From positions 1 through 64,000 of the forward strand of contig NZ_BATA01000003.1 in assembly GCF_000474235.1 (NCBI RefSeq): DNA of 64,000 nt. Reading direction: 5' to 3'. Positions 1-64,000 of the stretch are shown piece after piece. A program made the position numbers and the translations under genes. This DNA is from Halarchaeum acidiphilum MH1-52-1. Lineage in GTDB: Archaea > Halobacteriota > Halobacteria > Halobacteriales > Halobacteriaceae. The notes below the pieces were generated by a model. The model saw only the letters and a program-made list of their open reading frames with translations, was not told the origin of the DNA and searched no databases. Numbering within the stretch: position 1 is the stretch's first letter; every line of letters starts with the position of its first letter.

Positions 1-146
1 GGATCGGGGACCGCGTCCGCATCGGCGAGACGAGCGGCATCGTTCAGGAGATGGACGTCTTCGTCACTCACGTCGAGGACGACGGCATCGAGCACGTCGT
101 GCCGAACGCGCACGTCTTCGAGTACGGCGTCGTGAAGGAGCGCTAG
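1..146 (+). CDS. MscS-family mechanosensitive channel, C-terminal fragment
   Basis: Partial gene cut by the window edge; only the last 47 codons are visible, reading from base 3. The residues IGDRVRIGETSGIVQEMDVF followed by HVVPNAHVFEYGVV match the beta domain of small-conductance mechanosensitive channels, whose family pattern is GDxVxI...GxVxxI...PNxxVF. The protein ends at once after this domain, so it would lack the long cytoplasmic C-terminus of Escherichia coli MscS. Its TAG stop (144-146) interlocks with the TAG of the convergent acyltransferase gene in a CTAG. A second, complete MscS gene lies at 49852-51066. The family call is good; substrate and tension properties cannot be judged from a tail. 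Confidence 0.75.
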   Translation, partial: IGDRVRIGETSGIVQEMDVFVTHVEDDGIEHVVPNAHVFEYGVVKER

Positions 147-649
147 TCTCGGTCGTCGCGTTCGAGTTCTTCCGCCGGCACGCCCGCCACCGTCGTCTCC
201 GGCGGGACGTCCTCGACGACGAGCGAGTTCGCCGCGACTTGCGCGTCGCGCCCGATCGTGACGCCCGGGAGGACGACGGCGCCCGCGCCGATCATCGCCC
301 GCTCGCCGACGACGATCTCGCCCGTCCGGTACTCGTCTTGGAGGAACTCGTGACAGAGGAGTGTGGCGTCGTAGCCGACGATGGCGTCGTCCTCGACGGC
401 GAGCAGTTCGGGGAAGAAGACGTCGGGCGTCGCCTCCAGCCCGAAGGAGACGCCGTCGCCGACGGTCATCCCGAGGAGCCGGTAGAGGGCGACCTTCAGC
501 CGGAGGCTCGGCGAGTGACGTGCGATCACGATGCAGGCGTAGTTGAACGCGACGCGCAGCGGTCCCTTCGCGTCCGGCCAGTGGCGGAGGGCGTTCCGGA
601 CGCCGGGCGTCGGGTGGCGCGCCAGTCTGTCGTGGCGGCGATCGCTCAT
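143..649 (-). CDS. Hexapeptide-repeat acyltransferase
   Basis: 168 aa. The C-terminal half carries left-handed beta-helix hexapeptide repeats (IVVGERAMIGAGAVVLPGVT and IGRDAQVAANSLVV) and ends with the usual closing motif TVAGVPAEEL, as in acetyltransferases of the LacA/NodL/WecB-associated type. The N-terminal 60 residues (RHWPDAKGPLRVAFNYACIV) are amphipathic and typical of haloarchaeal versions. The expected reaction is transfer of an acetyl group from acetyl-CoA to a sugar or sugar nucleotide; the substrate cannot be told. The gene is convergent with the MscS gene and stands alone, with no polysaccharide cluster nearby. The ATG start at 649 is the only sensible one. Confidence 0.75.
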   Translation of the reverse strand: MSDRRHDRLARHPTPGVRNALRHWPDAKGPLRVAFNYACIVIARHSPSLRLKVALYRLLGMTVGDGVSFGLEATPDVFFPELLAVEDDAIVGYDATLLCHEFLQDEYRTGEIVVGERAMIGAGAVVLPGVTIGRDAQVAANSLVVEDVPPETTVAGVPAEELERDDRD

Positions 650-728
650 ACGCGTCGTTCGTCGCCCCGTGGTCGTGAAACCCGCGCCCGCACGCCCGCC
701 CCGGTTTTCGACGTCCGTCGTAGACAGG

Positions 729-735
729 ATTTATG
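729..735 (+). promoter_or_regulatory. TATA box of the 766 winged-helix gene
   Basis: The sequence ATTTATG lies 31-37 nt before the ATG at 766, the spacing of a leaderless haloarchaeal transcript. An upstream in-frame ATG at 733 overlaps this box, so 766 is the better start. Confidence 0.5.
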
Positions 736-765
736 GTCGTCGTACCCCATCGTACGTGCAACGAG

Positions 766-990
766 ATGCAAGCGCGACAGATGCCGAAGGGAATTCCCGA
801 AGCGGTCGAATCGGCGCGGGGCAAGCTCGTCTATCTCTTCTTGCAGTTCCACGAGGGCGCGACCCTCGACGAGCTTCGCGACGGCCTCGACCTCCAGCGA
901 ATCACGCTGTTCAGCGTCCTCAAGACGCTGCGAGAGCGCGGCGTCGTCGATCGCGACGGCGAGAAGTACGTTACCGCTCGACCGGCCTGA
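766..990 (+). CDS. Small winged-helix DNA-binding protein
   Basis: 74 aa from the chosen ATG at 766. The body (LVYLFLQFHEGATLDELRDG, then ITLFSVLKTLRERGVV) is a compact winged helix-turn-helix of the MarR/TrmB-like kind: a helix, a turn (GATLDELRDGL), a recognition helix and the wing RDGEKYV. There is no ligand domain, so it probably works as a dimeric repressor or as an accessory factor. The 3' end overlaps the convergent HEWD gene by 20 bp. The start was moved downstream because the upstream ATG at 733 falls inside the TATA box. Targets are unknown. Confidence 0.7.
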   Translation: MQARQMPKGIPEAVESARGKLVYLFLQFHEGATLDELRDGLDLQRITLFSVLKTLRERGVVDRDGEKYVTARPA

Positions 991-1141
991 ACTCGCCGGT
1001 GACGTCCCAGTCGTGGATGCAGGCGACCTCGCCCTCGGCTCCGTCGGGGACGCGCCACGCGTTGACGTCCTCGTTCCACGACTCCGTTCGTCCGCATCGC
1101 ACGCAGGATCGTTCGTCGGGGGATCGAATGGTGAGACTCAT
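971..1141 (-). CDS. HEWD-family zinc microprotein
   Basis: 56 aa. It has one CxxC knuckle (SCVRCGRTESW) and the C-terminal signature CIHDWDVTGEFRPV, which I recognise as a variant (HDWD) of the CxHEWD motif of the haloarchaeal HEWD family. The Cys and His residues form a plausible zinc site. The start at 1141 (MSLTIRSPDE) is preferred over two upstream Met codons because a TTTTAC box lies about 30 nt upstream, fitting a leaderless message. Function is unknown; such zinc microproteins are abundant in Halobacteria. Confidence 0.7.
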   Translation of the reverse strand: MSLTIRSPDERSCVRCGRTESWNEDVNAWRVPDGAEGEVACIHDWDVTGEFRPVER

Positions 1142-1225
1142 ACGCATACGTAATGCGTCGACGAGTAAAAGCCTACGCTTCTGAGGCAAGGATTGTCACG
1201 CCCGATCGCGGGTTCCTCACGGTCG

Positions 1226-3607
1226 TTACTGCCAGAATCCGTCGAGCTTCGGTCCGAGGAACTCCGGCGTCATCCGGACGAACTCCCCGCGCTCCTCCGC
1301 ACCGAGGTAGTCGTGGACGGATCGCGGAGCGTCCGCCGTGTAGCGCTCGTCGACGAAGACGCGGACGCCGCGCTCGTCGCGTCCCCGGACGACGCGCCCG
1401 ATCGCCTGTCGTGACCGGCGCACCGCGGGGACGGTGAGCGCGTACTCGAAGGCGTTCGCCTCGCCGAAGGCGTCCGCGTACGCCCGCTTCACCGCCCGGA
1501 TCCGCGGCGACGCGACGTTCACCAGCGGGACGCCGACGACCGCACAGCAGTGGAGTTTATCGCCGTCGTAATCGACGCCCTCCGTCAGCGTCCCCCGCGT
1601 GGAGGTGACGAGCACCTTCCCCGGCCCGCGGAAGAACGCGCGCTTCAGTCGCTCGGTCTCCTCGTCGCTCGAACTCGAATCGACGAGCACCTCCTTGTCC
1701 ACCGCGTCCGCGAGGTAGTCGCCCGCCCACGCCGCCTCCCGGTAGTTCGGCATGCAGACGAGGACGTTCCCGTGGCTCCGCGCGAGCGTTCGCAGGACGT
1801 AGCGGTACTGCTCGCGCGTCGCGTTCGCGTTCTCGCTCGTCGGCTCCCCGCGATTCCGCGCGGTGAACGCCTCGGCCGCCACCGTCCACGACGCCCGGTT
1901 CTCCTCGGGGAACGGCAGGTCGTACGAGCGCTCCGCGACCGGCCGCGACTCGTCGCCGTCGCCCGCGAGCGCGTCCAATCCGACGACCTCCCGGAAGACG
2001 TCGATCGGTTCGAGCGTCGCGGACATCAACACGCCCCCGCCGAGGGCGGCGAACACGTCGCGCACCGCCTCGCCCGGCATGCAGTTGTACGTCACGACTC
2101 CCGCCGTGTACGTCGCCTCCCACGGCTCGCCCGAGGGGGCTTCCTTGGGCGCGTGTTCGAGTTCGATCTCGCGGAAGTGCGTCGCGTGATCGCGCTCCCA
2201 CCAGTTCGTGAACGCGCTCCCGACGGCCTCGCAGACCGTCGCGCGCTCCTCCTCGTCGAGGACGTCCTCGACCGCCGTCCCCACGGTTCGGAGGCGCCGC
2301 CACAGATCGCCCGTGTACCCCTCGCGCTCCGCCCACCGCGTCAGGTCGTCCGGCTCGGCGACGTCCGGATCGCGCAGCGGGAGTTCGACGTCGCGCGCCG
2401 GCCAGTCCCGCTCGCTCCCGAACTCCTCGTCGAGCCGCTGGGTCACCTCGCCCGTCAGCCACGCCGCGACGTCGTCGTAGAAGTCCCGCGCGCGCTTCAC
2501 GTCGCCGACCGTCACGTCGAAGTCCGCGAGGTGCGCGGCGAGTTCCTCCTTCGCGCTCTCGCTCTGATTCGCCCGCGCGACGAGATCGCTCATGTCGTTG
2601 CGCGCCCGCCGAAGCGTCTGCCGGCCGACGCGCTCGGAGAGCAGGTCGCGCACGCGCTCCTCGATGCGGTGGGCCTCGTCCACGATGACGAACGTGTCCT
2701 CGCCGACCACGCCCTCGAGGAGCGGCCGGCTCTGCGGGTCGAAAAGGTGGTTGTAGTTCCCGACGATCACGTCTGCGGTCTCCAGAAGCACGCTCTGCAC
2801 GCGATGGGGACACGTCCCGGCCTCGACGGCCGCGGGCAGGAGGTCGCGCGACGTGACGACGCGCTCCTCGCCCGCAGTGAAATCGATCGGCGATCCGCGA
2901 TTGCGCCCGTACCAGTCCGCCTCGAACGGACAGAACAGCGGCTCGTCCGCGTCGAACTCCGCATCCGCGCTCGGCTGGACGGGGACGTACGGCGAACTCG
3001 CACCCGCCGTCTCCAGCGTCGACTGATCGATGGACTCCCGGCCCGGACGCGCGCTCTTCGCGAGGTCGCGCGCCGTCACGGGATCCCACCACGCGTCATC
3101 GAGATCCTCGTCGGTCCGGATCGCGGTGAGATCGTCGATCTCCGCGCCGTCGTATCGCGATCCCTCATCGCCCGCCTCAACGAGTCCGGCGGTCGTCTCC
3201 CGCAGATCCTCACAGCGGTCGTGGACGCCGACCTCGGCCGGGAAGACGTCCTCGCGGCCGTACGGACAGAGGTCGCGTTTGCCGACGAGCGCCACGCTCC
3301 GCAGGGGATCGTCGCTCCCCGCGTTCATCGTCCGGAGGTCGTCGACGAACTGCCGGAGCTGCTGTTTGACGGGCGTGACGACGAGGACGTTCTCGTAGAC
3401 GCCCGCGTCGCAGAGCGTCGCGGCGGCCGTCAGCGCCGCCATCGTCTTGCCCGTCCCGCAGGCGCCCTCCATCGCGAGATAGCCGTTCTCGCGCCCGACG
3501 TCGATGGCCGCCTCGATGGCGTCCGCTTGGTTGTCGTAGGGTTCGTCGAAGCCGAACCGCTCGCGCCACGCGGTCCCCGTCTCGCCGCCGACGTCGGCGT
3601 CGCTCAT
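1226..3607 (-). CDS. XPD/Rad3-DinG type ATP-dependent DNA helicase
   Basis: 793 aa superfamily 2 helicase, predicted 5'-3' polarity, acting in DNA repair. Walker A is EGACGTGKTM (about residues 48-57). The DEAH box is IVDEAHRIEERVRDLL, and motif VI is QAIGRVVRGRDERGVRVFVD near the C-terminus. Between motifs I and II, cysteines in LCPYGRED, HDRCEDL, LFCPFEADWYG and TCPHRVQ fit the 4Fe-4S cluster of XPD-like enzymes. There is a large insertion (about residues 130-260) between the iron-sulfur region and DEAH. The ATG at 3607 precedes an acidic leader and WRERFGFDEPYDNQADAI, a Q-motif-like start. The gene is followed on the same strand by nothing cotranscribed; the DUF5784 gene lies 39 bp upstream. 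Confidence 0.88.
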   Translation of the reverse strand: MSDADVGGETGTAWRERFGFDEPYDNQADAIEAAIDVGRENGYLAMEGACGTGKTMAALTAAATLCDAGVYENVLVVTPVKQQLRQFVDDLRTMNAGSDDPLRSVALVGKRDLCPYGREDVFPAEVGVHDRCEDLRETTAGLVEAGDEGSRYDGAEIDDLTAIRTDEDLDDAWWDPVTARDLAKSARPGRESIDQSTLETAGASSPYVPVQPSADAEFDADEPLFCPFEADWYGRNRGSPIDFTAGEERVVTSRDLLPAAVEAGTCPHRVQSVLLETADVIVGNYNHLFDPQSRPLLEGVVGEDTFVIVDEAHRIEERVRDLLSERVGRQTLRRARNDMSDLVARANQSESAKEELAAHLADFDVTVGDVKRARDFYDDVAAWLTGEVTQRLDEEFGSERDWPARDVELPLRDPDVAEPDDLTRWAEREGYTGDLWRRLRTVGTAVEDVLDEEERATVCEAVGSAFTNWWERDHATHFREIELEHAPKEAPSGEPWEATYTAGVVTYNCMPGEAVRDVFAALGGGVLMSATLEPIDVFREVVGLDALAGDGDESRPVAERSYDLPFPEENRASWTVAAEAFTARNRGEPTSENANATREQYRYVLRTLARSHGNVLVCMPNYREAAWAGDYLADAVDKEVLVDSSSSDEETERLKRAFFRGPGKVLVTSTRGTLTEGVDYDGDKLHCCAVVGVPLVNVASPRIRAVKRAYADAFGEANAFEYALTVPAVRRSRQAIGRVVRGRDERGVRVFVDERYTADAPRSVHDYLGAEERGEFVRMTPEFLGPKLDGFWQ

Positions 3608-3646
3608 TCGTCGAAACTGGGACCCGCTCGCATTTGAGTGTCAGGA

Positions 3647-4660
3647 TCAGCGGTCGAGATCGAAATCGAGGTCGAGCGGCACCGCGCCCTTCGCGTATCC
3701 CTCGACGCGCCCGCTCGGGCGCACGCGGAAGACGACCGCCGGTCGGTGTTGGACGTCCGGCTCTTCGGCGAGCAGCGCGCGCCAGTCGTCGTCCGGGAAG
3801 CTCGAACAGTCCACGAGAAGCGTCGCGCCGCCGCCGTGTTTCGCGAGTTGGCCGTCGGTCTTCGTCGCGACGGTGTCGCGCACGGCGGCCGCGGGCGTCC
3901 CGGCCGAGCGCTCGTCGACCGGCAGGGGGCGCGTCACCTCGACGAGGTGGGCGTCCGATTCGCCCGCGCGCTCCGCGCGGAAGTCGAGGGAGTGCCCGGT
4001 CGTCACCTCGATCTCGGGCGTGACGTCGTAGCCGGACTCGGCGAGGAGCCACGCGGCGTCGAACTCGCCCATCGCGGCCGCGGTCCGCGTCAGATCGAGG
4101 TATTCGGAGGTGCCGAGCTTGCCCGCCATCACGTGGCGGTACTCCTCGAAGACGCCGGTCTTCAGGAAGTCGTCGTAGAAGCCGAGCGCCGCGTCCCGGT
4201 CGGCGTCCGGGAACCCCGCCGCGTGCTCGCGGAAGAAGGTCCGGGTGGTCTCGCGGCCGTCCTTCGAGCAGAGCACGGGGAGGAAGAACCACGAGAGGTA
4301 GGTGTAGTCGGCGAGCCACGTGGCCTCCTCGTGGAGACCGGCGAGCAGTTCGCGCTGTGCCCAACGCGAGACGTCGAACGGCGCCTCCGTGAAGCTCTCC
4401 TTCTCCGTCCGCCAGAGGACGCTCGGCGTCTCCGTGTTCCCGAGCCAGTACGCGCCGTCACCGTCCTCGCGGTACGCGAACAGCGCGACGTCTCCGTTGT
4501 CCATCTCGAAGCGCCGCGCCGCGTACCCCGACGGCGGCCGATACCACGGCGACGTCGCCGCCGCGCCGATGTTCGCGTCGAGGTCAGCCAGCAGTTCTTC
4601 GCGGACCCGTCCCGGAGTCCACGATTCGTTCGAGCGCCTGAACCGAAGCGGCTGAGCCAC
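3647..4660 (-). CDS. DUF5784-like haloarchaeal protein
   Basis: 337 aa from the GTG at 4660. I recognise the segments LRFRRSNESWTPGRVREELL, WYRPPSGYAARRFEMDNGD, YWLGNTETPSVLWRTEKESF and VTTGHSLDFRA as those of a haloarchaea-only family (DUF5784, from memory). There are no membrane segments and no recognised catalytic motif. A candidate active-site region is VEVTRPLPVDERSAGTPAAA followed by TKTDGQLAKHGGGATLLVDC, loosely like a nuclease fold core (E-V, T-K), but this is speculation. A longer ATG start at 4744 would add 28 Arg-rich residues unlike the family; a TAAACG box lies about 27 nt before the GTG. It sits 39 bp upstream of the XPD helicase gene, so the two are probably cotranscribed. Confidence 0.7.
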   Translation of the reverse strand: MAQPLRFRRSNESWTPGRVREELLADLDANIGAAATSPWYRPPSGYAARRFEMDNGDVALFAYREDGDGAYWLGNTETPSVLWRTEKESFTEAPFDVSRWAQRELLAGLHEEATWLADYTYLSWFFLPVLCSKDGRETTRTFFREHAAGFPDADRDAALGFYDDFLKTGVFEEYRHVMAGKLGTSEYLDLTRTAAAMGEFDAAWLLAESGYDVTPEIEVTTGHSLDFRAERAGESDAHLVEVTRPLPVDERSAGTPAAAVRDTVATKTDGQLAKHGGGATLLVDCSSFPDDDWRALLAEEPDVQHRPAVVFRVRPSGRVEGYAKGAVPLDLDFDLDR

Positions 4661-4903
4661 GAGCGTGGATAGACCGCCCGCTCGTTTACGTCTTCCGTCG
4701 AGCGCGTCAGGCCGACGTGAGCGGCCGATAGAGGACGGCGTCACGCGCCGGGCACTGCAGGACGCCGTCGCCCTCGCGGGCGCCGCGGGCGTCGCAGTCG
4801 CTGCGACCGGGTGTCAAGTCGTGCGGAGCGTCGGGGTTCTCGCTCGACCCCGAATCGCCGCGAGTGCGATCCGCTTTTGCCCCCGACGGTCCCAGCCTGC
4901 GGC

Positions 4904-6298
4904 GTGCGCGACACCGCCACCGATCAGTGGCTCTCCGCGTGGGCGGGCGCGAACGTCGCCATCGGCGCGCTCTCGCTCCTCGTCCCGCTCTTCGTCGTCG
5001 GACTCGGCGGCACCGCCTTCGACCTCGGCATCTGCTGGTTCGCGACGTCGATCGCGATGGTGCCGGGCGCCCTCGGCGTCGGGAGTCTCATCGATCGCAC
5101 CGGCCGCTATCGCCCGTTCGCGCTCGCCGGTCTCGGCGGCATCACGGTCGCCACCGCGATCCTCCCGCTCCTCGACACCGTCGGCGCCGTGATCCTCGTC
5201 GACGCCGCGCTCTGGCTCTGCGTCGCGAGCGCCACGCCGGTCTTCACGACGCTCATCCTCGCCGACGCCCCCGAGCGCGAGTGGAACGCCCGCATCGCCC
5301 GCCTCAACCGCTATCAGGGGTACGGGTGGGCCGGCGGTCTCGTCCTCGGCGCCGTCTGGACGCGCCTCACCGGCGGTCTCCTCGCCCCGCTCGCGTCGTC
5401 GTCCGTCGTCCTCCCGGGCGGCGCGAGCGTCGGTCCCGCCCCCCTCCCCGTCCAGCGCTCGCTCCTCCTCGTCTGCGTCCTCCTCCTCGCCGCGGCGACG
5501 CTCGCGGCCGCGCGCTGGCTGCCGTCGGCCGGCGGCGCACCGCATACCGCCGACCTCGCCCGCCGTCCGCGCGTCCTCCGCACCGTTCGCGGGACGCTCA
5601 GCCCGCTCCTCCCCGGGCGGCTCGTCTCGCTCGCCCGGACGTCGAACCCGCGCGCGCTCCTCGGCGGCGTCGGCCGCCCGCTCGCGGTCTACCTCGCCGC
5701 CGTCTCCGTCTTCTTCGCCGGTTTCAGCGTCTTCAGCGCGCCGCTCCCCGACTTCCTCGCGGGCGTCGGCTACGGCGACGACGCCGTCTACGCGCTCTAC
5801 GTCGTCTCCAGCCTCTCCTCCGCGGCGTTCTACGCGGGCGCGGGCGCGCTCGCCGACCGCTACGATCTCCGGCGCCTCCAGACGGGCGCGCTCGGCTTCC
5901 GCGCCGTCGCGTTCCCCGCCGTCGCCGCCGCGGCGTCGGCGCTCGGCGCGCCCTCGGTCACCAGCCTCGTCGGCGTCGCCGCCCTCAACGTCGTCGTCGG
6001 CCTCTCGTGGGCCGTCGTCGCCGTCACCGCGAACACGCTCGTCGCGCGCTACGCCGCGCCGGGCCGTCGCGGCGCCGCCCTCGGACTCTACACCGCGCTC
6101 TCCTCGGGCGCCGGCGGCGTCGGGGGTCTCCTCGGTGGCTGGCTCGCCGCCCGCACCGACTACCTCCTCACGTTCGGCGTCGCCGGCGCGCTCGTCGTCG
6201 TCGGCGGCGCGGTCGTGTTCGCTCTCGGACGAGCCGCCGATCGCGACGGGAACGCGGACGCGGACGCGGACGCGACGGCGGCCGTGACGGACTCGTGA
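4904..6298 (+). CDS. MFS transporter
   Basis: 464 aa from the GTG at 4904, with about 12 predicted membrane helices rich in Ala, Val and Leu. The loop between helices 2 and 3 reads LIDRTGRYRPFALAG, the expected MFS D-R-x-G-R/K motif; its repeat in the second half is LADRYDLRRLQTGALG. The middle loop (about residues 180-280) is longer than usual and hydrophilic. An ATG at 4811 would add 31 Arg/Ser-rich residues; the GTG is supported by a CGCTTTTGC promoter-like box at 4871-4879. The substrate is unknown; drug or metabolite efflux is most common for haloarchaeal relatives. It is a single gene, followed 69 bp later by an HTH regulator on the same strand. Confidence 0.82.
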   Translation: MRDTATDQWLSAWAGANVAIGALSLLVPLFVVGLGGTAFDLGICWFATSIAMVPGALGVGSLIDRTGRYRPFALAGLGGITVATAILPLLDTVGAVILVDAALWLCVASATPVFTTLILADAPEREWNARIARLNRYQGYGWAGGLVLGAVWTRLTGGLLAPLASSSVVLPGGASVGPAPLPVQRSLLLVCVLLLAAATLAAARWLPSAGGAPHTADLARRPRVLRTVRGTLSPLLPGRLVSLARTSNPRALLGGVGRPLAVYLAAVSVFFAGFSVFSAPLPDFLAGVGYGDDAVYALYVVSSLSSAAFYAGAGALADRYDLRRLQTGALGFRAVAFPAVAAAASALGAPSVTSLVGVAALNVVVGLSWAVVAVTANTLVARYAAPGRRGAALGLYTALSSGAGGVGGLLGGWLAARTDYLLTFGVAGALVVVGGAVVFALGRAADRDGNADADADATAAVTDS

Positions 6299-6367
6299 AT
6301 CGCCGCGCGTTCGCGGCGCCGCTGTCTTTGCGAAAGGCCCACATACGGCCGCGCCGTACACGATCGC

Positions 6368-7087
6368 GTGAGCGATACGACGGCGTCGGTGGGGGACGCC
6401 TCGGGTCTCCAGTTGACCCTGACGGTCTGGCACCCGGGCTGTTGGTCGATCGAGGTCACGGCGGAGACGGCGGGCGGGCTGCTCGCGCACGCCGTCTACC
6501 GGACCTCGGACGGGAACGTCCGGAGCCTCTTCACGGCGTACGGTGACACGGCGGCCGAGGTCGACGCGCTCGTCGCGGCGATCCGCGACTCGGAGCGCAC
6601 CCGTTCCGTCCTCGAACTCGAGGAGCGCTACGGTTCGCGCGAGGCGACGCCCGAGGCCGGCGGCGCGGCCCGGGAGCTGTTCGTCGAGGAGGAGCCGGGA
6701 CACTCCGTGAACGACGCGTTCGTCTCGCGCGGCTTCCTCCACGACCAGCCCATCCGGATCGTCGACGGCGTGGAGTTCTGGCCGGTCTTCTACCGCGGTA
6801 GCCGCGCGGAACTCGAAGCCGCACTCGAGGAGATCCGCGAGACGCGCGACGCGGAGATCGAGGTGACGCGAATCTCGTCGAGCGGCCCACCGCGTGGGTC
6901 GACGCTTCGCCGGGTCGATCGCCTCTCAGAGGCCCAGCGCGACGCCTACGAGCTCGCGCGCTCCGAGGGGTACTACTCGTGGCCGCGGGCGATCACGGTC
7001 CGCGAGCTCGCGGCGAAACAGGGCGTGGCGAAGACGACGTTCCTCGAACACCTCCGGAAGGCCGAGGCGAAGCTCCTCGATCCCTAG
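6368..7087 (+). CDS. HTH-10 (bacterio-opsin activator type) regulator
   Basis: 239 aa with a GTG start at 6368. Residues 180-239 are the HTH-10 domain: LSEAQRDAYELARSEGYYSW, then ITVRELAAKQGVAKTTFLEH and LRKAEAKLL. The N-terminal 150 residues (LTLTVWHPGCWSIEVTAETA) form the ligand or sensor part common in this family. Directly behind it, convergent and with abutting stops, lies the relic of a proline dehydrogenase gene (7084-7332). Established knowledge: HTH-10 regulators are often encoded beside proline-utilisation genes in haloarchaea. The inference that this is an orphaned proline-catabolism regulator is plausible but unproven. Confidence 0.78.
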   Translation: MSDTTASVGDASGLQLTLTVWHPGCWSIEVTAETAGGLLAHAVYRTSDGNVRSLFTAYGDTAAEVDALVAAIRDSERTRSVLELEERYGSREATPEAGGAARELFVEEEPGHSVNDAFVSRGFLHDQPIRIVDGVEFWPVFYRGSRAELEAALEEIRETRDAEIEVTRISSSGPPRGSTLRRVDRLSEAQRDAYELARSEGYYSWPRAITVRELAAKQGVAKTTFLEHLRKAEAKLLDP

Positions 7088-7332
7088 GTCTCGATCCCTC
7101 TAGGTGAGGACGGCGCGCGCGCGGCGAAGCGGAGGTTCCCCTTGCGTTCCATGACGCGCCGGTAGAAGTACCGGAACCACTTGCCGCCGTAGGTGACGTA
7201 CTGCGACATCCCGTACTCGTCGTGGAGCGGCTTCGCGTAGTCGATCATCGCCGGGTCGTGGCTCCCGACCGCGATCTCGCCGCCGTCGTAGTGCTCGAAG
7301 AGGTACGCGAGGTGTTCCGCGAGAACGCGCGT
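7084..7332 (-). pseudogene. Proline dehydrogenase relic (3' end only)
   Basis: An open stretch of 82 codons with no start codon, bounded upstream by an in-frame TGA (7333-7335). Its residues EHLAYLFEHYDGG, EIAVGSHDPAMIDYA, QYVTYGGKWFRYFYRR and VMERKGNLRFA are the C-terminal signature of haloarchaeal proline dehydrogenase (the Y-G-G-K-W and Y-F-Y-R-R flavin and substrate region). Two lesions are visible. Everything upstream of this segment is missing. In addition, about 23 residues expected between LHDEYG and QYV, including the F-Q-M-L-M-G-V-R strand, are gone, giving LHDEYGMSQYV. The gene cannot make a working enzyme. It ends in the CTAG shared with the HTH-10 regulator. Confidence 0.82.
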
Positions 7333-7413
7333 TCACCGCCGCTTTCGGCGAGTCGACGTCCGTTCGTTTCGCGCCCGTCCGGCGCGGACCGACACCCGTC
7401 CATGGTCGGGGAC

Positions 7414-7424
7414 AACGTTATTTC
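7414..7424 (+). promoter_or_regulatory. Promoter of the branched-chain type ABC operon
   Basis: The box AACGTTATTTC lies 28-38 nt before the ATG at 7452, giving a leaderless or very short-leader transcript for the five-gene operon 7452-12231. Confidence 0.5.
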
Positions 7425-7451
7425 CCGCCTTCGGCTACTGATGGTCGTTAC

Positions 7452-8693
7452 ATGGCATCACACACCAATTCGTTCGACCGTCGTGACTTCCTGAAGATCG
7501 CGGGGGTGACCGGGACGGCCGCGCTCGCCGGTTGTACCGGCGGTGGATCGGGCGGGGACGGTGGGAGCGACACCTACACCATCGGCATGGTCGACGCGCA
7601 GACGGGGTCGCTCTCCGAGTTCGGCACGCGCAACGAGCGCGGGCGGACGCTCGCGCTGAGCGACGTGAACGACGTGGGCGTGAAGGACGGGACGCTCTCG
7701 CTCTCCGTCGAGGACTCCCAATCGACGAATCAGGGCGGCGTCTCCGCCGCGCAGAAACTCGTCAATCAGAGCGGCGTCCCCTTCCTCATCGGCACGGTCG
7801 GCTCCGGGGTCAGCATCGCCATCTACGAGTCCGTGATCAAGGGGACCGACGTCGTTCAGCTCAGTCAGAACTCCACGGGACCGAAGCTCACCGACTACCC
7901 CGGTCTCCTCCGCATGAGTCCGACCGGGAAGACCCAATCGTCGGCGATCGCCGACCTCGTCTCGAAGGACGGCCACGACAGCGTCGCGCTGACGTACATC
8001 AACAACGAGTACGGCTCGGGGATCGCCGACGCCTTCAGGTCGTCCTTCTCGGGCGAGATCGCGTACGACGCCGCCCACGATCAGGGACAGGCGTCCTACT
8101 CCAGCGTCATCACCGCGATGCACCAGTCGGGCGCGGACGCGTGGGTGTTCATCACCTACCAACCCGAGTTCACGACGATGGCGCAGGAGGCCTACGATCA
8201 GGGGTACAGCAACGAGGACATCGACTACTACGGCGCGGACTCCGTGAAGGGGACGAAGGTCATTCAGAACACCCCGAAGGGGAGCATCGACGGCATGAAG
8301 GTCGTCGCCCCGTCCGCGGCCGTCGATCAGGACAACTACAAGCAGTTCGCCTCGGCGTTCACGGACGAGTACGGGAGCGAGCCGACGGCGTGGTCCGCGT
8401 ACACCTACGACTGCGTCGTCACCGCCGCGCTCTCCATTCAGGTCGCCGACGACTTCACGGGGAAGGCGCTCAGCGACGTCGTCCGCGACGTCACTCGCCC
8501 CGAGGGGCAGAAAGTCAAGACGTACGAGGCCGCCCACGACGTCGTCGCGGACGGCGGGAGCGCGAGCGACATCGACTATCAGGGCGTGAGCGGCCCGATC
8601 GACCTCGACGAGAACGGCGATCCGGAGGCCTACCTGCAGGTCTTCGGGGTCCAAGACCACTCCTACGTGTCCACCGGCTTCGTCTCGACGTAA
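7452..8693 (+). CDS. Branched-chain amino-acid type ABC transporter, substrate-binding lipoprotein
   Basis: 413 aa. The N-terminus is a Tat signal with lipobox: twin arginine in RRDFLKIAGVTG, then LAGC at about residues 25-28, so the mature protein is lipid-anchored outside the cell. A Gly/Ser linker follows, then the periplasmic-binding type I fold (IGMVDAQTGSLSEFG, LIGTVGSGVSIAIYESV, RMSPTGKTQSSAIADL, YINNEYGSGIADAF). This is the LivK/amide-urea binding fold. It is the first gene of an operon with two permeases and two ATPases, 11 bp before livH. The ligand may be branched-chain amino acids, but amides and urea use the same fold, so specificity is open. Confidence 0.9.
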   Translation: MASHTNSFDRRDFLKIAGVTGTAALAGCTGGGSGGDGGSDTYTIGMVDAQTGSLSEFGTRNERGRTLALSDVNDVGVKDGTLSLSVEDSQSTNQGGVSAAQKLVNQSGVPFLIGTVGSGVSIAIYESVIKGTDVVQLSQNSTGPKLTDYPGLLRMSPTGKTQSSAIADLVSKDGHDSVALTYINNEYGSGIADAFRSSFSGEIAYDAAHDQGQASYSSVITAMHQSGADAWVFITYQPEFTTMAQEAYDQGYSNEDIDYYGADSVKGTKVIQNTPKGSIDGMKVVAPSAAVDQDNYKQFASAFTDEYGSEPTAWSAYTYDCVVTAALSIQVADDFTGKALSDVVRDVTRPEGQKVKTYEAAHDVVADGGSASDIDYQGVSGPIDLDENGDPEAYLQVFGVQDHSYVSTGFVST

Positions 8694-8704
8694 GAAGGGC
8701 ACGT

Positions 8705-9655
8705 ATGTCAGCAACACTCCAATATCTCGTCAACGGACTGGTCTACAGCGGCGTCATCGTCCTCGCGAGCATCGGTCTCAGTCTCGTGTACAGCATCCGC
8801 GGATTCGCGAACTTCGCGCACGGCGACACGATGACCGTCGGCGCGTACGCCGCGCTCCTCGCGTTCTCGGGGACGTCCGCGCTCCTCGTCGGCGGCGGGA
8901 ACGCGACCGCCGGCGGCGGTCTCGCCGGTCTCCTCGGCGGTCCCGCGGCGTTCGTCGTCGCGCTCGCCGTCGGAATGGTCGTCGCCGCCATCGTCGCCAT
9001 CGCGAGCGAGCGCCTCGTCTACTCGAAGCTCGACACGAGCGCGGTCGGTCTCCTCATCGCGAGCATCGGCGTCGCGTTCGTCATGCGCGCCATCGTCCAG
9101 ATCCTCTTCGGTAACATCCAGCAGGCCTACGCGCTCCCGCGCTCCGGGCCGCTACCCGGCTTCGGCGCGCTCGGCGTCGCCGTGACCGCGCGCGACGTCG
9201 TCGTCGTCGTCGCCACCATCGCGCTCGTCGCCGCACTCCACGTCCTCCTCCAATACACGAGCCTCGGGCGACAGATGCGCGCCACCTCGGACAACCGCGA
9301 TCTCGCGCGCGCGTCGGGGATTCGGACGAACCGCATCGTCGATGCCACGTGGGCGATCGGCGCCGGACTCGCCGGTGCGGGGGGCGTCTTCCTCGGCCTG
9401 AGCCTCCGCCTCCAGCCGCTCATGGGATTCAACCTCCTGCTCGTCGTCTTCGCCGCCGTCATCCTCGGCGGCATCGGAAGCGTCTACGGCGCGATGATCG
9501 GGGGACTCGTCATCGGCGTGATCCACGAGCTGGTGCCCGCGCTCTCCACGTACGGCGTCCCGATCAACGCGCAGTACGCGAACACGGTGGCCTTCCTCAT
9601 CATGGTCGCCATCCTGCTCCTGCGCCCGCGGGGCATCATGGGGGAGGCGGTCTGA
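8705..9655 (+). CDS. livH: Branched-chain type ABC permease LivH
   Basis: 316 aa integral membrane protein with about eight helices. The opening (LQYLVNGLVYSGVIVLASIG, LSLVYSIRGFANFAHGD) and the EAA-like loop ATSDNRDLARASGIRTNRI are standard LivH features, as is the C-terminal LLLRPRGIMGE. A Gly/Ala-rich insertion (about residues 58-80) enlarges one external loop. It forms the translocation pore with LivM. The stop TGA (9653-9655) is followed immediately by the livM ATG at 9656, so translation is coupled. The reading frame stays open far upstream, but the ATG at 8705 fits the family and follows the binding-protein gene by 11 bp. Confidence 0.9.
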   Translation: MSATLQYLVNGLVYSGVIVLASIGLSLVYSIRGFANFAHGDTMTVGAYAALLAFSGTSALLVGGGNATAGGGLAGLLGGPAAFVVALAVGMVVAAIVAIASERLVYSKLDTSAVGLLIASIGVAFVMRAIVQILFGNIQQAYALPRSGPLPGFGALGVAVTARDVVVVVATIALVAALHVLLQYTSLGRQMRATSDNRDLARASGIRTNRIVDATWAIGAGLAGAGGVFLGLSLRLQPLMGFNLLLVVFAAVILGGIGSVYGAMIGGLVIGVIHELVPALSTYGVPINAQYANTVAFLIMVAILLLRPRGIMGEAV

Positions 9656-10723
9656 ATGACGAATCCGATACGCGCGTGGTACGCCGGTCTCACCGACGCC
9701 GAATCGAACGTCGCGTGGTCGGTCGGCGTCCTCTTCGTCCTCTTCGTCCTCGGCGTCGCCTCCGGCGTCATCAACCTCTCCTACGGACTCTACCTGCTCG
9801 CGCTCGCCGGGATGTACGTCCTCCTCTCGCTCGGGCTGAACGTCCACTGGGGCTACGCCGGACTCATCGACTTCAGCGTCGCCGCGTTCTGGGGGCTCGG
9901 CGCGTACGGCACCGCGCTCGTCTCCGCGCGCGACAGCCCGCTCGGCTTCACCGTCGATCCGATCGTCGGTCTCGTCGTCGGCCTCGCGCTCGCCGCCGCC
10001 GTCGCCGTGATCATCGGGATCCCGACGCTCCGCCTGCGCTCCGACTACCTCGCGATCGCCACGCTCGGTCTCGCCGAGGTCATCCGCAGCGTCATCAACA
10101 ATCAGAGCACGTGGACGAACGGCCCGAGCGGGATCCTCGGTCTCCCGCTCTTCTTCGGCACGTGGCCGATCCTCGGCGACGTCCCCCGCGGCGCGCCGAC
10201 CTACGCTCTCGACGTCTGCCTCGTCGCCGTCTTCGTCGGCGTGACGTACTGGGCGCTCCGGCGTCTCCACCTCTCGCCGTGGGGGCGCACCGTCCGCACT
10301 ATTCGCGCGGACGAGGACCTCGCTGAAGCCCTCGGGAAGAACGCGTTCCGCTTCAAGATGGAGGCGTTCGTCGTCGGCTGCGTCGTCATGGCGCTCGCCG
10401 GCGTCTTCTACGCCCACCTCCAGCTCGCCATCACGCCCGGCGCGCTCGATCCGACCCAGACCTTCTACGTCTGGATCGCCGTCATCCTCGGCGGCAGCGG
10501 ATCGAATCGCGGGGCGTTCTTCGGCGGTCTCGTCCTCGTCCTCATCGTGCAGGGGACGCGCTTCCTCGGCGGCGTCCTCCCCTCGAACTTCCCCTCGGCC
10601 GCCGTCCGCCTGCTCGTCATCGGCGTCCTCATCATCGCGGTGATGTACGCCCGCCAAGAGGGCGTCCTCCCGGCACAGCACGAACTCATCACGCCCGGCA
10701 CGACGGAGGGAAACGATGAGTGA
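9656..10723 (+). CDS. livM: Branched-chain type ABC permease LivM
   Basis: 355 aa with about nine or ten helices. Family marks are YVLLSLGLNVHWGYAGLIDF near residue 60, the loop RTIRADEDLAEALGKNAFRF that contacts the ATPases, and VWIAVILGGSGSNRGAFFGG near the C-terminus. It is LivH's partner in the membrane. The 3' end overlaps livG by 8 bp (ATG at 10716 inside the last codons), so the two are translationally coupled. Nothing looks damaged. Confidence 0.9.
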   Translation: MTNPIRAWYAGLTDAESNVAWSVGVLFVLFVLGVASGVINLSYGLYLLALAGMYVLLSLGLNVHWGYAGLIDFSVAAFWGLGAYGTALVSARDSPLGFTVDPIVGLVVGLALAAAVAVIIGIPTLRLRSDYLAIATLGLAEVIRSVINNQSTWTNGPSGILGLPLFFGTWPILGDVPRGAPTYALDVCLVAVFVGVTYWALRRLHLSPWGRTVRTIRADEDLAEALGKNAFRFKMEAFVVGCVVMALAGVFYAHLQLAITPGALDPTQTFYVWIAVILGGSGSNRGAFFGGLVLVLIVQGTRFLGGVLPSNFPSAAVRLLVIGVLIIAVMYARQEGVLPAQHELITPGTTEGNDE

Positions 10724-11528
10724 CGACGCGATCGCGGACGGTCCCGTCACGGGGAAGCCCGATCCCGTCCTCGAAGTCCGCGGGCTGGAGAAAGCCTTCG
10801 GCGGCCTTCAGGTCACGGACGACGTCGATCTCGACGTCGAACGCGGCACCATCACGGGACTCATCGGCCCGAACGGCGCCGGGAAATCGACGCTGTTCAA
10901 CCTCGTCTCCGGCTTCTACGAACCCGACGGCGGGACGGTCCGCGTGAACGGTACGGCCGTCACGGGCGCGGAACCGCACGCGGTCGCGAACGCCGGACTC
11001 GTCCGGACGTTCCAGACCCCGCGGAAGCTCGAAGGGATGACCGTCCGCGAGGCCATGCTCGTCGGCCCACAACACCAGACGGGCGAGAGCGTCCTCTCCG
11101 TCTTCACCAATCGGGGGCAGGTGGTGGCCGAGGAGCGAGCGAACCTCGAACGCGCCATGGAGACCCTCGAACGCTTCGAGATCGCGCGGTTCGCCGACAC
11201 GCCCGCGACCGAACTCTCCGGCGGGCAGATGAAGCTCGTCGAACTCGCGCGGGCGACGATGACCGATCCCGACATTCTCCTGCTCGACGAACCGATCGCC
11301 GGCGTCAATCCGACGCTCGCGAACAAGCTCAAGGGGTTCATCCGCGACCTCAACGACGACGGTATCACCTTCCTCGTCATCGAACACGACATGGATTTCA
11401 TCATGGATCTCGCCGATCCGATCGTCGTCCTCGATCAGGGCAGCGTGCTCGTCGAGGGCGATCCGGGTTCGGTGCGGACGGACGACCGCGTCATCGACGC
11501 GTACCTCGGGGGACCGCTCGATGAGTGA
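10716..11528 (+). CDS. livG: Branched-chain type ABC ATPase LivG
   Basis: 270 aa cytoplasmic ATPase. Walker A is GPNGAGKST at about residue 52, the ABC signature is LSGGQMKLVE, and Walker B is DILLLDEPIAGVNP, followed by the switch His in VIEHDMDF. The LivG-type insertion after Walker A (VRTFQTPRKLEGMTV) is present, which separates it from LivF. It pairs with LivF to power the LivH/LivM pore. It overlaps livM by 8 bp and livF by 8 bp. Confidence 0.92.
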   Translation: MSDDAIADGPVTGKPDPVLEVRGLEKAFGGLQVTDDVDLDVERGTITGLIGPNGAGKSTLFNLVSGFYEPDGGTVRVNGTAVTGAEPHAVANAGLVRTFQTPRKLEGMTVREAMLVGPQHQTGESVLSVFTNRGQVVAEERANLERAMETLERFEIARFADTPATELSGGQMKLVELARATMTDPDILLLDEPIAGVNPTLANKLKGFIRDLNDDGITFLVIEHDMDFIMDLADPIVVLDQGSVLVEGDPGSVRTDDRVIDAYLGGPLDE

Positions 11529-12231
11529 TCCCGTCCTCGAACTCGACGGCGTCGAGTCGGGGTACGGCGACGTGCAGGTGCTGAACGGACTCGACATCCG
11601 TCTGGAGGCGGACGAGATCGTCTGTCTCGTCGGCCCGAACGGCGCGGGGAAATCCACCGCGCTGAAGACGGCGTTCGGTCTCCTCGAACCGTGGTCGGGG
11701 AGCGTCCGACTCCGCGGCGAGGAGATCGGCGGCACGCCCCCCGAGGACGTCGTCCGCCTCGGCGTCGGCTTCGTCCCACAGACCGAGAACGTCTTCGGGA
11801 GCCTCACGATCGCGGAGAACCTCAAGATCGGCGGCGTCTCCCGCGACGGCGGCGTCGGCGCACGCGTCGAGGAACTCTACGAGCGCTTCCCCTTGCTCCG
11901 CGAGAAGCGCACCGCGAAGGCCCGAACGCTCTCCGGCGGGCAGCGACAGGTGCTCGCGTTCGCCCGCGCGCTCATGACCGACCCCGACGTGTTGCTCATC
12001 GACGAGCCCTCCGCGGGTCTCGCGCCCAACACCGCACAGGAGGTCTTCGAGGACGTCGCCGCCGTCAACGACCTCGGCACCGCGATCCTCATGGTCGAGC
12101 AGAACGCCCGGCAGGGTCTCGCCATCAGCGATCGCGGCTACGTCCTCGATCAGGGCCGCGTCGCGTACCACGACGACGCCGCCGAACTCATGGACGACCC
12201 TGAGGTCGCGGAACTCTACCTCGGCGGATAG
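11521..12231 (+). CDS. livF: Branched-chain type ABC ATPase LivF
   Basis: 236 aa. Walker A is GPNGAGKST, the signature is LSGGQRQVLAFARAL, and Walker B is DVLLIDEPSAGLAP, followed by MVEQNARQGL (the Q-N-A switch region of LivF). The last residues PEVAELYLGG are the family's usual C-terminus. It is the last gene of the operon. The final 38 bp of the gene plus 23 bp beyond the stop are copied 135 bp downstream (12329-12389), in the same reading frame and with no stop in between after the TAG at 12229-12231. Confidence 0.92.
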   Translation: MSDPVLELDGVESGYGDVQVLNGLDIRLEADEIVCLVGPNGAGKSTALKTAFGLLEPWSGSVRLRGEEIGGTPPEDVVRLGVGFVPQTENVFGSLTIAENLKIGGVSRDGGVGARVEELYERFPLLREKRTAKARTLSGGQRQVLAFARALMTDPDVLLIDEPSAGLAPNTAQEVFEDVAAVNDLGTAILMVEQNARQGLAISDRGYVLDQGRVAYHDDAAELMDDPEVAELYLGG

Positions 12232-12389
12232 CACGCGAACGTCGTTCGCTCGCGCCTTTTTAGCCCAGGTTTTTGCCGCGAGTGGTCCGCGACGCGGACC
12301 CGAGCGGGAAAAAAGTGGGAGCTGATGAACGACCCTGAGGTCGCGGAACTCTACCTCGGCGGATAGCACGCGAACGTCGTTCGCTCGCG
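12194..12389. repeat. Duplicated livF 3' end flanking a hairpin spacer
   Basis: Two identical 61-bp copies (12194-12254 and 12329-12389) carry the end of livF, its TAG stop and the following GCACGCGAACGTCGTTCGCT. Homology reaches further left with mismatches: copy 1 encodes ELMDDPEV and copy 2 ELMNDPEV, so copy 2 looks like a diverged livF tail rather than a fresh duplication. The 74-bp spacer holds the perfect palindrome GGTCCGCGACGCGGACC (12284-12300), inside weaker T-run and A-run arms (TTTTTGCCGCGAG and CGAGCGGGAAAAAA). The spacer could serve as the operon's terminator. The period of 135 bp equals 45 codons. Confidence 0.85.
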
Positions 12390-12510
12390 TCCCCTCACTT
12401 CTTTCGCGTCTTTTCGCTCCCTCTCGAATCGCGGGCGATCGCGACGCTATCGGATCGCCCATGAGTCGGATCCAGCCGCCTCAGGCGCGGATTCTGAACA
12501 TTCGGTCGGA

Positions 12511-12584
12511 AGCCAAGGGAGGGATTTGAACCCTCGAATTCTCGATTACAAATCGAGTGCTTGAACCGCCCAAGCTCCCTTGGC
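12511..12584 (-). tRNA. tRNA-Thr (anticodon TGT)
   Basis: 74 nt, no CCA encoded. Acceptor arms GCCAAGG/CCTTGGC pair fully with discriminator T. The D arm is GCTT...AAGC. The anticodon stem CTCGA/TCGAG encloses TTTGTAA, giving anticodon TGT (codon ACA). The T arm is GAGGG TTCAAAT CCCTC. There is no intron and no duplicated 3' end, unlike the Ser and Lys tRNAs in this window. The GNAT gene starts its stop codon 5 bp away on the same strand. Confidence 0.96.
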
Positions 12585-12589
12585 GCGTC

Positions 12590-13108
12590 TCAGGGTTCGT
12601 CGGCCTTCCTTGTGTGCGTATCGCTTTCCCCCGGCTTCTCGAGGACGTGGCGTTGGGGGCGATAGCCGCGTTCCTCGTAGAGGGCGCGCGCCCGGTCGTT
12701 GTCCGCCATCACGGAGATCGAGAGGACGTCCGCGCCGGCGTCGCGGAGGGCGCCCTCGGCGGCGTCGAGCAGCGCGCTTCCGATCCCGCGTTCTCGCTGG
12801 TCCGACTCGACGTAGACGTTATCGACGACGCCGCGATCGACGTCCTCATCGTAGAGTCCGGTCTCGACGTGGTACATGGCGAACCCCACGGGGGCGTCGG
12901 TCCTGAGCGTGCGCGCGACGACCGCTCGATCGGTGGCGATGTACTGCGAGAGGACGTCGCGTGCGGTCGCGCGGTTCGCCTCCGCGAGGAGGTGCGTGCC
13001 GTGCGCGCGCTGGTCGGCGACGAGGGCGACCCAGAGATCGACGAGCGCGTCGAGATCGTCCATGGTCGCCCCTTCGATTCGCACGCCGTCCGGTTCGCGT
13101 CGCGCCAT
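12590..13108 (-). CDS. GNAT-family N-acetyltransferase
   Basis: 172 aa GCN5-related acetyltransferase. The acetyl-CoA loop is DQRERGIGSALLDAAEG (Q/R-x-x-G-I-G), preceded by the strand VVDNVYVES. The segment ISVMADNDRARALYEERGYR is the usual C-terminal motif B. The N-terminal helix TMDDLDALVDLWVALVADQR is typical. The acceptor is unknown (protein N-terminus, amine or antibiotic). It is upstream of tRNA-Thr on the same strand and may share its transcript. Confidence 0.88.
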   Translation of the reverse strand: MARREPDGVRIEGATMDDLDALVDLWVALVADQRAHGTHLLAEANRATARDVLSQYIATDRAVVARTLRTDAPVGFAMYHVETGLYDEDVDRGVVDNVYVESDQRERGIGSALLDAAEGALRDAGADVLSISVMADNDRARALYEERGYRPQRHVLEKPGESDTHTRKADEP

Positions 13109-13156
13109 CGTCGAGAGGACGGGCGCGCCGGCCTTAGTGGCGTCGCTCGCGCCGCG

Positions 13157-13483
13157 TCACTCGCCGGTCGGGTGGTAGTCCCAGATGTCGCCCGAGCGCA
13201 TTCCCTCCCCGACCTGCTTCCAGAAGTCGACTTTGTCGTCGTACTCGTCTGCCTCGACGTGCTCGAAGATGTCCGCGACGGAGACGACCCGCTGGTAGTT
13301 GATCCGCACGGGCTCGTCGCCGTACTCCGCGACGAACTCGTCCTTCTCGAGCGGGAAGTCCTCGTCCTCGTCGACCTTCTTCGAGAGGACGGCCATCCCG
13401 TACTTGCGTCCGCCCTCGCTGCCCTCCTCGCCGTCGGGGTCGTGCGGCCAGTCCCGGCCCGACTCGTCGTACATGTCCTCCAT
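13157..13483 (-). CDS. DUF5785-like small haloarchaeal protein
   Basis: 108 aa from the ATG at 13483. The motif WPHDPDGEEGSEGGRKYGMA followed by VLSKKVDEDEDFPL and HVEADEYDDKVDFWKQVGEG matches a small acidic family known to me from haloarchaea (DUF5785, from memory). The fold is probably alpha/beta and soluble. Other possible starts are 13510 (adds MGTPTARRC) and 13474; the middle one follows family length best. Function is unknown. It sits between GNAT and the tRNA-Ser module. Confidence 0.6.
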   Translation of the reverse strand: MEDMYDESGRDWPHDPDGEEGSEGGRKYGMAVLSKKVDEDEDFPLEKDEFVAEYGDEPVRINYQRVVSVADIFEHVEADEYDDKVDFWKQVGEGMRSGDIWDYHPTGE

Positions 13484-13562
13484 ACATCGTCGTGCGGTAG
13501 GGGTACCCAAAACGGTTACTCTCCACGAACGGGTCGTCGAGTCCGATCGCCGCGTCAGAAGG

Positions 13563-13661
13563 GAAACGGTGAGGCTGGGATTCGAACTGGACGAGACTCC
13601 CAGTGATCGTCTCGTATGCTCGAATCCAGCGTCCCGTTCGTCTCACGTTGTTCGACAGAAA
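13563..13661 (-). mobile_element. tRNA-Ser 3'-flanking module with truncated tRNA copy
   Basis: Directly 3' of tRNA-Ser. A 25-bp perfect repeat (13563-13587) copies the tRNA 3' end from the T-loop GTTC to the discriminator plus 4 nt of flank; the original is 13658-13682. Between the copies are 70 nt with two nested inverted repeats: outer arms CTGGGATTCGA and TCGAATCCAG (one bulge), inner arms ACGAGAC and GTCTCGT. The spacer resembles that of the tRNA-Lys module at 54693-54813, including GTTGTTCG next to the intact tRNA and, in tRNA sense, GTCTCG...CCA just before the truncated GTTC. No gene is carried. Confidence 0.75.
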
Positions 13662-13744
13662 CGGTGAGGCTGGGATTCGAACCCAGGAGGCTGAATGCCA
13701 CCGGTTTTCAAGACCGGCGCGATAGGCCGCTCCGCCACCTCACC
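13662..13744 (-). tRNA. tRNA-Ser (anticodon TGA)
   Basis: 83 nt class II tRNA. The acceptor GGTGAGG/CCTCACC has discriminator G, as expected for serine. The anticodon stem CCGGT/ACCGG encloses CTTGAAA, giving anticodon TGA (codon TCA). A long variable arm (TGGCATTCAGCC) follows, and the T arm is CTGGG TTCGAAT CCCAG. No intron and no encoded CCA. Its 3' 21 nt are repeated 95 bp further along the transcript direction, in the module 13563-13661. Confidence 0.96.
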
Positions 13745-13814
13745 GCGTGATGGCTCGTTCTCGTCGATGCCGTATGCGGTTTTCGGCTTCGTCCCGTCGC
13801 GCGCGCGACGGATG

Positions 13815-14327
13815 CTACCCGTCGGTCGGTTCGCCCTCGTCCGAGACCACCCGATCCAGCGTGTCGACGAACGTCTGGCGGCGGATGGGCTTCGTGAGGT
13901 AGCCCGCGACGTCCGATTCGTTCAGATGCATGTCCTGCTCGTAGGCGCTCACGACGAGGATCTGTCCGTCGAAGGTGGTGTCGGTGAGTCGCTCGACGAC
14001 CTCGGCGCCCGCGAGGTTGGGCATCCGGCGGTCGAGGACGAGCACGTCGACGTCGGCGTCAGCGGCGGCGAGCGCCGCCTCGCCGTCCGCGGCGCTCCGG
14101 CAGTCCCAGCGGTCGCCGGACAGCCAGAGCCGGAACGTCTCGCGGAGCTCGTCGTTGTCGTCGGCGAGTAGGATGGTGTTCGTCCGGTCGCCGGCGGCCG
14201 CTTCGTCGGACTCCGAAATCGGCACGAGGAACTCCTCGCCGGCACCGCAGACCTGACACGTCGCGTCCGAGCGCAGGATCGAGAAGTTCTGCGCTGTCGA
14301 ACACGCCTCACAGATCATCAACGCCAT
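13815..14327 (-). CDS. Response regulator with N-terminal zinc ribbon
   Basis: 170 aa from the ATG at 14327. Residues 1-40 carry two Cys pairs (ICEAC and CQVCG) spaced like a zinc ribbon. Residues 48-165 are a CheY-like receiver: acidic pair in LLADDND, phospho-acceptor Asp in VLVLDRRMP, Thr/Ser position in LVVSAYEQD and Lys in YLTKPIRRQTF. There is no output domain after the receiver, so the zinc ribbon is the likely output or partner surface. The ORF extends to 14387, but the upstream 20 residues look non-native. No kinase is adjacent; candidates in the window are the kinase at 34594 and the receiver-PAS protein at 20381. Confidence 0.78.
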   Translation of the reverse strand: MALMICEACSTAQNFSILRSDATCQVCGAGEEFLVPISESDEAAAGDRTNTILLADDNDELRETFRLWLSGDRWDCRSAADGEAALAAADADVDVLVLDRRMPNLAGAEVVERLTDTTFDGQILVVSAYEQDMHLNESDVAGYLTKPIRRQTFVDTLDRVVSDEGEPTDG

Positions 14328-14508
14328 CGGATGGTTCCTCCGGACGCCCGTCGGACGCCCACTATTCGTGACATACGCGCGTACCATTCCGAAGGGGGAA
14401 CGCCCTCCTAACGGTTTCGGTCACTCGGGTCGTCATCCCGGTCCGACGGGGCAACGAATCGGCGGCGCCACGGCTCGCGGGCGGCCCCGATGACCTACCG
14501 CTCGGTCT

Positions 14509-14649
14509 CTAGAGGTCTCGGCTCCGCGAGAGGCTCTGGAGCGGCCCACCACACGCCTCACAGACCCGCGTCTCCGGAGCGACGACGCGCGCCCCACAGC
14601 GGAGACACTCGTACGTTCGACTGTCCTCCGTCTCGACCGTCGGTCGCAT
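14509..14649 (-). CDS. Rubrerythrin-like zinc-ribbon microprotein
   Basis: 46 aa from the ATG at 14649. The pattern YECLRCGARVVAPETRVCEA followed by CGG gives two CxxC knuckles 14 residues apart, the rubredoxin/rubrerythrin-like ribbon seen in many short haloarchaeal proteins. The longer reading (to 14817) adds Ser/Arg-rich residues with no sense. A CTTATTG box about 25-30 nt upstream supports the short start. It probably binds zinc; no redox partner is visible. Confidence 0.7.
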   Translation of the reverse strand: MRPTVETEDSRTYECLRCGARVVAPETRVCEACGGPLQSLSRSRDL

Positions 14650-14723
14650 GCTAACGGATAGCACCCGACACGCAATAAGCGTTTCCCGGATCGCACTCGT
14701 TCGCGCATCGGCTGTCCACGTCT

Positions 14724-14773
14724 CGACTCGATCGAACACCGAAACGACCGAACACCGACTCGATCGAACACCG
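14724..14773. repeat. Iterated CGAACACCG motif upstream of the zinc-ribbon gene
   Basis: Two perfect 18-bp copies of CGACTCGATCGAACACCG (14724-14741 and 14756-14773) with a 13-bp shortened copy CGACCGAACACCG between them (14745-14757). They lie 75-125 bp upstream of the microprotein start at 14649 and between two same-strand genes. They could be regulator-binding sites or simple slippage products. Confidence 0.75.
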
Positions 14774-14794
14774 GTCCCTTCGAATATCACTTCC

Positions 14795-15553
14795 TCAGCG
14801 GACGAGCGTCCGCTCACCGGATTTCTCGACGACCCGGACCGAGAGGTCGTCGAGGAACGCGGCCGTGTGCGCGGGCACCGACCGGCCGGCGCGACGGCGC
14901 GCCACGACGCGCGGGATGAGCGTCCGCAGGTCCGCGCCCGTCCGCACCGTCACCGACGGCGGCAGGAAGTCCACGTCGAGGTCGGCGTCGCGCGCCCGCG
15001 CCGTCAGCGTCTCCAGTTCCGGGACGGCGTACGCCCCCGCGAAGTCGATCGGCGTCCCGAACGCCGCGTAGTGGACCCGGCCGTCCGCGGCCGGCCCGAG
15101 GACGACGTCGCGTCGCCGCAGTTTCATCGCCGCCGCGTCGAGCGCCGACCGATCGAGCAGCGGTGCGACCGGATCCGCCACCGCGACGGACGTCTGGTCT
15201 TCCGCTTCGAGGAGGTGCGTCACCGTGTTCCCCACGCGAGCCTCGCGGCTCGATCCGACCTGCACCTCGAAACGTGCCTCCGCCATCTCGTCCTCGTCGA
15301 GCGCCTCGGCGGCGAGATCGCGGACCGCCGCCTCGCTCGACCGTTCTCGGACGTACGGCTCCGGAAGCAGGTCGTCCGGGCGATAGTTCACGAGGAGATC
15401 GCCCCCGCTGTCCGCGCCGGCGCGCAGGAGGTCCTTGGTCATCGCGCGATAGAGTTCGACGGTCTCGGCCGGCGTCAGCGGCGACGTGTCCACCAGTCGA
15501 GGGAGAACGAGTCCCTCGCGGGGCGGCTCGACCATTGCGACGAGGAGCGTCAT
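14795..15553 (-). CDS. DUF2064-like glycosyltransferase-fold protein
   Basis: 252 aa from the ATG at 15553. The start MTLLVAMVEPPREGLVLPRL, the segment GGDLLVNYRPDDLLP and VEVQVGSS-like strand followed by RVGNTVTHLLE recall nucleotide-diphospho-sugar transferase (GT-A) folds and the DUF2064/CofC-like group. Near the C-terminus, VVLGPAADGRVHYAAFG resembles the family's substrate-binding D/G-x-x-Y-A region. The ORF stays open to 15961, but the upstream part is frame noise overlapping the glycosylase gene. The substrate is unknown; the assignment rests on general pattern, not on a firm catalytic motif. Confidence 0.6.
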   Translation of the reverse strand: MTLLVAMVEPPREGLVLPRLVDTSPLTPAETVELYRAMTKDLLRAGADSGGDLLVNYRPDDLLPEPYVRERSSEAAVRDLAAEALDEDEMAEARFEVQVGSSREARVGNTVTHLLEAEDQTSVAVADPVAPLLDRSALDAAAMKLRRRDVVLGPAADGRVHYAAFGTPIDFAGAYAVPELETLTARARDADLDVDFLPPSVTVRTGADLRTLIPRVVARRRAGRSVPAHTAAFLDDLSVRVVEKSGERTLVR

Positions 15554-15672
15554 GGCGTTCTGTCGGCGTCCGCCGGCCTTCAACCCCGCGCTGTTCTTGC
15601 ACGATGTACCTGTCGTCCCCGGCACTCCGTTCTTCCGTCCCCGATTTCCGGTCTCCCCTTCTCCTCCACAGC

Positions 15673-16305
15673 CTATCGGCCGCGACGGCCCTTCGTCTGG
15701 CGGTAATCCGTCTCCCTGAGGTCGAGGAACGCCGTCACGAACGCGTCCATCTGCTCGTCCGTCATCGCCTCCGGGTGGATCATCGGCATCAGCTCGAAGC
15801 CTCGTCCACGGATCCGTTCGGCGTGGTGCTCGACGACGTCGAGTTCCTCGACCGGCGTCGTCGTGTACTCCACGCCGATCTCCGCGAGCGCGCGCTCGCC
15901 CACCGGCACGATGATCTCGGGATTGATCATCCGGAGGTCCGCGTTCAGAAACGGCTCGCACGTCGCGACCTCCCCGTCCGTCGGCGTCCGTTCCGGGTGA
16001 CGACAGCGTGTCAGATACGTGATGTAGGCGTTCTCGATCTCCGGCTCCTCGCTCGACGGGAGGGAGTGGTTCAGGCCGATCTGCCCGAGGACGTCCTGAA
16101 AGCGCTCGCCGACCGGATCGCCCGTGAACGGCACGCCGGTCCGCTCGGCGCCCGCGCTCGGACGCTCGCCGACGAAGACGAAGTCCGCGCCCGCGTCACC
16201 GTAGCCGTGGACGACGCGCTCGCGGACGTCGCAAAGCCCCTCGCAGTTGCGACACTCCTCGTCCATCCCGAACGGGTTGTACCGAGTCTCCTGCGCTACG
16301 TCCAT
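15673..16305 (-). CDS. Uracil-DNA glycosylase family protein
   Basis: 210 aa. Cysteines in EECRNCEGLCDVR near the N-terminus and in CRHPERTPTDGEVATC in the middle fit the 4Fe-4S site of family 4/5-type glycosylases. The catalytic loop GERPSAGAERTGVPFTGD matches motif 1 (G-E-x-P-G-x-x-E-x-x-x-G-x-P-F), and MIHPEAM is motif 2 (H-P). It removes uracil from DNA to start base-excision repair. It is a single gene between the DUF2064-like and aroC genes on the same strand. Confidence 0.86.
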   Translation of the reverse strand: MDVAQETRYNPFGMDEECRNCEGLCDVRERVVHGYGDAGADFVFVGERPSAGAERTGVPFTGDPVGERFQDVLGQIGLNHSLPSSEEPEIENAYITYLTRCRHPERTPTDGEVATCEPFLNADLRMINPEIIVPVGERALAEIGVEYTTTPVEELDVVEHHAERIRGRGFELMPMIHPEAMTDEQMDAFVTAFLDLRETDYRQTKGRRGR

Positions 16306-16373
16306 GCGCTCACGTCGCGCGCGCCCCGCAAAGGCGTGCCGACTCGCCTAGCATCGCCCGTCGAACCGTGGGC

Positions 16374-17600
16374 CTACTCCGCGCGCGTCTCCGCGTCCTC
16401 GGGATCGTTCTCCGGACTCGATGGGTGGTAGTCGGTGTCGTACTCGCCCGGCTGATCGTCCATTCGATCGGGGTTGATGCGCCCGCCGAGGAGCATGAAG
16501 TCGAGGATCGTCAGCCGGCACATCGCCTCGACGACGGGGACGCCGCGCGGCGGCAGCACGGGATCGTGGCGGCCGATGACCTGCGCGGTCTTCTCCTCGC
16601 CCGTCTCCCAGTCCACCGTCGTCTGCTCCGAGGGAATCGACGTCGGCGCGTGCAGCGTCAGCTCGCCGTAGATCGGCTGGCCGGTCGTGATACCACCTTG
16701 GAGACCGCCGTGGTCGTTGCCGACGGGCGTCGGATCACCTACTCGCGGCTCGTCACCGCTCGTTCGTTCCGAGGCGTCGGACGCCCCGTTCTCGTCGAAC
16801 GTCCAGTCCTCGTTGCGCTCGCTCCCGCTGTACTCGCGCGCGTCGCGCCCGAGACCGAACTCGAACGCCGTCGACGCCGGCACAGACATGAGCGCCTGCC
16901 CGAGTCGCGCCTCGACGCTGTCGAAGCGCGGCGCGCCGAGTCCCCGCGGCGCGCCCCTGATTTCGAAGTAGATCGATCCCCCGATCGAGTCCCCGCGCTC
17001 CTGATACTCCTCGATGCGTGCCTGCATCGCCGCCGCGGCCTCGGGATCCGCACACCGCACGTCGTTCTCCTCCGCGTGTTCGAGCATCTCCTCCCACGAC
17101 ACCTCGCCGGCCTCGATGTCGTCGATCTGGTTCACGTGCGCCTTCACGCGCACGCCGTTTTCGCGGAGGATCTTCTTCGCGATCGCACCCGCCGCGACCC
17201 AGTTCACCGTCTCGCGCGCGGACGAACGCCCGCCGCCGCCCCAGTTGCGCGTGCCGAACTTCGCGGAGTACGTGAAGTCGCCGTGCGACGGTCGCGGCGC
17301 CGTGATGAACGGCTCGTACTTCCCCGAGCGTGCGTCCTTGTTCTCGATGGTCAAACCGATGGGCGTTCCCGTCGTGTAGCCGTCCTGTACGCCCGACTGG
17401 ATCGTCACCGCGTCCGGCTCGCCGCGCGACGTCGAGATCATCGACTGACCGGGCTTTCGCCGATCGAGTTCGCGCTGGATGTCCTCCTCGTCGAGTTCGA
17501 GGCCCGCGGGGACGCCGGAGACGGTCGCGCCCATCCCCTTCCCGTGGCTCTCACCGTACGTCGTCACCTGAAAGAGCCGCCCGAAACGGTTCCCGTTCAT
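16374..17600 (-). CDS. aroC: Chorismate synthase AroC
   Basis: 408 aa from the ATG at 17600. It makes chorismate from EPSP, the last common step of aromatic biosynthesis, using reduced FMN. The three family signatures are visible: GESHGKGMGATVSGVPAGL near residue 17, the middle region GGGGRSSARETVNWVAAGA, and NDHGGLQGGITTGQPI near residue 300. An acidic haloarchaeal insertion (about residues 268-300) and an acidic tail are present. Its aroA partner lies 227 bp upstream on the same strand. The longer ORF start at 17813 is rejected because a TTTAAG box sits 24-32 nt before 17600. Confidence 0.95.
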   Translation of the reverse strand: MNGNRFGRLFQVTTYGESHGKGMGATVSGVPAGLELDEEDIQRELDRRKPGQSMISTSRGEPDAVTIQSGVQDGYTTGTPIGLTIENKDARSGKYEPFITAPRPSHGDFTYSAKFGTRNWGGGGRSSARETVNWVAAGAIAKKILRENGVRVKAHVNQIDDIEAGEVSWEEMLEHAEENDVRCADPEAAAAMQARIEEYQERGDSIGGSIYFEIRGAPRGLGAPRFDSVEARLGQALMSVPASTAFEFGLGRDAREYSGSERNEDWTFDENGASDASERTSGDEPRVGDPTPVGNDHGGLQGGITTGQPIYGELTLHAPTSIPSEQTTVDWETGEEKTAQVIGRHDPVLPPRGVPVVEAMCRLTILDFMLLGGRINPDRMDDQPGEYDTDYHPSSPENDPEDAETRAE

Positions 17601-17623
17601 TACTACGAGGTTCGGCCGCCCGC

Positions 17624-17632
17624 GCTTAAAGG
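17624..17632 (-). promoter_or_regulatory. TATA box of aroC
   Basis: On the minus strand CCTTTAAGC lies 24-32 nt before the aroC ATG, so aroC has its own promoter and need not be read from aroA. In the remaining 227 bp between the two genes I see nothing else. Confidence 0.5.
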
Positions 17633-17827
17633 CCTTGCAAAACGCGCAAAAACGGACCCCTCCGGCGGCCGGGAGTTCGTCGACGGACGGACGTTCATCC
17701 GTTAAGACGCATCCACTCAGGGGCGTGCCCTGAACGAGCGCTCGGGGCGGGCGCGCGAAATCCGCCGGCACCCCGCTCCGATCCCCGACTCCCGACGCCG
17801 GCGTGTTCGCCACTCGATCGCGCCGCT

Positions 17828-19114
17828 CTACTCGCGCGAGACGCTCACACCGAGTTCGTAGAGCGTGTCGAAGAACCCCGGGAAGGAGACGTCCACGTCC
17901 TCCGCACCGGTGATCGTCGTCTCACCCTCCGCGACGAGCGCCGCGACGGCGAGCGCCATCACGACGCGGTGGTCGCCCAGCCCCTCGACGGCGGCGCCCT
18001 CGAGATCGCTCTCGCCGCCGTGGACGATCAGCGCGTCTCGTTTCTCCTCGACCGCCGCGCCCATCTTCGCCAGTTCCTCCGCCATCGCGCTCACGCGATC
18101 CGTCTCCTTGTAGCGGACGTGCTCTGCGTTCACGATCTCCGTCGTCCCATCCGCGGCCGCGCCGAGCGCCGCGATCGTCGGGAGGAGATCGGGCGTATCG
18201 CCGACGTCGACCGTCGTCCCCGACAGCTCGGAGCGCCGCACGACCGCGCGGCCGTCGTCGCGGTGCCAGTCGAGGTCCGCGCCCATCGCTTCCAAGACGT
18301 CGAGGATCGCGCTGTCGCCCTGCGCGCTCGGATAGACGCCGCGCACCTCGACCTCCGGGTCGCCGGCGAGCGCGCCCGCCGCGAGCAGGTAGGACGCCGA
18401 GGAGAAATCCCCGGGGACGGCGTACTCGCCCTCCGGCGGCTCGTACGTCTGTCCGCCCGCGACGCGGTAGCCCGTCTCCGTCTCCGTCGCCGTCACGCCG
18501 AAGTCGTCGAGTAGTTCGAGCGTGATGTCGACGTACGGCGCGGACTTCAGTTCCGTCGAGAGCTCGATGTCGACCCCTTCGGCCGTCACCGCTCCGGCCA
18601 TCAAGAGCGCGGAGACGAACTGCGAGGAGACGTCGCCGGGGATCGTCACCGACCCGCCCTCGACGGGGCCCTCGACGACGAGCGGGGCCTGCCCGTTCCC
18701 ACGCGTCGATCGCGCGCGCGCGCCGAGCTGTTCGATCGCGTCGAGGAGCGGCGCCTGCGGGCGCGAACGCAGCGAGACGTCGCCGGTGAGGACGGTCCCA
18801 CCGTCGACGAGCGCGGCCGCGCCGGTCGCGAGGCGCATCGTCGTGCCCGAGTTCCCGCAGTCGATGACGTCCGGTGGGGCCTCGGGGGCGCCGGCGAATC
18901 CGTCGATTTCGAGCGTGTTCTCGACCACGGCGACGTCGCCGCCGAACGCCTCCACCACGCCCATCGTCTCTTGCGTGTCCGCCGACTTCAGCGGGCGACG
19001 GACGAGCGCCCCCTCCGAGTAGCCCGCCGCGAGGATCGCGCGGTGGGTGTAGCTCTTCGACGGCGGTACCTGCGCGTCGCCGTGCACGCGCGACTGCGGG
19101 ACCGTGACCTGCAT
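17828..19114 (-). CDS. aroA: EPSP synthase AroA
   Basis: 428 aa. It transfers enolpyruvate from PEP to shikimate 3-phosphate. Visible marks are [19 protein letters not shown] (substrate-binding Lys-Ser), [11 protein letters not shown] (the conserved S-G-T/N region), the [13 protein letters not shown] loop and [16 protein letters not shown]. Length is normal. Upstream, at 19115-19223, it faces the divergent M24 peptidase gene. aroC, 227 bp downstream, catalyses the next step. Confidence 0.95.
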
Positions 19115-19223
19115 ACGCGGTGAGGACGCGAGAGGCGTCCGTAAGCGTTCCGGGGCACGCCGTCGGTGCGCGCCCGACTACCCGCCGGCAAACCCTTTTG
19201 TCATCGCGGACGGACCCCCGCGT

Positions 19224-20408
19224 ATGGACGACGAACGCGACTACGCCGCACTCGACGCCTTCCTCCGCGAGGCGGGCCGCGACGGCTACCTCCTCCACGC
19301 GAGCGCCGACCTCGCCGATCAGTACTACCTCTCCGGCTTCGACGCGCCCGATCCGTTCGTGACCCTCTACACGCCCGAGACGACCGCGCTCCTCGTCTCC
19401 GGGCTGGAGTACGGCCGCGCGAGGAGCGAGTCGCGCGCGGACGCCGTGCGTCGGTACGCGGACTACGACTATCACGGGCTCGCGAGCGAACACGGCCGCG
19501 ACGAGGCGTTCCGACGCGTCGTCGCTCGCTTCCTCGACGAGTTCGACGCCGCCGACGTCGCGACGAACGCGCGCTTCCCGCTCGGCGTCGCGGACGACCT
19601 TCGGGCGCGCGACGTGGCGGTGACGCCCGACCGGGACGACCACGTCGGCGACGCGCGCGCCGCGAAGACCGCGACGGAGGTCGAGCACGTTCGCGAGGCC
19701 CAGACGGCCAACGAGGCGTCGATGCGTGCCGCCGAGACCCTGATCAGAGAGGCCTCCGTCGCGGACGGCGTGCTCCGGTACGACGGCGGGGCGCTGACGG
19801 CGGAGCGCGTGAAGGAGGAGATCGAGGTGACGCTCCTCCGGCACGGGTGTAGCCTCGACGAGACCATCGTCGCGTGCGGCGCGGACGCGGCAGAACCGCA
19901 CAACCGCGGGAGCGGGCCGCTGCGGGCGAACGAACCGATCGTGATCGATATCTTCCCGCGGAGCAAGACCACGAAGTACCACGCCGACATGACGCGGACG
20001 TTCGTGAAGGGCGAACCGAGCGACGCCGCCCGCGAGTTCTACGACGTCACGAGAGGGGCGTTCGACGCGGCGTTCGAGGCGCTCGAACCGGGTGCGACCG
20101 GGGCGGACGTCCACGCGGCGGCCTGCGAGGTGTACGAGGACGCGGGCTACCCGACGCTACGCTCGGATCCCGGCACCGAAACGGGCTACATCCACTCGAC
20201 GGGCCACGGCGTCGGTCTCGACGTCCACGAGGGACCGCGGCTGAGCGAGGGCGCCGACGGGGAACTCGTCCCCGGTCACGTCATCACGATCGAGCCGGGA
20301 CTCTACGATCCCGACGTCGGCGGCGTGCGCATCGAGGACATCGCCGTCGTCACCGAGGACGGCTACGAGGACCTCACGGACTACCCCGTGGAGTTCGTCG
20401 TCGAGTAG
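19224..20408 (+). CDS. M24 family Xaa-Pro-type peptidase
   Basis: 394 aa from the ATG at 19224. The N-terminal half is a creatinase-like domain. The C-terminal pita-bread fold shows the metal ligands: Asp in IVIDIFPRSKTTKYHADMTR (two Asp), His in YIHSTGHGVGLDVHEGP, Glu in ITIEPGLYD and Glu in GVRIEDIAVV. It probably cleaves Xaa-Pro dipeptides in the cytoplasm. The open frame reaches 19104, but an AACCCTTTTG box at 19191-19200 sets the start. Its last 28 bp overlap the convergent receiver-PAS gene. Confidence 0.88.
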   Translation: MDDERDYAALDAFLREAGRDGYLLHASADLADQYYLSGFDAPDPFVTLYTPETTALLVSGLEYGRARSESRADAVRRYADYDYHGLASEHGRDEAFRRVVARFLDEFDAADVATNARFPLGVADDLRARDVAVTPDRDDHVGDARAAKTATEVEHVREAQTANEASMRAAETLIREASVADGVLRYDGGALTAERVKEEIEVTLLRHGCSLDETIVACGADAAEPHNRGSGPLRANEPIVIDIFPRSKTTKYHADMTRTFVKGEPSDAAREFYDVTRGAFDAAFEALEPGATGADVHAAACEVYEDAGYPTLRSDPGTETGYIHSTGHGVGLDVHEGPRLSEGADGELVPGHVITIEPGLYDPDVGGVRIEDIAVVTEDGYEDLTDYPVEFVVE

Positions 20409-21333
20409 TTCTCCTCGCTGGCGAGCGTGACGGAGTGATTGACGAGGTCGTCCATCCGATCGAGGGCGGCCTCGACGTCGTCGAGACCGTCGACTTCGGG
20501 ATGGGACGCGCGCGTCGCGGTGAGTGCGGCCCGTGCGTTGTCGATGGAGTCCGCGAGGTCATACGAGAGCAGACTCGTGAGTTCCATCAGGTGGTCGCCG
20601 CGCGTCGATTCGCCCGCGACGGTCTGGCGGAAGTGAATGGAGAGTCCGTCCTCGGAGGGGTAGGCGCGGACCTCGAAGTGCTTGTCCAGTAGGCCGAACG
20701 ACTCCTCGAACGTCACGGGATCCTGCGTGGCGATGGCGCGGTGGAACTCCGTGTAGAACGTCGAACCCACCGACTCCGGGAAGACCTCCCAGATGTTCTC
20801 GCCGACGATGCGCTCGGCGGTGACTTCGAGGAGGTTCTCCGCCTCCTGATTGATGTAGGTGAAACGCCACTCGCGATCGAGCGCGAAGAAGGCCTCCGTG
20901 ATGCGCTCGTAGACGTTCCGCGCGAGGTCGTTCAAGAGCGCGACGTCCTGCTCGGCGCGGTAGCGACGGGAGGCCGAGACGAGGGTTTCGATCAGCCGAT
21001 CGAGACCGTCATCGCCGTCGGCTCGGACGTAGTCGGTGACGCCCGCGGAGATGGCGTCGGCGGCGAGGGACTCGGAGCCGTCGAGGGCGTAGAGGACGAA
21101 CGGGATCGCCGGATCGGTGTCGCGGACGAGTCGGAGCACGCCGATCGCGTCGATGCCCGTCAGCCGGTCCTCGCAGGCGATGCAGTCGACGCTGTGTTCC
21201 GAGAGGCTGTCGACGACGGACGCGCCGTCGGGAGCCGTCACGACGTCGCGATCTCGTCCGCCGCGCCGAGTTCACTCGCGTGCGACCCGCCGGCTCGATC
21301 GCCGACGTAGAGTACGCGAACACCGTCGTCCAT
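20381..21333 (-). CDS. Receiver-PAS signalling protein, frameshifted
   Basis: Reconstructed length 317 aa. From the ATG at 21333 the frame reads VRVLYVGDRAGGSHASELGA and stops after DEIATS. Restoring one base near 21241 (a GG read as G in TCGGTG) joins it to VTAPDGASVVDSLSEHSVDC and the rest. The receiver lacks a classic phospho-acceptor: IACEDRLTG keeps an Asp, but the acidic N-terminal pair is GD. A PAS domain follows (DREWRFTYINQEAENLLE), then a C-terminal helix region TSLLSYDLADSIDNARAALT that resembles a decayed HisKA without an ATPase. A CTTTTCAC box precedes the ATG at 21333, supporting the long reading. Confidence 0.7.
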
Positions 21334-21388
21334 GCGCTACTGGTACGGTAACACGTGAACGGTGAAAAGCCCGTTGGCAGATCCCCCG

Positions 21389-21964
21389 TCACTCCCCGCC
21401 GTGTTCGCGCAGCGACCGGAAGACGGCGACGACGTCCTCGTCGTCGAGGTTTCCGAGTTCCTCGTCCAGTTCGCTCTCGAGGGCTTCGAGGTCGGCGAGG
21501 AGACGCTGGTACTCCTCGTTGTCCGCGAGCTGATCGGCGTCCTTCTGGGCTTCGAGCGCGGCGCGCTTGGCGGCGAGCGAGAAGAACTCGCGGACCTCGA
21601 CGGTGTACAGTCGGCGTGCGAGGAGTCGGCTAACGAGGTCGGTGAGTTCGTCGCGAGCGACCGGCTTGACGAGATAGGCGTCGAAGCCCATCTCGATGAT
21701 GTCGAAGTCCGGGTCGACGGCGCTCACCATCGCGATCTGCACGTCGCTCCCGGACTTGCGGAGTTCGGCGAGCACGTCGTCGCCCGTGGACTCCGGGAGT
21801 CGCCGGTCCAGCAATACGACGTCGACGTCGTCGTCGAACCGCTCGAGCGCCTCCTGCGCCGAGTTCGCGGTTCGGACGGCGTGGTCGCTATCGAGCCACG
21901 CGGCGTAGAGGTCCGCGAGGTCGCGGTCGTCTTCGACGACGAGGACGGTCGACCGGTCGGTCAT
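21389..21964 (-). CDS. HalX-domain response regulator
   Basis: 191 aa from the ATG at 21964. The N-terminal CheY-like receiver has the acidic pair LVVEDDRDLADLY, phospho-acceptor Asp in VVLLDRRLPESTGDD, Ser in IAMVSAVDPD and Lys in YLVKPVARDEL. Residues 120-190 are the HalX domain: LEAQKDADQLADNEEYQRLL plus a following coiled coil, a family confined to haloarchaea. A TTTTAAGC promoter box lies about 28 nt before this ATG; a GTG three codons upstream is less likely. It is one promoter away from the receiver-PAS gene downstream, and the two may act in one pathway. Confidence 0.88.
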   Translation of the reverse strand: MTDRSTVLVVEDDRDLADLYAAWLDSDHAVRTANSAQEALERFDDDVDVVLLDRRLPESTGDDVLAELRKSGSDVQIAMVSAVDPDFDIIEMGFDAYLVKPVARDELTDLVSRLLARRLYTVEVREFFSLAAKRAALEAQKDADQLADNEEYQRLLADLEALESELDEELGNLDDEDVVAVFRSLREHGGE

Positions 21965-22058
21965 TCGATTCACGGTTCGGTGCCGTGAAGCTTAAAACCT
22001 CCCGACGGACGTCACGGAGCGAACGGCTTTTGCCCGCGCGCGGGCTAGCGATTATCGT

Positions 22059-22802
22059 ATGGACGTACTGGTCGTCGGCGCGGGCGAGATGGGGCGCTGG
22101 TTCGCGTCCGCCGTCACGTCCGACGTCGCGTTCGCGGACGCGGATCCCCCGCGCGCCGAGGCCGCGGCGGACGCGCTCGGATCGCGCGGGCGCGCCGTCC
22201 CCCTCGACACGACGGAGTCGTTCGGCGTCGTCTGTCTCGCCGTGCCGATGCGCGTCGCGAGCGAGTCGATCGCCGAGCACGCGGAAAAGGCACAGCAGGC
22301 CGTCGTGGACGTCACGGGGTCGATGCGCGCGCCGCTGGACGCGATGGCCGACGCCGCGCCCGCCCGTGAGCGCGTGAGTTTCCACCCGCTGTTCGGCGCC
22401 GACGCCGCGCCCGGGACGGTCGCCGTTTCCACGGCCGCGAGCGGGCCCGCGACCGACGGTCTCCGGCGCGACATCGCGGCCGCGGGGAACGACCTCGTGG
22501 ACGTCGCCCCCGAGGCGCACGACGACGCGATGCGGACGGTGCAGGGACGCACGCACGCCGCCATCCTCGCGTTCGCGCTCGCCGCCGACGCGAGCGAGGC
22601 CGACGTCCCCGACGAACTGGCGACACCGGTCTACGAGCGCCTCGACGCGCTCGCCCGCCGCGTCCTCGACGGAACGCCCCGGGTCTACGCCGACATCCAA
22701 GCGGCCTTCGACGGCGCGCGCGACGTCGCCGCCGCCGCCGAACGCCTCGCCGATGCCGACCCGGACGAGTACGACGCCCTCTACGACGATGTCAGTCGAT
22801 AG
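22059..22802 (+). CDS. tyrA: Prephenate dehydrogenase TyrA
   Basis: 247 aa. It oxidises prephenate to 4-hydroxyphenylpyruvate in tyrosine synthesis. The Rossmann start is VLVVGAGEMGRWFASAV. The segment VVCLAVPMRVASESIAEHAE, then VVDVTGSMRAPLDAM and VSFHPLFGADAAPG, matches archaeal TyrA (the His in HPLFG is the catalytic region). The C-terminal helical part is short, without an ACT domain. The last 14 bp overlap the methyltransferase gene, so both are translated together. Chorismate mutase and shikimate kinase lie 7 kb away. Confidence 0.9.
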   Translation: MDVLVVGAGEMGRWFASAVTSDVAFADADPPRAEAAADALGSRGRAVPLDTTESFGVVCLAVPMRVASESIAEHAEKAQQAVVDVTGSMRAPLDAMADAAPARERVSFHPLFGADAAPGTVAVSTAASGPATDGLRRDIAAAGNDLVDVAPEAHDDAMRTVQGRTHAAILAFALAADASEADVPDELATPVYERLDALARRVLDGTPRVYADIQAAFDGARDVAAAAERLADADPDEYDALYDDVSR

Positions 22803-24195
22803 GGACGAACTCCGGTCGAACGCGAAGTACCTCCGAAACGTCCGGCCGATCGACCCGGCGGAGATCTGCGAGTACCTCAGTGCGCCGCGCCACCCCGCGG
22901 TCGTCCGGCAGGCCCTCCGCGAGGAGGCCCCGTCGCTCGGTCTCATCGAGCGCGAGGACGGCACGTTCGTCCCCGTCGCGGACGGCCGGATCGACGCCCC
23001 GTCCGGATCCGTCACGGCGTTCCCGACTGCGCACGCGCGCGTGCTGGAGGATCGCCTCGTCGACGTCTACGGCCCGGACTGGCACCGCGGGGAGAGCGGC
23101 GACGCGCTCCGCGAGGCGATCCGGCGCCTGAAGGCCGACTACTACCACGAGAACGACGTCACGTACGACGCGACGGCCGCGCTCGGCTACGCGATCTACC
23201 ACCTCCCCGATTACTACGCGGTCGGCCGGTACGTCGCCGCGGACCTCGCGCACGAGGGTCTCCTGTCGCGCGACTGTCGCGTCCTCGACCTCGGCGCGGG
23301 CGTCGGCGGCCCGTTCCTCGGCCTCGCGGACGCCCTCCCCGCCGACGCGCTCCTCGACTATCACGCCGTCGAGCCGAGTCCCGCCGCGGACCTCCTCACC
23401 GACTTCTTCGACGCGTCCCCCCGAAACGTCCACGGGACGCTCCACTCCGAGACCGCCGAAGCCCTCGACTTCGGCGACCTCGACGCGGCCGGCGACTTCG
23501 ACCTCGTGACCGCGTTCAGCGTCCTCAGCGAACTCGACTCGCCCGCCGACGTCGCCGAGCGCTACCTCGACGTCCTCGCGGACGACGGCACGCTCGTCCT
23601 CGTCGCGCCCGCCGACCGGAACACGAGCACGGGGCTGCGCGCGGTCGAGCGCGAACTCGAGGCGCGCGGCGTCACCGTCTACGCGCCGACGGTCCGCCTC
23701 TGGGATGGCGAGCGACCGAGCGACCGCGGGTGGTCGTTCGTCGAGCGGCCCGACGTCGAACCTCCGAACGTCCAGCGCCGGCTCGCCGAGGCCGCAGAGC
23801 GTCCCGCGGAGTTCCTGAACGCGAGCGTCAAATACAGCTACGCGTTCCTGCGGACGGACGGGCGTCGGATGCACGACGTCTCGCTCCCCGCGTCGCGCTA
23901 CGCGAAACTCGGCGACGCGGAGCGCCACGTCTCGAATCGCGTGGACGTCGTCGCAGCCAAACTGTCGAACGACCTCTCGGACGGCGGGAACCCCCTGTTC
24001 AAGATCAGCGACGGCTCGGAGGACACGGACTGCTACGCCGTCCTCGTGGATCGCACCGCGCTCAACCGCGACCTCCTCGAAGCCGACTACGGCGACCTCC
24101 TACAGTTCGAGTCCGCGCTCTGCCTCTGGAACGCTGACGAGGGCGCGTACAACTTCGTCGTGGACGCGGACGTGGTCGTGGACCGCCTCGGCTGA
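22789..24195 (+). CDS. Rsm22-like SAM-dependent methyltransferase
   Basis: 468 aa from the ATG at 22789. An N-terminal helical domain (SNAKYLRNVRPIDPAEICEY) is followed by a methyltransferase core: RVLDLGAGVGGPFLGLADAL (SAM motif I), DFDLVTAFSVLSELDS (motif IV) and GTLVLVAPADRNTSTGL. The C-terminal part (VKYSYAFLRTDGRRMHDVSL) resembles the Rsm22 family, which works on the small ribosomal subunit. I am unsure of the exact family. It overlaps tyrA by 14 bp. A minority of such proteins keep Cys clusters; none is obvious here. Confidence 0.65.
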   Translation: MSVDRDELRSNAKYLRNVRPIDPAEICEYLSAPRHPAVVRQALREEAPSLGLIEREDGTFVPVADGRIDAPSGSVTAFPTAHARVLEDRLVDVYGPDWHRGESGDALREAIRRLKADYYHENDVTYDATAALGYAIYHLPDYYAVGRYVAADLAHEGLLSRDCRVLDLGAGVGGPFLGLADALPADALLDYHAVEPSPAADLLTDFFDASPRNVHGTLHSETAEALDFGDLDAAGDFDLVTAFSVLSELDSPADVAERYLDVLADDGTLVLVAPADRNTSTGLRAVERELEARGVTVYAPTVRLWDGERPSDRGWSFVERPDVEPPNVQRRLAEAAERPAEFLNASVKYSYAFLRTDGRRMHDVSLPASRYAKLGDAERHVSNRVDVVAAKLSNDLSDGGNPLFKISDGSEDTDCYAVLVDRTALNRDLLEADYGDLLQFESALCLWNADEGAYNFVVDADVVVDRLG

Positions 24196-24236
24196 CTTCC
24201 CGAACCGTTTTGCTCGCCGGTCGAAAGGGTCGGCGT

Positions 24237-25001
24237 ATGGACATCGTCCTCACGAACGACGACGGGATCGAGAGTCCCGGGCTCGCCGCCCTCTACGACG
24301 CCCTCTCGGACTTCGGCGACGTCACCGCGGTCGCGCCCGCGGAGGACATGAGCGCGACGGGGCGCGCGCTCTCGCGGGAGGTCGTCGTGGACGACCACGA
24401 GTACGGCTACGCGGTCCGCGGGACGCCCTCGGACTGCGTGATCGCTGCGCTGGAGTCGCTCGTCCCGAACGCGGACGTCGTCGTCTCCGGCTGTAACCGC
24501 GGCGGGAACCTCGGAGCGTACGTCCTCGGACGCTCGGGCACGGTGAGCGCGGCCGTCGAGGCCGCGTTCTTCGACGTCCCCGCGATCGCGGTCTCGCTCG
24601 CGCTGACGAGCGCGGACTTCGACGCGGGCGTGACCCCGAAGGCCGACTACGCGGAGGCCGCCGCCGCCACCGCGTACCTCGTCGAGCACACGCACGACTC
24701 CGGGGTCTTCGAGCGTGCGGACTACCTGAACGTGAACGCCCCGCGGCCGGGCACGGAGACCGGCGGGCTGGCGGTGACGACGCCGACGCGCGGCTACGAT
24801 ATGAGCGTCGATCGCGACGGCGAGCGCCTGCGGCTCCACGACGAGATGTGGGATCGCATCGACGAGGGGATCGTCGCGGGCGAACCCGCGGACAGCGACC
24901 TCCGCGCGGTCGTCGCGGGCGAGACCAGCGTCTCGCCGCTCACCGCGCCGCACACGACCGAGCACCACGAGGTGCTCGACGCGCTCGCCGAGACCTACTG
25001 A
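24237..25001 (+). CDS. surE: 5'/3'-nucleotidase SurE
   Basis: 254 aa. It dephosphorylates nucleoside monophosphates. The metal site is at the extreme N-terminus (IVLTNDDGIESPGLAALYDA), then VVAPAEDMSATGRALS-like residues, and VVSGCNRGGNLGAYVLGRSG is the S-G-x-N-x-G-x-N loop. GTVSAAVEAAFFDVPAIAVS completes the fold. An AACCGTTTTGC box at 24212-24222 supports the ATG at 24237. It stands alone. Confidence 0.93.
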   Translation: MDIVLTNDDGIESPGLAALYDALSDFGDVTAVAPAEDMSATGRALSREVVVDDHEYGYAVRGTPSDCVIAALESLVPNADVVVSGCNRGGNLGAYVLGRSGTVSAAVEAAFFDVPAIAVSLALTSADFDAGVTPKADYAEAAAATAYLVEHTHDSGVFERADYLNVNAPRPGTETGGLAVTTPTRGYDMSVDRDGERLRLHDEMWDRIDEGIVAGEPADSDLRAVVAGETSVSPLTAPHTTEHHEVLDALAETY

Positions 25002-25057
25002 GGTGACTCGGGGGACGGGCCGCGTCCCTCACCGGTCGGGACCGCGGATGGCGAAGT

Positions 25058-25065
25058 CCCTTTGT
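25058..25065 (+). promoter_or_regulatory. TATA box of the Lrp-type gene
   Basis: CCCTTTGT lies 24-31 nt before the ATG at 25089. A TTG codon that would extend the protein starts inside this box, so the shorter start is preferred. Confidence 0.45.
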
Positions 25066-25088
25066 TCGAGACGGGCGAACGCGTGCGC

Positions 25089-25556
25089 ATGATCGAGGGC
25101 GACATCGACGCGGTCGACCGGGCGATCCTGTACGCGCTTCAGGAGGACGCGCGAAACCACTCCTCGAGCGATATCGCGGAGCGGACGGGGACCTCTGGGA
25201 GCACGGTCCGCAAGCGCATCCAGCGATTGGAGGACGAGGGCGTCATCAAGGGGTACAGCGCGGAGATCGACTACGAGCGATCCGGGTATCCGATCCGAAT
25301 GCTGCTCTTCTGCACGGCGTCGATCCACGAGCGCGCCGACCTGATCCCGGAGGTCCTCGACCTCGACGGCGTCGTCTCCGTTCAGGAGCTGATCACGGGC
25401 GAGCGCAACCTCCTCGTGACCGCTGTCGGCAACTCGGACAGCGACATCACGCCGATCGCGGAGGCGCTCCTCGACATGGGCCTGACGGTGGTCGACGAGG
25501 TACTGGTGAAGAGCCACGTGACGACCCCGTTCGGCGGATTCGAGGAAGAGGAGTAG
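25089..25556 (+). CDS. Lrp/AsnC-family transcription regulator
   Basis: 155 aa from the ATG at 25089. The N-terminal HTH reads IDAVDRAILYALQEDARNHS, DIAERTGTSGSTVRKRIQRL and EDEGVIKGYSAEIDYER. The C-terminal half, LLFCTASIHERADLIPEVLD and VSVQELITGERNLLVTAVG, is a RAM-like effector-binding domain. It precedes dabB-dabA on the same strand, separated by 150 bp that hold two TATA-like boxes; it is a natural candidate to control that operon, though the sequence does not prove it. Confidence 0.88.
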   Translation: MIEGDIDAVDRAILYALQEDARNHSSSDIAERTGTSGSTVRKRIQRLEDEGVIKGYSAEIDYERSGYPIRMLLFCTASIHERADLIPEVLDLDGVVSVQELITGERNLLVTAVGNSDSDITPIAEALLDMGLTVVDEVLVKSHVTTPFGGFEEEE

Positions 25557-25590
25557 GTCGGCCGCGACCGACAGACCAAGTCTTTCACGA

Positions 25591-25639
25591 ATTATAAGGG
25601 CGTATATCGAACGGACTGGGAATTGACGAAGGATTTATT
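25591..25639 (+). promoter_or_regulatory. Candidate promoters of dabB-dabA
   Basis: Three AT-rich boxes stand out from the GC-rich surroundings: ATTATAAGG (25591-25599), GTATATCG (25602-25609) and ATTTATTG (25633-25640). The last is best spaced for a start near 25665. That would allow either a leaderless GTG at 25669 or a leader of about 45 nt before the ATG at 25708. Confidence 0.45.
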
Positions 25640-25707
25640 GCCCGATCTGTTCGTATTGTTGCGTAGGTGTGACCGGGGACTACCCCGCGTCACGAACGAG
25701 CGAAACG

Positions 25708-27201
25708 ATGACGGACACCCAATCCACACGCACGATCGGAGGCCTCTCGGACACCGCGTCGGAATCGCCCGCTCGCACGCCCGCGTGGCTCACTCGACTC
25801 GTGTGGGCGCTGTGGGTCGCGTGCCTCGGGGTCCTCGTCGCGCGCGCCGCGACGGGCACCACGTGGGACGTCGCGGGCGTCCTCACCGTGGACGGTCTGA
25901 CGGCCGTGATGTGGGTCGCCGTCACCTTCTTCAGCGGGATCGTCCACAGCTACTCGCGGCGCTACATGGCCGGGAGCGAGCGGATCGAGACCTTCTTCGC
26001 CCGGACGTTCGCCTTCACGCTCACCGTGATGGTGCTCGTCGCCGCCGCGAACACCGCGCTGTTCGTCCTCGCGTGGCTCGCCATGGGTCTCCTCATGGCC
26101 GATCTCATCGGCTACGCCCGCGACTGGCCGCAGGCGCGGGCCGCGGCGTCGCTCGCGCGCCGGTACTTCCTCGCCAGTAGCGCGCTCGTCGCCGTCGCCG
26201 CCGCGGCGCTCTGGGCGACGACGGGCGCGACGACGTTCGACGGTATCGCCGCCACCGCCGACACGCTCCCCGGAACCGTTTGGCTCCTCGTCGCCGCCGC
26301 CCTCCTCCTCGCCGCGATGGTGCAGTCCGCGCTCGTCCCCTTCCACACGTGGCTGCTCTCCTCGATGACCGCGCCGACGCCCGCGTCCGCGCTGATGCAC
26401 GCCGGCTTCGTCAACGCCGGTGGCATCCTCCTCGTCCGCTTCGCGCCCGTCGTCACCGCCGACACGCGCTTCATGCTCATCGTCGTCGCCGTCGGCGCCG
26501 CGAGCGCGCTCGTCGGCAAACTCCTGCGCACCGTTCAGTCGGACGTGAAGGGCCGCCTCGGCTGCTCCACGACCGGGCAGATGAGCTACATGATCATGCA
26601 GGCCGGCCTCGGCTTCTTCGCCGCCGCCGTCACCCACCTCATCCTCCACGGCTTCTACAAGGCCTACATGTTCCTCTCGAACGGGAGTCGCGTCGCGCAC
26701 ACGACGCCGGGCCACGGTCACGGCGAGACCCCGTCGCTCACCGCCGTCGGCGCGCTCGCGACCGCCGCCACCGCCGTCGCGGGCGGCGCCATCTTCGCCG
26801 CGATCACCGGCGAGGGACTGCGCGCGGACAGCGGTCTCCTCCTCGTCGGTCTCGTCGTGCTGACGACGCTCCACGCGGCGCGACAGGCCCTCGGACGGAC
26901 CGGCGTCGCGCCCGCCGTCCGCTACGGCGCCGTGGCGCTCGTCTTCCTCCCCGCGATCGCCGTCTACGGACTCGTCTACACCGCGATCGAGGGCGTCATG
27001 GCCGGATCGGTCGTGACGGCCGCACCGACCGCGTTGGGTCCCGTTCACCTCGCCGTCGCCGCCGCGTTCGCCATCGTCTACCTCGCCATCGAGACCGGCG
27101 CGTATCGGCGGAGCGATCGCCTCTACGTCGCGCTCCGCAACGCGACCCAGCCAGCACCGGAGACGGTCACCACGAACACGGAGGAGTACAATGAGTACTG
27201 A
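25708..27201 (+). CDS. dabB: DabB, proton-conducting subunit of inorganic-carbon transporter
   Basis: 497 aa from the ATG at 25708 (510 aa if the GTG at 25669 is used). It is a NuoL/MrpA-like membrane protein with about 12-14 helices. Core marks are FFSGIVHSYSRRYMAGSERI, VPFHTWLLSSMTAPTPASAL, MHAGFVNAGGILLVRFAP and GCSTTGQMSYMIMQAGLGFF (the discontinuous helices with Lys/His of antiporter-like subunits), then HLILHGFYKAYMFLSNGS. Paired with DabA it forms the DAB system, which uses ion flow to drive hydration of CO2 to bicarbonate. It overlaps dabA by 11 bp. Confidence 0.85.
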   Translation: MTDTQSTRTIGGLSDTASESPARTPAWLTRLVWALWVACLGVLVARAATGTTWDVAGVLTVDGLTAVMWVAVTFFSGIVHSYSRRYMAGSERIETFFARTFAFTLTVMVLVAAANTALFVLAWLAMGLLMADLIGYARDWPQARAAASLARRYFLASSALVAVAAAALWATTGATTFDGIAATADTLPGTVWLLVAAALLLAAMVQSALVPFHTWLLSSMTAPTPASALMHAGFVNAGGILLVRFAPVVTADTRFMLIVVAVGAASALVGKLLRTVQSDVKGRLGCSTTGQMSYMIMQAGLGFFAAAVTHLILHGFYKAYMFLSNGSRVAHTTPGHGHGETPSLTAVGALATAATAVAGGAIFAAITGEGLRADSGLLLVGLVVLTTLHAARQALGRTGVAPAVRYGAVALVFLPAIAVYGLVYTAIEGVMAGSVVTAAPTALGPVHLAVAAAFAIVYLAIETGAYRRSDRLYVALRNATQPAPETVTTNTEEYNEY

Positions 27202-29665
27202 GAACGACGACCGCGACGTCCGCGAGCACGTCGCTCGGGCCGCAGAGACCCTCGGGACGAACTGGCCGCTCCACTCGTTCGTGACCGCGAACCCCCTCTC
27301 CGGCTTCGAGGACCGCCCCTTCCACGAGGCCGTCGCACGGGCCGCGACCCTGCGCGGTGGCCGGGCCTACCCCGACCCGGAGACGTTCCGCGAGGCGTGG
27401 GAGCGCGGCGATATCGATCCCGAAACGCTTCGCGACGAACTCGCCGCGCACGGCTACGACGCCGATCCCGAACCCCACCTACAGCGGCTGTCGGCGACGG
27501 ACGCCGGCGGGAGCGACGCGCGTCCCACGCGCGACGAGGCGACGGCGCGCGTCGATCGCGTGCTCGCCAAGTGGCTGTCGGCCTTCCTCGACGAGGGCGA
27601 GGCGTCGTGGCCGATGCCGAACCGCGAGACCGGATTCTACGACGCGTTCCGCGCCGTCGCCCGCCACGACTCCGAGATCCCCGACGCGGGGGCGCTCGCT
27701 GAGGCGCCGGCCGACCCGGCCGCCGCCGTCGCGTCGGTCCTCGACGACCACCCGCGCGAGCGCTGGACGCCGGTCCTCGAGACCCACCTGAACGCGCTCC
27801 CCGGCTGGGGGGGACTCGTCAAGTACCGCGCGGAACGCGGCGACGAGTGGCAGGACGCCTGCCCGATCACGCTCGTCGGCTACCTCGCCGCGCGCCTCCT
27901 CCTCGTCGAGCGCTTCGACGCGCCGCTCGACCCGCTCGCGGACGAGACGGACGCCGACGCAAACACCGTCGGACGCGACGCCGCGAACGCGAACGACAGC
28001 GTCCCGCTCGAGGAGGCGTGGTTGCGCGCGTGGGAGGCGTCCTACCGCGACGAGGTCGTCGACGCCGTCGCCGACGCGGGCGCGGCGCGGGCCGAGACGG
28101 ACGGAGACGACACGGACGGCCGCGCGGACGCGCAACTCGTCTTCTGCATCGACACGCGCTCGGAGGTGTTCCGTCGGCACCTCGAGGCCGCGGGCGACTA
28201 CGAGACCCACGGTTACGCGGGATTCTTCGGCGTCCCGATGCGCCACGAGGGGTACGACGCGGAGGCGAGCGCCGACGCCTGCCCGCCGATCGTCGAGACC
28301 GAGCACTACGTCCGCGACCGCTCGGACGGACGCCACGAGCACGAGCGCGCCGCCTACGACCGCTGGACGGGGCGTCTCCTCGCCGGCGAGAAGGTGTTGA
28401 AGGCCGTGAAGTCGAACGCCGCGACCGCGTTCAGCTTCGTCGAGAGCGCGGGCAGCGCGTACGGCGCCGCGCTCGCCGCGCGGACGCTCCTCCCCGAGCG
28501 CGTTCACGACCTCCGCGACGCCCTCGACGCACGCCTCCCGAGCGTGCCCGACTTCTGCGCGCCGAGCGTCGACTACGCCGGCGAGCACGCGGGCGTCAGC
28601 GACCTCCCGGTCGGACTGACGTTCGAGGAGAAAGTCGAGTACGCCGCGGCCGCCTTCGAGACGATGGGCTGGGACTCCTTCGCGCGCCTCGTCGTCTTCA
28701 CCGGCCACGCGAGCGAGACGGCGAACAACCCGTTCGACGCGAGTCTCGACTGCGGCGCCTGCGCCGGCCAGCCCGGCGGGCCGAACGCCCGCGTGCTCGC
28801 CGCGATCTGCGACGACGACGCCGTTATCGATGCGCTGCACGCCCGCGGACACGACATCCCCGAGGACACCGTCTTCCTCGCCGCCGAGCACAACACGACG
28901 ACGGACGAGGTGACGCTCTACGACGGCGACGTCCCGGAGAGCCACGCGGACGACCTCGAACGCTTACGCGCCGATCTCGACGTCGCCCGCGCTGGCGCGA
29001 CCGCCGAGCGCGCCGAGGCGATGGACGCCGACCCCGAGCGCGGCGTGCGCGAGACCGAGCGCCGCGCCGCCGACTGGGCGGAGACTCGCCCCGAATGGGG
29101 CCTCGCCGGGAACGCCTCCTTCGTCATCGGGCCGCGCGACCTCACCGCCGACGTCGACCTCGACGGCCGCGCCTTCCTCCACTCCTACGACTGGCGGCGC
29201 GACGAGGACGGCGACGCGCTCGACGCCATCTTCGCCGGGCCGGTCATCGTCACGCAGTGGATCAACGCCCAGTACTACTGCTCGACCGTCGACAACGCCG
29301 CCTACGGCAGCGGCTCGAAGGTCACGCACAACCCCGTCGGAAACGTCGGCGTCTATCAGGGCAACGGCGGCGACCTCATGACCGGTCTCCCGCTCCAGTC
29401 GCTCATGGCCGCCGACGACGACCCACACCACCAGCCCCTGCGCCTCTCCGTCGTCGTCCACGCGCCCGTCGAGCGCGTCCGCGACGTCCTCGCCGACCAC
29501 GACCACCTCCGCACGCTCTGCGAGAACGGGTGGCTCTCGCTCACCGTCGTCGACCCGACGCGCGACCACGACGCCTACGAGTGCGACGGCCCCGCCGCGG
29601 ACGCGCCGGAGCAGGAGGCGACGCCCGAACCGGAGCGCGCCGCGCCCGTCGCCGCCGACGACTGA
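27191..29665 (+). CDS. dabA: DabA, zinc-binding subunit of inorganic-carbon transporter (DUF2309)
   Basis: 824 aa, soluble. The beta-carbonic-anhydrase-like zinc site can be read: Cys and Asp in LVFCIDTRSEVFRRHLE, His in VVFTGHASETANNPFDASLD, and Cys in CGACAGQPGGPNARVLAAIC. This is the arrangement described for DabA (C-x-D-x-R ... H ... C). The N-terminal LHSFVTANPLSGFEDRPFHE and the C-terminal VTQWINAQYYCSTVDNAAYG plus NVGVYQGNGGDLMTGLPLQS are full family signatures, so the gene is intact. An acidic insertion (about residues 250-310) is haloarchaeal. It works with DabB at the membrane. Confidence 0.9.
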   Translation: MSTENDDRDVREHVARAAETLGTNWPLHSFVTANPLSGFEDRPFHEAVARAATLRGGRAYPDPETFREAWERGDIDPETLRDELAAHGYDADPEPHLQRLSATDAGGSDARPTRDEATARVDRVLAKWLSAFLDEGEASWPMPNRETGFYDAFRAVARHDSEIPDAGALAEAPADPAAAVASVLDDHPRERWTPVLETHLNALPGWGGLVKYRAERGDEWQDACPITLVGYLAARLLLVERFDAPLDPLADETDADANTVGRDAANANDSVPLEEAWLRAWEASYRDEVVDAVADAGAARAETDGDDTDGRADAQLVFCIDTRSEVFRRHLEAAGDYETHGYAGFFGVPMRHEGYDAEASADACPPIVETEHYVRDRSDGRHEHERAAYDRWTGRLLAGEKVLKAVKSNAATAFSFVESAGSAYGAALAARTLLPERVHDLRDALDARLPSVPDFCAPSVDYAGEHAGVSDLPVGLTFEEKVEYAAAAFETMGWDSFARLVVFTGHASETANNPFDASLDCGACAGQPGGPNARVLAAICDDDAVIDALHARGHDIPEDTVFLAAEHNTTTDEVTLYDGDVPESHADDLERLRADLDVARAGATAERAEAMDADPERGVRETERRAADWAETRPEWGLAGNASFVIGPRDLTADVDLDGRAFLHSYDWRRDEDGDALDAIFAGPVIVTQWINAQYYCSTVDNAAYGSGSKVTHNPVGNVGVYQGNGGDLMTGLPLQSLMAADDDPHHQPLRLSVVVHAPVERVRDVLADHDHLRTLCENGWLSLTVVDPTRDHDAYECDGPAADAPEQEATPEPERAAPVAADD

Positions 29666-29690
29666 GGAATTACCTGAATTGAGGCGCTAA

Positions 29691-29743
29691 GGTCCCTTCC
29701 TCAACGAGCGACCGAAGGGAGCGAGTAGGGAGGGGATACAGCG
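29691..29743 (+). mobile_element. IS200/IS605-type terminal hairpin remnant A
   Basis: Twenty-six bp behind dabA. Arms TCCCTTCCT and AGGGAGGGGA enclose CAACGAGCG...GCGAGT and are followed by TACAGCG. The last 16 bases, GGGAGGGGATACAGCG, are identical to those of remnant B at 31670-31725. From memory this is the right-end hairpin style of haloarchaeal IS1341/TnpB elements and of their non-autonomous relatives. No tnpB or tnpA is present. Confidence 0.55.
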
Positions 29744-29814
29744 CCGCACGGTTCTCAAACACGTTCAACGCTCGGCCCACAGGCCCACGCAATCGCAACT
29801 GTTTAGTACGTTGT

Positions 29815-30090
29815 TCACGACTGCTCGCGCTCGCTACGCTGTTGTATCTTGTTCAACTCGATGAGGAGCCGAAAGACGGCTTTCACGAGGTTCGAGTCGA
29901 GATCGAACGCCTCGGCGTTCTGCCCGGCGCGCGCCATCACGGCCTCCTCTTGGGCCTCGTCGGTCGTCGCGAGGTCCTGCTGTTCTTTGACGTCGGCGAC
30001 GGCGTCCGCGACGTAGGTGCGTCGCGCGATGAGTTCGACGATGTCGCGATCGATCCCCTCGATTTCCGCGCGGAGTTCGTCGAGGCTCAT
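29815..30090 (-). CDS. Chorismate mutase (AroQ type)
   Basis: 91 aa. It converts chorismate to prephenate. The all-helical AroQ fold is clear: LDELRAEIEGIDRDIVELIA and RRTYVADAVADVKEQ (active-site Arg and Lys), then ATTDEAQEEAVMARAG and LVKAVFRLLIELNKIQQ. The ATG at 30090 overlaps the stop of the shikimate kinase gene (ATGA), so the two are translationally coupled. An in-frame extension upstream (MEDETGNDVPHD) would begin inside the kinase gene and is less likely. Prephenate then feeds TyrA at 22059. Confidence 0.92.
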   Translation of the reverse strand: MSLDELRAEIEGIDRDIVELIARRTYVADAVADVKEQQDLATTDEAQEEAVMARAGQNAEAFDLDSNLVKAVFRLLIELNKIQQRSEREQS

Positions 30091-30938
30091 GTCGTCCGTG
30101 CGCCGTCGTGCTGCGTCGTCGTGCGGAACGTCGTTCCCGGTTTCGTCTTCCATGATTCCTGTAAGTCCTCCAGATCCGCTCGGTCGCCGACGGCGACGTA
30201 GCTCGGGCCGGTCCCGGAGAGCGAGACGCCGTCGACGGCGGGCATGGCTTCGACGAGCGGGTCGGTCGGAAAGTCGAGCGCCCCGCAGAAGGCGAAGCCG
30301 TTGATCGTCATCGCGAGACCGTAGCGGCCCGCGAGCGCCAGTTCTTCGACGTGTTCGGCGAGCGGCGCGATCCGTGCACAGCGCTCGGCGTCGGCGTCCG
30401 CGCTGAACGCCCGCTCGTCCGGCGTCCAGACGAGGACGTCCCAGTCGGGATCGTCGCGCGCGAGCAGGACGTCGCGGTCGTTGTCGGTGACGGTGAGACC
30501 GCCGACCATGCTCGCGCTCGCGTCGTCGTACGCGCCCGTGACGGTGACGCCGGCGTCGCGGGCGGCCCGGACACCGATGAGCGCCGCCTCCTCGCGCGAT
30601 ACCTCCTCGACGGCACCGAGCGCGTCGAGCGTCGCGAGCACGGTGGCGTTCGCGGCGGCGCTCGACGACTTGAGACCCGCGGCCATCGAGACCTCCGACT
30701 CCGTCTCGACGTGGCCGCCCGAGACGCCGTCGCCGTACGCGTCGAGGACGCGCTCGACGCAGCGCTCGACGAGCCGGGTGTCCGCGTCGGGGTCGCCGGC
30801 GACCGCGCCAGATACCGAATCGCCGCCGAGGGCGACGTCGGCGCGGACGTAGCGGTCGATGGCGAACGCGGCGCCCCGACCGGTCGCGAGCGCGTTCAAC
30901 ACGGTGCCGGCCGCGGGGGCCTCGGCGCTGCCGTCCAT
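30087..30938 (-). CDS. aroK: Archaeal shikimate kinase (GHMP family)
   Basis: 283 aa. It phosphorylates shikimate, using the GHMP fold rather than the bacterial P-loop fold. The ATP loop is ETESEVSMAAGLKSSSAAAN (S-x-G-L-K-S-S-S-A motif). The N-terminal AAGTVLNALATGRGAAFAID and the C-terminal VDGVSLSGTGPSYVAVGDRA (motif 3, G-T-G-P-S) complete the family set. It is the first gene of a pair with chorismate mutase, although the two enzymes do not catalyse adjacent steps. It ends in ATGA overlap. Confidence 0.92.
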   Translation of the reverse strand: MDGSAEAPAAGTVLNALATGRGAAFAIDRYVRADVALGGDSVSGAVAGDPDADTRLVERCVERVLDAYGDGVSGGHVETESEVSMAAGLKSSSAAANATVLATLDALGAVEEVSREEAALIGVRAARDAGVTVTGAYDDASASMVGGLTVTDNDRDVLLARDDPDWDVLVWTPDERAFSADADAERCARIAPLAEHVEELALAGRYGLAMTINGFAFCGALDFPTDPLVEAMPAVDGVSLSGTGPSYVAVGDRADLEDLQESWKTKPGTTFRTTTQHDGARTT

Positions 30939-31032
30939 GCGTGAGGGTCACCGACGCACCACTTATCGTTGGCGGTCCGCGGGACGTCCCCGGGAGCGCG
31001 GCGCTTTTGCGCGCGGAGGCGCAGGTGTCGAT

Positions 31033-31479
31033 ATGAGCTATCGGAACGACGTCGCCCCGGAGACCCTCCCCGTCGATCTCACCCCGGACGGCGTCGTCCT
31101 CACGTACGCGGACGGTCGCGAGACGTTCTACAACGGCGTCCCGGAACGACACGAGGGGACGCTACGGACGAATCCCGGAATGCACGTGCAGGTGCTCGTC
31201 CTCGCCCCGACGGAGACGGAGGGCGTGATGTGCTACGTGAACGACCGGAACACGCACGACGACATCCTCGAGTCGACGGGCGTCGGGCGCGTGATGCTCG
31301 AACCCGGCGAGGAAGCGGAGATCTTCCCGGGCGTCACCGTCGAGATGGACGGCTACGCGGCGGAGATCACGGCCGATCCCGAGGTCGCGCGCGGCCGCGT
31401 CCTCGTCTTCGAGGAGGACGAGGCCAGCGAGTACAGCTTCGAGCTATTCGCCGGCGACGATGGCGACGAGAACGAGTAG
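31033..31479 (+). CDS. DUF5796-like haloarchaeal protein
   Basis: 148 aa from the ATG at 31033. GVVLTYADGRETFYNGVPER, NDRNTHDDILESTGVGRVML and EPGEEAEIFPGVTVEMDGYA agree with a haloarchaea-specific soluble family I recall as DUF5796. It is beta-rich, has no metal or catalytic motif that I can name, and carries an acidic tail. A CTTTTGCGC box at 31001-31009 supports the start. It is convergent with the small C2H2-like gene 7 bp away. Confidence 0.7.
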   Translation: MSYRNDVAPETLPVDLTPDGVVLTYADGRETFYNGVPERHEGTLRTNPGMHVQVLVLAPTETEGVMCYVNDRNTHDDILESTGVGRVMLEPGEEAEIFPGVTVEMDGYAAEITADPEVARGRVLVFEEDEASEYSFELFAGDDGDENE

Positions 31480-31485
31480 GCGGGA

Positions 31486-31620
31486 CTACCGCAGATAGGA
31501 GGGGTCTTCGGCGTCGCAGGTCTCCTCGTGTTTCGTCGCGTCGTCCTCGGAGTCGAACATGAGTCCGCACTTCTCGCAGCGGTACCACGTCATGTCGTCC
31601 CGCTGGGTTTCCTCGACCAT
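31486..31620 (-). CDS. C2H2-like zinc-finger microprotein
   Basis: 44 aa from the ATG at 31620. WYRCEKCGLMFDSEDDATKH followed by EETCD places Cys-x2-Cys and His-x4-Cys as in a single C2H2/C2HC finger. The preceding MVEETQRDDMT is typical of a haloarchaeal family (DUF7128, from memory). The upstream extension in the same frame reads through the IS-type hairpin B and is not coding. It may bind nucleic acid or protein. Confidence 0.7.
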   Translation of the reverse strand: MVEETQRDDMTWYRCEKCGLMFDSEDDATKHEETCDAEDPSYLR

Positions 31621-31669
31621 ATCCACCCTGTCGACGCCCGCCCTGTTAGCTTCTGCGGTGAGGGCGCGA

Positions 31670-31725
31670 AGCCCCCTTCCGCTACGGAGGGAGCGAAGTG
31701 AACGGAGTCGGGAGGGGATACAGCG
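31670..31725 (+). mobile_element. IS200/IS605-type terminal hairpin remnant B
   Basis: Arms CCCCTTCCG and CGGGAGGGG (one G-T pair) enclose CTACGGAGGGAGCGAAGTGA, followed by ATACAGCG. It shares GGGAGGGGATACAGCG with remnant A at 29691. It lies between two divergent promoters: 50 bp upstream of the C2H2 microprotein and 55 bp upstream of the CDC48-type gene. No transposase is nearby. Confidence 0.55.
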
Positions 31726-31750
31726 TTCACGCGTTTTCCCCACCGCAACC

Positions 31751-31757
31751 CTTTATC
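31751..31757 (+). promoter_or_regulatory. TATA box of the CDC48-type gene
   Basis: CTTTATC lies 23-29 nt before the ATG at 31780, giving a leaderless transcript. It begins 26 bp after hairpin remnant B. Confidence 0.55.
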
Positions 31758-31779
31758 TACGGATCGCCAACACGCCCCC

Positions 31780-33873
31780 ATGAGCGAGGACAACGTCCAC
31801 CGTCTCGTCGTCCGCGAGGCGGCCGCGCGTGACGCCGGCCGCGGCATCGCCCGCCTCCCCGACGACGTTCGCCGGGGTCTCGGCGTCCTCAGCGGCGATA
31901 CCGTCCGGATCGTCGGCGATCGCGCCACCGTCGCGAAGGTGTGGCCGGACGCCGCCCTCGACGCGGACGAGCTCCGGATCGACGGCGCGACCCGGTCGAA
32001 CGCCGGGGTCCGAATCGGCGAGACCGTCCGCGTCGAGCGCGCGTCCGTCAGCGACGCCGAGCGCGTCGTCGTCACGCCTGCCGTCCCGCCAGAGCGCGAG
32101 CGCGACGCCGTCGTCGACGCCGTGCGGTCGGCGCTCTTCGATCGTCCCGTGCGCGTCGGCGAGACCGTGCGCGTCGACGCGCTCGGCCGGATCGGCGAGT
32201 TCGAGATCGCGGCCACCGAGCCGGACGGCGACGTCGTCGTGACCGACGCGACGACGGTCGAGCTGCACGAGCCCGCGCCCGGCGCGGAAGCGAGCGACGA
32301 CACCGAGACGGGCGCCGAGCGCGTCGGCGTCACCTACGAGGACGTCGGCGGTCTCGGCGAGGAGCTCGCGGCCGTGCGCGAACTCGTCGAACTCCCGCTC
32401 AGCGATCCCGGGCGATTCCGGCGTCTCGGCGTCGATCCGCCGAAGGGCGTCCTCCTCTACGGCCCGCCGGGCACGGGGAAGACGCTCATCGCGCGCGCCG
32501 TCGCCAACGAGGTGGACGCGCGCTTCGTCAGCGTCTCCGGTCCCGAGATCACCTCGAAGTACAAGGGCGAGTCGGAAGAGCAGCTGCGCGAGGTGTTCGA
32601 TGAGGCGCGCGAGAACGCGCCGAGCGTCGTCTTCTTCGACGAGTTCGACGCCATCGCGGGGAAGCGTGAGGACGCCGGCGACATGGAGAACCGCATCGTC
32701 GGCCAACTGTTGAGCCTGATGGACGGGCTGGAGGGCCGCGGCGAGGTCGTCGTCATCGGTGCGACGAATCGGGTGAACGCCGTCGATCCCGCCCTCAGGC
32801 GCCCCGGGCGCTTCGATCGCGAGATCGAGATCGGCGTCCCCTCGCGCGAGGGCCGCGCGGAGATCCTCGACGTCCTCACCAGAGGCACGCCGCTCGCGGA
32901 CGACGTCGCCCTCCGAACCCTCGCGGACCGGACGCACGGGTACGTCGGTGCGGACCTCCGCGCGCTCGTCACGGAGGCCGCGATGGCCGCGATCCGCGAC
33001 GACCGCGAGACGGTGACGCGCGCCGACCTCGACGCCGCGTTCGCGGCCACGGAACCCTCCGCGATGCGCGAGGTCGTCGCCGAGTCGCCGGACGTCTCCT
33101 TCGACGACATCGGCGGACTCGACGAGGCGAAGGAGACGCTCCGCGAGGCCGTCGAGTGGCCCCTCGCCTACGGCGCGCTCTTCGAGGCCGCGGCCACCGA
33201 GCCGCCGACGGGCGTCCTCCTCCACGGCCCGCCGGGCACCGGGAAGACGATGCTCGCGCGCGCCGTCGGGAACGAAGCGGGCGTGAACGTCGTCCGCGTC
33301 GCCGGTCCCGAACTCGTCGATAAGTACGTCGGCGAGTCCGAGAAGGCGGTCAGAGAGATCTTCGAGCGCGCCCGCCGCACCGCGCCCTGCGTCGTCTTCT
33401 TCGACGAGATCGACGCCGTCGGGAGCGCGCGCGGCCCGGAGACGAGCGAGGCGACCGAGCGCGTCGTCAGCCAACTCCTCACGGAACTCGACGCCGCGGC
33501 GGAGAACCCGAACCTCGTCGTGCTCGCCGCGACCAACCGACGCGACGCGCTCGATCCCGCACTCCTCCGACCCGGTCGCTTCGAGACGCACGTTCGGGTC
33601 CCCAGACCGGACGAGTCCGCCCGGCGCGCGATCATCGACGTCCATACTTCGGAAAAGCCCCTCGCGGCCGACGTCGATCTCGACCGGGTGGCCGAGCGAA
33701 CCGAAGGATACACGGGCGCTGATCTCGCCGCGCTCGTCCGCGCGGCCGCGCTCGCCGCCATCCGCGACACCGTCGACGCCCACCCGACGGACGCCGCCTC
33801 GCACCCCCATGACGTCCTGCTCCGTCGCGAGCACTTCGCCGCCGCGCGCGAGGGATACGAGGCGTCGCGCTGA
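31780..33873 (+). CDS. CDC48/VAT-type AAA+ ATPase
   Basis: 697 aa. An N-domain (residues 1-170: LVVREAAARDAGRGIARLP, RRGLGVLSGDTVRIVGDRAT) precedes two AAA modules. D1 has Walker A GPPGTGKTLIARAVANEV and Walker B SVVFFDEFDAIAGKRED. D2 has GPPGTGKTMLARAVGNEA and CVVFFDEIDAVGSARG, with arginine fingers in RRPGRFDREI and LRPGRFETHV. D1 uses DEFD where DEID is usual, and keeps the SRH. It probably unfolds substrates for the proteasome as a hexamer. At 697 aa it is shorter than the canonical 740-760. Haloarchaea often hold several paralogues; this may be a divergent one. Confidence 0.9.
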   Translation: MSEDNVHRLVVREAAARDAGRGIARLPDDVRRGLGVLSGDTVRIVGDRATVAKVWPDAALDADELRIDGATRSNAGVRIGETVRVERASVSDAERVVVTPAVPPERERDAVVDAVRSALFDRPVRVGETVRVDALGRIGEFEIAATEPDGDVVVTDATTVELHEPAPGAEASDDTETGAERVGVTYEDVGGLGEELAAVRELVELPLSDPGRFRRLGVDPPKGVLLYGPPGTGKTLIARAVANEVDARFVSVSGPEITSKYKGESEEQLREVFDEARENAPSVVFFDEFDAIAGKREDAGDMENRIVGQLLSLMDGLEGRGEVVVIGATNRVNAVDPALRRPGRFDREIEIGVPSREGRAEILDVLTRGTPLADDVALRTLADRTHGYVGADLRALVTEAAMAAIRDDRETVTRADLDAAFAATEPSAMREVVAESPDVSFDDIGGLDEAKETLREAVEWPLAYGALFEAAATEPPTGVLLHGPPGTGKTMLARAVGNEAGVNVVRVAGPELVDKYVGESEKAVREIFERARRTAPCVVFFDEIDAVGSARGPETSEATERVVSQLLTELDAAAENPNLVVLAATNRRDALDPALLRPGRFETHVRVPRPDESARRAIIDVHTSEKPLAADVDLDRVAERTEGYTGADLAALVRAAALAAIRDTVDAHPTDAASHPHDVLLRREHFAAAREGYEASR

Positions 33874-33933
33874 CGCGGGCGCCGTTCCGACACGTCCCGA
33901 CAGGTACACGAATCCCGGCGTCGAAGTCCGAGT

Positions 33934-34584
33934 ATGTCGATCGAGGCAGTCGTCTTCGATATGGACGGCGTCATCGTGGACTCCGAGCGCTACTGGGTCG
34001 CGGAAGTGGCGGAGATCCTCGACGTCGCCGTCCCGGACGCAGACGTCGACCCGGAGTCAGTCGTCGGCATCAACGTCTACGACCAGTACGACCTGCTCGC
34101 CGACGAGTACGACGTCGCCGTGACCCGCGAGGAGTACTTCGACCTCTTCGACCGGCACGCCGACACCGTCTACACGGAGAGCGCGACGCTCACGGACGGC
34201 TTTCACGACCTCGTCGCCGAGATCCGCGCGTGCGACCTGCCGATCGGTCTCGTCACCTCGTCGTTTCCGCAGTGGGTCGAGCTGGTCTTCGAACGCTTCG
34301 ACCTCGGGGACGCCTTCGACGTCGTCGTGACCGCGGGCGACGAGGACGTCCCCGGCAAACCCGAACCCGACCTCTACGAACTCGCCGCGGGGCGACTCGG
34401 CGTCGATCCGAACGGCATGCTCGTCGTCGAGGACTCGGAACACGGCGTCGACGCGGCGAGCGCCGCCGGCGCGCACGTCGTCGGCTATCAGCACGGCGCG
34501 AGCGCGGACATGGATCACGGCGCGGCCGACGCCGTCGCGACCGATCCCGACTCGTTCCGCGAGCGCGTGCTCGAAACCCTCTGA
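33934..34584 (+). CDS. HAD-superfamily hydrolase (beta-phosphoglucomutase-like)
   Basis: 216 aa. Motif I is VVFDMDGVIVDSERYWVAEV (nucleophile and acid Asp), motif II is LVTSSFPQWVELV, motif III Lys is in VPGKPEPDLYELAAGRLG, and motif IV is MLVVEDSEHGVDAASAAGAH. The helical cap between motifs I and II places it with phosphoglycolate phosphatase and beta-phosphoglucomutase relatives. The substrate is not predictable. It lies 60 bp after the CDC48-type gene. Confidence 0.85.
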   Translation: MSIEAVVFDMDGVIVDSERYWVAEVAEILDVAVPDADVDPESVVGINVYDQYDLLADEYDVAVTREEYFDLFDRHADTVYTESATLTDGFHDLVAEIRACDLPIGLVTSSFPQWVELVFERFDLGDAFDVVVTAGDEDVPGKPEPDLYELAAGRLGVDPNGMLVVEDSEHGVDAASAAGAHVVGYQHGASADMDHGAADAVATDPDSFRERVLETL

Positions 34585-34593
34585 CTTCCCCCC

Positions 34594-35604
34594 TCAGGCC
34601 CGCTGGAGCGCGAGCGTCACGGCCGCGCCGCCGCGGTCGGACTCGCCGAAGGTGACGCGCCCGTCGTACTCCTCCGTGATCCACCGGACGAGCCACAGGC
34701 CGAGCCCGCTCCCGTGTTCGAGTTGCGTGATCTCGCGTTCGCCCGTGACGAGTTCGAGTTCGGACTCGGGGATGCCGGGACCGTCGTCGGCGACGGTGAT
34801 GTCGACGGTCCGGCCGTCCACGCGCGCGGCGATCTCGACCGTGGGGTCGTCGCCGCCGTGTTCGACGGCGTTCTCGACGAGTTCGTCGATCGCGTCCCGG
34901 AGCTGGTCGCCCGCGCGCGCTGGGGCGGTCTCGGGGACGTCGAGCGACACGTCGATGTCGTACGCCTCGCGGGCGTTCTCGGCGGCCGCCCGGCACATCG
35001 CGGCGACGTCGACGTCCGTCGGCTCGGTGTCGAAGGCCTCCTCGACGGCACGTACGTTCTCGTTCATCTCCGAGAGGTCCTCGGCCACCCCCTCGATCTC
35101 CCCGGCCGTGTCCGGGTCGCTATCGCGGACCTTCTCGACCGCGAAGAGGAGGCGTTGGGCCTCGTGCCGGAGGTTGTGCCGGACGAGCGTGTTGAGGACG
35201 GCGAGGCGCTCGCGCTCGGTCGCGAGCTCCTCGGCGCGGATCCGCCGGACGTCGTAGACGCCGATGATGACGTGCGCGACGGCGCCCGCGGAGAGCGCGA
35301 CGGCGAAGAGGAAGCCGGCGTCCTCGACGGGCCGGTACGTGAACAGGAGGATGAAGACGACGCCGAGGACGACGATCCCGAGGAAGTTCCAGCCGGCGAT
35401 GCGGACGGCGTTCGTCTGCGAGACGTCGAGTCGGTAGACGACCGCGCCGACGGCGACGAGACCGAGGGAGACGAGGACGCCGATGACGCCGAGGACGATG
35501 CCGAGCGCCGGCGGCCCGGTGAGCAGATGCGCGAGGATGGGGACGAGGAGGACGACGCCCGTGAGCGAGAGCGACGCCGTCGCGGCGAGCCGGAGGGGTT
35601 TCAT
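34594..35604 (-). CDS. Membrane-bound sensor histidine kinase
   Basis: 336 aa. About four N-terminal membrane helices (residues 1-125: ATASLSLTGVVLLVPILAHL, IAGWNFLGIVVLGVVFILLF) are followed by the H-box LVRHNLRHEAQRLLFAVEKV and a HATPase domain with N-box IDELVENAVEHGG, G1 VADDGPGIPESEL and G2 HGSGLGLWLV. No periplasmic or PAS sensor is present, so it senses through its membrane part. It has no adjacent response regulator; the receivers at 13815, 20381 and 21389 are possible partners. Confidence 0.88.
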   Translation of the reverse strand: MKPLRLAATASLSLTGVVLLVPILAHLLTGPPALGIVLGVIGVLVSLGLVAVGAVVYRLDVSQTNAVRIAGWNFLGIVVLGVVFILLFTYRPVEDAGFLFAVALSAGAVAHVIIGVYDVRRIRAEELATERERLAVLNTLVRHNLRHEAQRLLFAVEKVRDSDPDTAGEIEGVAEDLSEMNENVRAVEEAFDTEPTDVDVAAMCRAAAENAREAYDIDVSLDVPETAPARAGDQLRDAIDELVENAVEHGGDDPTVEIAARVDGRTVDITVADDGPGIPESELELVTGEREITQLEHGSGLGLWLVRWITEEYDGRVTFGESDRGGAAVTLALQRA

Positions 35605-35837
35605 CGTGTTCGTCGTCTTTCGGCGCGCCGGCGGATAAACGATTGCGCATTTGGGCCGTGCGCGATCGGGCCGTCACGTCGCGGCACACGACGGGTGGTG
35701 CTGCGCGGCGGGGCACGCTATGGGCGGTGCGGGGCGAGGCGGTGTGGAGAGCGGTGCCGGTGCGCGACTCCCGTGGCGGTGCGGAGCGGCTACCGTTCCC
35801 CACCGCGCGCCGCCGGCGCGCGGCCTTTTTGGTGGAG

Positions 35838-35882
35838 CTTTTTCGAGGAGTGGTCGGCGGAGCCGACCACTCCTCGAAAAAG
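35838..35882 (-). terminator. Perfect 21-bp hairpin behind the Lhr helicase gene
   Basis: Arms CTTTTTCGAGGAGTGGTCGG-C and its exact complement are separated by 3 nt (GGA); the arms are 35838-35858 and 35862-35882. On the minus strand the hairpin starts 5 bp behind the stop of the helicase gene and ends with a T run, as in a strong transcription stop. A perfect stem this long is unusual for haloarchaea. The rest of 35605-35837 holds nothing I can identify. Confidence 0.7.
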
Positions 35883-35887
35883 GTCCG

Positions 35888-38731
35888 TTACCAGAAGGCC
35901 TTCGTCCGGGCGTACTCGCGCTCGCGTTCGAGGATGTCCCGATAGAAGTCGGCCGTGTCCTCGCGGTGCTTGTTGATGACGCGCGCGGCGTTCTGCGGGC
36001 CGACGCCGCGCGCGGCGAGCGCGATCACGGCCTTCTTGCCGTGGCTCTGGACGATGCTCGCGTTCCGGTAGGCGCGCTCGACCGTCTTCTCCCGTTCGTC
36101 GTCGCGCGTCTCGGGGTCGGCGTCGAGCGCCCGCACCACGTCGTCCGCCCACGGCGAGAGCGCGGCGATGCGCGTGGACCCGCATCGGGGACACTCCGGC
36201 TGGTCGCGCACGCGCTTCACCTTCGTCTCCTGTCGCCACTCATTGCAGTGCAGGCAGACGAGATTCACGCGGTCGTCGAGCAGTCGCTCCTTCACGGCCT
36301 TGACGACGCTCGCGTCCGCGTTCTCGGGCGTGAGGAGTTCCTGCCCGGAGGATCGGCCCCCGACGCCGATCGGCGTGCGCTGGCCGTGACGGATGACCTC
36401 GATGTCGTCCGTCTGCACGCGTTCGAGCACGCTCGCGGTCCCCTCGACGTCGAGGTCGGTGTGGAACACCTCCCGCAGCGCCTCGTCGTAGACCGGCGTG
36501 TCCTCGAGGGCGCCCATGATTCGGTTCAGGCCGACGCCGTCGCGGCCCTTCGAGCGATCGAGCGCGCCGAACTTCGCGGCGACCTGCGCGAGCGTGAACT
36601 TCAGCGTATCGGAGCGCTTCAGGGAGAGTTCGAGCACCGCGGCGACGTGCTCGGGATCCGTCTCGCGGAGCACGGTCTCCACCTCGCTCGCGCGGACGCC
36701 CTGCGGGACTTCGAGTTCGATTCTGTACGGCCCGGCGTCGAGACCGACGGACGAGCCGGTGCGCTGGCCGACGAGCGCGGAGAGCAGTCGGCCGAGCGTC
36801 TCGTTCACCTCGTGGCCGAACGCGGCGTTCAGCGCGATCGCGCGCCCCTGCGCTTCGATCACGACTCGGTCGTCGGTCGGGACGGGCGCGTCCGCCTCGA
36901 CCTGCCGGGCGATCGGGTCGAGCGCGCTCGCGACGGTGTCGGCGTCCGCCGGATAGCGGCGCGCGACGTCGCGGGCGACGCTCTCGACGTCGGCGCCGGT
37001 CGCGAACTGCGCGCCCGCGGCGCCGCGGAGTTCGCCGACCTCTTGGGCCACCTCGTGCGGCACCGGGATCTCCGAACCGGTCCACGACGGCACCTCGCCG
37101 CTCGGGTCGGCGATCGGCGAGACGTTCACTCGCGATTCCTCCTCGTCGATCTCCGCGATGCGCCACATCTCGCCGCGCTGGACGAACGTCTCGCCGGGTT
37201 CCGCGAAGTTCACGACGAAGCGCTCGTCGAGCGTCCCCACCTGTCTCCCGGCCGCCATGTCGTACACCTCGTAGGTCTCCTCGTCCGGGATCATCGAGAG
37301 GTTCGCGTAGACGTACTGCCACGTCCCCGACGAGGAGAGTTCGTCCGCCTCCTCGTTCAGGTAGAGCACTCGATTGTGGTGGAGTTCCCGCACGACCTCG
37401 CGGAACGTCTCCTCATCCAACTCCCGGAACGGGTAGGCCCGCGTGACGATGCGGTACGCCCGGCGAGCGGAGACGTCGCCGAAGTCCATCGCGATCCCCG
37501 CGATCTGGTTCGCCACCGTGTCGAGGCTGCCGTGGTGGATATCGACCGTCTCGACCTCGCCCGCGCTGGCCCGGCGCGCGATGACGAGCGCCTCCGCCAC
37601 CTCGTCGGGATGCGTGGCGACGATCGTCCCCGAGGAGACCGCGTCGCGGCGGTGGCCGGCGCGTCCGACGCGCTGGAGGAGGCGCGAGACCTCCCGCGGG
37701 CTGTTGTACTGGACGACGTGGTCGATGTGCCCGACGTCGATGCCGAGTTCCATCGAGGACGTGCAGAGCATCGCGTCCAACTCGCCCGCCTTGAACGCGT
37801 CCTCGACCTCGACGCGCGCCTCCTTCGCGAGACTGCCGTGGTGGACGCCGATGTTCGCCCCGAGCTCCTTGAAGCGCGAGCCGAGCGCTTCGGCGGTCTG
37901 GCGGGTGTTCACGAAGATCAGCGTCGAGTCGTGGCGCTCGACGACGTCCCGGATCGCCCGGACGTGACTCGCCATCTCCGCGCTCGTCACGAGCTCGTTC
38001 CCGAGGCGTTCGTCTTCCTCGCGTATCTCCGGCGCGACGACGTCGAACTCGACCTGTGAAGTGACGTCCACCTCCACGACGTCGAAGTCGCGGCCGCCCG
38101 TGAGGAAGTTCCCGACCTCCTCGGGGTCGCCGACGGTCGCGGAGAGTCCGACGCGCTGGAACGCCCCGGAGAGTTCGCGCAGGCGTTCGAGACCGATCGC
38201 CAACTGCGCGCCGCGCTTCGCGCCCGCGAGCTCGTGCACTTCGTCCACGACGGCGTGTTCGACGTCGCTCAGCGCCGTGCGGAGCTTCTCGCCCGTCAAC
38301 ATCGCTTGCAGGGTCTCGGGCGTCGTCACGAGCACGTCCGGCGGGTCGTTCGCCTGCTTCGAGCGCTGGTAGTCCGAGGTGTCGCCGTGGCGGACGTCGA
38401 CCTCGATGTCCAGTGCCTCACCCCACCAGTCGAGGCGCTCGCGCATGTCGCGGTTGAGCGCCCGCAGCGGCGTGACGTAGAGCGCGCTGATGCCGTGGAC
38501 GTGGCTCTCCTCGTCCTTCCGCGTCGCGATGGCGTCGAGCACGGGGAGCATCGCCGTCTCCGTCTTGCCCGTGCCCGTCGGCGCGACGACGAGCGCGCTG
38601 TGGCCGGCGACGAGCGGCGGGATCGCGCGTCGCTGTGGCTCCGTCGGCGTGGTGAAGCCGCGTTCCGAGAGCGCGTCGCGAACCGCGGGCCCGAGGCGGG
38701 CGAACGCGTCCACGACGCCGGTCTCACTCAT
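35888..38731 (-). CDS. lhr: Lhr-type superfamily 2 helicase
   Basis: 947 aa from the ATG at 38731. Q/Walker A is VVAPTGTGKTETAMLPVLDA, motif II is AVVDEVHELAGAKRGAQLAI (DEVH), and motif III is VGLSATVGDPEEVG. The second RecA domain shows IFVNTRQTAEALGSRFKELG and LLQRVGRAGHRRD. A Lhr-specific winged-helix and C-terminal region follow. Near the end, NLVCLHCNEWRQETKVKRV and CPRCGSTRIAAL form a four-Cys zinc ribbon. It unwinds DNA or DNA-RNA hybrids in repair. An upstream extension to 38818 adds 29 residues overlapping the divergent gene and is rejected. Confidence 0.92.
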   Translation of the reverse strand: MSETGVVDAFARLGPAVRDALSERGFTTPTEPQRRAIPPLVAGHSALVVAPTGTGKTETAMLPVLDAIATRKDEESHVHGISALYVTPLRALNRDMRERLDWWGEALDIEVDVRHGDTSDYQRSKQANDPPDVLVTTPETLQAMLTGEKLRTALSDVEHAVVDEVHELAGAKRGAQLAIGLERLRELSGAFQRVGLSATVGDPEEVGNFLTGGRDFDVVEVDVTSQVEFDVVAPEIREEDERLGNELVTSAEMASHVRAIRDVVERHDSTLIFVNTRQTAEALGSRFKELGANIGVHHGSLAKEARVEVEDAFKAGELDAMLCTSSMELGIDVGHIDHVVQYNSPREVSRLLQRVGRAGHRRDAVSSGTIVATHPDEVAEALVIARRASAGEVETVDIHHGSLDTVANQIAGIAMDFGDVSARRAYRIVTRAYPFRELDEETFREVVRELHHNRVLYLNEEADELSSSGTWQYVYANLSMIPDEETYEVYDMAAGRQVGTLDERFVVNFAEPGETFVQRGEMWRIAEIDEEESRVNVSPIADPSGEVPSWTGSEIPVPHEVAQEVGELRGAAGAQFATGADVESVARDVARRYPADADTVASALDPIARQVEADAPVPTDDRVVIEAQGRAIALNAAFGHEVNETLGRLLSALVGQRTGSSVGLDAGPYRIELEVPQGVRASEVETVLRETDPEHVAAVLELSLKRSDTLKFTLAQVAAKFGALDRSKGRDGVGLNRIMGALEDTPVYDEALREVFHTDLDVEGTASVLERVQTDDIEVIRHGQRTPIGVGGRSSGQELLTPENADASVVKAVKERLLDDRVNLVCLHCNEWRQETKVKRVRDQPECPRCGSTRIAALSPWADDVVRALDADPETRDDEREKTVERAYRNASIVQSHGKKAVIALAARGVGPQNAARVINKHREDTADFYRDILEREREYARTKAFW

Positions 38732-38810
38732 CACCGAACGAAGGGCCGCGGGCGAGTTAAGCCCCTCGCCGGTCGCGAGCGCCACCCAAACCTTTCTCGC
38801 GGTGCGGGCC

Positions 38811-39605
38811 GTGCTCACACGCGTGTACCTCGCAGACGAGGCGTGGCCGGACCTCGAAGCCTACTTCGAGTCCGAGACGCTCGCCATCGTCCCGCTCGGA
38901 AGCACCGAACAGCACGGCCCGCACCTCCCGCTCGCGACCGATCACCTCATCGCCGAGGCGTTCGCGACCGAGGTCGCCGAACGCACGGGCTACCTCCGGA
39001 CGCCCACCGTCACGATCGGCGTCAGCCCCCACCACCGCCAGTTCCCCGGCACCGCGTGGGTCGATCCGCCCGCGTTCCGCGACTACGTGGAGAGTTTCGT
39101 CCGGAACCTCACCTACCACGGCATCGACCGGGTCGTCTTCGTGAACGCCCACGGCGGGAACGTCCAGCACCTCCGCGAGGTCGGACGGCGGCTCCGCGAC
39201 GACGACGTCGCCTACGCTATCGAGTGGATGTGGGACGAGTCCATCCCCGACCTCGTCGACGAGGCGTTCGCGCGCAACGGTCCCCACGCCGGCCCGAAGG
39301 AGACCGCGCTCATCCAACACCTCCGCCCCGAACTCGTTCACGACGACCGGTTCGCCGAGGCTCGCGACGGCGGCGCCCCGAACCCGGAGGAATCCGTCCG
39401 CGTCCGCAACGGCGCCGCGACCTTCTACGACGCCGTCGAGAACTCCGATAACGGCGCGTTCGGCGACCAGACGGACGCCAACGCCGAAACGGGCGCCGAG
39501 CTCTTCGACGCCGCGAGCGACCAGCTCGAAGAACTCTGCGAGTGGCTCGCCGCGCGCGACTGGGACGAACTGCGCGCACCCGAGCGCGTCTCGCGCGAGG
39601 GGTAG
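38811..39605 (+). CDS. Creatininase-family amidohydrolase (ArfB-like)
   Basis: 264 aa from the GTG at 38811 (a second GTG at 38823 is equally possible). IVPLGSTEQHGPHLPLATDH (metal-binding Glu, His and Asp) and VNAHGGNVQHLREV carry the metal ligands, and GPHAGPKETALIQHLRPELV the catalytic Glu region. In archaea a member of this family, ArfB, hydrolyses the formamide after GTP cyclohydrolase III in riboflavin and F420 synthesis. The next enzyme ArfC is at 46241, so that role is attractive here. An AACCTTTCTCG box at 38787-38797 drives it, diverging from lhr. Confidence 0.8.
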   Translation: MLTRVYLADEAWPDLEAYFESETLAIVPLGSTEQHGPHLPLATDHLIAEAFATEVAERTGYLRTPTVTIGVSPHHRQFPGTAWVDPPAFRDYVESFVRNLTYHGIDRVVFVNAHGGNVQHLREVGRRLRDDDVAYAIEWMWDESIPDLVDEAFARNGPHAGPKETALIQHLRPELVHDDRFAEARDGGAPNPEESVRVRNGAATFYDAVENSDNGAFGDQTDANAETGAELFDAASDQLEELCEWLAARDWDELRAPERVSREG

Positions 39606-39630
39606 GCTATCAGTGGAGCGACGTCGTCGG

Positions 39631-39726
39631 TCACTGCTCGTCCTCGACGCTCGGGTGTGGGTTCTGCGGTGCGTGCTCGCGCCACGCCTCCTTGTCCTCG
39701 GTGCCAAGTTGGTCGGTCAACTACCC
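39631..39726 (-). pseudogene. Orphan C-terminal coding fragment
   Basis: Reading LTDQLGTEDKEAWREHAPQN followed by PHPSVEDEQ and TGA, with haloarchaeal amino-acid composition. A TAG lies just before the first codon, inside the IS-type hairpin, so any upstream part is gone. I do not recognise the family. Alternatively it is a very short protein using the TTG as start. Confidence 0.4.
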
Positions 39727-39775
39727 CGCCCTACTTCGCTCACCATGACGGGTTCGCTCGTGGAGGGTGGGGCTT
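39716..39775 (+). mobile_element. IS200/IS605-type terminal hairpin remnant C
   Basis: GTCAACTACCCCGCCCT pairs with AGGGTGGGGCTTG through CCCCGCCCT/AGGGTGGGG (one G-T pair). The loop is TTCGCTC...GTTCGCTC. From memory, CAACTACCCC...GGGTGGGGCTTGT is a recurrent end of haloarchaeal TnpB-type elements. Its inner sequence differs from remnants A and B, so it is another end type. A TTGAC pentamer sits at the boundary on the minus strand. Confidence 0.55.
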
Positions 39776-39933
39776 GTCCATGAACTCGGCCTCGAACCCG
39801 TCCGGGTGGGCGTCGAACGAGGATACGGTATGCACCGTAAAGAGCGTTAGGAGTGAAAGCTACGAAAATACTGACGGAGAAACGATACGGTCAACGACGG
39901 GCGATTTCTGTGCGAAGAAACTGCCAACTACTG

Positions 39934-40671
39934 CTACAACGCGTCGTAGCGCCCGAGACGCGTGCCGTCCAGCAGGTACGCGTCCGCGTCCGGGCACGCG
40001 TCGGGGAGGAACGGCGCGAGGAACTCCTGTCCCGCGACGTTCACCCACGTCCCGCCGCTGTACCCGTTGAACGCCGGGCAGACGACGAGCTCGCCGCTCA
40101 CGGCGAGCGTCGCGTCGCCGTGTGCCTCGAACGGTTCGGCGACGAGCGGGCCGCGGAGCCACGCGCGCTCGACGCGGCTCCCCCCGACCTCGTCCTCCAG
40201 CCTGACCGCCGGGTGCTCGTGCCCGACGCAGACGACGTCGGCTTCCACGACTTCGCGGCGCGGCCACGTATGGCCGTGGCAGAATCCCACACCATCGAAT
40301 CGTGCGCCGGTCGCGGGCGTGACGTCGACGCCGAGCGCGTCCGCGATGCCGCTGTCGTGGTTCCCCCGCACGAGCGTGACAGGCACGGGGAGTTCGGCGA
40401 CCAGCGTTTCGAGTTCGTCTAGCTCCGCGCCGCGCGGCTCGCCGATCCGGTGGCCGAGGTCGCCGAGGAAGACGACGCGATCGACGCCCGTCTCGACGAC
40501 GAGCGACAGCACGCGATCGCGTCGCTCGTCGGCGCGCGAGGGGGCTTCGAGGCCGTCGCGGCGGAGCGCGCGCTCGATGCCGGCGTGGTAGTCCGCGACC
40601 ACGAGGGCCGACTCGTCGCCGAGGTCGGCGACCGCGGCCGGCCGCCCCGGGACGGGTTCGACCCGCGCCAT
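39934..40671 (-). CDS. rpe: RPA-associated metallophosphoesterase
   Basis: 245 aa. Calcineurin-like phosphoesterase motifs: LVVADYHAGIE (Asp and His), VVFLGDLGHRIGE (GDxxH-like), LVRGNHDSGI (GNHD), CHGHTWPR and VCVGHEHPAV (GHxH). It binds two metals. It is the third gene of the RPA operon, starting immediately behind the RPA-associated protein gene (stop 40672, start 40671). Established knowledge: haloarchaea keep rpa1-rpap1-rpe together. Its phosphodiester substrate is not known. Confidence 0.88.
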   Translation of the reverse strand: MARVEPVPGRPAAVADLGDESALVVADYHAGIERALRRDGLEAPSRADERRDRVLSLVVETGVDRVVFLGDLGHRIGEPRGAELDELETLVAELPVPVTLVRGNHDSGIADALGVDVTPATGARFDGVGFCHGHTWPRREVVEADVVCVGHEHPAVRLEDEVGGSRVERAWLRGPLVAEPFEAHGDATLAVSGELVVCPAFNGYSGGTWVNVAGQEFLAPFLPDACPDADAYLLDGTRLGRYDAL

Positions 40672-42441
40672 CTAGATGGCCTTGAGGTGGTCGTCGCCGG
40701 ACTCGTAACACCTTCCGCTCATCAGCGCCGACTGAATCGCGTCCTCGATGGCGTCCTCGTCCGCGTCCGTCTCCTCCATGACGGTGCGCACGAGTTCGTC
40801 GCGGTTCGCGCCGTCGCCGTCGTCGAGGTCGTCCATGTAGTCGATGACGAGGTCCTCCAAGCCGACGTCCGGCGGCGCGGACTCCGCGTCCTCCGCCTCG
40901 CTCTCCGGTTCGTCGTACTCGGACTCGGTGAACGCGTCGAGATCGTCGGCCTCGTCGGCCTCGTCGGCCTCGTCGAGGTCCGCGGACGACTCGAAGCCGC
41001 CGAGATCGGCGTCGGCTCCCCCAGTCTCGTCGTCGCTCGCCTCATCACCGTCAGACGAGCGGTCCGCCTCGCCGCCTTCGGGGATCTCCTCCCCGGACGA
41101 GAAGCCGACGTCGAACTCCTCCTCGACCTCGGCGCGCGTCTCCTCGTCCATCTCCCACTGCTCGTCCTCCGCGGACTCCTCGGTCTCCGTCTCCCCGCCG
41201 TCGAAGTCGTCGGGCGATCGGTCGCTCACCGCTCCCGCGGACTCGTCGTCGGGCGACGGCTCGGCCCGCGCGGCCGCGAAATCGCCGCCTTCGGACGCCG
41301 ACCCGCTCTCGGCCGTCTCGGACGTCGATTCGGTGGTATTCGACGCCGACGCGGTCGCTTCGCGCTCGGACTCGTCGGCCGTCGTTTCGGTCTCCGTCTC
41401 CCCGCCGTCGAAGTCGTCGGGCGAGCGGTCGCTCACCGCTCCCGCGGACTCGTCGTCGGGCGACGGCTCGGCCCGCGCGGCCGCGAAGTCCTCGGACGCC
41501 GACCCGCTCTCGGCCGTCGCTTCGTGCTCAGCCGGTCCCGTCGCTTCGGCTTCGATCTCCGTCGCTTCGGTCTCCGTCTCGGCTTCGAAATCGTCGGGCG
41601 ACGGCTCGCTCTCCTGCGTGACCGTCTCGCCCTCCGGCGTCGCTTCGACGCGCTCATCCATCGACGCCCCCTCCTCGCTCGCCTCGGTCTCGGCGAGCGC
41701 CGCGTCGGGATACGAGAGATCGGCGTCCGTCCCGTCGCCCTCGTTCGGCGCGAGCGCGAGCGCCTCGACCTCGTCGAGGTCGCCGGCGACGACGCGCGTC
41801 GCGTCGAGCGCGAGTTCGCGAACGGCCGCGAGGTACGCCGGCGTCGTCCCGTAGTGGTCGATGGCGTGCGAAATGCCCGAGGCGAGTTCGTACGGCGCGT
41901 CGCGTTCGACGAGCGCGTCCGTCAGGTCGTCGCCACGCTCCGCCATGTCGAGGGCGTCCGCGAACGTGCCGATCCGGGAGAGCGTCCGCTCGGCCGTCGA
42001 GACCACCCAGCGATCGCGCGTCTCGGGCGTGACGGCGTTCACGCTCTCCGGCCGGATCGACGTGTAGACCGCGTCGGAGTCGTCCGGCGAGAACGTCCGC
42101 GCTTTGCCCGTCACCGCGACGAACGAGGGCACGTCGGCGTTCTCGAGCGACGCGAGCGCGTCCGGCTGGTACTGGCCGGCGTAGACGACGAACGCGCCCG
42201 TCGGGTCGACGACGCGCGCCCGCACGACGTCCTCGTTCACCTGCTCGACGGACGTGAGGACGCCGACGGCGAACAGGCGGTTGACGCGCGCGCCCGTCGG
42301 CGTGACGACGTAGTTCGGGGCGCGCTCCTCGTCGCTCTCCGCGAACTGGTAGTCCGCGTCGTCGAACTCGGCGGCGAAGAGGCGCCACGCGACCTCGCGG
42401 CTCGGGCGCTCCTCGCCGTCCTCGGACTGGCTCACGCGCAT
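40672..42441 (-). CDS. rpap1: RPA-associated protein with expanded acidic linker
   Basis: 589 aa. The N-terminal OB-fold domain (EVAWRLFAAEFDDADYQFAE, VVDPTGAFVVYAGQYQPDAL, FVAVTGKARTFS) partners with RPA in single-stranded DNA binding. Residues about 240-520 are a disordered Asp/Glu/Ser-rich linker with an internal duplication: 100 bp of DNA (41181-41280 and 41388-41487, one mismatch), encoding SPDDESAGAVSDRSPDDFDG, repeat at a 207-bp period. The end (LVIDYMDDLDDGDGANRDEL, DAIEDAIQSALMSGRCYE) is a small winged-helix-like domain. It follows RPA on the same strand with 115 bp between. Confidence 0.88.
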   Translation of the reverse strand: MRVSQSEDGEERPSREVAWRLFAAEFDDADYQFAESDEERAPNYVVTPTGARVNRLFAVGVLTSVEQVNEDVVRARVVDPTGAFVVYAGQYQPDALASLENADVPSFVAVTGKARTFSPDDSDAVYTSIRPESVNAVTPETRDRWVVSTAERTLSRIGTFADALDMAERGDDLTDALVERDAPYELASGISHAIDHYGTTPAYLAAVRELALDATRVVAGDLDEVEALALAPNEGDGTDADLSYPDAALAETEASEEGASMDERVEATPEGETVTQESEPSPDDFEAETETEATEIEAEATGPAEHEATAESGSASEDFAAARAEPSPDDESAGAVSDRSPDDFDGGETETETTADESEREATASASNTTESTSETAESGSASEGGDFAAARAEPSPDDESAGAVSDRSPDDFDGGETETEESAEDEQWEMDEETRAEVEEEFDVGFSSGEEIPEGGEADRSSDGDEASDDETGGADADLGGFESSADLDEADEADEADDLDAFTESEYDEPESEAEDAESAPPDVGLEDLVIDYMDDLDDGDGANRDELVRTVMEETDADEDAIEDAIQSALMSGRCYESGDDHLKAI

Positions 42442-42556
42442 CCCTCCGGTCGCGCGTTCGCTACTCCGCGACCCCTCGTGCCGCTCGGGTTCGCGCGACT
42501 CACGCGAGCCACCCCCGGCGAGTGTGAGCCAGTCGGGCCAGCGGTCCGACGCGACT

Positions 42557-43828
42557 TCATGCGCTCACCTCCGCGAGCAGGTCGTGCGCCCGCTCGACCG
42601 GATCGTCGCCGCTCTCCCGAAATCGCACCGCTTCGAGGTTCGCGCCGTACTCGTCGACGGAGAGGTGTCCGCGCACCGCGTACTCCCGCCCGACGACGGA
42701 CTCGCGGATGTCGTCGGCGACGACCTCGCGGTCCATCGCGTCGCGCGCGGCGTCGAGCGCGTCCTCCAGTGTGCCCTCGTAGACGTCCTCGGTCAGCTCG
42801 CGGCCGAGGATCGCGGTCGCCGTCCCCGTCCCGTCGTCGAGGATCGCCTTCACGCGGAGGTCGTCCTCGCCCTCGACCTCGCCGTGGGTCCGACATTGGC
42901 CCTTCTGGATGACGCGCCCGCACTCCGGGCAGCGCTCGATCAGTCCGGAGCCGTCCCGGACCTCGATGACGTTCCCGACGAGTTCGACATCGTACGCGCC
43001 ACCACCAGAGACGGCCCCGCGGACCGTCATGCGCGTCGGTCCGCCGACCTCGACGGGCTGATCGCGCTCGGCGACCGCGGAGAACTCGGAGACGTTCACC
43101 GAGGGGACGCCGCGAAACTCCCGGACGTACGCGTTCTCCACGTGGACGCTCGCGCCCTCCGTCTCGAGCGCGGGCACGACCTCCCACGCCGTGAAGGGGA
43201 GCCGCGCCGTCTCGTCGCCCAGCACGCCGGAGAGGATCTCCGTCTCGCCGTCGCGCCCGTCGATCGTCTTGCGCTCGACCTCGACGACGCGGACGTCGAG
43301 CGTCACGCCGCGGTCGCCCGCTTCGAGGTCGTCGAGGGCGGCCTCGCCGCCCGCCTCGTAGGGGACGTCGAGGTCCTCGTCGGCGACCGTCACGGTCGAG
43401 GACTCCCCGAAGTTCAGCTCGGGGTGCCCCTCGTACTCGCGGACGCTCGCGTTGCCGATCCGGACGACGTCGCCGGCTTCGAGTCCGAAGTCGTCCCACG
43501 CGGTGTAGGAGAGCGTGCCGCTCTCGTCCGCGAGGTCGCCCTCGAAGATGACGTGGTCGTCGCCGTTGTAGCGGATCGATCGCTTGCCGACCGTCAGGAC
43601 CTTCGCGGTCACGGTGACGTTGCCCGAGTCCGGCGTCACGTCCGCGAGATCGGCGGACGTGGGGGCGGACGACGTCCCGGTGTCGCCGCCGTACTTCCGG
43701 CGGAGGCTCTGCTCGGCCTCCTCCATCGGCACGCTGTACTCCACGAGGTTGCGGAGTCCCTCTTCGACCTCCTCTTTGTCAACACCGAGGTCGGAGGCGA
43801 GCTCCTCGGCGCGAGATTCGAGATCCAT
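42557..43828 (-). CDS. rpa1: Replication protein A (single-stranded DNA-binding)
   Basis: 423 aa from the ATG at 43828. Three OB folds follow an N-terminal helical domain (LESRAEELASDLGVDKEEVE). OB1 is around VTVTAKVLTVGKRSI, OB2 around VTLDVRVVEVERKTIDG, OB3 around MTVRGAVSGGGAYDVEL. A zinc finger, CPECGRVIQKGQCRTHGEVE (C-x2-C...C-x2-H), lies near residue 300. It coats single-stranded DNA in replication and repair. It leads the operon with the associated protein and the phosphoesterase. The promoter box CGCTTTTACG precedes the ATG by 23-32 nt. A GTG three codons upstream is possible. Confidence 0.92.
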   Translation of the reverse strand: MDLESRAEELASDLGVDKEEVEEGLRNLVEYSVPMEEAEQSLRRKYGGDTGTSSAPTSADLADVTPDSGNVTVTAKVLTVGKRSIRYNGDDHVIFEGDLADESGTLSYTAWDDFGLEAGDVVRIGNASVREYEGHPELNFGESSTVTVADEDLDVPYEAGGEAALDDLEAGDRGVTLDVRVVEVERKTIDGRDGETEILSGVLGDETARLPFTAWEVVPALETEGASVHVENAYVREFRGVPSVNVSEFSAVAERDQPVEVGGPTRMTVRGAVSGGGAYDVELVGNVIEVRDGSGLIERCPECGRVIQKGQCRTHGEVEGEDDLRVKAILDDGTGTATAILGRELTEDVYEGTLEDALDAARDAMDREVVADDIRESVVGREYAVRGHLSVDEYGANLEAVRFRESGDDPVERAHDLLAEVSA

Positions 43829-43850
43829 CACCGACACTTGGCGCGGGGGA

Positions 43851-43860
43851 CGTAAAAGCG
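43851..43860 (-). promoter_or_regulatory. TATA box of the RPA operon
   Basis: On the minus strand CGCTTTTACG lies 23-32 nt before the ATG at 43828. Just upstream of it are two copies of the palindrome GTCGCGAC (43883-43890 and 43895-43902). Confidence 0.5.
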
Positions 43861-43882
43861 TTCTTCGCGCGGGCGCGCGTGA

Positions 43883-43902
43883 GTCGCGACTGTTGTCGCG
43901 AC
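43883..43902. promoter_or_regulatory. Paired GTCGCGAC palindromes upstream of the RPA operon
   Basis: Two identical 8-bp palindromes separated by TGTT. They lie 23-42 bp upstream of the TATA box, where an activator could sit. They can also fold as one hairpin. I cannot name a regulator. Confidence 0.35.
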
Positions 43903-43995
43903 GAGGTCGGTCGCTGAGACGCGTCTCCCCCCGCGCACTCGAATCGCGCTCGTGCGGCCCGAATCCCCTTCCCGGCGGCGACGCTACCCGTTGCC

Positions 43996-44529
43996 ATGCG
44001 CCTCTATCAGACGTGGCGGAACTACGTCGCCCAGATCGCGCTCGACGTGCCCGTCGTGCGCTCGTTCGTCCGCGACTGGCTCGTCGGCCTCCACGTCGAC
44101 TTCTTCACCGAGGCGAGCGAGCGCGACGCCGACGCGCGCGAGGACCACCTGCGCGCCGTCTTCGAGACGTCGATCGACGTCTACGAGCGCGCGCTCGCCG
44201 AGGGCTACCCGGAGAGTCACGCCCGCGAGATCACGCACGTGCAGGGGGCGTTCGACTTCTACGAGCGCGGCTGGGGCGACCTGTTGGAGTTCCCGCCGGA
44301 CGAGCGCGAGGCCTACTACGAGAAGTACCGGGGCTTCTTCGAGCGCCACGGCTGCACGCTCGAACGCCCGTTCGGGGAGTTCGCGCCGCCCGGCGGCTTC
44401 CCGGACGCGCCGGAGACGCCCGAGCGGTTGGACGGCGACTACCCCATCGCGGAACCCGGACACGTCGACGGCATCTACCTGCACACGGACCTCGAATGGG
44501 TGCGCGAACCGGGTGAGAACGAGACGTGA
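43996..44529 (+). CDS. DUF6149-like haloarchaeal protein
   Basis: 177 aa. VRSFVRDWLVGLHVDFFTEA, YERALAEGYPESHAREITHV and FDFYERGWGDLLEFPPDERE match a soluble helical family I know from haloarchaea as DUF6149. There are no metal or catalytic motifs that I can name. It is divergent from the RPA operon and convergent with the EF-1beta gene. Confidence 0.65.
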   Translation: MRLYQTWRNYVAQIALDVPVVRSFVRDWLVGLHVDFFTEASERDADAREDHLRAVFETSIDVYERALAEGYPESHAREITHVQGAFDFYERGWGDLLEFPPDEREAYYEKYRGFFERHGCTLERPFGEFAPPGGFPDAPETPERLDGDYPIAEPGHVDGIYLHTDLEWVREPGENET

Positions 44530-44601
44530 GCGGTGCCGCGGCTGTGCGGTGAGAGACGAACGGGACGGCGCGGGGCCGTCGTCGAGAACCGAAGCGCGCG
44601 T

Positions 44602-44868
44602 CTACAGGCGACCGGTCTCCTGCACCTGCACGGACTCGACGCCGTCGACGCCGGAGAAGGCGTCCTCAACGGCCTCGGTGCCGCCCGCGTCGTCCGGCAC
44701 GACGACGGTGGAGAGGAGCGCGACGAGACCGAAGGCGACCTCCTCCTGCTCGAACCCGCGGAGCTTGGCGCCCTCGGGCAGCGAGTCCTCGAGATCCCCC
44801 TTGAGTTCGTCGAGATCGATCTCGGGGTTCTGCGGCATGACCTTGAGGACGGCGGCGACCTTCCCCAT
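44602..44868 (-). CDS. aef1B: Translation elongation factor 1-beta
   Basis: 88 aa, the normal archaeal length. [20 protein letters not shown] and [20 protein letters not shown], then [14 protein letters not shown], form the guanine-nucleotide exchange domain that reloads EF-1alpha with GTP. The ATG at 44868 follows the zinc-finger stop by 2 bp, so the two genes form one operon, as is usual in haloarchaea. Longer readings of the frame are the shadow of the zinc-finger gene. Confidence 0.95.
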
Positions 44869-44870
44869 CG

Positions 44871-45044
44871 TTACGGCCCTCGGAACCCGCAGTCGGGACA
44901 CTCGTAGAGGTTGCTCTGCTTGCGGCACTTCGCGCAGCGGTAGATCTGCGCGCCGCAGTCGGGGCACTTGAACGACGCGGCGTTCGTGCCGGAGATGTTG
45001 ATCCCACAGGAGACGCACTTGCGCGCCTGTCGTGCTTCGCTCAT
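44871..45044 (-). CDS. HVO_2753-type zinc-finger protein
   Basis: 57 aa, first gene of the EF-1beta operon. Four CxxC-type knuckles are visible: [30 protein letters not shown] and [10 protein letters not shown], giving two zinc sites. This is the small two-finger protein known from Haloferax volcanii as HVO_2753 and linked there to swarming and biofilm traits. A GAGTTAAAACC box on the minus strand (45068-45078) precedes the ATG at 45044 by about 30 nt. Confidence 0.92.
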
Positions 45045-45067
45045 ACGCACAGGGTAGCCGCGCGAGC

Positions 45068-45078
45068 GGTTTTAACTC
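45068..45078 (-). promoter_or_regulatory. Promoter of the zinc-finger/EF-1beta operon
   Basis: Minus-strand GAGTTAAAACC, 24-34 nt before the ATG at 45044, fits a leaderless archaeal TATA box. Confidence 0.5.
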
Positions 45079-45149
45079 TTCCTTCTCGCTTCGCCGCCGC
45101 TTCCGGCCCTTCGGCAGGCTTTTGCGTCGGACCCCCGAACCACGAACTC

Positions 45150-45442
45150 ATGACTGACGCAGTCGAGACCGTGACGTTCAGCGTCGACGGTCCGGACGGC
45201 AGCGACGAGGTCGAGATCCCCGCGGGGCTCGTCGACCTGCTCGGCGAGGAAGACGACGAGTCGATGGCGCAGGTCGTCGCCGACATCGCCCTGATGGGCT
45301 TCGCCAACCGCGCGCACACGCTCGCCCACCACGGCGAGGGCGACGCCAGCGACGAACTCGAAGCCATCGAGGAGTCGACGCTCGACGCTTCGAGGAGCGC
45401 TTCGGCGTCACGTACGGCGAGGCGACCGGCCACTCCCACTAA
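45150..45442 (+). CDS. DUF7545-like acidic protein, frameshifted
   Basis: Reconstructed length 97 aa. The frame starts TVTFSVDGPDGSDEVEIPAG and runs through VVADIALMGFANRAHTLAHH and IEESTLDA. Adding one base after 45388 (most simply TTT read as TT) yields FEERFGVTYGEATGHSH and TAA at 45440-45442, the expected ending of this haloarchaeal family. As given, the frame instead runs on into the next gene and mimics a 367-aa fusion. The fold is probably helical; function is unknown. Confidence 0.72.
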
Positions 45443-45464
45443 CGCCTCTCTTCTCCCCCACACG

Positions 45465-46253
45465 ATGCCGACGACCACGCCACCGGTCGTCGCCGACGCG
45501 CTCCGCGCGCTCGAACGCGAGCGCGACGTCCGCGTGTGCGTCGCCGTCGAGGCCGGGAGCCGAGCGTGGGGGCACGCCGGTCCTGCCAGCGACCACGACG
45601 TCACCGTCGTCTACGCTCAACCGCCCGCGGAGTACGTCGTCCTCGACGGCTACGTGGCGTCGATCCACGACGCGGTCGGCGATGGCGCCGGGGACGAGGA
45701 CGGGGACCGCGCAGTGGACGTCCGCGCGTGGAACCTCACGCGCTTCGCCGAACTGCTCACGGAGTCGAACCCGACCGCCCTCGAAGCGCTCGCGTCACCG
45801 GCGGTCTACCGCGGCTGTCCGGGTCTCGACGCGCTCCGCGAGTACGCGCTCGGCGCGTTCTCGCCGATCGACTGCTACCACCACTATCGCTCGCTCGCCA
45901 CGAGCCAGTACGAGGCCGATGAGTCGTCCACCGTCTCGCGCGCGCTCGTCGTCGTTCGTGCCGCGCTCTTCGCCCGATACGTCCGCGACGCGCACGCGTT
46001 CCCGAACCCGGTGTTCCCGGCGTTCCTCGACGACGCGGGCGAACGCTTCCCCGACGCGTGGGTCGAGACGGCCCGCCGGCTCGTGACACGCAAGCGCGCC
46101 GGCGAGGGCGACGAACGCGCGGAACAGCTCGACCCGGCGATCGTCGCGCTCCCGACGGGCATCGATCCGACCGTTCACGCCGTCCGCGGCATCGAGCGCG
46201 AGCGCGTGAACGACTTCGTGCGGACGGCGTTCGAACGAACTCAGAAGTCGTAG
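45465..46253 (+). CDS. Nucleotidyltransferase-fold protein (YcgL type)
   Basis: 262 aa from the ATG at 45465. VRVCVAVEAGSRAWGHAGPA followed by SDHDVTVVYAQP is the G-S-x-A-x-G...S-D-x-D nucleotidyltransferase motif with two catalytic Asp; DVRAWNLTRFAELLTESNPT supplies the third Asp and the family's L-x-K/E-x-N-P motif. This is the group of predicted nucleotidyltransferases of PF10127. Substrate unknown. An apparent fusion with the DUF7545-like protein upstream results from that gene's frameshift. Its last 13 bp overlap the convergent arfC. Confidence 0.85.
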   Translation: MPTTTPPVVADALRALERERDVRVCVAVEAGSRAWGHAGPASDHDVTVVYAQPPAEYVVLDGYVASIHDAVGDGAGDEDGDRAVDVRAWNLTRFAELLTESNPTALEALASPAVYRGCPGLDALREYALGAFSPIDCYHHYRSLATSQYEADESSTVSRALVVVRAALFARYVRDAHAFPNPVFPAFLDDAGERFPDAWVETARRLVTRKRAGEGDERAEQLDPAIVALPTGIDPTVHAVRGIERERVNDFVRTAFERTQKS

Positions 46254-46900
46254 CGCAACAGCACGCCGTCGTCGAGCCGCTCGACGTCGACGAGGTCGAG
46301 TTCGGGGTAGTCCTCGGTGAACCCCGCGCCGTCGGCGAGCGTCGGGGCCTCGCGGCCGCCGACGAGCATGCTCCCGACGTAGACGGTGAGCGCGTCGACG
46401 AGGCCGGCGTCGAAGAGCGAGAAGATGAGTTCGCCGCCGCCCTCGACCATCACGTCGGAGAGGTCCCGTTCGTCCAGTCGCGCGAACGCCGCTGGGAGAT
46501 CGACGCGGCCGTCGCCGGCGACGACGACGGTCGCGCCCGCGTCGGCGATGGCGTCGACGCGCTCGTCTGGCGCGCTCGACGCGACGAGGACGACCGTCGG
46601 GGCCGCGTCGTCGAGGACGCGCGCGTCAGTCGGCGTGCGCCCGTTCGAGTCCGCGACGACCCGCGTCGGCTGTGCGGGATCGCCGCGCGCCTCGCGCTCG
46701 GCCACGCGGTCGGGATCGTCCACGGTGAGCGAGGGATCGTCCGCGAGGACGGTGCCGACGCCGACCATCACGGCGTCGCTCGCGGCGCGGAGTCGATCGA
46801 CGCGCTCGAAGTCCGCGGGACCGCTGATGGCGAGCTGTTCGCGCCGCCGAGAGGCGAGCTTGCCGTCGACGCTCGTCGCGGCGTTGACGTGGACGCGCAT
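46241..46900 (-). CDS. arfC: Diaminohydroxyphosphoribosylaminopyrimidine reductase (ArfC/RibD C-terminal type)
   Basis: 219 aa. It reduces the ribosylamino side chain to ribitylamino in archaeal riboflavin and F420 synthesis, with NADPH. VHVNAATSVDGKLASRRREQ, AASDAVMVGVGTVLADDPSL and MVEGGGELIFSLFDAGLVDA are the RibD_C marks. The single-domain form, without deaminase, is standard in archaea. The start codon lies 10 bp behind the MBL-fold gene's stop, so they are cotranscribed. The upstream ArfB-like enzyme is at 38811. Confidence 0.92.
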   Translation of the reverse strand: MRVHVNAATSVDGKLASRRREQLAISGPADFERVDRLRAASDAVMVGVGTVLADDPSLTVDDPDRVAEREARGDPAQPTRVVADSNGRTPTDARVLDDAAPTVVLVASSAPDERVDAIADAGATVVVAGDGRVDLPAAFARLDERDLSDVMVEGGGELIFSLFDAGLVDALTVYVGSMLVGGREAPTLADGAGFTEDYPELDLVDVERLDDGVLLRYDF

Positions 46901-46910
46901 CGGGTGATCG

Positions 46911-47585
46911 CTACTCGCTCAGCGCCGCGACGTCCTCGGGTCCGGCCTCGACGTGCCCGCCGTGATAGCAGAGGACGTCGGTGAACGCGAGGTTCGCGAG
47001 CGCGTCGAGGGACTCGTAGGCGCGTTCGAGGTCGGGCGTGAAGCGCTCGTTCGGGCCGACGAGTTCGCCGCCCTCGGCGATCGTCGCGTCGGCGGCGAGG
47101 AGGACGCCCGCGTCCGGGAGGTAGCCCGAGACGTGGCCGGGCGTGTGGCCGGGCGTCGCGACGACCTGAAGCGGCCCGGCGGCCGTGCGGATCTCGACGC
47201 CGTCGACGACCTGCACGTCCACGGGGGCGGGATCGTAGCGGTCGGCGGGGTCGCCCTTCAGTGGGTCTTCGAGACCCTCGACGACGGGCGCGTCGTCGCG
47301 GTGGGCGAAGGCCGTGACGGGGTGGTCGAGGCGCTCGCGGAGCGGGGCCAGCCCGGCCGCGTGGTCGCCGTCTTGGTGGGTGAGCAGGACGTACCGGACG
47401 TCGTCGAGGGCGTAGCCGTGTTCGGCGAGTCCGTCGTCGAGTTGGTCGAGCGTGTGCGCGAAACCGGTGTCGACGAGCAGGACGCCGCCGTCGGGAAGCG
47501 CCACCGCGCTGGGGTGGAACGCTCGCTCGCCGTTCTCGGTCTCTAGGGTCACCGGCAGGTCGAAGACGCCGTCCGCGAGTGCCAT
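46911..47585 (-). CDS. Metallo-beta-lactamase-fold hydrolase
   Basis: 224 aa. The metal motif is [12 protein letters not shown] (H-x-D-G-D-H, where H-x-H-x-D-H is usual; the second His is replaced by Asp), followed by [14 protein letters not shown] and [11 protein letters not shown]. The changed motif still leaves enough ligands for two metals, as in lactonases of the AttM/PPARGC group (H-x-D-x-D-H). Substrate unknown. It is the first gene of a pair with arfC, and divergent from L21e. Confidence 0.82.
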
Positions 47586-47655
47586 GGATGCCGGTGGTCG
47601 CGGCTCGCGGAAAACAGTTGAGGTGGCGGCGACCGCTGTCGAGACGGGAACGTGC

Positions 47656-47665
47656 GTTTTATAAC
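47656..47665 (+). promoter_or_regulatory. Promoter of the L21e-rpoF operon
   Basis: GTTTTATAAC lies 31-40 nt before the ATG at 47696; it is one of the strongest TATA boxes in the window, as befits a ribosomal-protein gene. Confidence 0.55.
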
Positions 47666-47695
47666 TGCGACGCCAGTACGACTCCTCATACGACT

Positions 47696-47986
47696 ATGCC
47701 GAGCTCCAACGGCCCCCTCAACACCACGCGGAACAAGCTCTCGAACAAGCCCCGCGAACGCGGGACCTCCCCGCCCCAGCGCGCCGTCGCCGAGTTCGAC
47801 GAGGGGCAGAAGGTGCACCTGAAGATCGACCCGTCGGTCAACGAGGGTCGCTTCCACCCGCGCTTCTCCGGGCACACCGGCACCGTCATCGGCACGCAGG
47901 GCCGCGCGTTCAAGGTCCGGATCAACGACGGCGGCAAGGAGAAGACCATCATCGCGAAGCCCGCGCACCTCCGCGCGCAAGAGTAA
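47696..47986 (+). CDS. rpl21e: Large ribosomal subunit protein L21e
   Basis: 96 aa, normal length. [40 protein letters not shown] and [20 protein letters not shown] define this archaeal/eukaryotic protein, an SH3-like barrel bound to 23S rRNA. It heads the conserved archaeal order L21e, RpoF, DUF655, KsgA, HemK2. rpoF starts 2 bp behind its stop. Confidence 0.96.
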
Positions 47987-47988
47987 GC

Positions 47989-48348
47989 GTGACCATCTTC
48001 AAGGAGACCGTCGACGAGGAGTTCCTCACCGTCTCGGAGGCGCGTGACCTCCTCGCCGACGTCGAGGCCGAGCGCGCGGCCGACGAGGAGCGCGAACTCC
48101 GCTACGAGCTCGCGCGCGCCGTCGAGCACGTCAACCGCTTCGCCGTCCTCGAAGGCGAGGAGTCCCGCGAACTCGTCGAGGAACTCCTCGAACTGGAGGG
48201 CGTCGAGGAGGCCGCGACGGCCGTGAAGATCGCGGACCTGCTGCCGCGCAACCGCGACGAGCTGCGCGCCGTCTTCGCGCAGGAGCGCTACGCGCTCTCC
48301 GGCGACGAACTCGACGACGTGCTGGACGTCGTCGCGAAATACGCTTGA
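47989..48348 (+). CDS. rpoF: RNA polymerase subunit RpoF (Rpo4)
   Basis: 119 aa with a GTG start two bp behind L21e. TIFKETVDEEFLTVSEARDL, YELARAVEHVNRFAVLEG and AVKIADLLPRNRDELRAVFA followed by DDVLDVVAKYA match the Rpb4 homologue that, with RpoE, forms the polymerase stalk. Length is normal. No ATG is available near the start. Confidence 0.94.
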   Translation: MTIFKETVDEEFLTVSEARDLLADVEAERAADEERELRYELARAVEHVNRFAVLEGEESRELVEELLELEGVEEAATAVKIADLLPRNRDELRAVFAQERYALSGDELDDVLDVVAKYA

Positions 48349-48411
48349 CTACGTCGGGATTCCCGACCCGTCAGCCGACCTTTTAAGACTCCCCTCGTCG
48401 TACGTTCGGCC

Positions 48412-48987
48412 ATGAGCGACGATTCAGCCGACGGAACCGAGGCCGTCGTCCTCGACGTGCTCCGACACGGTCGGTCGGACGACGACCGCGCGGCATTCCG
48501 GCGGGGACAGGTCGGACTCGCCGTCGGTGTCGAGGACTTCGCGCTCTATGAGTTCGTGATGGACGACGACGCGGACGTCTCCATCGGCGATCGGGTGCGC
48601 GTCGCGCCCGACGCCGAGGCGGGCATTCGCCGGGTGAACGCCGTCGCCTACGACGATCTCTCCGCGGGCGCGCAGTCCGAGTTGGAGTACGTCGTCGAGG
48701 AGCTGATCGAGGCGAACCCCGAGCCGTTCCTCGAGTTCTACAACGAGGCCGGGGCGGTCTCGCTGCGCCTCCACCAGCTCAATCTCCTCCCGGGGATCGG
48801 CGACACGCTCCGCGATAAGATCCTCGACGAGCGCAAGCGCGGTCCCTTCGAGAGCTTCGCGGACATCGAGGAGCGCGTCGACGGCCTTCACGATCCAACG
48901 GAGATCATCGTCGAGCGCGTCCTCCAAGAGATCCGGGGCGAGGACGTGAAGTACCACGCCTTCACGCCGAGCGGCCGCGGAAAGTAG
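48412..48987 (+). CDS. DUF655 family RNA/DNA-binding protein
   Basis: 191 aa. The N-terminal part, AVVLDVLRHGRSDDDRAAFR, and VGDRVRV-like strand form an OB-like domain. The segment LHQLNLLPGIGDTLRDKILD followed by ERKRGPFESFADIEERV is a helix-hairpin-helix. In archaea it is nearly always between rpoF and ksgA, which suggests a role in transcription or ribosome maturation. A CTTTTAAGAC box at 48380-48389 gives it its own promoter. Confidence 0.88.
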   Translation: MSDDSADGTEAVVLDVLRHGRSDDDRAAFRRGQVGLAVGVEDFALYEFVMDDDADVSIGDRVRVAPDAEAGIRRVNAVAYDDLSAGAQSELEYVVEELIEANPEPFLEFYNEAGAVSLRLHQLNLLPGIGDTLRDKILDERKRGPFESFADIEERVDGLHDPTEIIVERVLQEIRGEDVKYHAFTPSGRGK

Positions 48988-49019
48988 GGTTTACACGACT
49001 CGGTGGCGTACGTCCGTCA

Positions 49020-49852
49020 ATGACCGAGCGACGGGACCCCGACGCGCTCATCCGGCGTGCGGGCCGCGGAAACCCGGATTTCGACCAGCATTTCCTCGTC
49101 GACGACCGCGTTCTGGACCGCATTCCGACGTACGCCGAGGCGTTCGATCGATCGCACGTCCTCGAGGTCGGTCCCGGTCCCGGTGCGCTCACCGATCGCC
49201 TGCTCGCCGTCGCCGATCGAGTGACGGCGGTCGAGCGCGACCCCGACCTCGCCGCGCACCTCCGCGAGGAGTTCGTCGACGCCCGCGAGGCCGGGAGGCT
49301 CACCGTGATCGAGGGCGACGCGCTCGACGTCGAACTCCCCGACTACACCTGCTGCATCTCGAACCTCCCCTATTCGGCGTCGAGCGAGCTCGCCTTCCGC
49401 TTGCTCCCCGAGGGCGAGCCTACCGTGTTGATGTTCCAGCACGAGTTCGCGGAGCGGATGGCCGCGGACGTCGACGACGACGCGTACGGTCGGCTGAGCG
49501 TGAGTGCACAGCACTACGCGGACGCGAGGTGGTCGAAGAAGTGCCCAAGGAGGCGTTCGACCCGCAGCCGCGCGTGCGCTCGGCGATCGTCCGGACGACG
49601 CCGCGCGATCCCGACTACGAGGTGGACGACGAGGCGTTCTTCCTCGGCTTCGTGAAGGCCCTGTTCACGCAGCGGCGCAAAACGGTCAGAAACGCGATCC
49701 GGAACACGGGACACATCTCGGGACTCGACGATCCCGAAGCGGTCGTGTCGGCGGCGGACGAGGACCTCCTCCGGAAGCGCCCCGGCAACCTCCCGCCGGC
49801 GACGTTCGCGGAACTCGCCGCGCTCGCCGCCGAACACGGTGACCCGTCGTAA
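49020..49852 (+). CDS. ksgA: 16S rRNA dimethyladenosine transferase KsgA, frameshifted
   Basis: Reconstructed length 277 aa. It dimethylates two adjacent adenosines near the 3' end of 16S rRNA. Visible marks: DQHFLVDDRVLDRIPTYAEA, HVLEVGPGPGALTDRLLAVA (SAM motif I), CISNLPYSASSELAFRLL (N-L-P-Y) and, after the break, KEAFDPQPRVRSAIVRTTP and FTQRRKTVRNAIRN. Around 49527 the run AGGTGG should read AGGGTGG (Ala-Arg-Val-Val-Glu); one missing G ends the first frame at 49655. The gene stop shares its A with the next ATG (TAATG). A sequencing error is more likely than a dead gene. Confidence 0.85.
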
Positions 49853-51066
49853 TGGCGGGGTGGCTCTCGATCGCGAGCGCGATCGCGGACCACGCGGACG
49901 CCATCGCGCTCACCGTCGGCTCGCTCGTCGTGGTCGTCGCGTTCTGGTGGGTCCTCCGCTGGGTCGGCGACTCGCTGCGCGAGAAGCTCGACCTGCGGCT
50001 CATCGACCTCCTGCTCGGCCTGCTGGTGCTCTGTCTGGCCGTCACGGAGATCGGGACGATCATCTACATCTGGGGACTCCAGTCGGAGTTCGTCGACCTC
50101 GTCCGGCGGTTCGGCAATCCGCTGGAGCTGGGCGCGAAGGGGTTCGTCTCGCTCGTGATCGTCGTGGTCGCGTACATCGGGACCGGCGTGGTGAAACGCG
50201 CCATCGAGAACGGCGCGAAGCGTCGCGACGGCATCAGCGATCACGAAGCCGAGATCGCCTTTCGCATCGCTCAACTGGCGATCTACCTCGCGGGGGTACT
50301 CGGGCTACTCGGTCTCTGGGAGATCGACCTCTCCGGGTTGCTCATCGGTGCGGGGTTCCTCGGGATCGTGCTCGGGATGGCGGCGCGACAGACGCTCGGT
50401 GCGGTACTCGCCGGCTTCGTGTTGATGTTCGCGCGGCCGTTCGAGATCGGCGACTGGGTGCAGGTCGGGGACAACGAGGGGATCGTCACCGAGATCAGCA
50501 TCGTGAACACGCGCATCCAGACGTTCGACGGCGAGTACGTGATGCTGCCGAACGACTACGTCGGTTCTGAGGAGGTCGTCAACCGCTCGCGGAAGGGCCG
50601 CTTGCGCCTGCACGTCGCGGTGGGCGTGGACTACGAGACGGACGTCGATGAGGCGGTCGAGGTCGCCGAGGAGACGATGGGCGAATTGGAGGACGTACTC
50701 TCCGTCCCGCGCCCGCAGGCCGTCCTCACCGAGTTCGGCGACTCCGCGGTCACGATCGACCTCCGGTTCTGGATCGACAAGCCGAGCGCGCGCCGGAAGT
50801 GGCGCGCACACACCGCGGTCATCTCCGCGGTCCACGCGGCCTTCGCCGAGCACGACATCAAGATCCCGTACCCCCAGCGCGAGGTGTCCGCGCGCCCGGA
50901 GGCGGACGGGTTCCGCGTGCGCGACGCTCCGTCGCCGGGCGACGGCGACAGCGACGGGGACGAACGATCGGCGGCCGTCGAAGGAGCGGTGAGCGAGAAC
51001 GCGGACGAGACGGATGATAATGGAAGCGAGAGTGCGGACGCCGGGGAGGATGAGCATGAGCGGTGA
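49852..51066 (+). CDS. MscS-family mechanosensitive channel
   Basis: 404 aa. Four or five N-terminal membrane helices precede the pore region IGAGFLGIVLGMAARQTLGA, whose Gly/Ala pattern is that of MscS TM3, then FVLMFARPFEIGDWVQVGDN and EYVMLPNDYVGSEEVVNRSR of the beta domain. The cytoplasmic alpha/beta domain follows to about residue 340. A Ser/Asp/Glu-rich tail of 60 residues is disordered. It releases solutes on osmotic downshock. Translationally coupled to ksgA (TAATG) and overlapping the HemK2 gene by 11 bp. Confidence 0.9.
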   Translation: MAGWLSIASAIADHADAIALTVGSLVVVVAFWWVLRWVGDSLREKLDLRLIDLLLGLLVLCLAVTEIGTIIYIWGLQSEFVDLVRRFGNPLELGAKGFVSLVIVVVAYIGTGVVKRAIENGAKRRDGISDHEAEIAFRIAQLAIYLAGVLGLLGLWEIDLSGLLIGAGFLGIVLGMAARQTLGAVLAGFVLMFARPFEIGDWVQVGDNEGIVTEISIVNTRIQTFDGEYVMLPNDYVGSEEVVNRSRKGRLRLHVAVGVDYETDVDEAVEVAEETMGELEDVLSVPRPQAVLTEFGDSAVTIDLRFWIDKPSARRKWRAHTAVISAVHAAFAEHDIKIPYPQREVSARPEADGFRVRDAPSPGDGDSDGDERSAAVEGAVSENADETDDNGSESADAGEDEHER

Positions 51067-51637
51067 CGACCTCGCGGGGCGTCGCGGCGTCGAGACCGAC
51101 GTCTACGATCCCGCGGAGGATTCGCGCCTGCTCGCCGACGTCGCGTGCGAGGCGGTATCGGAGTCGGATCTGGTGGCGGACGTCGGGACGGGATCGGGGT
51201 ACGTCGCGGCGACCGTCACCGCGGAGACGAGCGCGCGCGTGCTCGGCACCGATCTGAACCCGCACGCGTGTCGGCGCGCTCGCGACGCCGGCGTCGAGGC
51301 GGTTCGGGCGAACCTCGTCGCGCCCTTCCGCGCCGACGCCTTCGACGTCGTGCTGTTCAATCCGCCCTATCTCCCGGCGGACGCGGCGGCCGCGCGCGAC
51401 GACTGGATGGAGGTGGCGCTCACCGGCGGCGAGACCGGGCGGGAGGTCGTCGAGGCGTTCCTCGACGACGTCGGACGCGTGCTCTCGCCGGACGGATACG
51501 TCCTCCTCCTCGTCAGCACGCTCACCGGCGTCGACGAAGTGGTCGACTACGCGGGCGAACGCGGGTTCTCGACCGTCGCGCTCGCGGACGAGTCGTTCCC
51601 CTTCGAGACGCTCTCGGTGTTGAAACTGGTCCGGTAG
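51056..51637 (+). CDS. HemK2/MTQ2-type methyltransferase
   Basis: 193 aa from the ATG at 51056. TDVYDPAEDSRLLADVACEA, LVADVGTGSGYVAATVTAET (SAM motif I) and VVLFNPPYLPADAAAARDDW (N-P-P-Y, which binds the Gln to be methylated) identify the small HemK2 group that modifies the GGQ of the archaeal release factor with a Trm112-like partner. The start is set by GGAGG at 51045-51049, a rare clear Shine-Dalgarno here, 6 nt before 51056. It overlaps the MscS gene by 11 bp. Confidence 0.88.
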   Translation: MSGDDLAGRRGVETDVYDPAEDSRLLADVACEAVSESDLVADVGTGSGYVAATVTAETSARVLGTDLNPHACRRARDAGVEAVRANLVAPFRADAFDVVLFNPPYLPADAAAARDDWMEVALTGGETGREVVEAFLDDVGRVLSPDGYVLLLVSTLTGVDEVVDYAGERGFSTVALADESFPFETLSVLKLVR

Positions 51638-51668
51638 GTGTTTGCCCGCCGGCCCGCTACCCGAATGC

Positions 51669-52040
51669 ATGAGCGATGGGTCGTCGGACGTCGACTCGCG
51701 GTGGTGGCTACTCGTCCTCGCGATGCCGATCGTGACGGTCGTCGAGGCCTGTTTCGCCGTTCTGCTCGCCGGATTCGTCTACGTGTCGGCGGACGGGATG
51801 GATCCCTCCATGGTGCTCGTCGCCGCCGCGCCCTTCCTCGCGATCGCCGTGATCGTGCGGGCCGGCCTCCCCATCGCGCTCTATCGGGACGCCCGCGCGA
51901 TCCGCGACGCCGACGTCGAATGGGCGCCCGATCCGGCGAACTGGGGGTTCCTCGGTCTCGGTCTGATCGTCGTGCCGGTCCTCGACTCGCTCCTCGCCGC
52001 CGTCTACCTCACGCGACGCTCGCGCGCGCTCGCCGACTGA
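51669..52040 (+). CDS. Small membrane protein of unknown function
   Basis: 123 aa from the ATG at 51669. Predicted helices are around WWLLVLAMPIVTVVEACFAV, MVLVAAAPFLAIAVIVRAGL and FLGLGLIVVPVLDSLLAAVY. The linker YRDARAIRDADVEWAPDPAN between helices 2 and 3 and the ending VYLTRRSRALAD are seen in many haloarchaeal three-helix proteins. No function can be named. It lies 31 bp behind the HemK2 gene. Confidence 0.7.
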   Translation: MSDGSSDVDSRWWLLVLAMPIVTVVEACFAVLLAGFVYVSADGMDPSMVLVAAAPFLAIAVIVRAGLPIALYRDARAIRDADVEWAPDPANWGFLGLGLIVVPVLDSLLAAVYLTRRSRALAD

Positions 52041-52062
52041 GTGCGCGTCCACCGGGGAATTA

Positions 52063-52095
52063 CTACCGTGAATAATCCGGTAGGGAAAATATTAA
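52063..52095 (+). promoter_or_regulatory. Operator-like palindrome and TATA box of the methionine-synthase pair
   Basis: Inverted repeat CTACCG-N9-CGGTAG (52063-52083) with an AT-rich centre, 2 bp before the TATA box AAAATATTAA (52086-52095); the ATG is at 52123. A protein bound at this site would touch the BRE/TATA complex, so regulation by methionine or cobalamin status is plausible. No known motif is claimed. Confidence 0.5.
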
Positions 52096-52122
52096 CCACG
52101 GTGCTCGCGTAGCGTCGAGCAC

Positions 52123-53120
52123 ATGGAACACGTCGCGACGACGGCCGGCCTCTTCCCGCTCCCGGACGCACAACGGGAGCGCCTCGCCGACCTCAAGGGA
52201 CACCAGAAGGCGGACCTCATCGGCGGGGACGAGTCCGCCGACGTGACCGCGGCCTACGACGCCGCCCGCGAGCGCCTCGTGAGCGTCCAACGCGAGGCGG
52301 GACTCGACCGCGTCGTCGAGGGGCAAGCGCGCTGGGACGACATGCTCGCCCACCCGCTCTGCGTCCACGACAACGTCCGGACGGAGGGCATCGTGCGCTA
52401 CTACGACAACAACAACTTCTACCGCGAGCCGGTCGTCACCGGCCCGCTCACCGAGGACGGCGACATGGCCGCCGACCTCGACGCCGCGGCCCGCCTCACC
52501 GAGGACTTGCAGGCCGTCGTCCCCGGTCCCTACTCGCTCACCGACCTCGCGACCGACGAGCACTACGGCTCGTTCGCGGCCTTCCTCGACGCGTCGCGGA
52601 CTTCCTCGCCGGCGAAGTCGCGGCGTTCCCCGACGCCGTCGAGACAGTCTTCGTCCTCGAACCGAGTCTCGTCGCCGCCCCGCCCGACGACGACATCCAC
52701 GAGCGCGTTCGTGATGCCGTCGACGCCGTGGCCGACGCCATCGACGCGGACGTCGTCCTCCACACCTACTGGGGCGCGCTCGGCGAGAAACTGCACGCGC
52801 ACCTCCTCGACACGGACGTCGCGGCGCTCGGCTACGACCTCGTGAGCGCCCACGAGGAGAGCGCCTACCTCGTGCAGGAGTACGGCACCGCGGATTCCGT
52901 CGCGCTCGGTCTCGTCGACGGACAGAACACGCTCGTCGAGACGCGCGAGACCGTCCGCGAGCGCGTCGAGTGGTTCCGCGAGAGCGTTCCCGTCAGCGAC
53001 TTCGACACCGTGTACGCCACCCCGAACACCGAGCTGTTCTACCTGCCGGTGGGCACCTTCGAGGCGAAACTCGACGCGCTCGCCGCCGGCGTCGCCGCCG
53101 AGACGGAGGTGTCCCGATGA
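52123..53120 (+). CDS. MetE-like methionine synthase partner, frameshifted
   Basis: Reconstructed length 332 aa. It shows the first-of-pair methionine synthase features: TAGLFPLPDAQRERLADLKG, YDNNNFYREPVVTGPLTEDG, VPGPYSLTDLA, then, after the break, VFVLEPSLVAAPPDDD, VVLHTYWGALGEKLHAHLLD and FYLPVGTFEAKLDALAAGVA. At about 52592, GCGTCGCGG should read GCGGTCGCGG (Asp-Ala-Val-Ala-Asp-Phe); one missing G breaks the frame. The metal ligands found in MetE C-terminal domains are not present in this copy. Its stop overlaps the next ATG (ATGA). It likely forms a complex with the product of 53117. Confidence 0.8.
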
Positions 53121-54196
53121 GCGACGCCGTCGACGTCCGCGAGCGGTTCCGACCGACCGATCACCCCCACGAGCACTTCCTCCTCACCACCGTCGTCGGC
53201 TCCTACCCGAAGCCGACGTGGCTGAATCGCGCCCGCGACCTCCACGAGGCCGACGACGAATCCTTCGACGACGACGACTGGACGGAGGCCCTCGACGACG
53301 CCTGCCGAATCGTCACGCACGAGCACGAACGCGCCGGTCTCGACGTCGTCGTCGACGGCGAGATGCGCCGCGAGGAGATGGTCGAGTTCTTCGCCCGACG
53401 CATCGACGGCTACGAGTTCAACGGTCCCGTGAAAGTCTGGGGCCACAACTACTTCGATAAGCCCAGCGTCGCCTCCCCGGTCGCGTACGACGAGCCGTGG
53501 CTCCTCGACGAGTACGAGTTCGCCGCCGGCGTCGCCGACCGCCCCGTCAAGGTCCCCATTACCGGACCCTACACCCTCGCGTCGTGGAGCTTCAACGAGG
53601 TCTACGACACCGACGCCGACCTCGCCTACGATCTCGCCGATCTCGTCAATCGGGAGGTCACGAAGCTCGTCGAGGCCGGCGCGCGCTACATCCAGATCGA
53701 CGAGCCGGCCCTCGCGACCACGCCCGACGATCACGCCATCGTCGGCGAGTGCCTCGATCGGATCGTCGCCGACCTCCCGGACGACGTCCGCGTCGGACTC
53801 CACGTCTGCTACGGCGACTACTCGCGCATCTATCCCGAGATCAACGACTACCCGATCGACGAATTCGACGTCGAACTCGCGAACGGCGACTACGAGCAGA
53901 TCGACGTCTTCACGGAGCCGGACTTCGAGCCGGACCTCGCGCTCGGCGTCGTCGACGCCCACACCGCCGACGTCGAGTCCGTCGAGCAGATCAAGCGCAA
54001 CATCCGCGAGGGCCTGAAGGTCGTCCCACCGGAGAAGCTCACCGTCAGCCCCGACTGCGGACTGAAGCTCCTCCCGCGCGAGATCGCCTCCGGCAAGACG
54101 GAAAACATGGTCCGCGCCGCCCGCGAGATTGAAGCCGACCTCGACAGCGGCGAGATCGATGCCGCCGCGATCAGCGAGCGCGCGCGCCGCGAGTAG
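53117..54196 (+). CDS. metE: Methionine synthase (cobalamin-independent, MetE C-terminal type)
   Basis: 359 aa. It methylates homocysteine. LTTVVGSYPKPTWLNRARDL, VVVDGEMRREEMVEFFARRI and YIQIDEPALATTPDDH are typical; the zinc ligands are His and Cys in RVGLHVCYGDYSRIYPEIN and Cys in LTVSPDCGLKLLPREIA. The fold is a single TIM barrel, as in archaeal core MetE enzymes that take methyl groups from methylcobalamin or a pterin protein rather than from triglutamate folate. It is coupled to the upstream MetE-like gene. Confidence 0.92.
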   Translation: MSDAVDVRERFRPTDHPHEHFLLTTVVGSYPKPTWLNRARDLHEADDESFDDDDWTEALDDACRIVTHEHERAGLDVVVDGEMRREEMVEFFARRIDGYEFNGPVKVWGHNYFDKPSVASPVAYDEPWLLDEYEFAAGVADRPVKVPITGPYTLASWSFNEVYDTDADLAYDLADLVNREVTKLVEAGARYIQIDEPALATTPDDHAIVGECLDRIVADLPDDVRVGLHVCYGDYSRIYPEINDYPIDEFDVELANGDYEQIDVFTEPDFEPDLALGVVDAHTADVESVEQIKRNIREGLKVVPPEKLTVSPDCGLKLLPREIASGKTENMVRAAREIEADLDSGEIDAAAISERARRE

Positions 54197-54212
54197 CGTC
54201 GCCGCGCCGCGA

Positions 54213-54329
54213 TCAGCGTCCCGTCTGACACGCCGGCGAGCAGTAGCCCGTCTCGGCGGCGTTCGCGTCCTCGCACGCCTTGAACTCGCTTCCACGGGTC
54301 GGACACTCGTAGGTCTCGAACGCCGACAT
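54213..54329 (-). CDS. Zinc-ribbon microprotein with a lost Cys ligand
   Basis: 38 aa from the ATG at 54329. FETYECPTRGSEFKACEDAN and AAETGYCSPACQTGR resemble a short haloarchaeal zinc ribbon with paired CxxC knuckles. The second pair is intact (CSPAC), but the first reads CPTR where CPTC or CPxC would be expected; CGT (Arg) differs from TGT (Cys) by one base. The protein may still bind metal with the remaining Cys (including C in KACED). It is convergent with metE, 17 bp away. Confidence 0.55.
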   Translation of the reverse strand: MSAFETYECPTRGSEFKACEDANAAETGYCSPACQTGR

Positions 54330-54692
54330 ACACGGGGCGATGTGTCCGCGAGCGAGTTGTGATTTGCGGCTGGATCGCGCGATCCGGACTCTGGTCCGAA
54401 CAGGGGAAGAACTATCCGCGGTGCACGAATATCCACTCTCGTCTCCGACAGACGGTGGCCCCTTCGGGGGGAGGGGTCGCCATCGGAACCTCGTCGGAGA
54501 CGTTTCTCGACGTCCCAGCCGAGCGTCCACGCTCCGCGCGTCACTCACCGGATCGACCACCTCCACGAGTCGGAGCGCCGGCCCCACGATGCGACGTCGA
54601 TCGAACCCGATTCGTCGTCGCGGGCGCCGATCGCGAAACCGGATGGCACGTCCGATCGTCGCGGACGACGCGCTCTGCGCGTCATCGGGTCC
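54330..54692. other. Gene-free region upstream of the tRNA-Lys module
   Basis: 363 bp with no convincing gene in any frame. It contains a perfect 14-bp palindrome GGATCGCGCGATCC (54372-54385), a short hairpin CGGACTCTGGTCCG (54385-54398), and a GC-rich hairpin GGCCCCTTCGGGGGG near 54464-54478. None is enough to name a function. Confidence 0.5.
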
Positions 54693-54813
54693 TTCGCAGG
54701 AAAACGGGCCGGGAGGGAATTGAACTGGGGCGAGACGGTCCTCACTTCGTTCGGCTGCGACTCGCTTGCTCAATTCCCGGGCGTTTTCACTGCTCAGGTT
54801 GTTCGCAGGAAAA
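54693..54813 (-). mobile_element. tRNA-Lys 3'-flanking module with truncated tRNA copy
   Basis: Directly 3' of tRNA-Lys. A 33-bp perfect repeat (54693-54725; original 54802-54834) copies the tRNA 3' end from the T-loop GTTC through the discriminator plus 12 nt of flank. The 76-nt spacer has outer arms GCCGGGAGGGAATTGA and TCAATTCCCGGGC and a short inner stem GCGAG/CTCGC. It matches the tRNA-Ser spacer in CGAGAC, TGCTC-A-AT-CC and CTCA-GTTGTTCG, in the same order. In both, the truncated copy ends at the first G of GTTC and the joined sequence is CCA. No gene is carried. Confidence 0.75.
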
Positions 54814-54887
54814 CGGGCCGGGAGGGAATTGAACCCCCGACCGTCTGATTAAGAGTCAGACGCTCTGCCTAACTGAGCTACCGGCCC
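54814..54887 (-). tRNA. tRNA-Lys (anticodon CTT)
   Basis: 74 nt. Acceptor GGGCCGG/CCGGCCC, discriminator G. D arm GCTC...GAGC with AGTTAGGCA. Anticodon stem GTCTG/CAGAC encloses ACTCTTAAT, anticodon CTT (codon AAG). T arm GGGGG TTCAATT CCCTC. No intron, no CCA. Its 3' end is repeated 109 bp further along in transcript direction, within the module 54693-54813. Confidence 0.96.
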
Positions 54888-55021
54888 AACGCATTCACGA
54901 CTTACCGCGGGGTAGTCAAATAAGTTTCTTTCCGGGGGCGACGTGCGTTGCGGTGACGGGGATCACGCGCGTTCCCGCTGTCGGGAGGGTTAAGTGACGG
55001 CGTACGGTATCGGCCCGTAAC

Positions 55022-56485
55022 ATGAGTAGCCGGGCCACGATCTCGTCCATGTCGACGTATGCCATCCTCGGCTGCGGGAGCGTCGGACACGCGGTCGCCG
55101 AGGAACTCGTCGAGCGCGGGAAGGACGTGCTCATCGTCGATCAGGACGAATCCCGGGTCGAGGCGCTGCGCGATCAGGATCTGAACGCGCAGGCCGCGGA
55201 CATCCGCGACGAGGAGGTCGCGGAACTCGTCGCCGACCGCGACGTCGTCCTCGTGATGGCCTCCGACGTCGAGGCCAACGAGGCCGCGGTGCGCAACATC
55301 CGCGAGCGCGACGACGAGCAGTTCCTCGTCGTGCGCGCGAGCGATCCCGTCTCGAGCGACGAACTCACCGAACTCGGCGCGGACGTCGTCATCAACCCCT
55401 CCTCCGTGATCGCGGACGCCGCCCTCCACGCCCTCGAATCGGGCGAGCTCGAATACAAGGCCCGCCAGCTCGCGGAGGTCATCGAGGGGTCGACGTCGCA
55501 GCTCGCCATCGTCACCCACGACAACCCCGATCCGGACTCCATCGCCGCCGCGGCGGCGCTCCAGTCCATCGCCGACCACCTCGACGTCGAGGCGGACATC
55601 CTCTACTTCGGCGAGATCGGCCATCAGGAGAACCGGGCGTTCGTCAACCTCCTCGACATCGAACTCACGCCGTACGACGACGTCGATATCGACGACTACG
55701 ACACCATCGCGCTCGTCGATCCCGCGAAGGCCGGCGAGATGCAGGTCGAGGGTCCCATCGACATCTTCATCGACCACTACGAGGCGGGCGACGAGGTGGA
55801 CGCCGAGTTCGTCGACGTCCGCCCGAACGTCTCCGCGACCTCGACGATCCTCACGAAGTACATTCAGGAGTTCGACCTCTCCGTCTCGCAGGAGGTCGCG
55901 ACGGCGCTCCTCTACGGGATTCGCGCGGAGACGCTCGACTTCCGCCGCGAGACGACGCCCGCGGACCTGACGGCGGCGGCCTACCTCTACCCGTTCGCGG
56001 ACCACGACGTCCTCGAGCAGGTGGAGTCGCCGAACATGAGTCCGGAGACCCTCGACGTGCTCGCGGAGGCGATCACGAACCGCGACGTGCAGGGGAGTCA
56101 CCTGATCAGCGACGCGGGGTTCATCCGCAATCGCGACGCGCTCGCGCAGGCCGCCCAACAACTCCTCAATCTCGAGGGGATCACGACGACCGCGGTGTTC
56201 GGGATCGTCGACGACACGATCTACCTCGCCGCGCGCTCGAAGGACATCCGGATGAACATCGGCAAGGTCCTGCAGGACGCCTTCCGCGACATCGGCGAGG
56301 CCGGCGGGCACTCCACGCAGGGATCCGCGGAGATCCCGCTCGGGCTGTTCACGGGTATCGAGACGTCGGAGGAGAACCGCGAGACCCTTCTCGGACTCAC
56401 GGAGGAGGCGGTGAAACGGAAGCTCTTCGACGCGATGGGCGTCGATCAGGAGACGGCGTCGACCGCGCAGAACGGCAGCAGCTAA
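55022..56485 (+). CDS. TrkA-N domain fused to DHH/DHHA1 phosphoesterase
   Basis: 487 aa. Residues 10-135 are an RCK/TrkA-N Rossmann domain (TYAILGCGSVGHAVAEELVE, VLIVDQDESRVEAL). Residues 150-480 are a DHH phosphoesterase: VTHDNPDPDSIAAAAALQSI (D-x-D), TIALVDPAKAGEM, IFIDHYEAGD (DHH-like as D-H-Y) and a DHHA1 ending GGHSTQGSAEIPLGLF (G-G-H). Members of this fused group may handle cyclic dinucleotides or nano-RNA; the Rossmann part could bind a nucleotide or NAD. The third motif reads DHY, not DHH, which the family tolerates. Confidence 0.85.
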   Translation: MSSRATISSMSTYAILGCGSVGHAVAEELVERGKDVLIVDQDESRVEALRDQDLNAQAADIRDEEVAELVADRDVVLVMASDVEANEAAVRNIRERDDEQFLVVRASDPVSSDELTELGADVVINPSSVIADAALHALESGELEYKARQLAEVIEGSTSQLAIVTHDNPDPDSIAAAAALQSIADHLDVEADILYFGEIGHQENRAFVNLLDIELTPYDDVDIDDYDTIALVDPAKAGEMQVEGPIDIFIDHYEAGDEVDAEFVDVRPNVSATSTILTKYIQEFDLSVSQEVATALLYGIRAETLDFRRETTPADLTAAAYLYPFADHDVLEQVESPNMSPETLDVLAEAITNRDVQGSHLISDAGFIRNRDALAQAAQQLLNLEGITTTAVFGIVDDTIYLAARSKDIRMNIGKVLQDAFRDIGEAGGHSTQGSAEIPLGLFTGIETSEENRETLLGLTEEAVKRKLFDAMGVDQETASTAQNGSS

Positions 56486-56776
56486 TCAGGCGATCGCCGT
56501 CTCGGCGTCGTCGTCCGTCTTGAGCCGCTCGATGACGTCGTTGATGAGGACGACGTCGCCGACCGCGCGCACCCACCGGTAGGGGACGATGACGCCGCGC
56601 CGGCCGGTGTCGTAGTCCTCGAAGAGGTCGGGATTGAGTTCGCCGAGCGCGAGCCCGTTGACGACCTCGGCGTCGAGGTCGAGGCGGATGTCCTCGATCT
56701 CGCCGACGAAGACGCCGTTGTTCGAGTAGACCTCGCGGCCGACGAGTGTCGTGATCTCCTGCGGTGTGTCGTCCAT
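56486..56776 (-). CDS. PRC-barrel domain protein
   Basis: 96 aa. REVYSNNGVFVGEIEDIRLD and LDAEVVNGLALGELNPDLFE, then VIVPYRWVRAVGDVVLINDV, form one PRC barrel, the beta domain shared with RimM and photosynthetic reaction-centre H subunit. Haloarchaea have many stand-alone copies of unknown role, possibly in RNA metabolism or division (CdpB-type). It is convergent with the DHH gene, with adjoining stops. Confidence 0.88.
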   Translation of the reverse strand: MDDTPQEITTLVGREVYSNNGVFVGEIEDIRLDLDAEVVNGLALGELNPDLFEDYDTGRRGVIVPYRWVRAVGDVVLINDVIERLKTDDDAETAIA

Positions 56777-56801
56777 GTCCGCCTCGAAGGTGCGCCGCCT
56801 C

Positions 56802-57931
56802 TTAACTCTTGGAGCTATCGGGCGCGTCGAGGAGGCTCGCGAGCACGCGGAGCGCGGCGTCCATGTCGGTGGGCGCGCGCCCGAGACTGACGCGAACGCG
56901 CGCGTCGTCCTCGAAGAACCGGCCGGGGGCGAGCAGGAGACCGTTCTCCCACGCGCGCTCGACGAGGTCGTCGGTGTCGACGGCCGTCGGCTCGAGGAAG
57001 GCGAACGTGCTGCCGTCGGCGACGAACCCCTCGACGTCGTCGCGCTCCGCGATGAACTCCGCGAGGAGCGCCGAGTTCTCCGCGAGCATCGCGCGCTGGT
57101 CCGCCAGCAGGTCCTCGCTGTGGTGGAACGCGCGCATCCCGTACGCGCGCGAGACGTCGGCGACGCTCGGGACGTGGTGGGCGACTTCGCGGGCGCGCTC
57201 GACGAAGTCGGCGTCGGCGATGAGCCAGCCGATCCGCAGGTCGCCGAGACCGAGGAACTTCGTGAGCGAGCCCGTGATCACGGCGTCCTCGATGCCGGCG
57301 GCGGTCGGGCCGCCGAGCGGGCCGTCCGCACGGGCCTGCGCGTCGGTGACGAACGGCGCGTACACCTCATCGACGAGGAGGCGGGCGTCGTAGTCGCGGG
57401 CGTGATCCGCGACCGCCGCGAGCGTCTCGCGCTCCGCCAGCCGCCCCGAGGGGTTGTGTCGGTTCGTCACGGTGACGAGGTGCGTGTCGGGCGTGAGCGC
57501 CTTCTCGACGCGCTCGGGGACGAGGCGGTAGTCGTCCTCGCGGAGGAAGCGATCGACCGCGGCGCCGAAGGCTCCGGGGTGCGTCGATGGGGCTCGTAGC
57601 CGGGTTTCTCGACGAGCGCGCGCAGGCGCTCGTCCTCGGCCCGCTCGCTCTCGGGATCGGCGTCGAGCGCGGTGGCGATGGCGAGGAAGTTCGCGTGACT
57701 CGCGCCCGCGGTCACGAGGACGCATTCGGGGTCGACGCCGTACTCGCCCGCGATCTGCATTTCGAGGGTCGCCCCGACCGGTGGGTCGGAACGCCCCTCC
57801 AGCGCGGGCGGGACGGTCGATGGGCGCTCCTGTTCCTCGGTGACGCTACGGAGGTCGCTCGACCCGAGATCGTACATCGCGACGTCGGGGCGTCCCTCGA
57901 ACCACTCGAGGTATTCGATATGGGGGAACAC
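56802..57931 (-). CDS. PLP-dependent aminotransferase, frameshifted
   Basis: Reconstructed length 376 aa from the GTG at 57931. The first part (FPHIEYLEWFEGRPDVAMYD, LGSSDLRS, LVTAGASHANFLAIATALDA, LVEKPGYEPH) belongs to the class I/II aminotransferase fold. At about 57578, CGGAGCCTTC should read CGGAGGCCTTC; one missing G shifts the frame. The second part has TNRHNPSGRLAERETLAAVA, LLVDEVYAPF, the PLP lysine in VITGSLTKFLGLGDLRIGW, and RVRVSLGRAPTDM. The amino donor is unknown. A GGCTTTGGG box 22-31 nt upstream supports GTG 57931 over a TTG at 57958, which falls within the box. Confidence 0.8.
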
Positions 57932-57976
57932 GCCCGGGTCTTCACGCCCGGCACCCAAAGCCGTTGTCGCTCCCGG

Positions 57977-58894
57977 CTACGTCGGGAACGCGTACGGCGC
58001 GTCGAGTCGATCGAGGACGAGCAGCGAGTGGTAGCGTAGATAGGCCGTCGCGGGCCCGCGGAGGAAGACGAGGTAGCAGACGGTACCGAGGGCCGCGAGC
58101 GCGACGGCGATGAAGCCCGCGAACGTGGCGACGCGGCCGCCGAGGACCGTGGCGCCGTACGCGAGAGCGAACGGGAGAGCGAAGGCGCCGGCGACGACGC
58201 TCCCCGCGACGACGTACGCGACGCCGAGGCAGGCTCGAACGAGGAGGTAGACGCCGAACTCGCCCGGAGCGGCGACGAGCGCCGGCCAGAGCGTGCGCCA
58301 CCCGTCGCGGACGCCGCCCTCGCCGCGCGCCATCAGCGGGACGACGAACGACGTCGTGAGCGCGGACGCGACGAGCGCGCCGACGCCGAGCGCTCCGACG
58401 ACGAGCACGCCGACGACGGCGAGCAGGAGACCGACGGCGGAACCGCCGCGCGTCGCGATGAGTGCGCCGGCGACGAGCGCGCCGAGCGGGACGACGACGA
58501 GCGCGCCCAGACAGAGGCGGAAGCCGAGGAGCCGGAGACCGTCGCCGAGGTGCGCGACGACCGAGGGCGCGAGCGCGTCACCGCGCGCCTCCGCGACGTC
58601 CACGAGGACGAACTCGAAGACGGAGGCGAGCAGACCGAGGACGAGGACGAGGACGAGCGCGAACGCGAGGAGTCCCCGCACCCGTGGCGACAGCGGCGAG
58701 ACGGCCGTCGTCGGGAGACCGACCCCGTTCAGCGGCAGGACCGCGATGCCGACGCCGGGCGGTCGGAGGGGCGTCCCGCCGGCGAAGACGGCGAGGAGCG
58801 CGAACCGGAGCCAGACGCCGGTGCGGACGGGGAGGAGGAGGCCGCGGGTCTCGGCGTACGCGCGGCGGAGCGTCTCGACGGCGTACCACGACAT
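57977..58894 (-). CDS. DUF7544-like polytopic membrane protein
   Basis: 305 aa from the ATG at 58894. It opens SWYAVETLRRAYAETRGLLL PV-like and holds about six helices rich in Val, Ala, Leu, including LLAFALVLVLVLGLLASVFE and LGALVVVPLGALVAGALIAT, and ends YLRYHSLLVLDRLD. I recognise the layout from a haloarchaeal family (DUF7544, from memory). No transport motif is evident. It is a single gene, divergent from the CNNM gene. Confidence 0.65.
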   Translation of the reverse strand: MSWYAVETLRRAYAETRGLLLPVRTGVWLRFALLAVFAGGTPLRPPGVGIAVLPLNGVGLPTTAVSPLSPRVRGLLAFALVLVLVLGLLASVFEFVLVDVAEARGDALAPSVVAHLGDGLRLLGFRLCLGALVVVPLGALVAGALIATRGGSAVGLLLAVVGVLVVGALGVGALVASALTTSFVVPLMARGEGGVRDGWRTLWPALVAAPGEFGVYLLVRACLGVAYVVAGSVVAGAFALPFALAYGATVLGGRVATFAGFIAVALAALGTVCYLVFLRGPATAYLRYHSLLVLDRLDAPYAFPT

Positions 58895-59005
58895 ACCCGG
58901 ATCTGGGCGCGGTGGAGGAAAAAGACGACGACCCGGGCGGTGTCGCCCCGAGCCTCCGCCGCGGGCCGTCGGCTTTACCATTGGCGGCCGACTCACTCCG
59001 AGACG

Positions 59006-60073
59006 ATGCACCCGGCCGTCCTCGCGCTCCGCCTCATCGGCGGCGTCTCCCTCCTCCTCATGAACGGCTTCTTCGTCGTCGCGGAGTTCTCGCTCACGCG
59101 CGTCCGGCAGTTCCCCGAGTCGGCCTTCGACGAGCCGGGTCTCCGGCGGGCGTGGGAGATGACCGAGGAGCTCGAGGTCTATCTCTCGGGGTGTCAGGTC
59201 GGAATCACGATCGCGTCCGTCGGTCTCGGCGTCGTCGCGGAGCCGGCGGTGGCGGCCGTGCTCCACGCGCTCGGCGTCTCGGTCGGGACCGCGCCGTCGC
59301 ACGCCCTCGCCGCGGTCGTCGCGTTCGCGCTCGTGAACTTCTCGCACGTCGTCGTCGGCGAGCAGATCCCGACGTACCTCGGCGTCGAGCGCACGCAGCA
59401 GGTCGTGCGCTACGGCGCGCTCGGACTCTACTACTGGACGAAGGCGTTCTACCCCGTGATCAGTCTCGCCGACTGGCTGGCGAAGACGTCGCTCTCCGCG
59501 CTCGGAGTCGAGATGACGCGCTCGTGGACCGAGGAAGAGACGGAGGGGGAGGCGGACGTTCGGACGCGCGCCGGCCTCCGCGAGGCGATGGGCGACGTCC
59601 TCCGGCGCGGCGTCGAATCCGAGGAGCGCCGCGAGGAGGTGCTCGGTGCCCTCGAAATCGGCACCGAACCCGTCCGCGACGTCGCCGTCCCGCGCGAGGC
59701 GATCGTCGCGCTCTCCACGGACAACACGTTCGCGGAGAACCTCGCGGTGATGGAGACCCACCCGCACACGCGCTTCCCGCTCGTCGGCGACTCCCTCGAC
59801 GAGTTCGAGGGGATCGTCTACACGCCCGTCGTCCTCCGCGAGTACGACGCGCTCAGCGACGGCGACCTCACGATCGGCGAAATCGCGCACGAACCGATGT
59901 CCGTCGCGGCGGACGCCTCCGTCGCGGCCGTCATCGACGCGTTCCAAGCGCGCAAGCAGGAACTCGCCCTCGTCGTGGACGGCGGCGACGTGACGGGGAT
60001 GGTGACGCCGACGGACGCCTTCGAGGAGATCACGGGCGAACTCGGCGATCCCGTCGAGGAGCCGGACATATGA
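59006..60073 (+). CDS. CNNM/hemolysin-type transport protein with CBS domains
   Basis: 355 aa. DUF21 membrane domain: GGVSLLLMNGFFVVAEFSLT, LSGCQVGITIASVGLGVVAE, FALVNFSHVVVGEQIPTYLG (the conserved P-x-x-x-G region), then a CBS pair from about residue 220 (VRDVAVPREAIVALSTDNTF, HPHTRFPLVGDSLDEFEGIV, ELALVVDGGDVTGMVTPTDA). The CorC/HlyC domain found in longer relatives is absent. Probably magnesium or other divalent-cation transport. Its stop overlaps the ZIP start (ATGA), so the two form a metal-transport operon. Confidence 0.88.
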   Translation: MHPAVLALRLIGGVSLLLMNGFFVVAEFSLTRVRQFPESAFDEPGLRRAWEMTEELEVYLSGCQVGITIASVGLGVVAEPAVAAVLHALGVSVGTAPSHALAAVVAFALVNFSHVVVGEQIPTYLGVERTQQVVRYGALGLYYWTKAFYPVISLADWLAKTSLSALGVEMTRSWTEEETEGEADVRTRAGLREAMGDVLRRGVESEERREEVLGALEIGTEPVRDVAVPREAIVALSTDNTFAENLAVMETHPHTRFPLVGDSLDEFEGIVYTPVVLREYDALSDGDLTIGEIAHEPMSVAADASVAAVIDAFQARKQELALVVDGGDVTGMVTPTDAFEEITGELGDPVEEPDI

Positions 60074-60942
60074 CCGGCGGGACCGGGTTCGAGGCGCTCG
60101 CGTTCGTCTTCGTCGCCGGTCTCGTCACCGACCTCGCGACCGGTCTCGGCGCGCTCCCGTTCTTCTACGTCGAGGAGATCTCGGATCGCGCGACGGTCGC
60201 GCTCTGGGGCGTCGCCTCCGGCATCATGCTCGCCGCGTCCGTCTTCGGTCTCGCCCGCGAGGGCCTCGCGTACTCGCACGGACTCCCGGTCCTCCTCGCC
60301 GCCGGCGCGCTCGTCGGCGTCGTCCTCGTCGAGGTCTCGGATCGCCTGCTCGCTCGCCTCGACGTCGGGGGCGACGGCGCGACCGTCGACGGCGGGACGG
60401 TCAGCCCCGACATCGATCCGTCCGCCATCGCCACGGCCGACCTCCGGACGCTCGTCCTCGTCCTCGGCGTCCTCACCGTCCACTCGTTCCCGGAGGGGGT
60501 CGCCGTCGGCGTCTCCTTCGCCGAACTCGGTCTCCGCGGCGGCGTCGACGTCCTCGGACTCGCCGTCCCGCCGCTCGCCGTGCTGATGACCGTCGCCATC
60601 AGCGTGCACAACGTCCCGGAGGGTCTCGCGGTCAGCATCCCGCTGAAGGCGATGGACGTCGGCGAGTGGCGGATGGTCGGCGCCGCCGTTTTCTCCAGTC
60701 TCCCGCAGCCCATCGGCGCCGTGATCGCGTTCGCGTTCGTCCGCGTCGCCCGCGCCTTCCTCCCCTTCGGCTTCGGGTTCGCCGGCGGCGCGATGATCTA
60801 CCTCGTGTGCACCGAGTTCGTCCCCGACGCCCTCGACGCCGGATCCGACCTCCCGCATCGCGGTATCCCGGCGTTCCTCGCGGGCGCGCTCGCCGGCGCG
60901 GGAGTGATGGTCCCGTTGTTGTTCGTGCACGTCGGCCCGTAG
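60070..60942 (+). CDS. ZIP-family metal transporter
   Basis: 290 aa. The TM4 and TM5 metal motifs are plain: TVHSFPEGVAVGVSFAELG (H-S-F-P-E-G) and SVHNVPEGLAVSIPL (H-N-x-P-E-G). About eight helices. The His-rich loop of many ZIPs is replaced by an acidic/Gly loop (RLDVGGDGATVDGGTVSPDI). It imports or exports a divalent cation such as zinc or manganese. The end ...LLFVHVGP-stop is repeated downstream (60984-61021). It overlaps the CNNM gene by 4 bp. Confidence 0.9.
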   Translation: MTGGTGFEALAFVFVAGLVTDLATGLGALPFFYVEEISDRATVALWGVASGIMLAASVFGLAREGLAYSHGLPVLLAAGALVGVVLVEVSDRLLARLDVGGDGATVDGGTVSPDIDPSAIATADLRTLVLVLGVLTVHSFPEGVAVGVSFAELGLRGGVDVLGLAVPPLAVLMTVAISVHNVPEGLAVSIPLKAMDVGEWRMVGAAVFSSLPQPIGAVIAFAFVRVARAFLPFGFGFAGGAMIYLVCTEFVPDALDAGSDLPHRGIPAFLAGALAGAGVMVPLLFVHVGP

Positions 60943-61079
60943 GGGCGACGCACAGCACGAACGCTGAACGTCGCGAAGCGTGAGCACGTCGGCCCGTAGG
61001 GGCGACGCACAGCACGAACGCCAAGCGAAGTGCGGCGTGAGTGCAGTGGGACCGTAGGGCCGCCGGACCGCCTGAACAG
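60927..61079. repeat. Tandem repeat containing the ZIP 3' end
   Basis: A 38-bp unit (60927-60964) with the last codons of the ZIP gene and its TAG is repeated perfectly at 60984-61021, period 57 bp (19 codons), in frame with no stop between. A third, decayed unit follows (about 61022-61079: GTGAGTGCAGTGGGACCGTA, GGGCCGCC, CCTGAACA). The array fills the space before the next gene at 61139. Confidence 0.85.
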
Positions 61080-61138
61080 AGCGGACGACCGGCGTCGGCG
61101 GCGGAACGTTTTTGCGACGCTCAACCGTCGCGTGAGAC

Positions 61139-61402
61139 ATGCCCGCCTTCGGTCCCGGTGCGGTCGTCCTCCTCCTCGCACAGGCACTCGTCGCCGCCGG
61201 CGTCTACGCGGTGGCGACTCGTCACGGCTCGCGTTACCCGCGTGTCGGCGCGGTCATCGTCTTCCTCGTGGGGGCGGCGGTGCTGTTCACCGTGCCGACG
61301 CTCGCGGTCGCCACCGGTCTCCTCGTCCTCGAAGCCGCGGCGGTGGCACTGTGCTACCTGTTCGTGCGCTCCCGCGGCGGACGGGGACGACCGGCGGCGT
61401 AG
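61139..61402 (+). CDS. Small membrane protein
   Basis: 87 aa with two or three hydrophobic helices (GAVVLLLAQALVAAGVYAVA, VGAVIVFLVGAAVLFTVPTL, LLVLEAAAVALCYLFV) and a basic C-terminus RSRGGRGRPAA. An AACGTTTTTGC box at 61105-61115 precedes the ATG by about 25-34 nt, which supports it as a real gene. No family recognised. Confidence 0.6.
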   Translation: MPAFGPGAVVLLLAQALVAAGVYAVATRHGSRYPRVGAVIVFLVGAAVLFTVPTLAVATGLLVLEAAAVALCYLFVRSRGGRGRPAA

Positions 61403-61804
61403 GTCGTCGATTCAGCACGCGGTAGCGGGGAGCCGCCCGCAAGTGCGAGGACGCGAGCGGGCGGGCGGAAGCGGACGCGCGTTCGCAACGGATTACGCCG
61501 CGTGGGGACCGTATTCCGTCGTATTGCCGGCCTCGCACACGCCGGGGTCGGTGCCACGAGTAGACTGGCACCCGTGGTGCGACGGCGGGCCGTCGCACCC
61601 CGCACTCGGGGACGACGCGTGCTTCCGGGGGGAATTTGGGTCTCACCTGTGGCTAACGCCCGTCCGATCTCGGTAAAGGGATAAACCGTCCGGGGCACTC
61701 ACATCAGTCGTGAGCACGCGATCCGACGCGATGTCGACAGTAGCGACGAACAGAACGAGACGACGGCGCGGGACCGTCCCCGACGAGCGGGGGCGGTGGC
61801 ACGC
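61403..61804. other. Long leader region of the CARDB-like operon
   Basis: 402 bp without a gene I trust. A promoter-like box GGGATAAACC lies at 61677-61686, which would leave a 5' leader of about 95 nt before the ATG at 61805, long for a haloarchaeon. Upstream, GGTGCGACGGCGGGCCGTCGCACC (about 61584-61607 region) contains a perfect inverted repeat GTGCGACGG/CCGTCGCAC with a short CGGG loop. The remainder looks non-coding. Confidence 0.5.
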
Positions 61805-63037
61805 ATGAAGGTCGGCGGTCGCCTCGGGACACTCCTCGTCACCGCTCTCGTGATCACGGCCGCGCTCGGGGCGGTCGCGCCCGCGGCGTCGGCGGCGTCC
61901 TCCTCGTCGGGCGGCAGTTCGGGCAGTTCGTCCGATAACACCAGCGCGTACGTCACGGTCGGGAACGTCACGGTCAACCCGGACAACCCGGTGACCAACG
62001 AGCGGACGACCATCACCGCGACCCTCCAGAACGCGGAGAGCGGGTCGGAGAGCGTTCAGATCACGCAAGTGAGCCTGCAGGGCGGCTCGACGTACGTGGC
62101 GGCGGACGACGTCGGGACGCTCGGGCCGGGCGCCTCGGTACAGGTCCCCTTCTCCACCTCCTTCGACTCGGCCGGATGGAAGCACCTCACCGTCGTCCTG
62201 CGCGGCATTCAGGAGAGCGGCAGCGTCGTCGTCATCAAGAAGCCGGTCTACGTCAAGGTCGACGAGGCCACGGTCGATCCCGGCGTGACCGCGAAAGCCA
62301 CCGTCGAGAACGGATCGTCCGTCCTCGAAGCGACGCTCGCCGAGCACGGCACGGTCGACCTCGAGGACGCGCAACTCGACGCCGTCGTCGACGGTGAGAC
62401 GGTCGCGACCAAGTCCCTCGCGGACGTCGACGGCCAGAGCGAGCGGACGGTGACCTTCGACGGCACCGACATCCCCGCCGGGAACGTGACGCTCGTCGCG
62501 CGCTACACGGCGCAGGACGAGGACGGATCGGCCAGCACGTCGCTCCGGTACACGCCGCAGGACACCGGGAAGATGGACGTCACCGGTCTCGAAGTCTCGG
62601 GCGGCGCCGGGAGCTACACGATCAACGGCGACGCGTCGAACCTCGGCAGCGCCGACGCGGAGTCCGTCGTCGTCAGCGTCGTCGACTCGTCGTCGATCTC
62701 GCAGACCGAGTCGTACTACGTCGGCGAAGTCGAGACGAGCGAGTTCGCCACGTTCGAGGTCAGCGCGGACGTCACGAGCGACGTCGATTCCATCCCGGTC
62801 CGCCTCAGCTACGCGGCGAACGGCGAACAGCACTCGCAGATCGTGAACGTGGACGTGAGCGACACGAACGCCGGGACGGCGTTCGGAAGCGCGAGCGCGA
62901 GCGGAAGCGCCTCGGGACGGAGCGGTCCGCCGGGCGGCGCTGGCGGCGGTCTCCCCACAACGAAGATCGCCATCGTGGTCGGCGTGATCGTCCTCCTCGC
63001 CGCCGCGGTGCTCGTCCACCGCTGGCGCAACCCGTGA
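61805..63037 (+). CDS. Secreted CARDB-like protein with C-terminal anchor
   Basis: 410 aa. A Sec signal (residues 1-30: LLVTALVITAALGAVAPAAS with A-S-A cleavage site), a Ser/Gly linker, then beta-sandwich domains of CARDB/COG1361 kind: VTVGNVTVNPDNPVTNERTT, ITATLQNAESGSESVQITQV and DVTGLEVSGGAGSYTINGDA. Near the end a Gly/Ser spacer and one helix (KIAIVVGVIVLLAAAVLVHR) with basic RWRNP anchor it in the membrane, outside the cell. It opens an operon with an ABC ATPase and a MacB-like permease, so it is probably the extracellular partner of that exporter. Confidence 0.8.
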   Translation: MKVGGRLGTLLVTALVITAALGAVAPAASAASSSSGGSSGSSSDNTSAYVTVGNVTVNPDNPVTNERTTITATLQNAESGSESVQITQVSLQGGSTYVAADDVGTLGPGASVQVPFSTSFDSAGWKHLTVVLRGIQESGSVVVIKKPVYVKVDEATVDPGVTAKATVENGSSVLEATLAEHGTVDLEDAQLDAVVDGETVATKSLADVDGQSERTVTFDGTDIPAGNVTLVARYTAQDEDGSASTSLRYTPQDTGKMDVTGLEVSGGAGSYTINGDASNLGSADAESVVVSVVDSSSISQTESYYVGEVETSEFATFEVSADVTSDVDSIPVRLSYAANGEQHSQIVNVDVSDTNAGTAFGSASASGSASGRSGPPGGAGGGLPTTKIAIVVGVIVLLAAAVLVHRWRNP

Positions 63038-63041
63038 ACAG

Positions 63042-63707
63042 ATGAGCGTCATCGAACTCCACGACGTCGTGAAGCGCTACGAGAGCGGGGCGCAGACCGT
63101 CACGGCGCTGAAGGGCGTCGACTTCCACGCCGATCGCGGCGAGATGGTCACCATCATCGGTCCCTCCGGGTCCGGCAAGAGCACGATGCTCAACATGATC
63201 GGCCTGCTCGACACGCCGACGGCCGGGACGGTGCTCCTCGACGACCGCGACGTCACGGACTTCACGGAGGACGAACTGACCGAGGAGCGACGCACGAACC
63301 TCGGATTCGTCTTTCAGGACTTCCACCTGCTCCCCATGTTGACCGCCGTCGAGAACGTCGAACTCCCGTCGGTCTGGGACACGTCCGTCGATCGGCGCGA
63401 CCGAGCGATCGACCTGCTGAAGCGGGTCGGTCTCGGCGATCGACTCGATCACACGCCGGACGAACTCTCGGGCGGCCAACAGCAGCGCGTCGCGATCGCG
63501 CGCTCGCTCATCAACGGACCCGACATCCTCCTCGCGGACGAGCCGACCGGCAACCTCGATCAGGACACCGGACAGACGATCCTCGAGGAGGTCACGCGGC
63601 TCAAGCAGGAGGAGAACATCGCCGTCGTGGCCGTGACGCACGACGAGCAGATGCTCGAATACACCGACCGCACCGTCCGCATCGTGGACGGGGTGATCCA
63701 GCAGTGA
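63042..63707 (+). CDS. MacB/LolD-type ABC exporter ATPase
   Basis: 221 aa. Walker [22 protein letters not shown]-loop [20 protein letters not shown], signature [20 protein letters not shown] and Walker [21 protein letters not shown], then switch [13 protein letters not shown]. The D-E-P-T-G-N-L-D string is the mark of the MacB/LolD/FtsE group. It starts 4 bp behind the CARDB-like gene and ends in GTGA overlap with the permease. Confidence 0.92.
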
Positions 63708-64000
63708 GTATCGCGGACACCCTCTGGCACTTCCCGAGCGCGATGATGGCGTGGCGGAACCTCGGGCGCAACCGGATGCGCACCGCGCTCGCCGCGCTCG
63801 GCATCGTCATCGGCGTCGTCGCCATCGCCTCGCTCGGGATGGCCGGCGTCGCCATCCAGCAGCAGGCGACGTCGAACCTCGGGAGCCTCACGAATCAAGT
63901 GTCGGTCTCCGCGGGGCAGGACAGCGACTACGACGGCGTGACCGACGATCAGGTCGAGGAGATACGGAGCCTCCTGACGAACGCACAGGCCATCCCGCAG
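63704..64000 (+). CDS. MacB-like ABC permease, N-terminal part
   Basis: 99 codons, cut by the window edge; GTG start overlapping the ATPase stop. MAWRNLGRNRMRTALAALGI followed by VIGVVAIASLGMAGVA is the N-terminal cytoplasmic helix and TM1 of MacB/FtsX-type permeases, then the extracellular domain begins (LGSLTNQVSVSAGQDSDYDG). It completes an exporter with the ATPase and the secreted CARDB-like protein. Confidence 0.88.
   Translation, partial: MSIADTLWHFPSAMMAWRNLGRNRMRTALAALGIVIGVVAIASLGMAGVAIQQQATSNLGSLTNQVSVSAGQDSDYDGVTDDQVEEIRSLLTNAQAIPQ

Follow-up and report, generated by a model that had tools for sequence, protein, structure and literature searches.

Miniature, probably integrative cassettes with a conserved hairpin core behind the tRNA genes of haloarchaea

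Integron cassettes lie in tandem, each ending in an imperfect hairpin whose structure outweighs its sequence, with a GTT-containing boundary and an order that varies between strains. The small units described here share with integron attC cassette arrays the tandem layout, the terminal imperfect hairpin, the GTT boundary and the variable order; unlike integrons, they dock at tRNA genes, have no known adjacent integrase and carry hardly any genes. Haloarchaeal MITEs and palindromic repeats are short, non-coding, hairpin-rich and dispersed, as the units are, whereas the units are fixed at gene 3' ends and come with a copy of the gene end instead of the short target duplication of a transposase. 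The 178-bp tyrTV repeats of E. coli (RttR/tpr) stand in tandem behind a tRNA and each closes with an exact 19-nt copy of the tRNA end. The units, too, are tandem repeats ending in a tRNA 3' end, but the tyrTV repeats occupy a single locus, begin their copy later (AATCC) and have no common core; we found no inverted arm in them better than 8/12 pairs, and the haloarchaeal core motif was not visible in the K-12 repeats compared. Archaeal tRNA-targeting elements and proviruses, like the units, insert at tRNA 3' ends, restore the target and leave a displaced copy of 21-22 nt (PMC8371274, PMC3119063). The units differ from these in their length of about 95-160 bp, the absence of an integrase, a conserved hairpin core and arrays at many tRNAs.

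The window, the whole stretch of 64,000 nucleotides that was analysed, belongs to a 165-contig haloarchaeal assembly, that of Halarchaeum acidiphilum. Its tRNA-Ser(TGA) gene lies on the minus strand, so the unit, roughly 95 bases in size, is the 3' flank of the tRNA and reads leftward:

13661-13745, minus strand: tRNA-Ser(TGA) (ARAGORN and sequence)
13630-13661, minus strand: linker from the tRNA-Ser 3' end to the hairpin (sequence)
13620-13629, minus strand: 5' outer arm (P1), CTGGATTCGA in the sense direction, an inverted copy of the T-arm (sequence; orientation set by comparison)
13591-13615, minus strand: inner stem-loop ACGAGAC/GTCTCGT, counterpart of P2 (sequence and comparison)
13575-13585, minus strand: 3' outer arm (sequence)
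13567-13587, minus strand: copy of the tRNA 3' end, GTTC to discriminator (sequence and comparison; identity reaches 13563)

The duplicated part of the tRNA is 13662-13682, again GTTC to discriminator. An earlier, sequence-only reading of this DNA had described a 25-bp copy of the tRNA end and nested outer and inner arms, and these are present as described: the repeat GAAACGGTGAGGCTGGGATTCGAAC occupies 13563-13587, with a second occurrence ending at 13682, and the inner arms are 13591-13597 and 13609-13615. That reading also took the outer arm for an inverted piece of the T-arm, which this unit alone cannot decide because the T-loop TTCGAA is palindromic and does not separate an inverted from a direct copy. 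Units of tRNAs with a TTCAAAT or TTCAATT loop (GGGATTTGAA, GGGAATTGA) show the inverted orientation. The TCGCAG/ACCGT motif of other units is unrecognisable here, the core model R2 gives no match, and an Rfam search of the unit returned the tRNA itself and sub-threshold chance matches only, with no match to RttR.

The window holds a second unit, behind tRNA-Lys(CTT), which extends over about 54705-54778; its tRNA-Thr(TGT) has none.

54813-54888, minus strand: tRNA-Lys(CTT), host of the second unit (ARAGORN and sequence)
54770-54778, minus strand: inverted T-arm GGGAATTGA, fitting the host loop TTCAATT (sequence)
54730-54765, minus strand: core hairpin with P2 GCGAG/CTCGC (core model R2, 41.2 bits, 54722-54772; sequence)
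54760-54755 and 54739-54735, minus strand: TCGCAG and ACCGT, respectively, inside the core (sequence)
54705-54725, minus strand: copy of the tRNA-Lys 3' end, GTTC to discriminator (sequence; identity runs on to 54693)

Among 59 relatives searched, 3/3 sister species and some genomes from other families have this layout behind tRNA-Ser(TGA), and other genomes of the same family have a plain tRNA-Ser followed by the same downstream gene, which is thus present with or without the unit. The copy tracks its host tRNA: where the tRNA has a TTCAAAT loop the copy has TTCAAAT, and where the sister-species tRNA-Ser has CCTCGCCG in place of the CCTCACCG of the window, the copies change alike. Recurrence of the layout in three sister species and at many further tRNAs excludes a chance origin. 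The window unit is not an isolated scar; it is one degenerate representative of a family that forms tandem arrays.

To survey haloarchaeal genomes, we used a search pattern made of the inverted T-arm and the motif GTAGACNNGTCGCAGC, common to several units. It was present in 141/292 genomes, with an almost empty reversed-pattern control; the host tRNAs were those for Phe, Ile, Lys, Gly, Pro, Leu, Ser, Thr, Glu and Arg, and tandem arrays were frequent. A covariance model, R1, was run beside the tRNA family model on three genomes. It placed 80 of its 94 matches within 1 kb 3' of a same-strand tRNA, where chance would place about 1% (G203: 45 kb of 3' flank within 5.4 Mb, both strands). The remaining 14 lay behind a tRNA that the tRNA scan had missed (4), behind a displaced tRNA 3' end (5), behind aspS (1), in other intergenic DNA (3) or, unresolved, within a tRNA cluster (1). 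R1 includes T-arm sequence and is hence biased to tRNA sites; the core-only R2 agrees with it. In these three genomes 20/51, 17/45 and 17/42 tRNA genes bear units, the largest array has five, and the first unit mostly begins 35-45 bp past the tRNA. All 67 cores fitting the strict pattern (67/67) lie 3' of a tRNA in the sense orientation. The spacer family is thus nearly always found 3' of a tRNA gene, and a spacer confined to this genome and without a conserved structure, one of the outcomes that would have refuted the sequence-only reading, was not met.

In a sample of the phylum, the Halobacteriales were positive (9/9) and other genomes were not (0/61), and the family is so far limited to haloarchaea. 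Viral contigs held no unit when searched with one exact pattern, nor did phage records searched with one query. Two haloarchaeal megaplasmids have units behind tRNA or tRNA-like sequences; on a Natrinema megaplasmid (L211, CP031304.1, about 235.2 kb) the unit sits on a tRNA-Glu-like sequence with an apparent insert. A dense cluster of many tRNAs on one contig (L074, G301:C2:75500-81000), possibly a mobile element, has a unit beside one tRNA. We found no earlier description of these haloarchaeal arrays in the literature searched, of which coverage was partial and bioRxiv lay outside, and the cassette family is apparently undescribed.

The duplicated tRNA end has sharp boundaries. In a census of one genome, 19/43 tRNAs had a 3' copy matching at least 14/18 positions; most copies were identical to their own tRNA (18/18), and shuffled tails seldom reached 14. 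Across 122 copies, identity between tRNA and copy was 0.27 and 0.66 at the two positions preceding G53, 0.96 at G53, 0.93-0.99 up to the discriminator, and 0.66, 0.51 and 0.45 past it. Copies were selected on positions 0-17, and the flanking drops and positions 18-20 are independent of that selection. As far as sequence comparison can tell, this profile is the footprint of tRNA-targeting site-specific integration: the units have a direct repeat of the tRNA 3' part on both sides, as tRNA-targeting integrative elements do, and the 22-nt duplication reported for a haloarchaeal (Hqr. walsbyi) prophage in tRNA-Ala (PMC3119063) agrees with the copy. Displaced copies behind tRNA-Arg, tRNA-Pro and others in several lineages (L175, L144, L125, L035, L111) recurrently read GTTCACAATCC, with one extra base; no tRNA with that loop was seen.

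Comparison of relatives shows occupied and empty sites with continuous flanks. At tRNA-Arg(TCG), the H. acidiphilum genome has two units and the three sister species none, and the flank past the last copy matches the one found directly behind the tRNA in G003. Such empty sites were seen at tRNA-Arg(TCG), in a comparison of four species, and at aspS in G292, compared with G203; the sequence-only reading had proposed looking for them in sister strains. They share a common breakpoint, so the other outcome that would have refuted that reading, plain tandem duplication without one, was not met either. In G190, of the same genus as G292, the unit behind aspS closes with a second copy of the last codons, FPRDRQRLSP-stop, which differs only synonymously. 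In G203 the functional aspS gene has a synonymously altered 3' end; its native end, with the native flank, is found downstream of the inserted segments. These arrangements point to aspS 3' ends that were apparently imported. Some aspS copies start at AGATC and not at GTTC.

Other units also depart from the tRNA pattern. One lies at the 5' end of an ArsC-like gene (named by its translated start only), and two stand between other protein genes and contain no tRNA sequence (L072, G301:C1:177375; L076, G190:C1:2393181). L076 adjoins a LeuC-like start, and both have the P2 GATAG/CTATC. Behind tRNA-Ser(GGA) in G028 (L050/L086) the interior is inverted relative to the tRNA, the only such unit seen. 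Nearly all units are without a gene. A search for gene-bearing cassettes gave one clear case only, a segment of 1.24 kb between copies that contains an ORF of 201 aa with a TAT-like signal and is possibly such a cassette. It sits in a tRNA-Lys array (L066, G203:C1:1628000-1631000) with seven tail copies, including the tRNA's own. The same array twice holds another cassette type of ~160 bp without the usual core. Elsewhere (L065, G301:C1:656000-663000), tRNA-Lys and a copy of its tail are 5 kb apart, and the intervening segment has an IMP dehydrogenase-like ORF and acetyltransferase-like ORFs, with no integrase noticed.

The hairpin is built of P1, the inverted T-arm paired with the tail copy; P2, a stem of 4-5 bp followed by a T.T mismatch and two further pairs; a conserved internal loop, CAG/AC; and a variable P3. 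Across 119 matches, 96.9% of paired cells were standard and P2 had 134 cells with double changes, compared with 36 in shuffles (0/500 shuffles reached the observed number); sliding the pairing partners abolished the signal. The alignment was fitted to the model, and MAFFT alignments (A4 and A5) concur. We rejected the P2 register AGACG:CGTCT, which fails in variant units, whereas NNAG:CTNN covaries.

Covarying stems that mostly lie in the sense direction 3' of tRNAs could also belong to co-transcribed structured RNA trailers or small RNAs in tRNA processing, or to tRNA-derived RNAs, with the hairpin as an RNA fold. This possibility, which the sequence-only reading had kept as an alternative, is disfavoured by the missing wobble asymmetry, yet it is not excluded. 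An RNA fold should favour G.U; the ratio of G.T to A.C was 8:8 in P2 and 23:27 in the P1 centre, whereas it was 49:2 in the tRNA stems of the same loci (ARAGORN partly favours G.U). Only the base of P1 (offset 1; G.T 33, A.C 0) has the wobble-tolerant sense-strand pairing that marks a functional RNA family; it favours the sense strand, and we have no explanation for it. Structured RNA also leaves unexplained the unpaired copy of the acceptor end, the empty sites, the units at aspS and the ArsC-like gene and the synonymously replaced ends, and we consider it unlikely. The absence of G.U preference in P2 and the P1 centre makes a DNA hairpin or cruciform likelier, and the folded structure is probably DNA, not RNA. 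Among apical loops of the motif GA[AG]C-GNN-G[CT]GA, 55/61 were GNA, a loop that is exceptionally stable in DNA. Where the flanking tail copies differ, the 5' arm agrees with the leading copy in 17 cases and with the trailing one in 4; the displaced downstream copy drifts, uncompensated in the 5' arm, so P1 is not maintained in place. Such a bias would be expected if P1 arose with the cassette's own leading tail, and plain drift of displaced copies predicts the same.

Arrays also turn over. In another genus, tRNA-Ser(TGA) arrays vary in unit number and order, three linkers recur at changed positions and beside different hairpins, and a hybrid hairpin combines parts of two others. Together, the empty sites and the reshuffled, hybrid arrays imply that both insertion and homologous recombination act. 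Selfish tandem repeats could in principle be made and homogenised by homologous recombination and gene conversion alone, without site-specific insertion: near-identical tandem units (L175), exact duplicated segments (L063) and the hybrid hairpins show that such recombination occurs, and haloarchaea are polyploid. We find this account improbable, as it leaves unexplained one core at many tRNAs with host-matched arms, the sharp G53 boundary and the replaced aspS ends.

Larger elements integrate between tRNA and unit. At L070, an element of ~10 kb with a Phage_integrase gene (tyrosine recombinase) lies in tRNA-Val, followed by the displaced tail and then the unit. Such an element, and a 21-22 bp footprint the same as that of haloarchaeal proviruses (22 nt in tRNA-Ala, PMC3119063), might suggest that the units are scars of full-size integrative elements, with the interior deleted and attL and attR left, but we regard this as very unlikely, since independent deletions would not leave one structured core, here common to >100 matches, and this core is absent from the ends of the L070 element.

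The reading that we prefer, and hold to be probable, is that the units are non-autonomous miniature integrative cassettes with an attC-like folded site, docking at tRNA genes; RNA trailers, deletion scars and pure tandem duplication rank below it. The units behave as insertions bounded at the junction of G53 and TTC of the T-loop, with the tRNA whole and its 3' end copied beyond the unit. There is good support for site-specific insertion of miniature cassettes; what we infer are the recombinase, the folding of the DNA and a possible benefit to the host. The sequence-only reading had proposed a very small tRNA-targeting element, and the duplication from G53 to the discriminator, the empty sites of sister species, the tRNA-linked spacers and the aspS ends bear it out. 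It had also judged the element too short to encode a recombinase, which holds for typical units of about 95-160 bp; in this respect they lack the integrase of their own that tRNA-targeting integrative elements have.

In the mechanism we propose, cassettes would be inserted and removed at GTTC by a recombinase not yet identified, probably one of the tyrosine family that acts in trans. The nested hairpin (P1 with the target, P2, conserved internal loop and P3) would serve as the recombination site of single-stranded or cruciform DNA, and homologous recombination between repeated tRNA ends may then duplicate, delete and hybridise units. According to a review of archaeal tyrosine recombinases (PMC8371274), tRNA 3' ends are the preferred targets of archaeal integrases and XerA is able to bind att sites in stem-loop form; a trans-acting recombinase from the host or a virus is therefore plausible, though not shown. 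Counting against this reading, no recombinase is linked to the units, excision and circular forms are only inferred, there are almost no genes, the hybrid hairpins show that ordinary homologous recombination shapes the arrays too, P1 is not maintained in place after displacement, some aspS copies start at AGATC, and no unit was found in the viral contigs and phage records searched.

The P1/P2/P3 anatomy and its covariation are as expected for a folded site of the integron type, recombination of the folded form being inferred. The units do not meet the integron core GTTRRRY: their core is GTTC, with C and not R as the fourth base. By analogy, attC sites may be the closest functional counterpart, and integron membership fails on GTTRRRY. 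More tentatively, and with the balance of our judgement still against it, haloarchaea may have a system resembling integrons, with tRNA genes and the 3' ends of some protein genes as its docking sites; a trans-acting recombinase would insert and reorder folded, target-programmed cassettes, occasionally gene-bearing, and move them across species.

If true, this would mean that mobile DNA small enough to escape annotation lies hidden at as many as about half of a genome's tRNA genes, and would give a reason for the duplicated tRNA tails of haloarchaea. Folded-DNA recombination would have a minimal substrate in nature beyond the integrons of bacteria, and imported sequence would repeatedly take the place of the 3'-terminal parts of essential genes (tRNAs and aspS).

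Follow-up and report, generated by a model that had tools for sequence, protein, structure and literature searches.

Hairpin-forming units that carry tRNA 3' ends form an order-wide family in Halobacteriales and may be recombination cassettes

Two related modules behind tRNA genes of Halarchaeum acidiphilum

The window analyzed here is a stretch of 64,000 nucleotides from Halarchaeum acidiphilum MH1-52-1 (contig NZ_BATA01000003.1), in which two tRNA genes are followed by modules of similar design. The first gene, tRNA-Lys(CTT), lies on the minus strand at 54813-54888 (ARAGORN; Rfam RF00005, 70.8 bits) and hosts a module at 54693-54812, whose features are all read on the same strand. The 3' end of the tRNA from G53 onward (nt 53-73), together with the 5' part of a small hairpin termed H1, makes up the first copy of a 33-bp direct repeat (54802-54834). 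H1 (CTGCGAACAACCTGAGCAG, 54790-54808) has a tip of the GAACGNNGTGAG type and a stem that covaries in alignment A1, and its pattern occurs three times within this genome. It is followed by an inverted copy of the T arm, GGGAATTGAGC (54768-54778), comparable to the R'' arm of the integron sites discussed below. This assignment is supported by folds, by pair counts and by a match at 54715-54778 (E 2.9e-18) to R1, a covariance model that we built from 13 units of this genome. The inner core (54726-54767) is conserved across the order and includes the box AGTCGCAGC (54754-54762), the tip CGAACGAAGTGAG with a GAA triloop (54741-54753) and the box GACCGTCT (54733-54740). A second direct copy of the tRNA 3' end, starting with GTTC and comparable to an R' arm, completes the module (54693-54725). 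It is identical to the first at 33 of 33 positions, which confirms the original prediction of a perfect 33-bp repeat with a spacing of 109 bp.

The second gene, tRNA-Ser(TGA) (13661-13745, minus strand; ARAGORN), is followed on that strand by a module at 13563-13661. This contains an inverted T-arm copy, TGGATTCGAGC (13618-13628), an inner stem ACGAGAC...GTCTCGT representing a short variant of the core (13588-13617), and a second direct copy of the tRNA-Ser 3' end that again starts with GTTC (13563-13587). The two modules had been predicted to share a breakpoint, and both copies do begin at G53 of the T arm, with junctions that read GTCTCG(T/C)CC(C)A-GTTC as claimed. As proposed, the Lys spacer does pair with itself, and over a longer stretch than predicted, the fold continuing through the trailer. 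No shuffled sequence folds equally well (RNA z -3.5, DNA z -3.75); the corresponding values for the Ser fold are -3.4 and -2.75. Spacer similarity, also predicted, is well above chance: the alignment scores 48.5, whereas 500 dinucleotide shuffles give 12.8 +/- 4.9 and at most 32.6, and the 3' flanks of tRNAs without a module give at most 24.1. Masking the inverted T arm gives a score of 56.0 versus 6.7 +/- 5.3. At the gathering score, Rfam 15 reports only three tRNAs in the window, and the modules match none of its families. A third exact match to GAACAACNTGAG in this genome (L001) has neither a module nor a tRNA and was discarded, and searches with the GAACAACNTGAG block alone, allowing two mismatches, return matches at chance level.

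A defined unit with arms matched to the local tRNA

The Lys and Ser modules are two of 22 units that lie behind 19 tRNA genes of this genome. To survey them, we located 41 tRNA matches and read the 3' flank of each; at 19 loci, a strong direct copy of the tRNA's own 3' end is found 68-134 bp downstream, with alignment scores of 31-46 versus maxima of about 20-28 on shuffled flanks. Tandem units are present at Arg-TCG, Tyr and Leu-TAA, among others. Nearly all units run from the trailer through the small H1, the inverted T arm and the inner stem to GTTC and the direct copy. Two loci have additional features. Contig C52 of this genome (G000:C52:169-231, L044) carries a second, short tRNA-Gly-like gene of 63 nt whose 3' end and trailing modules have both diverged; it is possibly a tRNA in decay or else an artefact of the contig edge. 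On contig C128 (L035), a frame resembling the C terminus of TnpB (..TTKECASCG..) is located directly after the module of an intron-containing tRNA.

Comparison of each tRNA with its copy in 227 units defines the limits of the copied piece. Identity is 96-100% at nt 53-56 and 82-98% up to nt 73; it falls to 54% at the next base and then to about 40%, and on the upstream side 74% at nt 52 gives way to values of about 14-44%. As the copy search used only the first ten bases, nt 63-73 played no part in finding the copies. The copied piece is thus exactly tRNA nt 53-73, its far end coinciding with the tRNA 3' end, and because this profile holds over 227 units the G53 breakpoint is general. One unit runs from GTTC (G53) to the next GTTC and comprises nt 53-73, a trailer with H1, the inverted T arm and the core hairpin. 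Units are roughly 110 bp long, mostly within about 95-160 bp, and nearly all are gene-free.

The hairpin consists of the inverted copy of the local T arm, paired with the direct copy, and an inner stem with the core AGTCGCAGC...GACCGTCT. In 79 model-aligned sequences, 92.8% of the cells of this structure are paired and 14 pairs have changed on both sides. Covariation is 0.315, versus 0.110 +/- 0.007 in shuffled controls, and sliding the partners abolishes the signal. This alignment was fitted to the structure and therefore leans towards it, but a MAFFT-based alignment gives a result of the same sign (0.269 versus 0.142 +/- 0.017). Orthologous Arg-GCG units of two Halobacterium species illustrate such compensation, one pairing CGTGAG with CTCACG and the other GGAGAG with CTCTCC. 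The spacing from T-arm box to core box is fixed at 6/7 or 5/6 nt, and nearly all units share an asymmetry in which the 5' side of the tip and the 3' spacer each have one extra nucleotide. The tip mostly reads YGAR-C-GNA-G-YGAR, and a GNA triloop is found in 86% of 79 tips, a count that excludes the named loci because the search pattern had biased them. In DNA, both GNA triloops and tandem G.A pairs of the YGAR type are exceptionally stable.

The arms had been predicted to adapt to each tRNA, and this stands for the T loop and the 3' strand of the T stem (nt 53-65). Restricting the comparison to positions that were not used in choosing the arm, we found that identity of the inverted arm at nt 63-65 is 0.64, 0.48 and 0.40 for the unit's own tRNA kind, versus 0.40, 0.25 and 0.29 for other kinds. 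Past nt 65 the two are about equal, and no general match to the tRNA remains. Complementarity of the inverted arm to the whole acceptor half was accordingly rejected, the positional profile covering nt 53-65 only.

A strong, covarying hairpin with arms specific to the local tRNA could act in RNA. The tRNA transcript would enter the module, and the hairpin would serve in tRNA 3' processing, termination or quality control, the inverted arm pairing with the T arm of the adjoining tRNA while the second copy competes for the inverted arm. We consider such a role unlikely. At pairs 1-2 of the inner stem in 126 units of core type A, 241 of 252 cells are Watson-Crick, with 3 G.T and 4 A.C, so that the covarying stem has no excess of G-U over A-C. 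The absence of a wobble excess on the transcribed strand is moderate evidence for a hairpin or inverted repeat acting at the level of DNA. Were the modules nevertheless to act as RNA, they would represent an unrecognized layer of tRNA 3'-end biology.

An order-wide family gained and lost as whole units

The original prediction proposed a covariance-model scan of haloarchaeal tRNA flanks, and R1 yields many additional matches with the same breakpoint across the Halobacteriales. It matches 37 of 40 relatives and, in a phylum-wide sample, is positive in 79 of 82 Halobacteriales genomes and gives 0 matches in the 312 genomes outside the order; within this sample, the family is order-wide and confined to Halobacteriales. 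The three R1-negative members of the order have few first-look candidates and are possibly GC-poor. In three genomes (G013, G011 and G007), 97 of 100 R1 matches share the strand of a tRNA gene and are found 30-695 nt to its 3' side, where chance would place 1.2-1.5%, and modules follow 19 of 43, 21 of 42 and 20 of 44 tRNA genes, respectively. About half of the tRNA genes carry units in the haloarchaea that were examined in full. Copies of the tRNA piece are almost exclusively downstream of the gene (232, versus 3 upstream).

Since R1 includes the T arm, it is biased towards tRNA sites, but a core-only pattern without any tRNA letters shows this linkage as well in GTDB genomes. All 80 loci among the matches listed for this pattern belong to haloarchaea, including Actinarchaeum halophilum, now classified as Halocatena halophila within Halobacteriales, and 68 of the 84 matches listed fall within 1 kb 3' of tRNA genes of 32 kinds. 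Several of the remaining matches listed are at contig ends or tRNA remnants, and about five have other outer arms. The latter are seen off tRNAs in Halorubrum and Halocatena (L220, L229, L243, L286 and L291; GGTGAG or GGTGCGG after the core), and these core hairpins with other arms are possibly part of a broader family sharing the core. A further module off tRNAs (L073, about 1390-1580) is located at the 3' end of a gene of the enolase/mandelate-racemase type, where the gene end GTTCGACGAGGCGTAAG is duplicated and the unit has its own GTTCGA repeat. The description of the modules as a tRNA-linked family therefore fits most copies, which are at tRNAs, but not the few found elsewhere, such as L073 at its protein gene. 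The proposed single mechanism, acting with one non-tRNA sequence at several tRNAs, extends from two genes to the whole order, with a shared core and the G53 breakpoint at more than 30 kinds of tRNA and an arm that tracks the T loop and T stem.

Strict linkage, on the sense strand, to tRNA 3' ends is the remaining point in favor of an RNA-level function. It is offset by the pattern of occurrence: half of the tRNAs lack modules, as do orthologs of module-bearing tRNAs in sister species, the number of copies per tRNA varies from 0 to 7, and some copies are off tRNAs altogether.

Eleven species of Halobacterium (genus g4) provide examples of this variation. Six have a unit at Arg-GCG, with up to three units per gene, and four have units at Leu-TAA, where the empty sites carry a matching flank. 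At Arg-GCG, the flank after copy 2 in G006 equals the flank directly after the tRNA in the unit-free G012, and the same empty-site match is found for G019 versus G023. Because the flank after the last copy directly follows the tRNA in several empty sites, we infer that whole units were gained or lost precisely between the tRNA and the original flank on its 3' side. Units also accumulate in tandem: an array at Gly-TCC (L075) holds seven units, five of them identical at 111 bp, G016 has two identical units at Arg-GCG, and identical units recur in the arrays L080 and L346. Mosaic units, which share a 5' half but differ in their cores, are present at L085 and L092. Core pairs with a similarity of at least 0.8 make up 6.7% of comparisons between the same tRNA kind in other genomes, 2.2% between other tRNAs of the same genome and 0.9% of the background, pointing mostly to persistence in lineages with some spread within genomes, hopping being at most occasional. 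Units are lost freely at a given tRNA, yet the family persists in nearly all genomes of the order, which implies gain or selection.

Could such units arise neutrally? Quasi-palindromes might form at tRNA 3' ends through template switching and tandem duplication, and gene conversion in polyploid cells might spread them; complementarity would then be a by-product of hairpin-templated correction rather than of recognition. Direct repeats, inverted arms, identical tandem units, mosaic units and strict Watson-Crick pairs are all compatible with this origin, which we nonetheless regard as quite improbable. A purely local process would not yield a core, AGTCGCAGC..GACCGTCT, that recurs at fixed spacing in many genera and behind more than 30 kinds of tRNA, and the family is absent from the 312 other genomes of the phylum.

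Recombination cassettes, integrons and integrative elements

We favor the interpretation that the modules are cargo-free, non-autonomous site-specific recombination cassettes of Halobacteriales for which the T arm is the attachment site, and estimate its probability at roughly one half (0.52). If so, a host recombinase probably recognizes the cassette in the form of a folded DNA hairpin. We infer that this enzyme, most likely a tyrosine recombinase, would exchange strands at the T arm. The cassette would insert at G53/T54 and, as it brings an identical 3' half, would regenerate the tRNA. The folded single strand is proposed to rebuild the T-arm binding site, a requirement that would keep the inverted arm complementary to the local T arm. 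On reaching a new tRNA, the arm may adapt through hairpin-templated repair and gene conversion in polyploid cells, but this mechanism is only proposed and has not been demonstrated. A recombination cassette accounts for the gain and loss of units at G53, the restoration of the tRNA, the structured site with its boxes and the tandem units, and host-matched arms follow if the recognized form is the folded strand. Against this interpretation, plain recombination between the 21-bp direct repeats could explain precise loss.

No recombinase linked to the modules was identified. The only universal candidate, a single-copy chromosomal tyrosine recombinase, occurs in all 31 relatives with a completeness of at least 90%, but its co-occurrence with the modules is not discriminating, as genomes with few or no detected modules (G015 and G033) have it too. 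In the H. acidiphilum genome, the gene for this enzyme lies on the same contig as the window, about 15 kb past its end (G000:C163:78926-79934), and is split over two frames by a frameshift or an assembly error. The original prediction also suggested looking for a solo integrase or replicon carrying the blocks, and none came to light in the collections searched: PLSDB plasmids contain no modules, phages give only 25-nt chance matches in an E. coli phage, and IMG/VR has no match to the strict core pattern. With a loose pattern, the IMG/VR matches listed include chance matches, and R1 supports at most one weak case in 80 loci. The lack of any circular or otherwise unintegrated form in these plasmids and phages and, by the strict core, in IMG/VR also weighs against the cassette interpretation.

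The closest structural parallel is the attC site of integrons, which is used as a folded strand, has R''/R' and L''/L' boxes, an unpaired spacer and a terminal structure, and measures 57-142 nt (PMC2727003). Like attC, the modules have outer R''/R' arms pairing over about 9-11 nt, an inner L''/L' pair, an unpaired spacer, a variable terminal structure, a putative exchange point on the inner side of a GTT box, and tandem units with precise gain and loss. They meet the folded-site feature of attC through covariation in helices 1-3, fixed spacers of 5-6/6-7 nt and a one-nucleotide asymmetry. The differences are equally clear. The R box of the modules is the T arm of the host tRNA, GTTCRAAT with C at position 4, instead of GTTRRRY; their core is conserved in sequence, nearly all units lack cargo genes, and they are confined to Halobacteriales. 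None of 8 module-bearing genomes has a match to the integron integrase model TIGR02249 above its curated 265-bit cut-off (best, 43.7 bits), and 14 control genomes likewise have matches only below it. With no integron integrase in these 8 genomes and a different R box, the modules do not qualify as members of integrons. A bolder proposal is an archaeal integron-like system spanning the whole order, in which the tRNA gene would take the place of attI and a host tyrosine recombinase would act on a folded single-strand att hairpin, carried by the cassette, with arms copied from the T arm of the host tRNA. It would be categorically new if true, and we hold it to be possible but doubtful.

Other short repeats offer looser parallels. 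REP/BIME sequences and MITEs are, like the modules, short, non-coding, hairpin-forming, multi-copy and presumably mobilized in trans, but do not share the 21-nt copy of the host tRNA, the arm inverted to it or the restriction to tRNA 3' ends. In haloarchaea, partial tRNAs directly beside full copies have been noted in Haloferax gibbonsii LR2-5 (PMC7921747), and tRNA remnants in Haloquadratum (PMC3119063). These resemble the modules in being 3' pieces that adjoin the full gene or lie at a distance from it, and in the available portions of these papers they appear as annotation counts or as provirus att sites. Neither an inverted arm nor a core, a unit structure, a tandem array or a family spanning the order is described in those portions. 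The original statement that no element with this layout had been described holds for the open-access literature searched, with the qualification, within the same portions, that partial tRNAs beside full copies had been recorded (PMC7921747). By that search, the family looks undescribed.

Should the modules prove to be recombination cassettes, they would join integrons as a second system whose recombination site may be a folded DNA strand, and would explain the origin of many haloarchaeal "tRNA remnants". To our knowledge, this would also be the first such folded-strand system in Archaea.

Conventional integrative elements use some of the same tRNA sequence. For SNJ2-type and other archaeal tyrosine integrases, attB consists of 3' parts of tRNA genes, among them the T stem-loop, and the tRNA is restored on integration; the core of SNJ2 is reported to be a short acceptor-end sequence (PMC8371274, a review). 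Known elements differ from the modules in bringing their own integrase and cargo, and the SNJ2-type core, confined to the acceptor end, does not coincide with the G53 breakpoint. The modules might still be scars left by SNJ2-type or other proviruses that entered the tRNA and later lost everything but their attachment sites, and integrative elements do occupy module-bearing tRNAs, as at a tRNA-Tyr (L294) and in G011. We judge this the least likely of the explanations considered here. In G011, an element of about 54 kb with a tyrosine integrase (PF00589, PF02899) beside its att site lies between tRNA-Arg(TCG) and the module, and this position suggests that the module was probably there first. 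The core of this element, CCTGCAACGCCCA, is a 13-nt acceptor-end sequence similar to the short core of SNJ2, not G53. Moreover, random deletions would not be expected to leave conserved, structured units in nearly every genome.

An integrase between direct repeats, the criterion for a conventional element, was sought, and the spacings are mostly gene-free. At the tRNA-Tyr of Halopiger djelfimassiliensis (L294:292-2042), we observed a small integrative element flanked by module-containing repeats. A repeat of about 131 bp, of which the module is a part, is present on either side of 1.77 kb that contain a methyltransferase gene and a fragment of an integrase, the latter 47% identical to the integrase of the G011 element over 45 amino acids.
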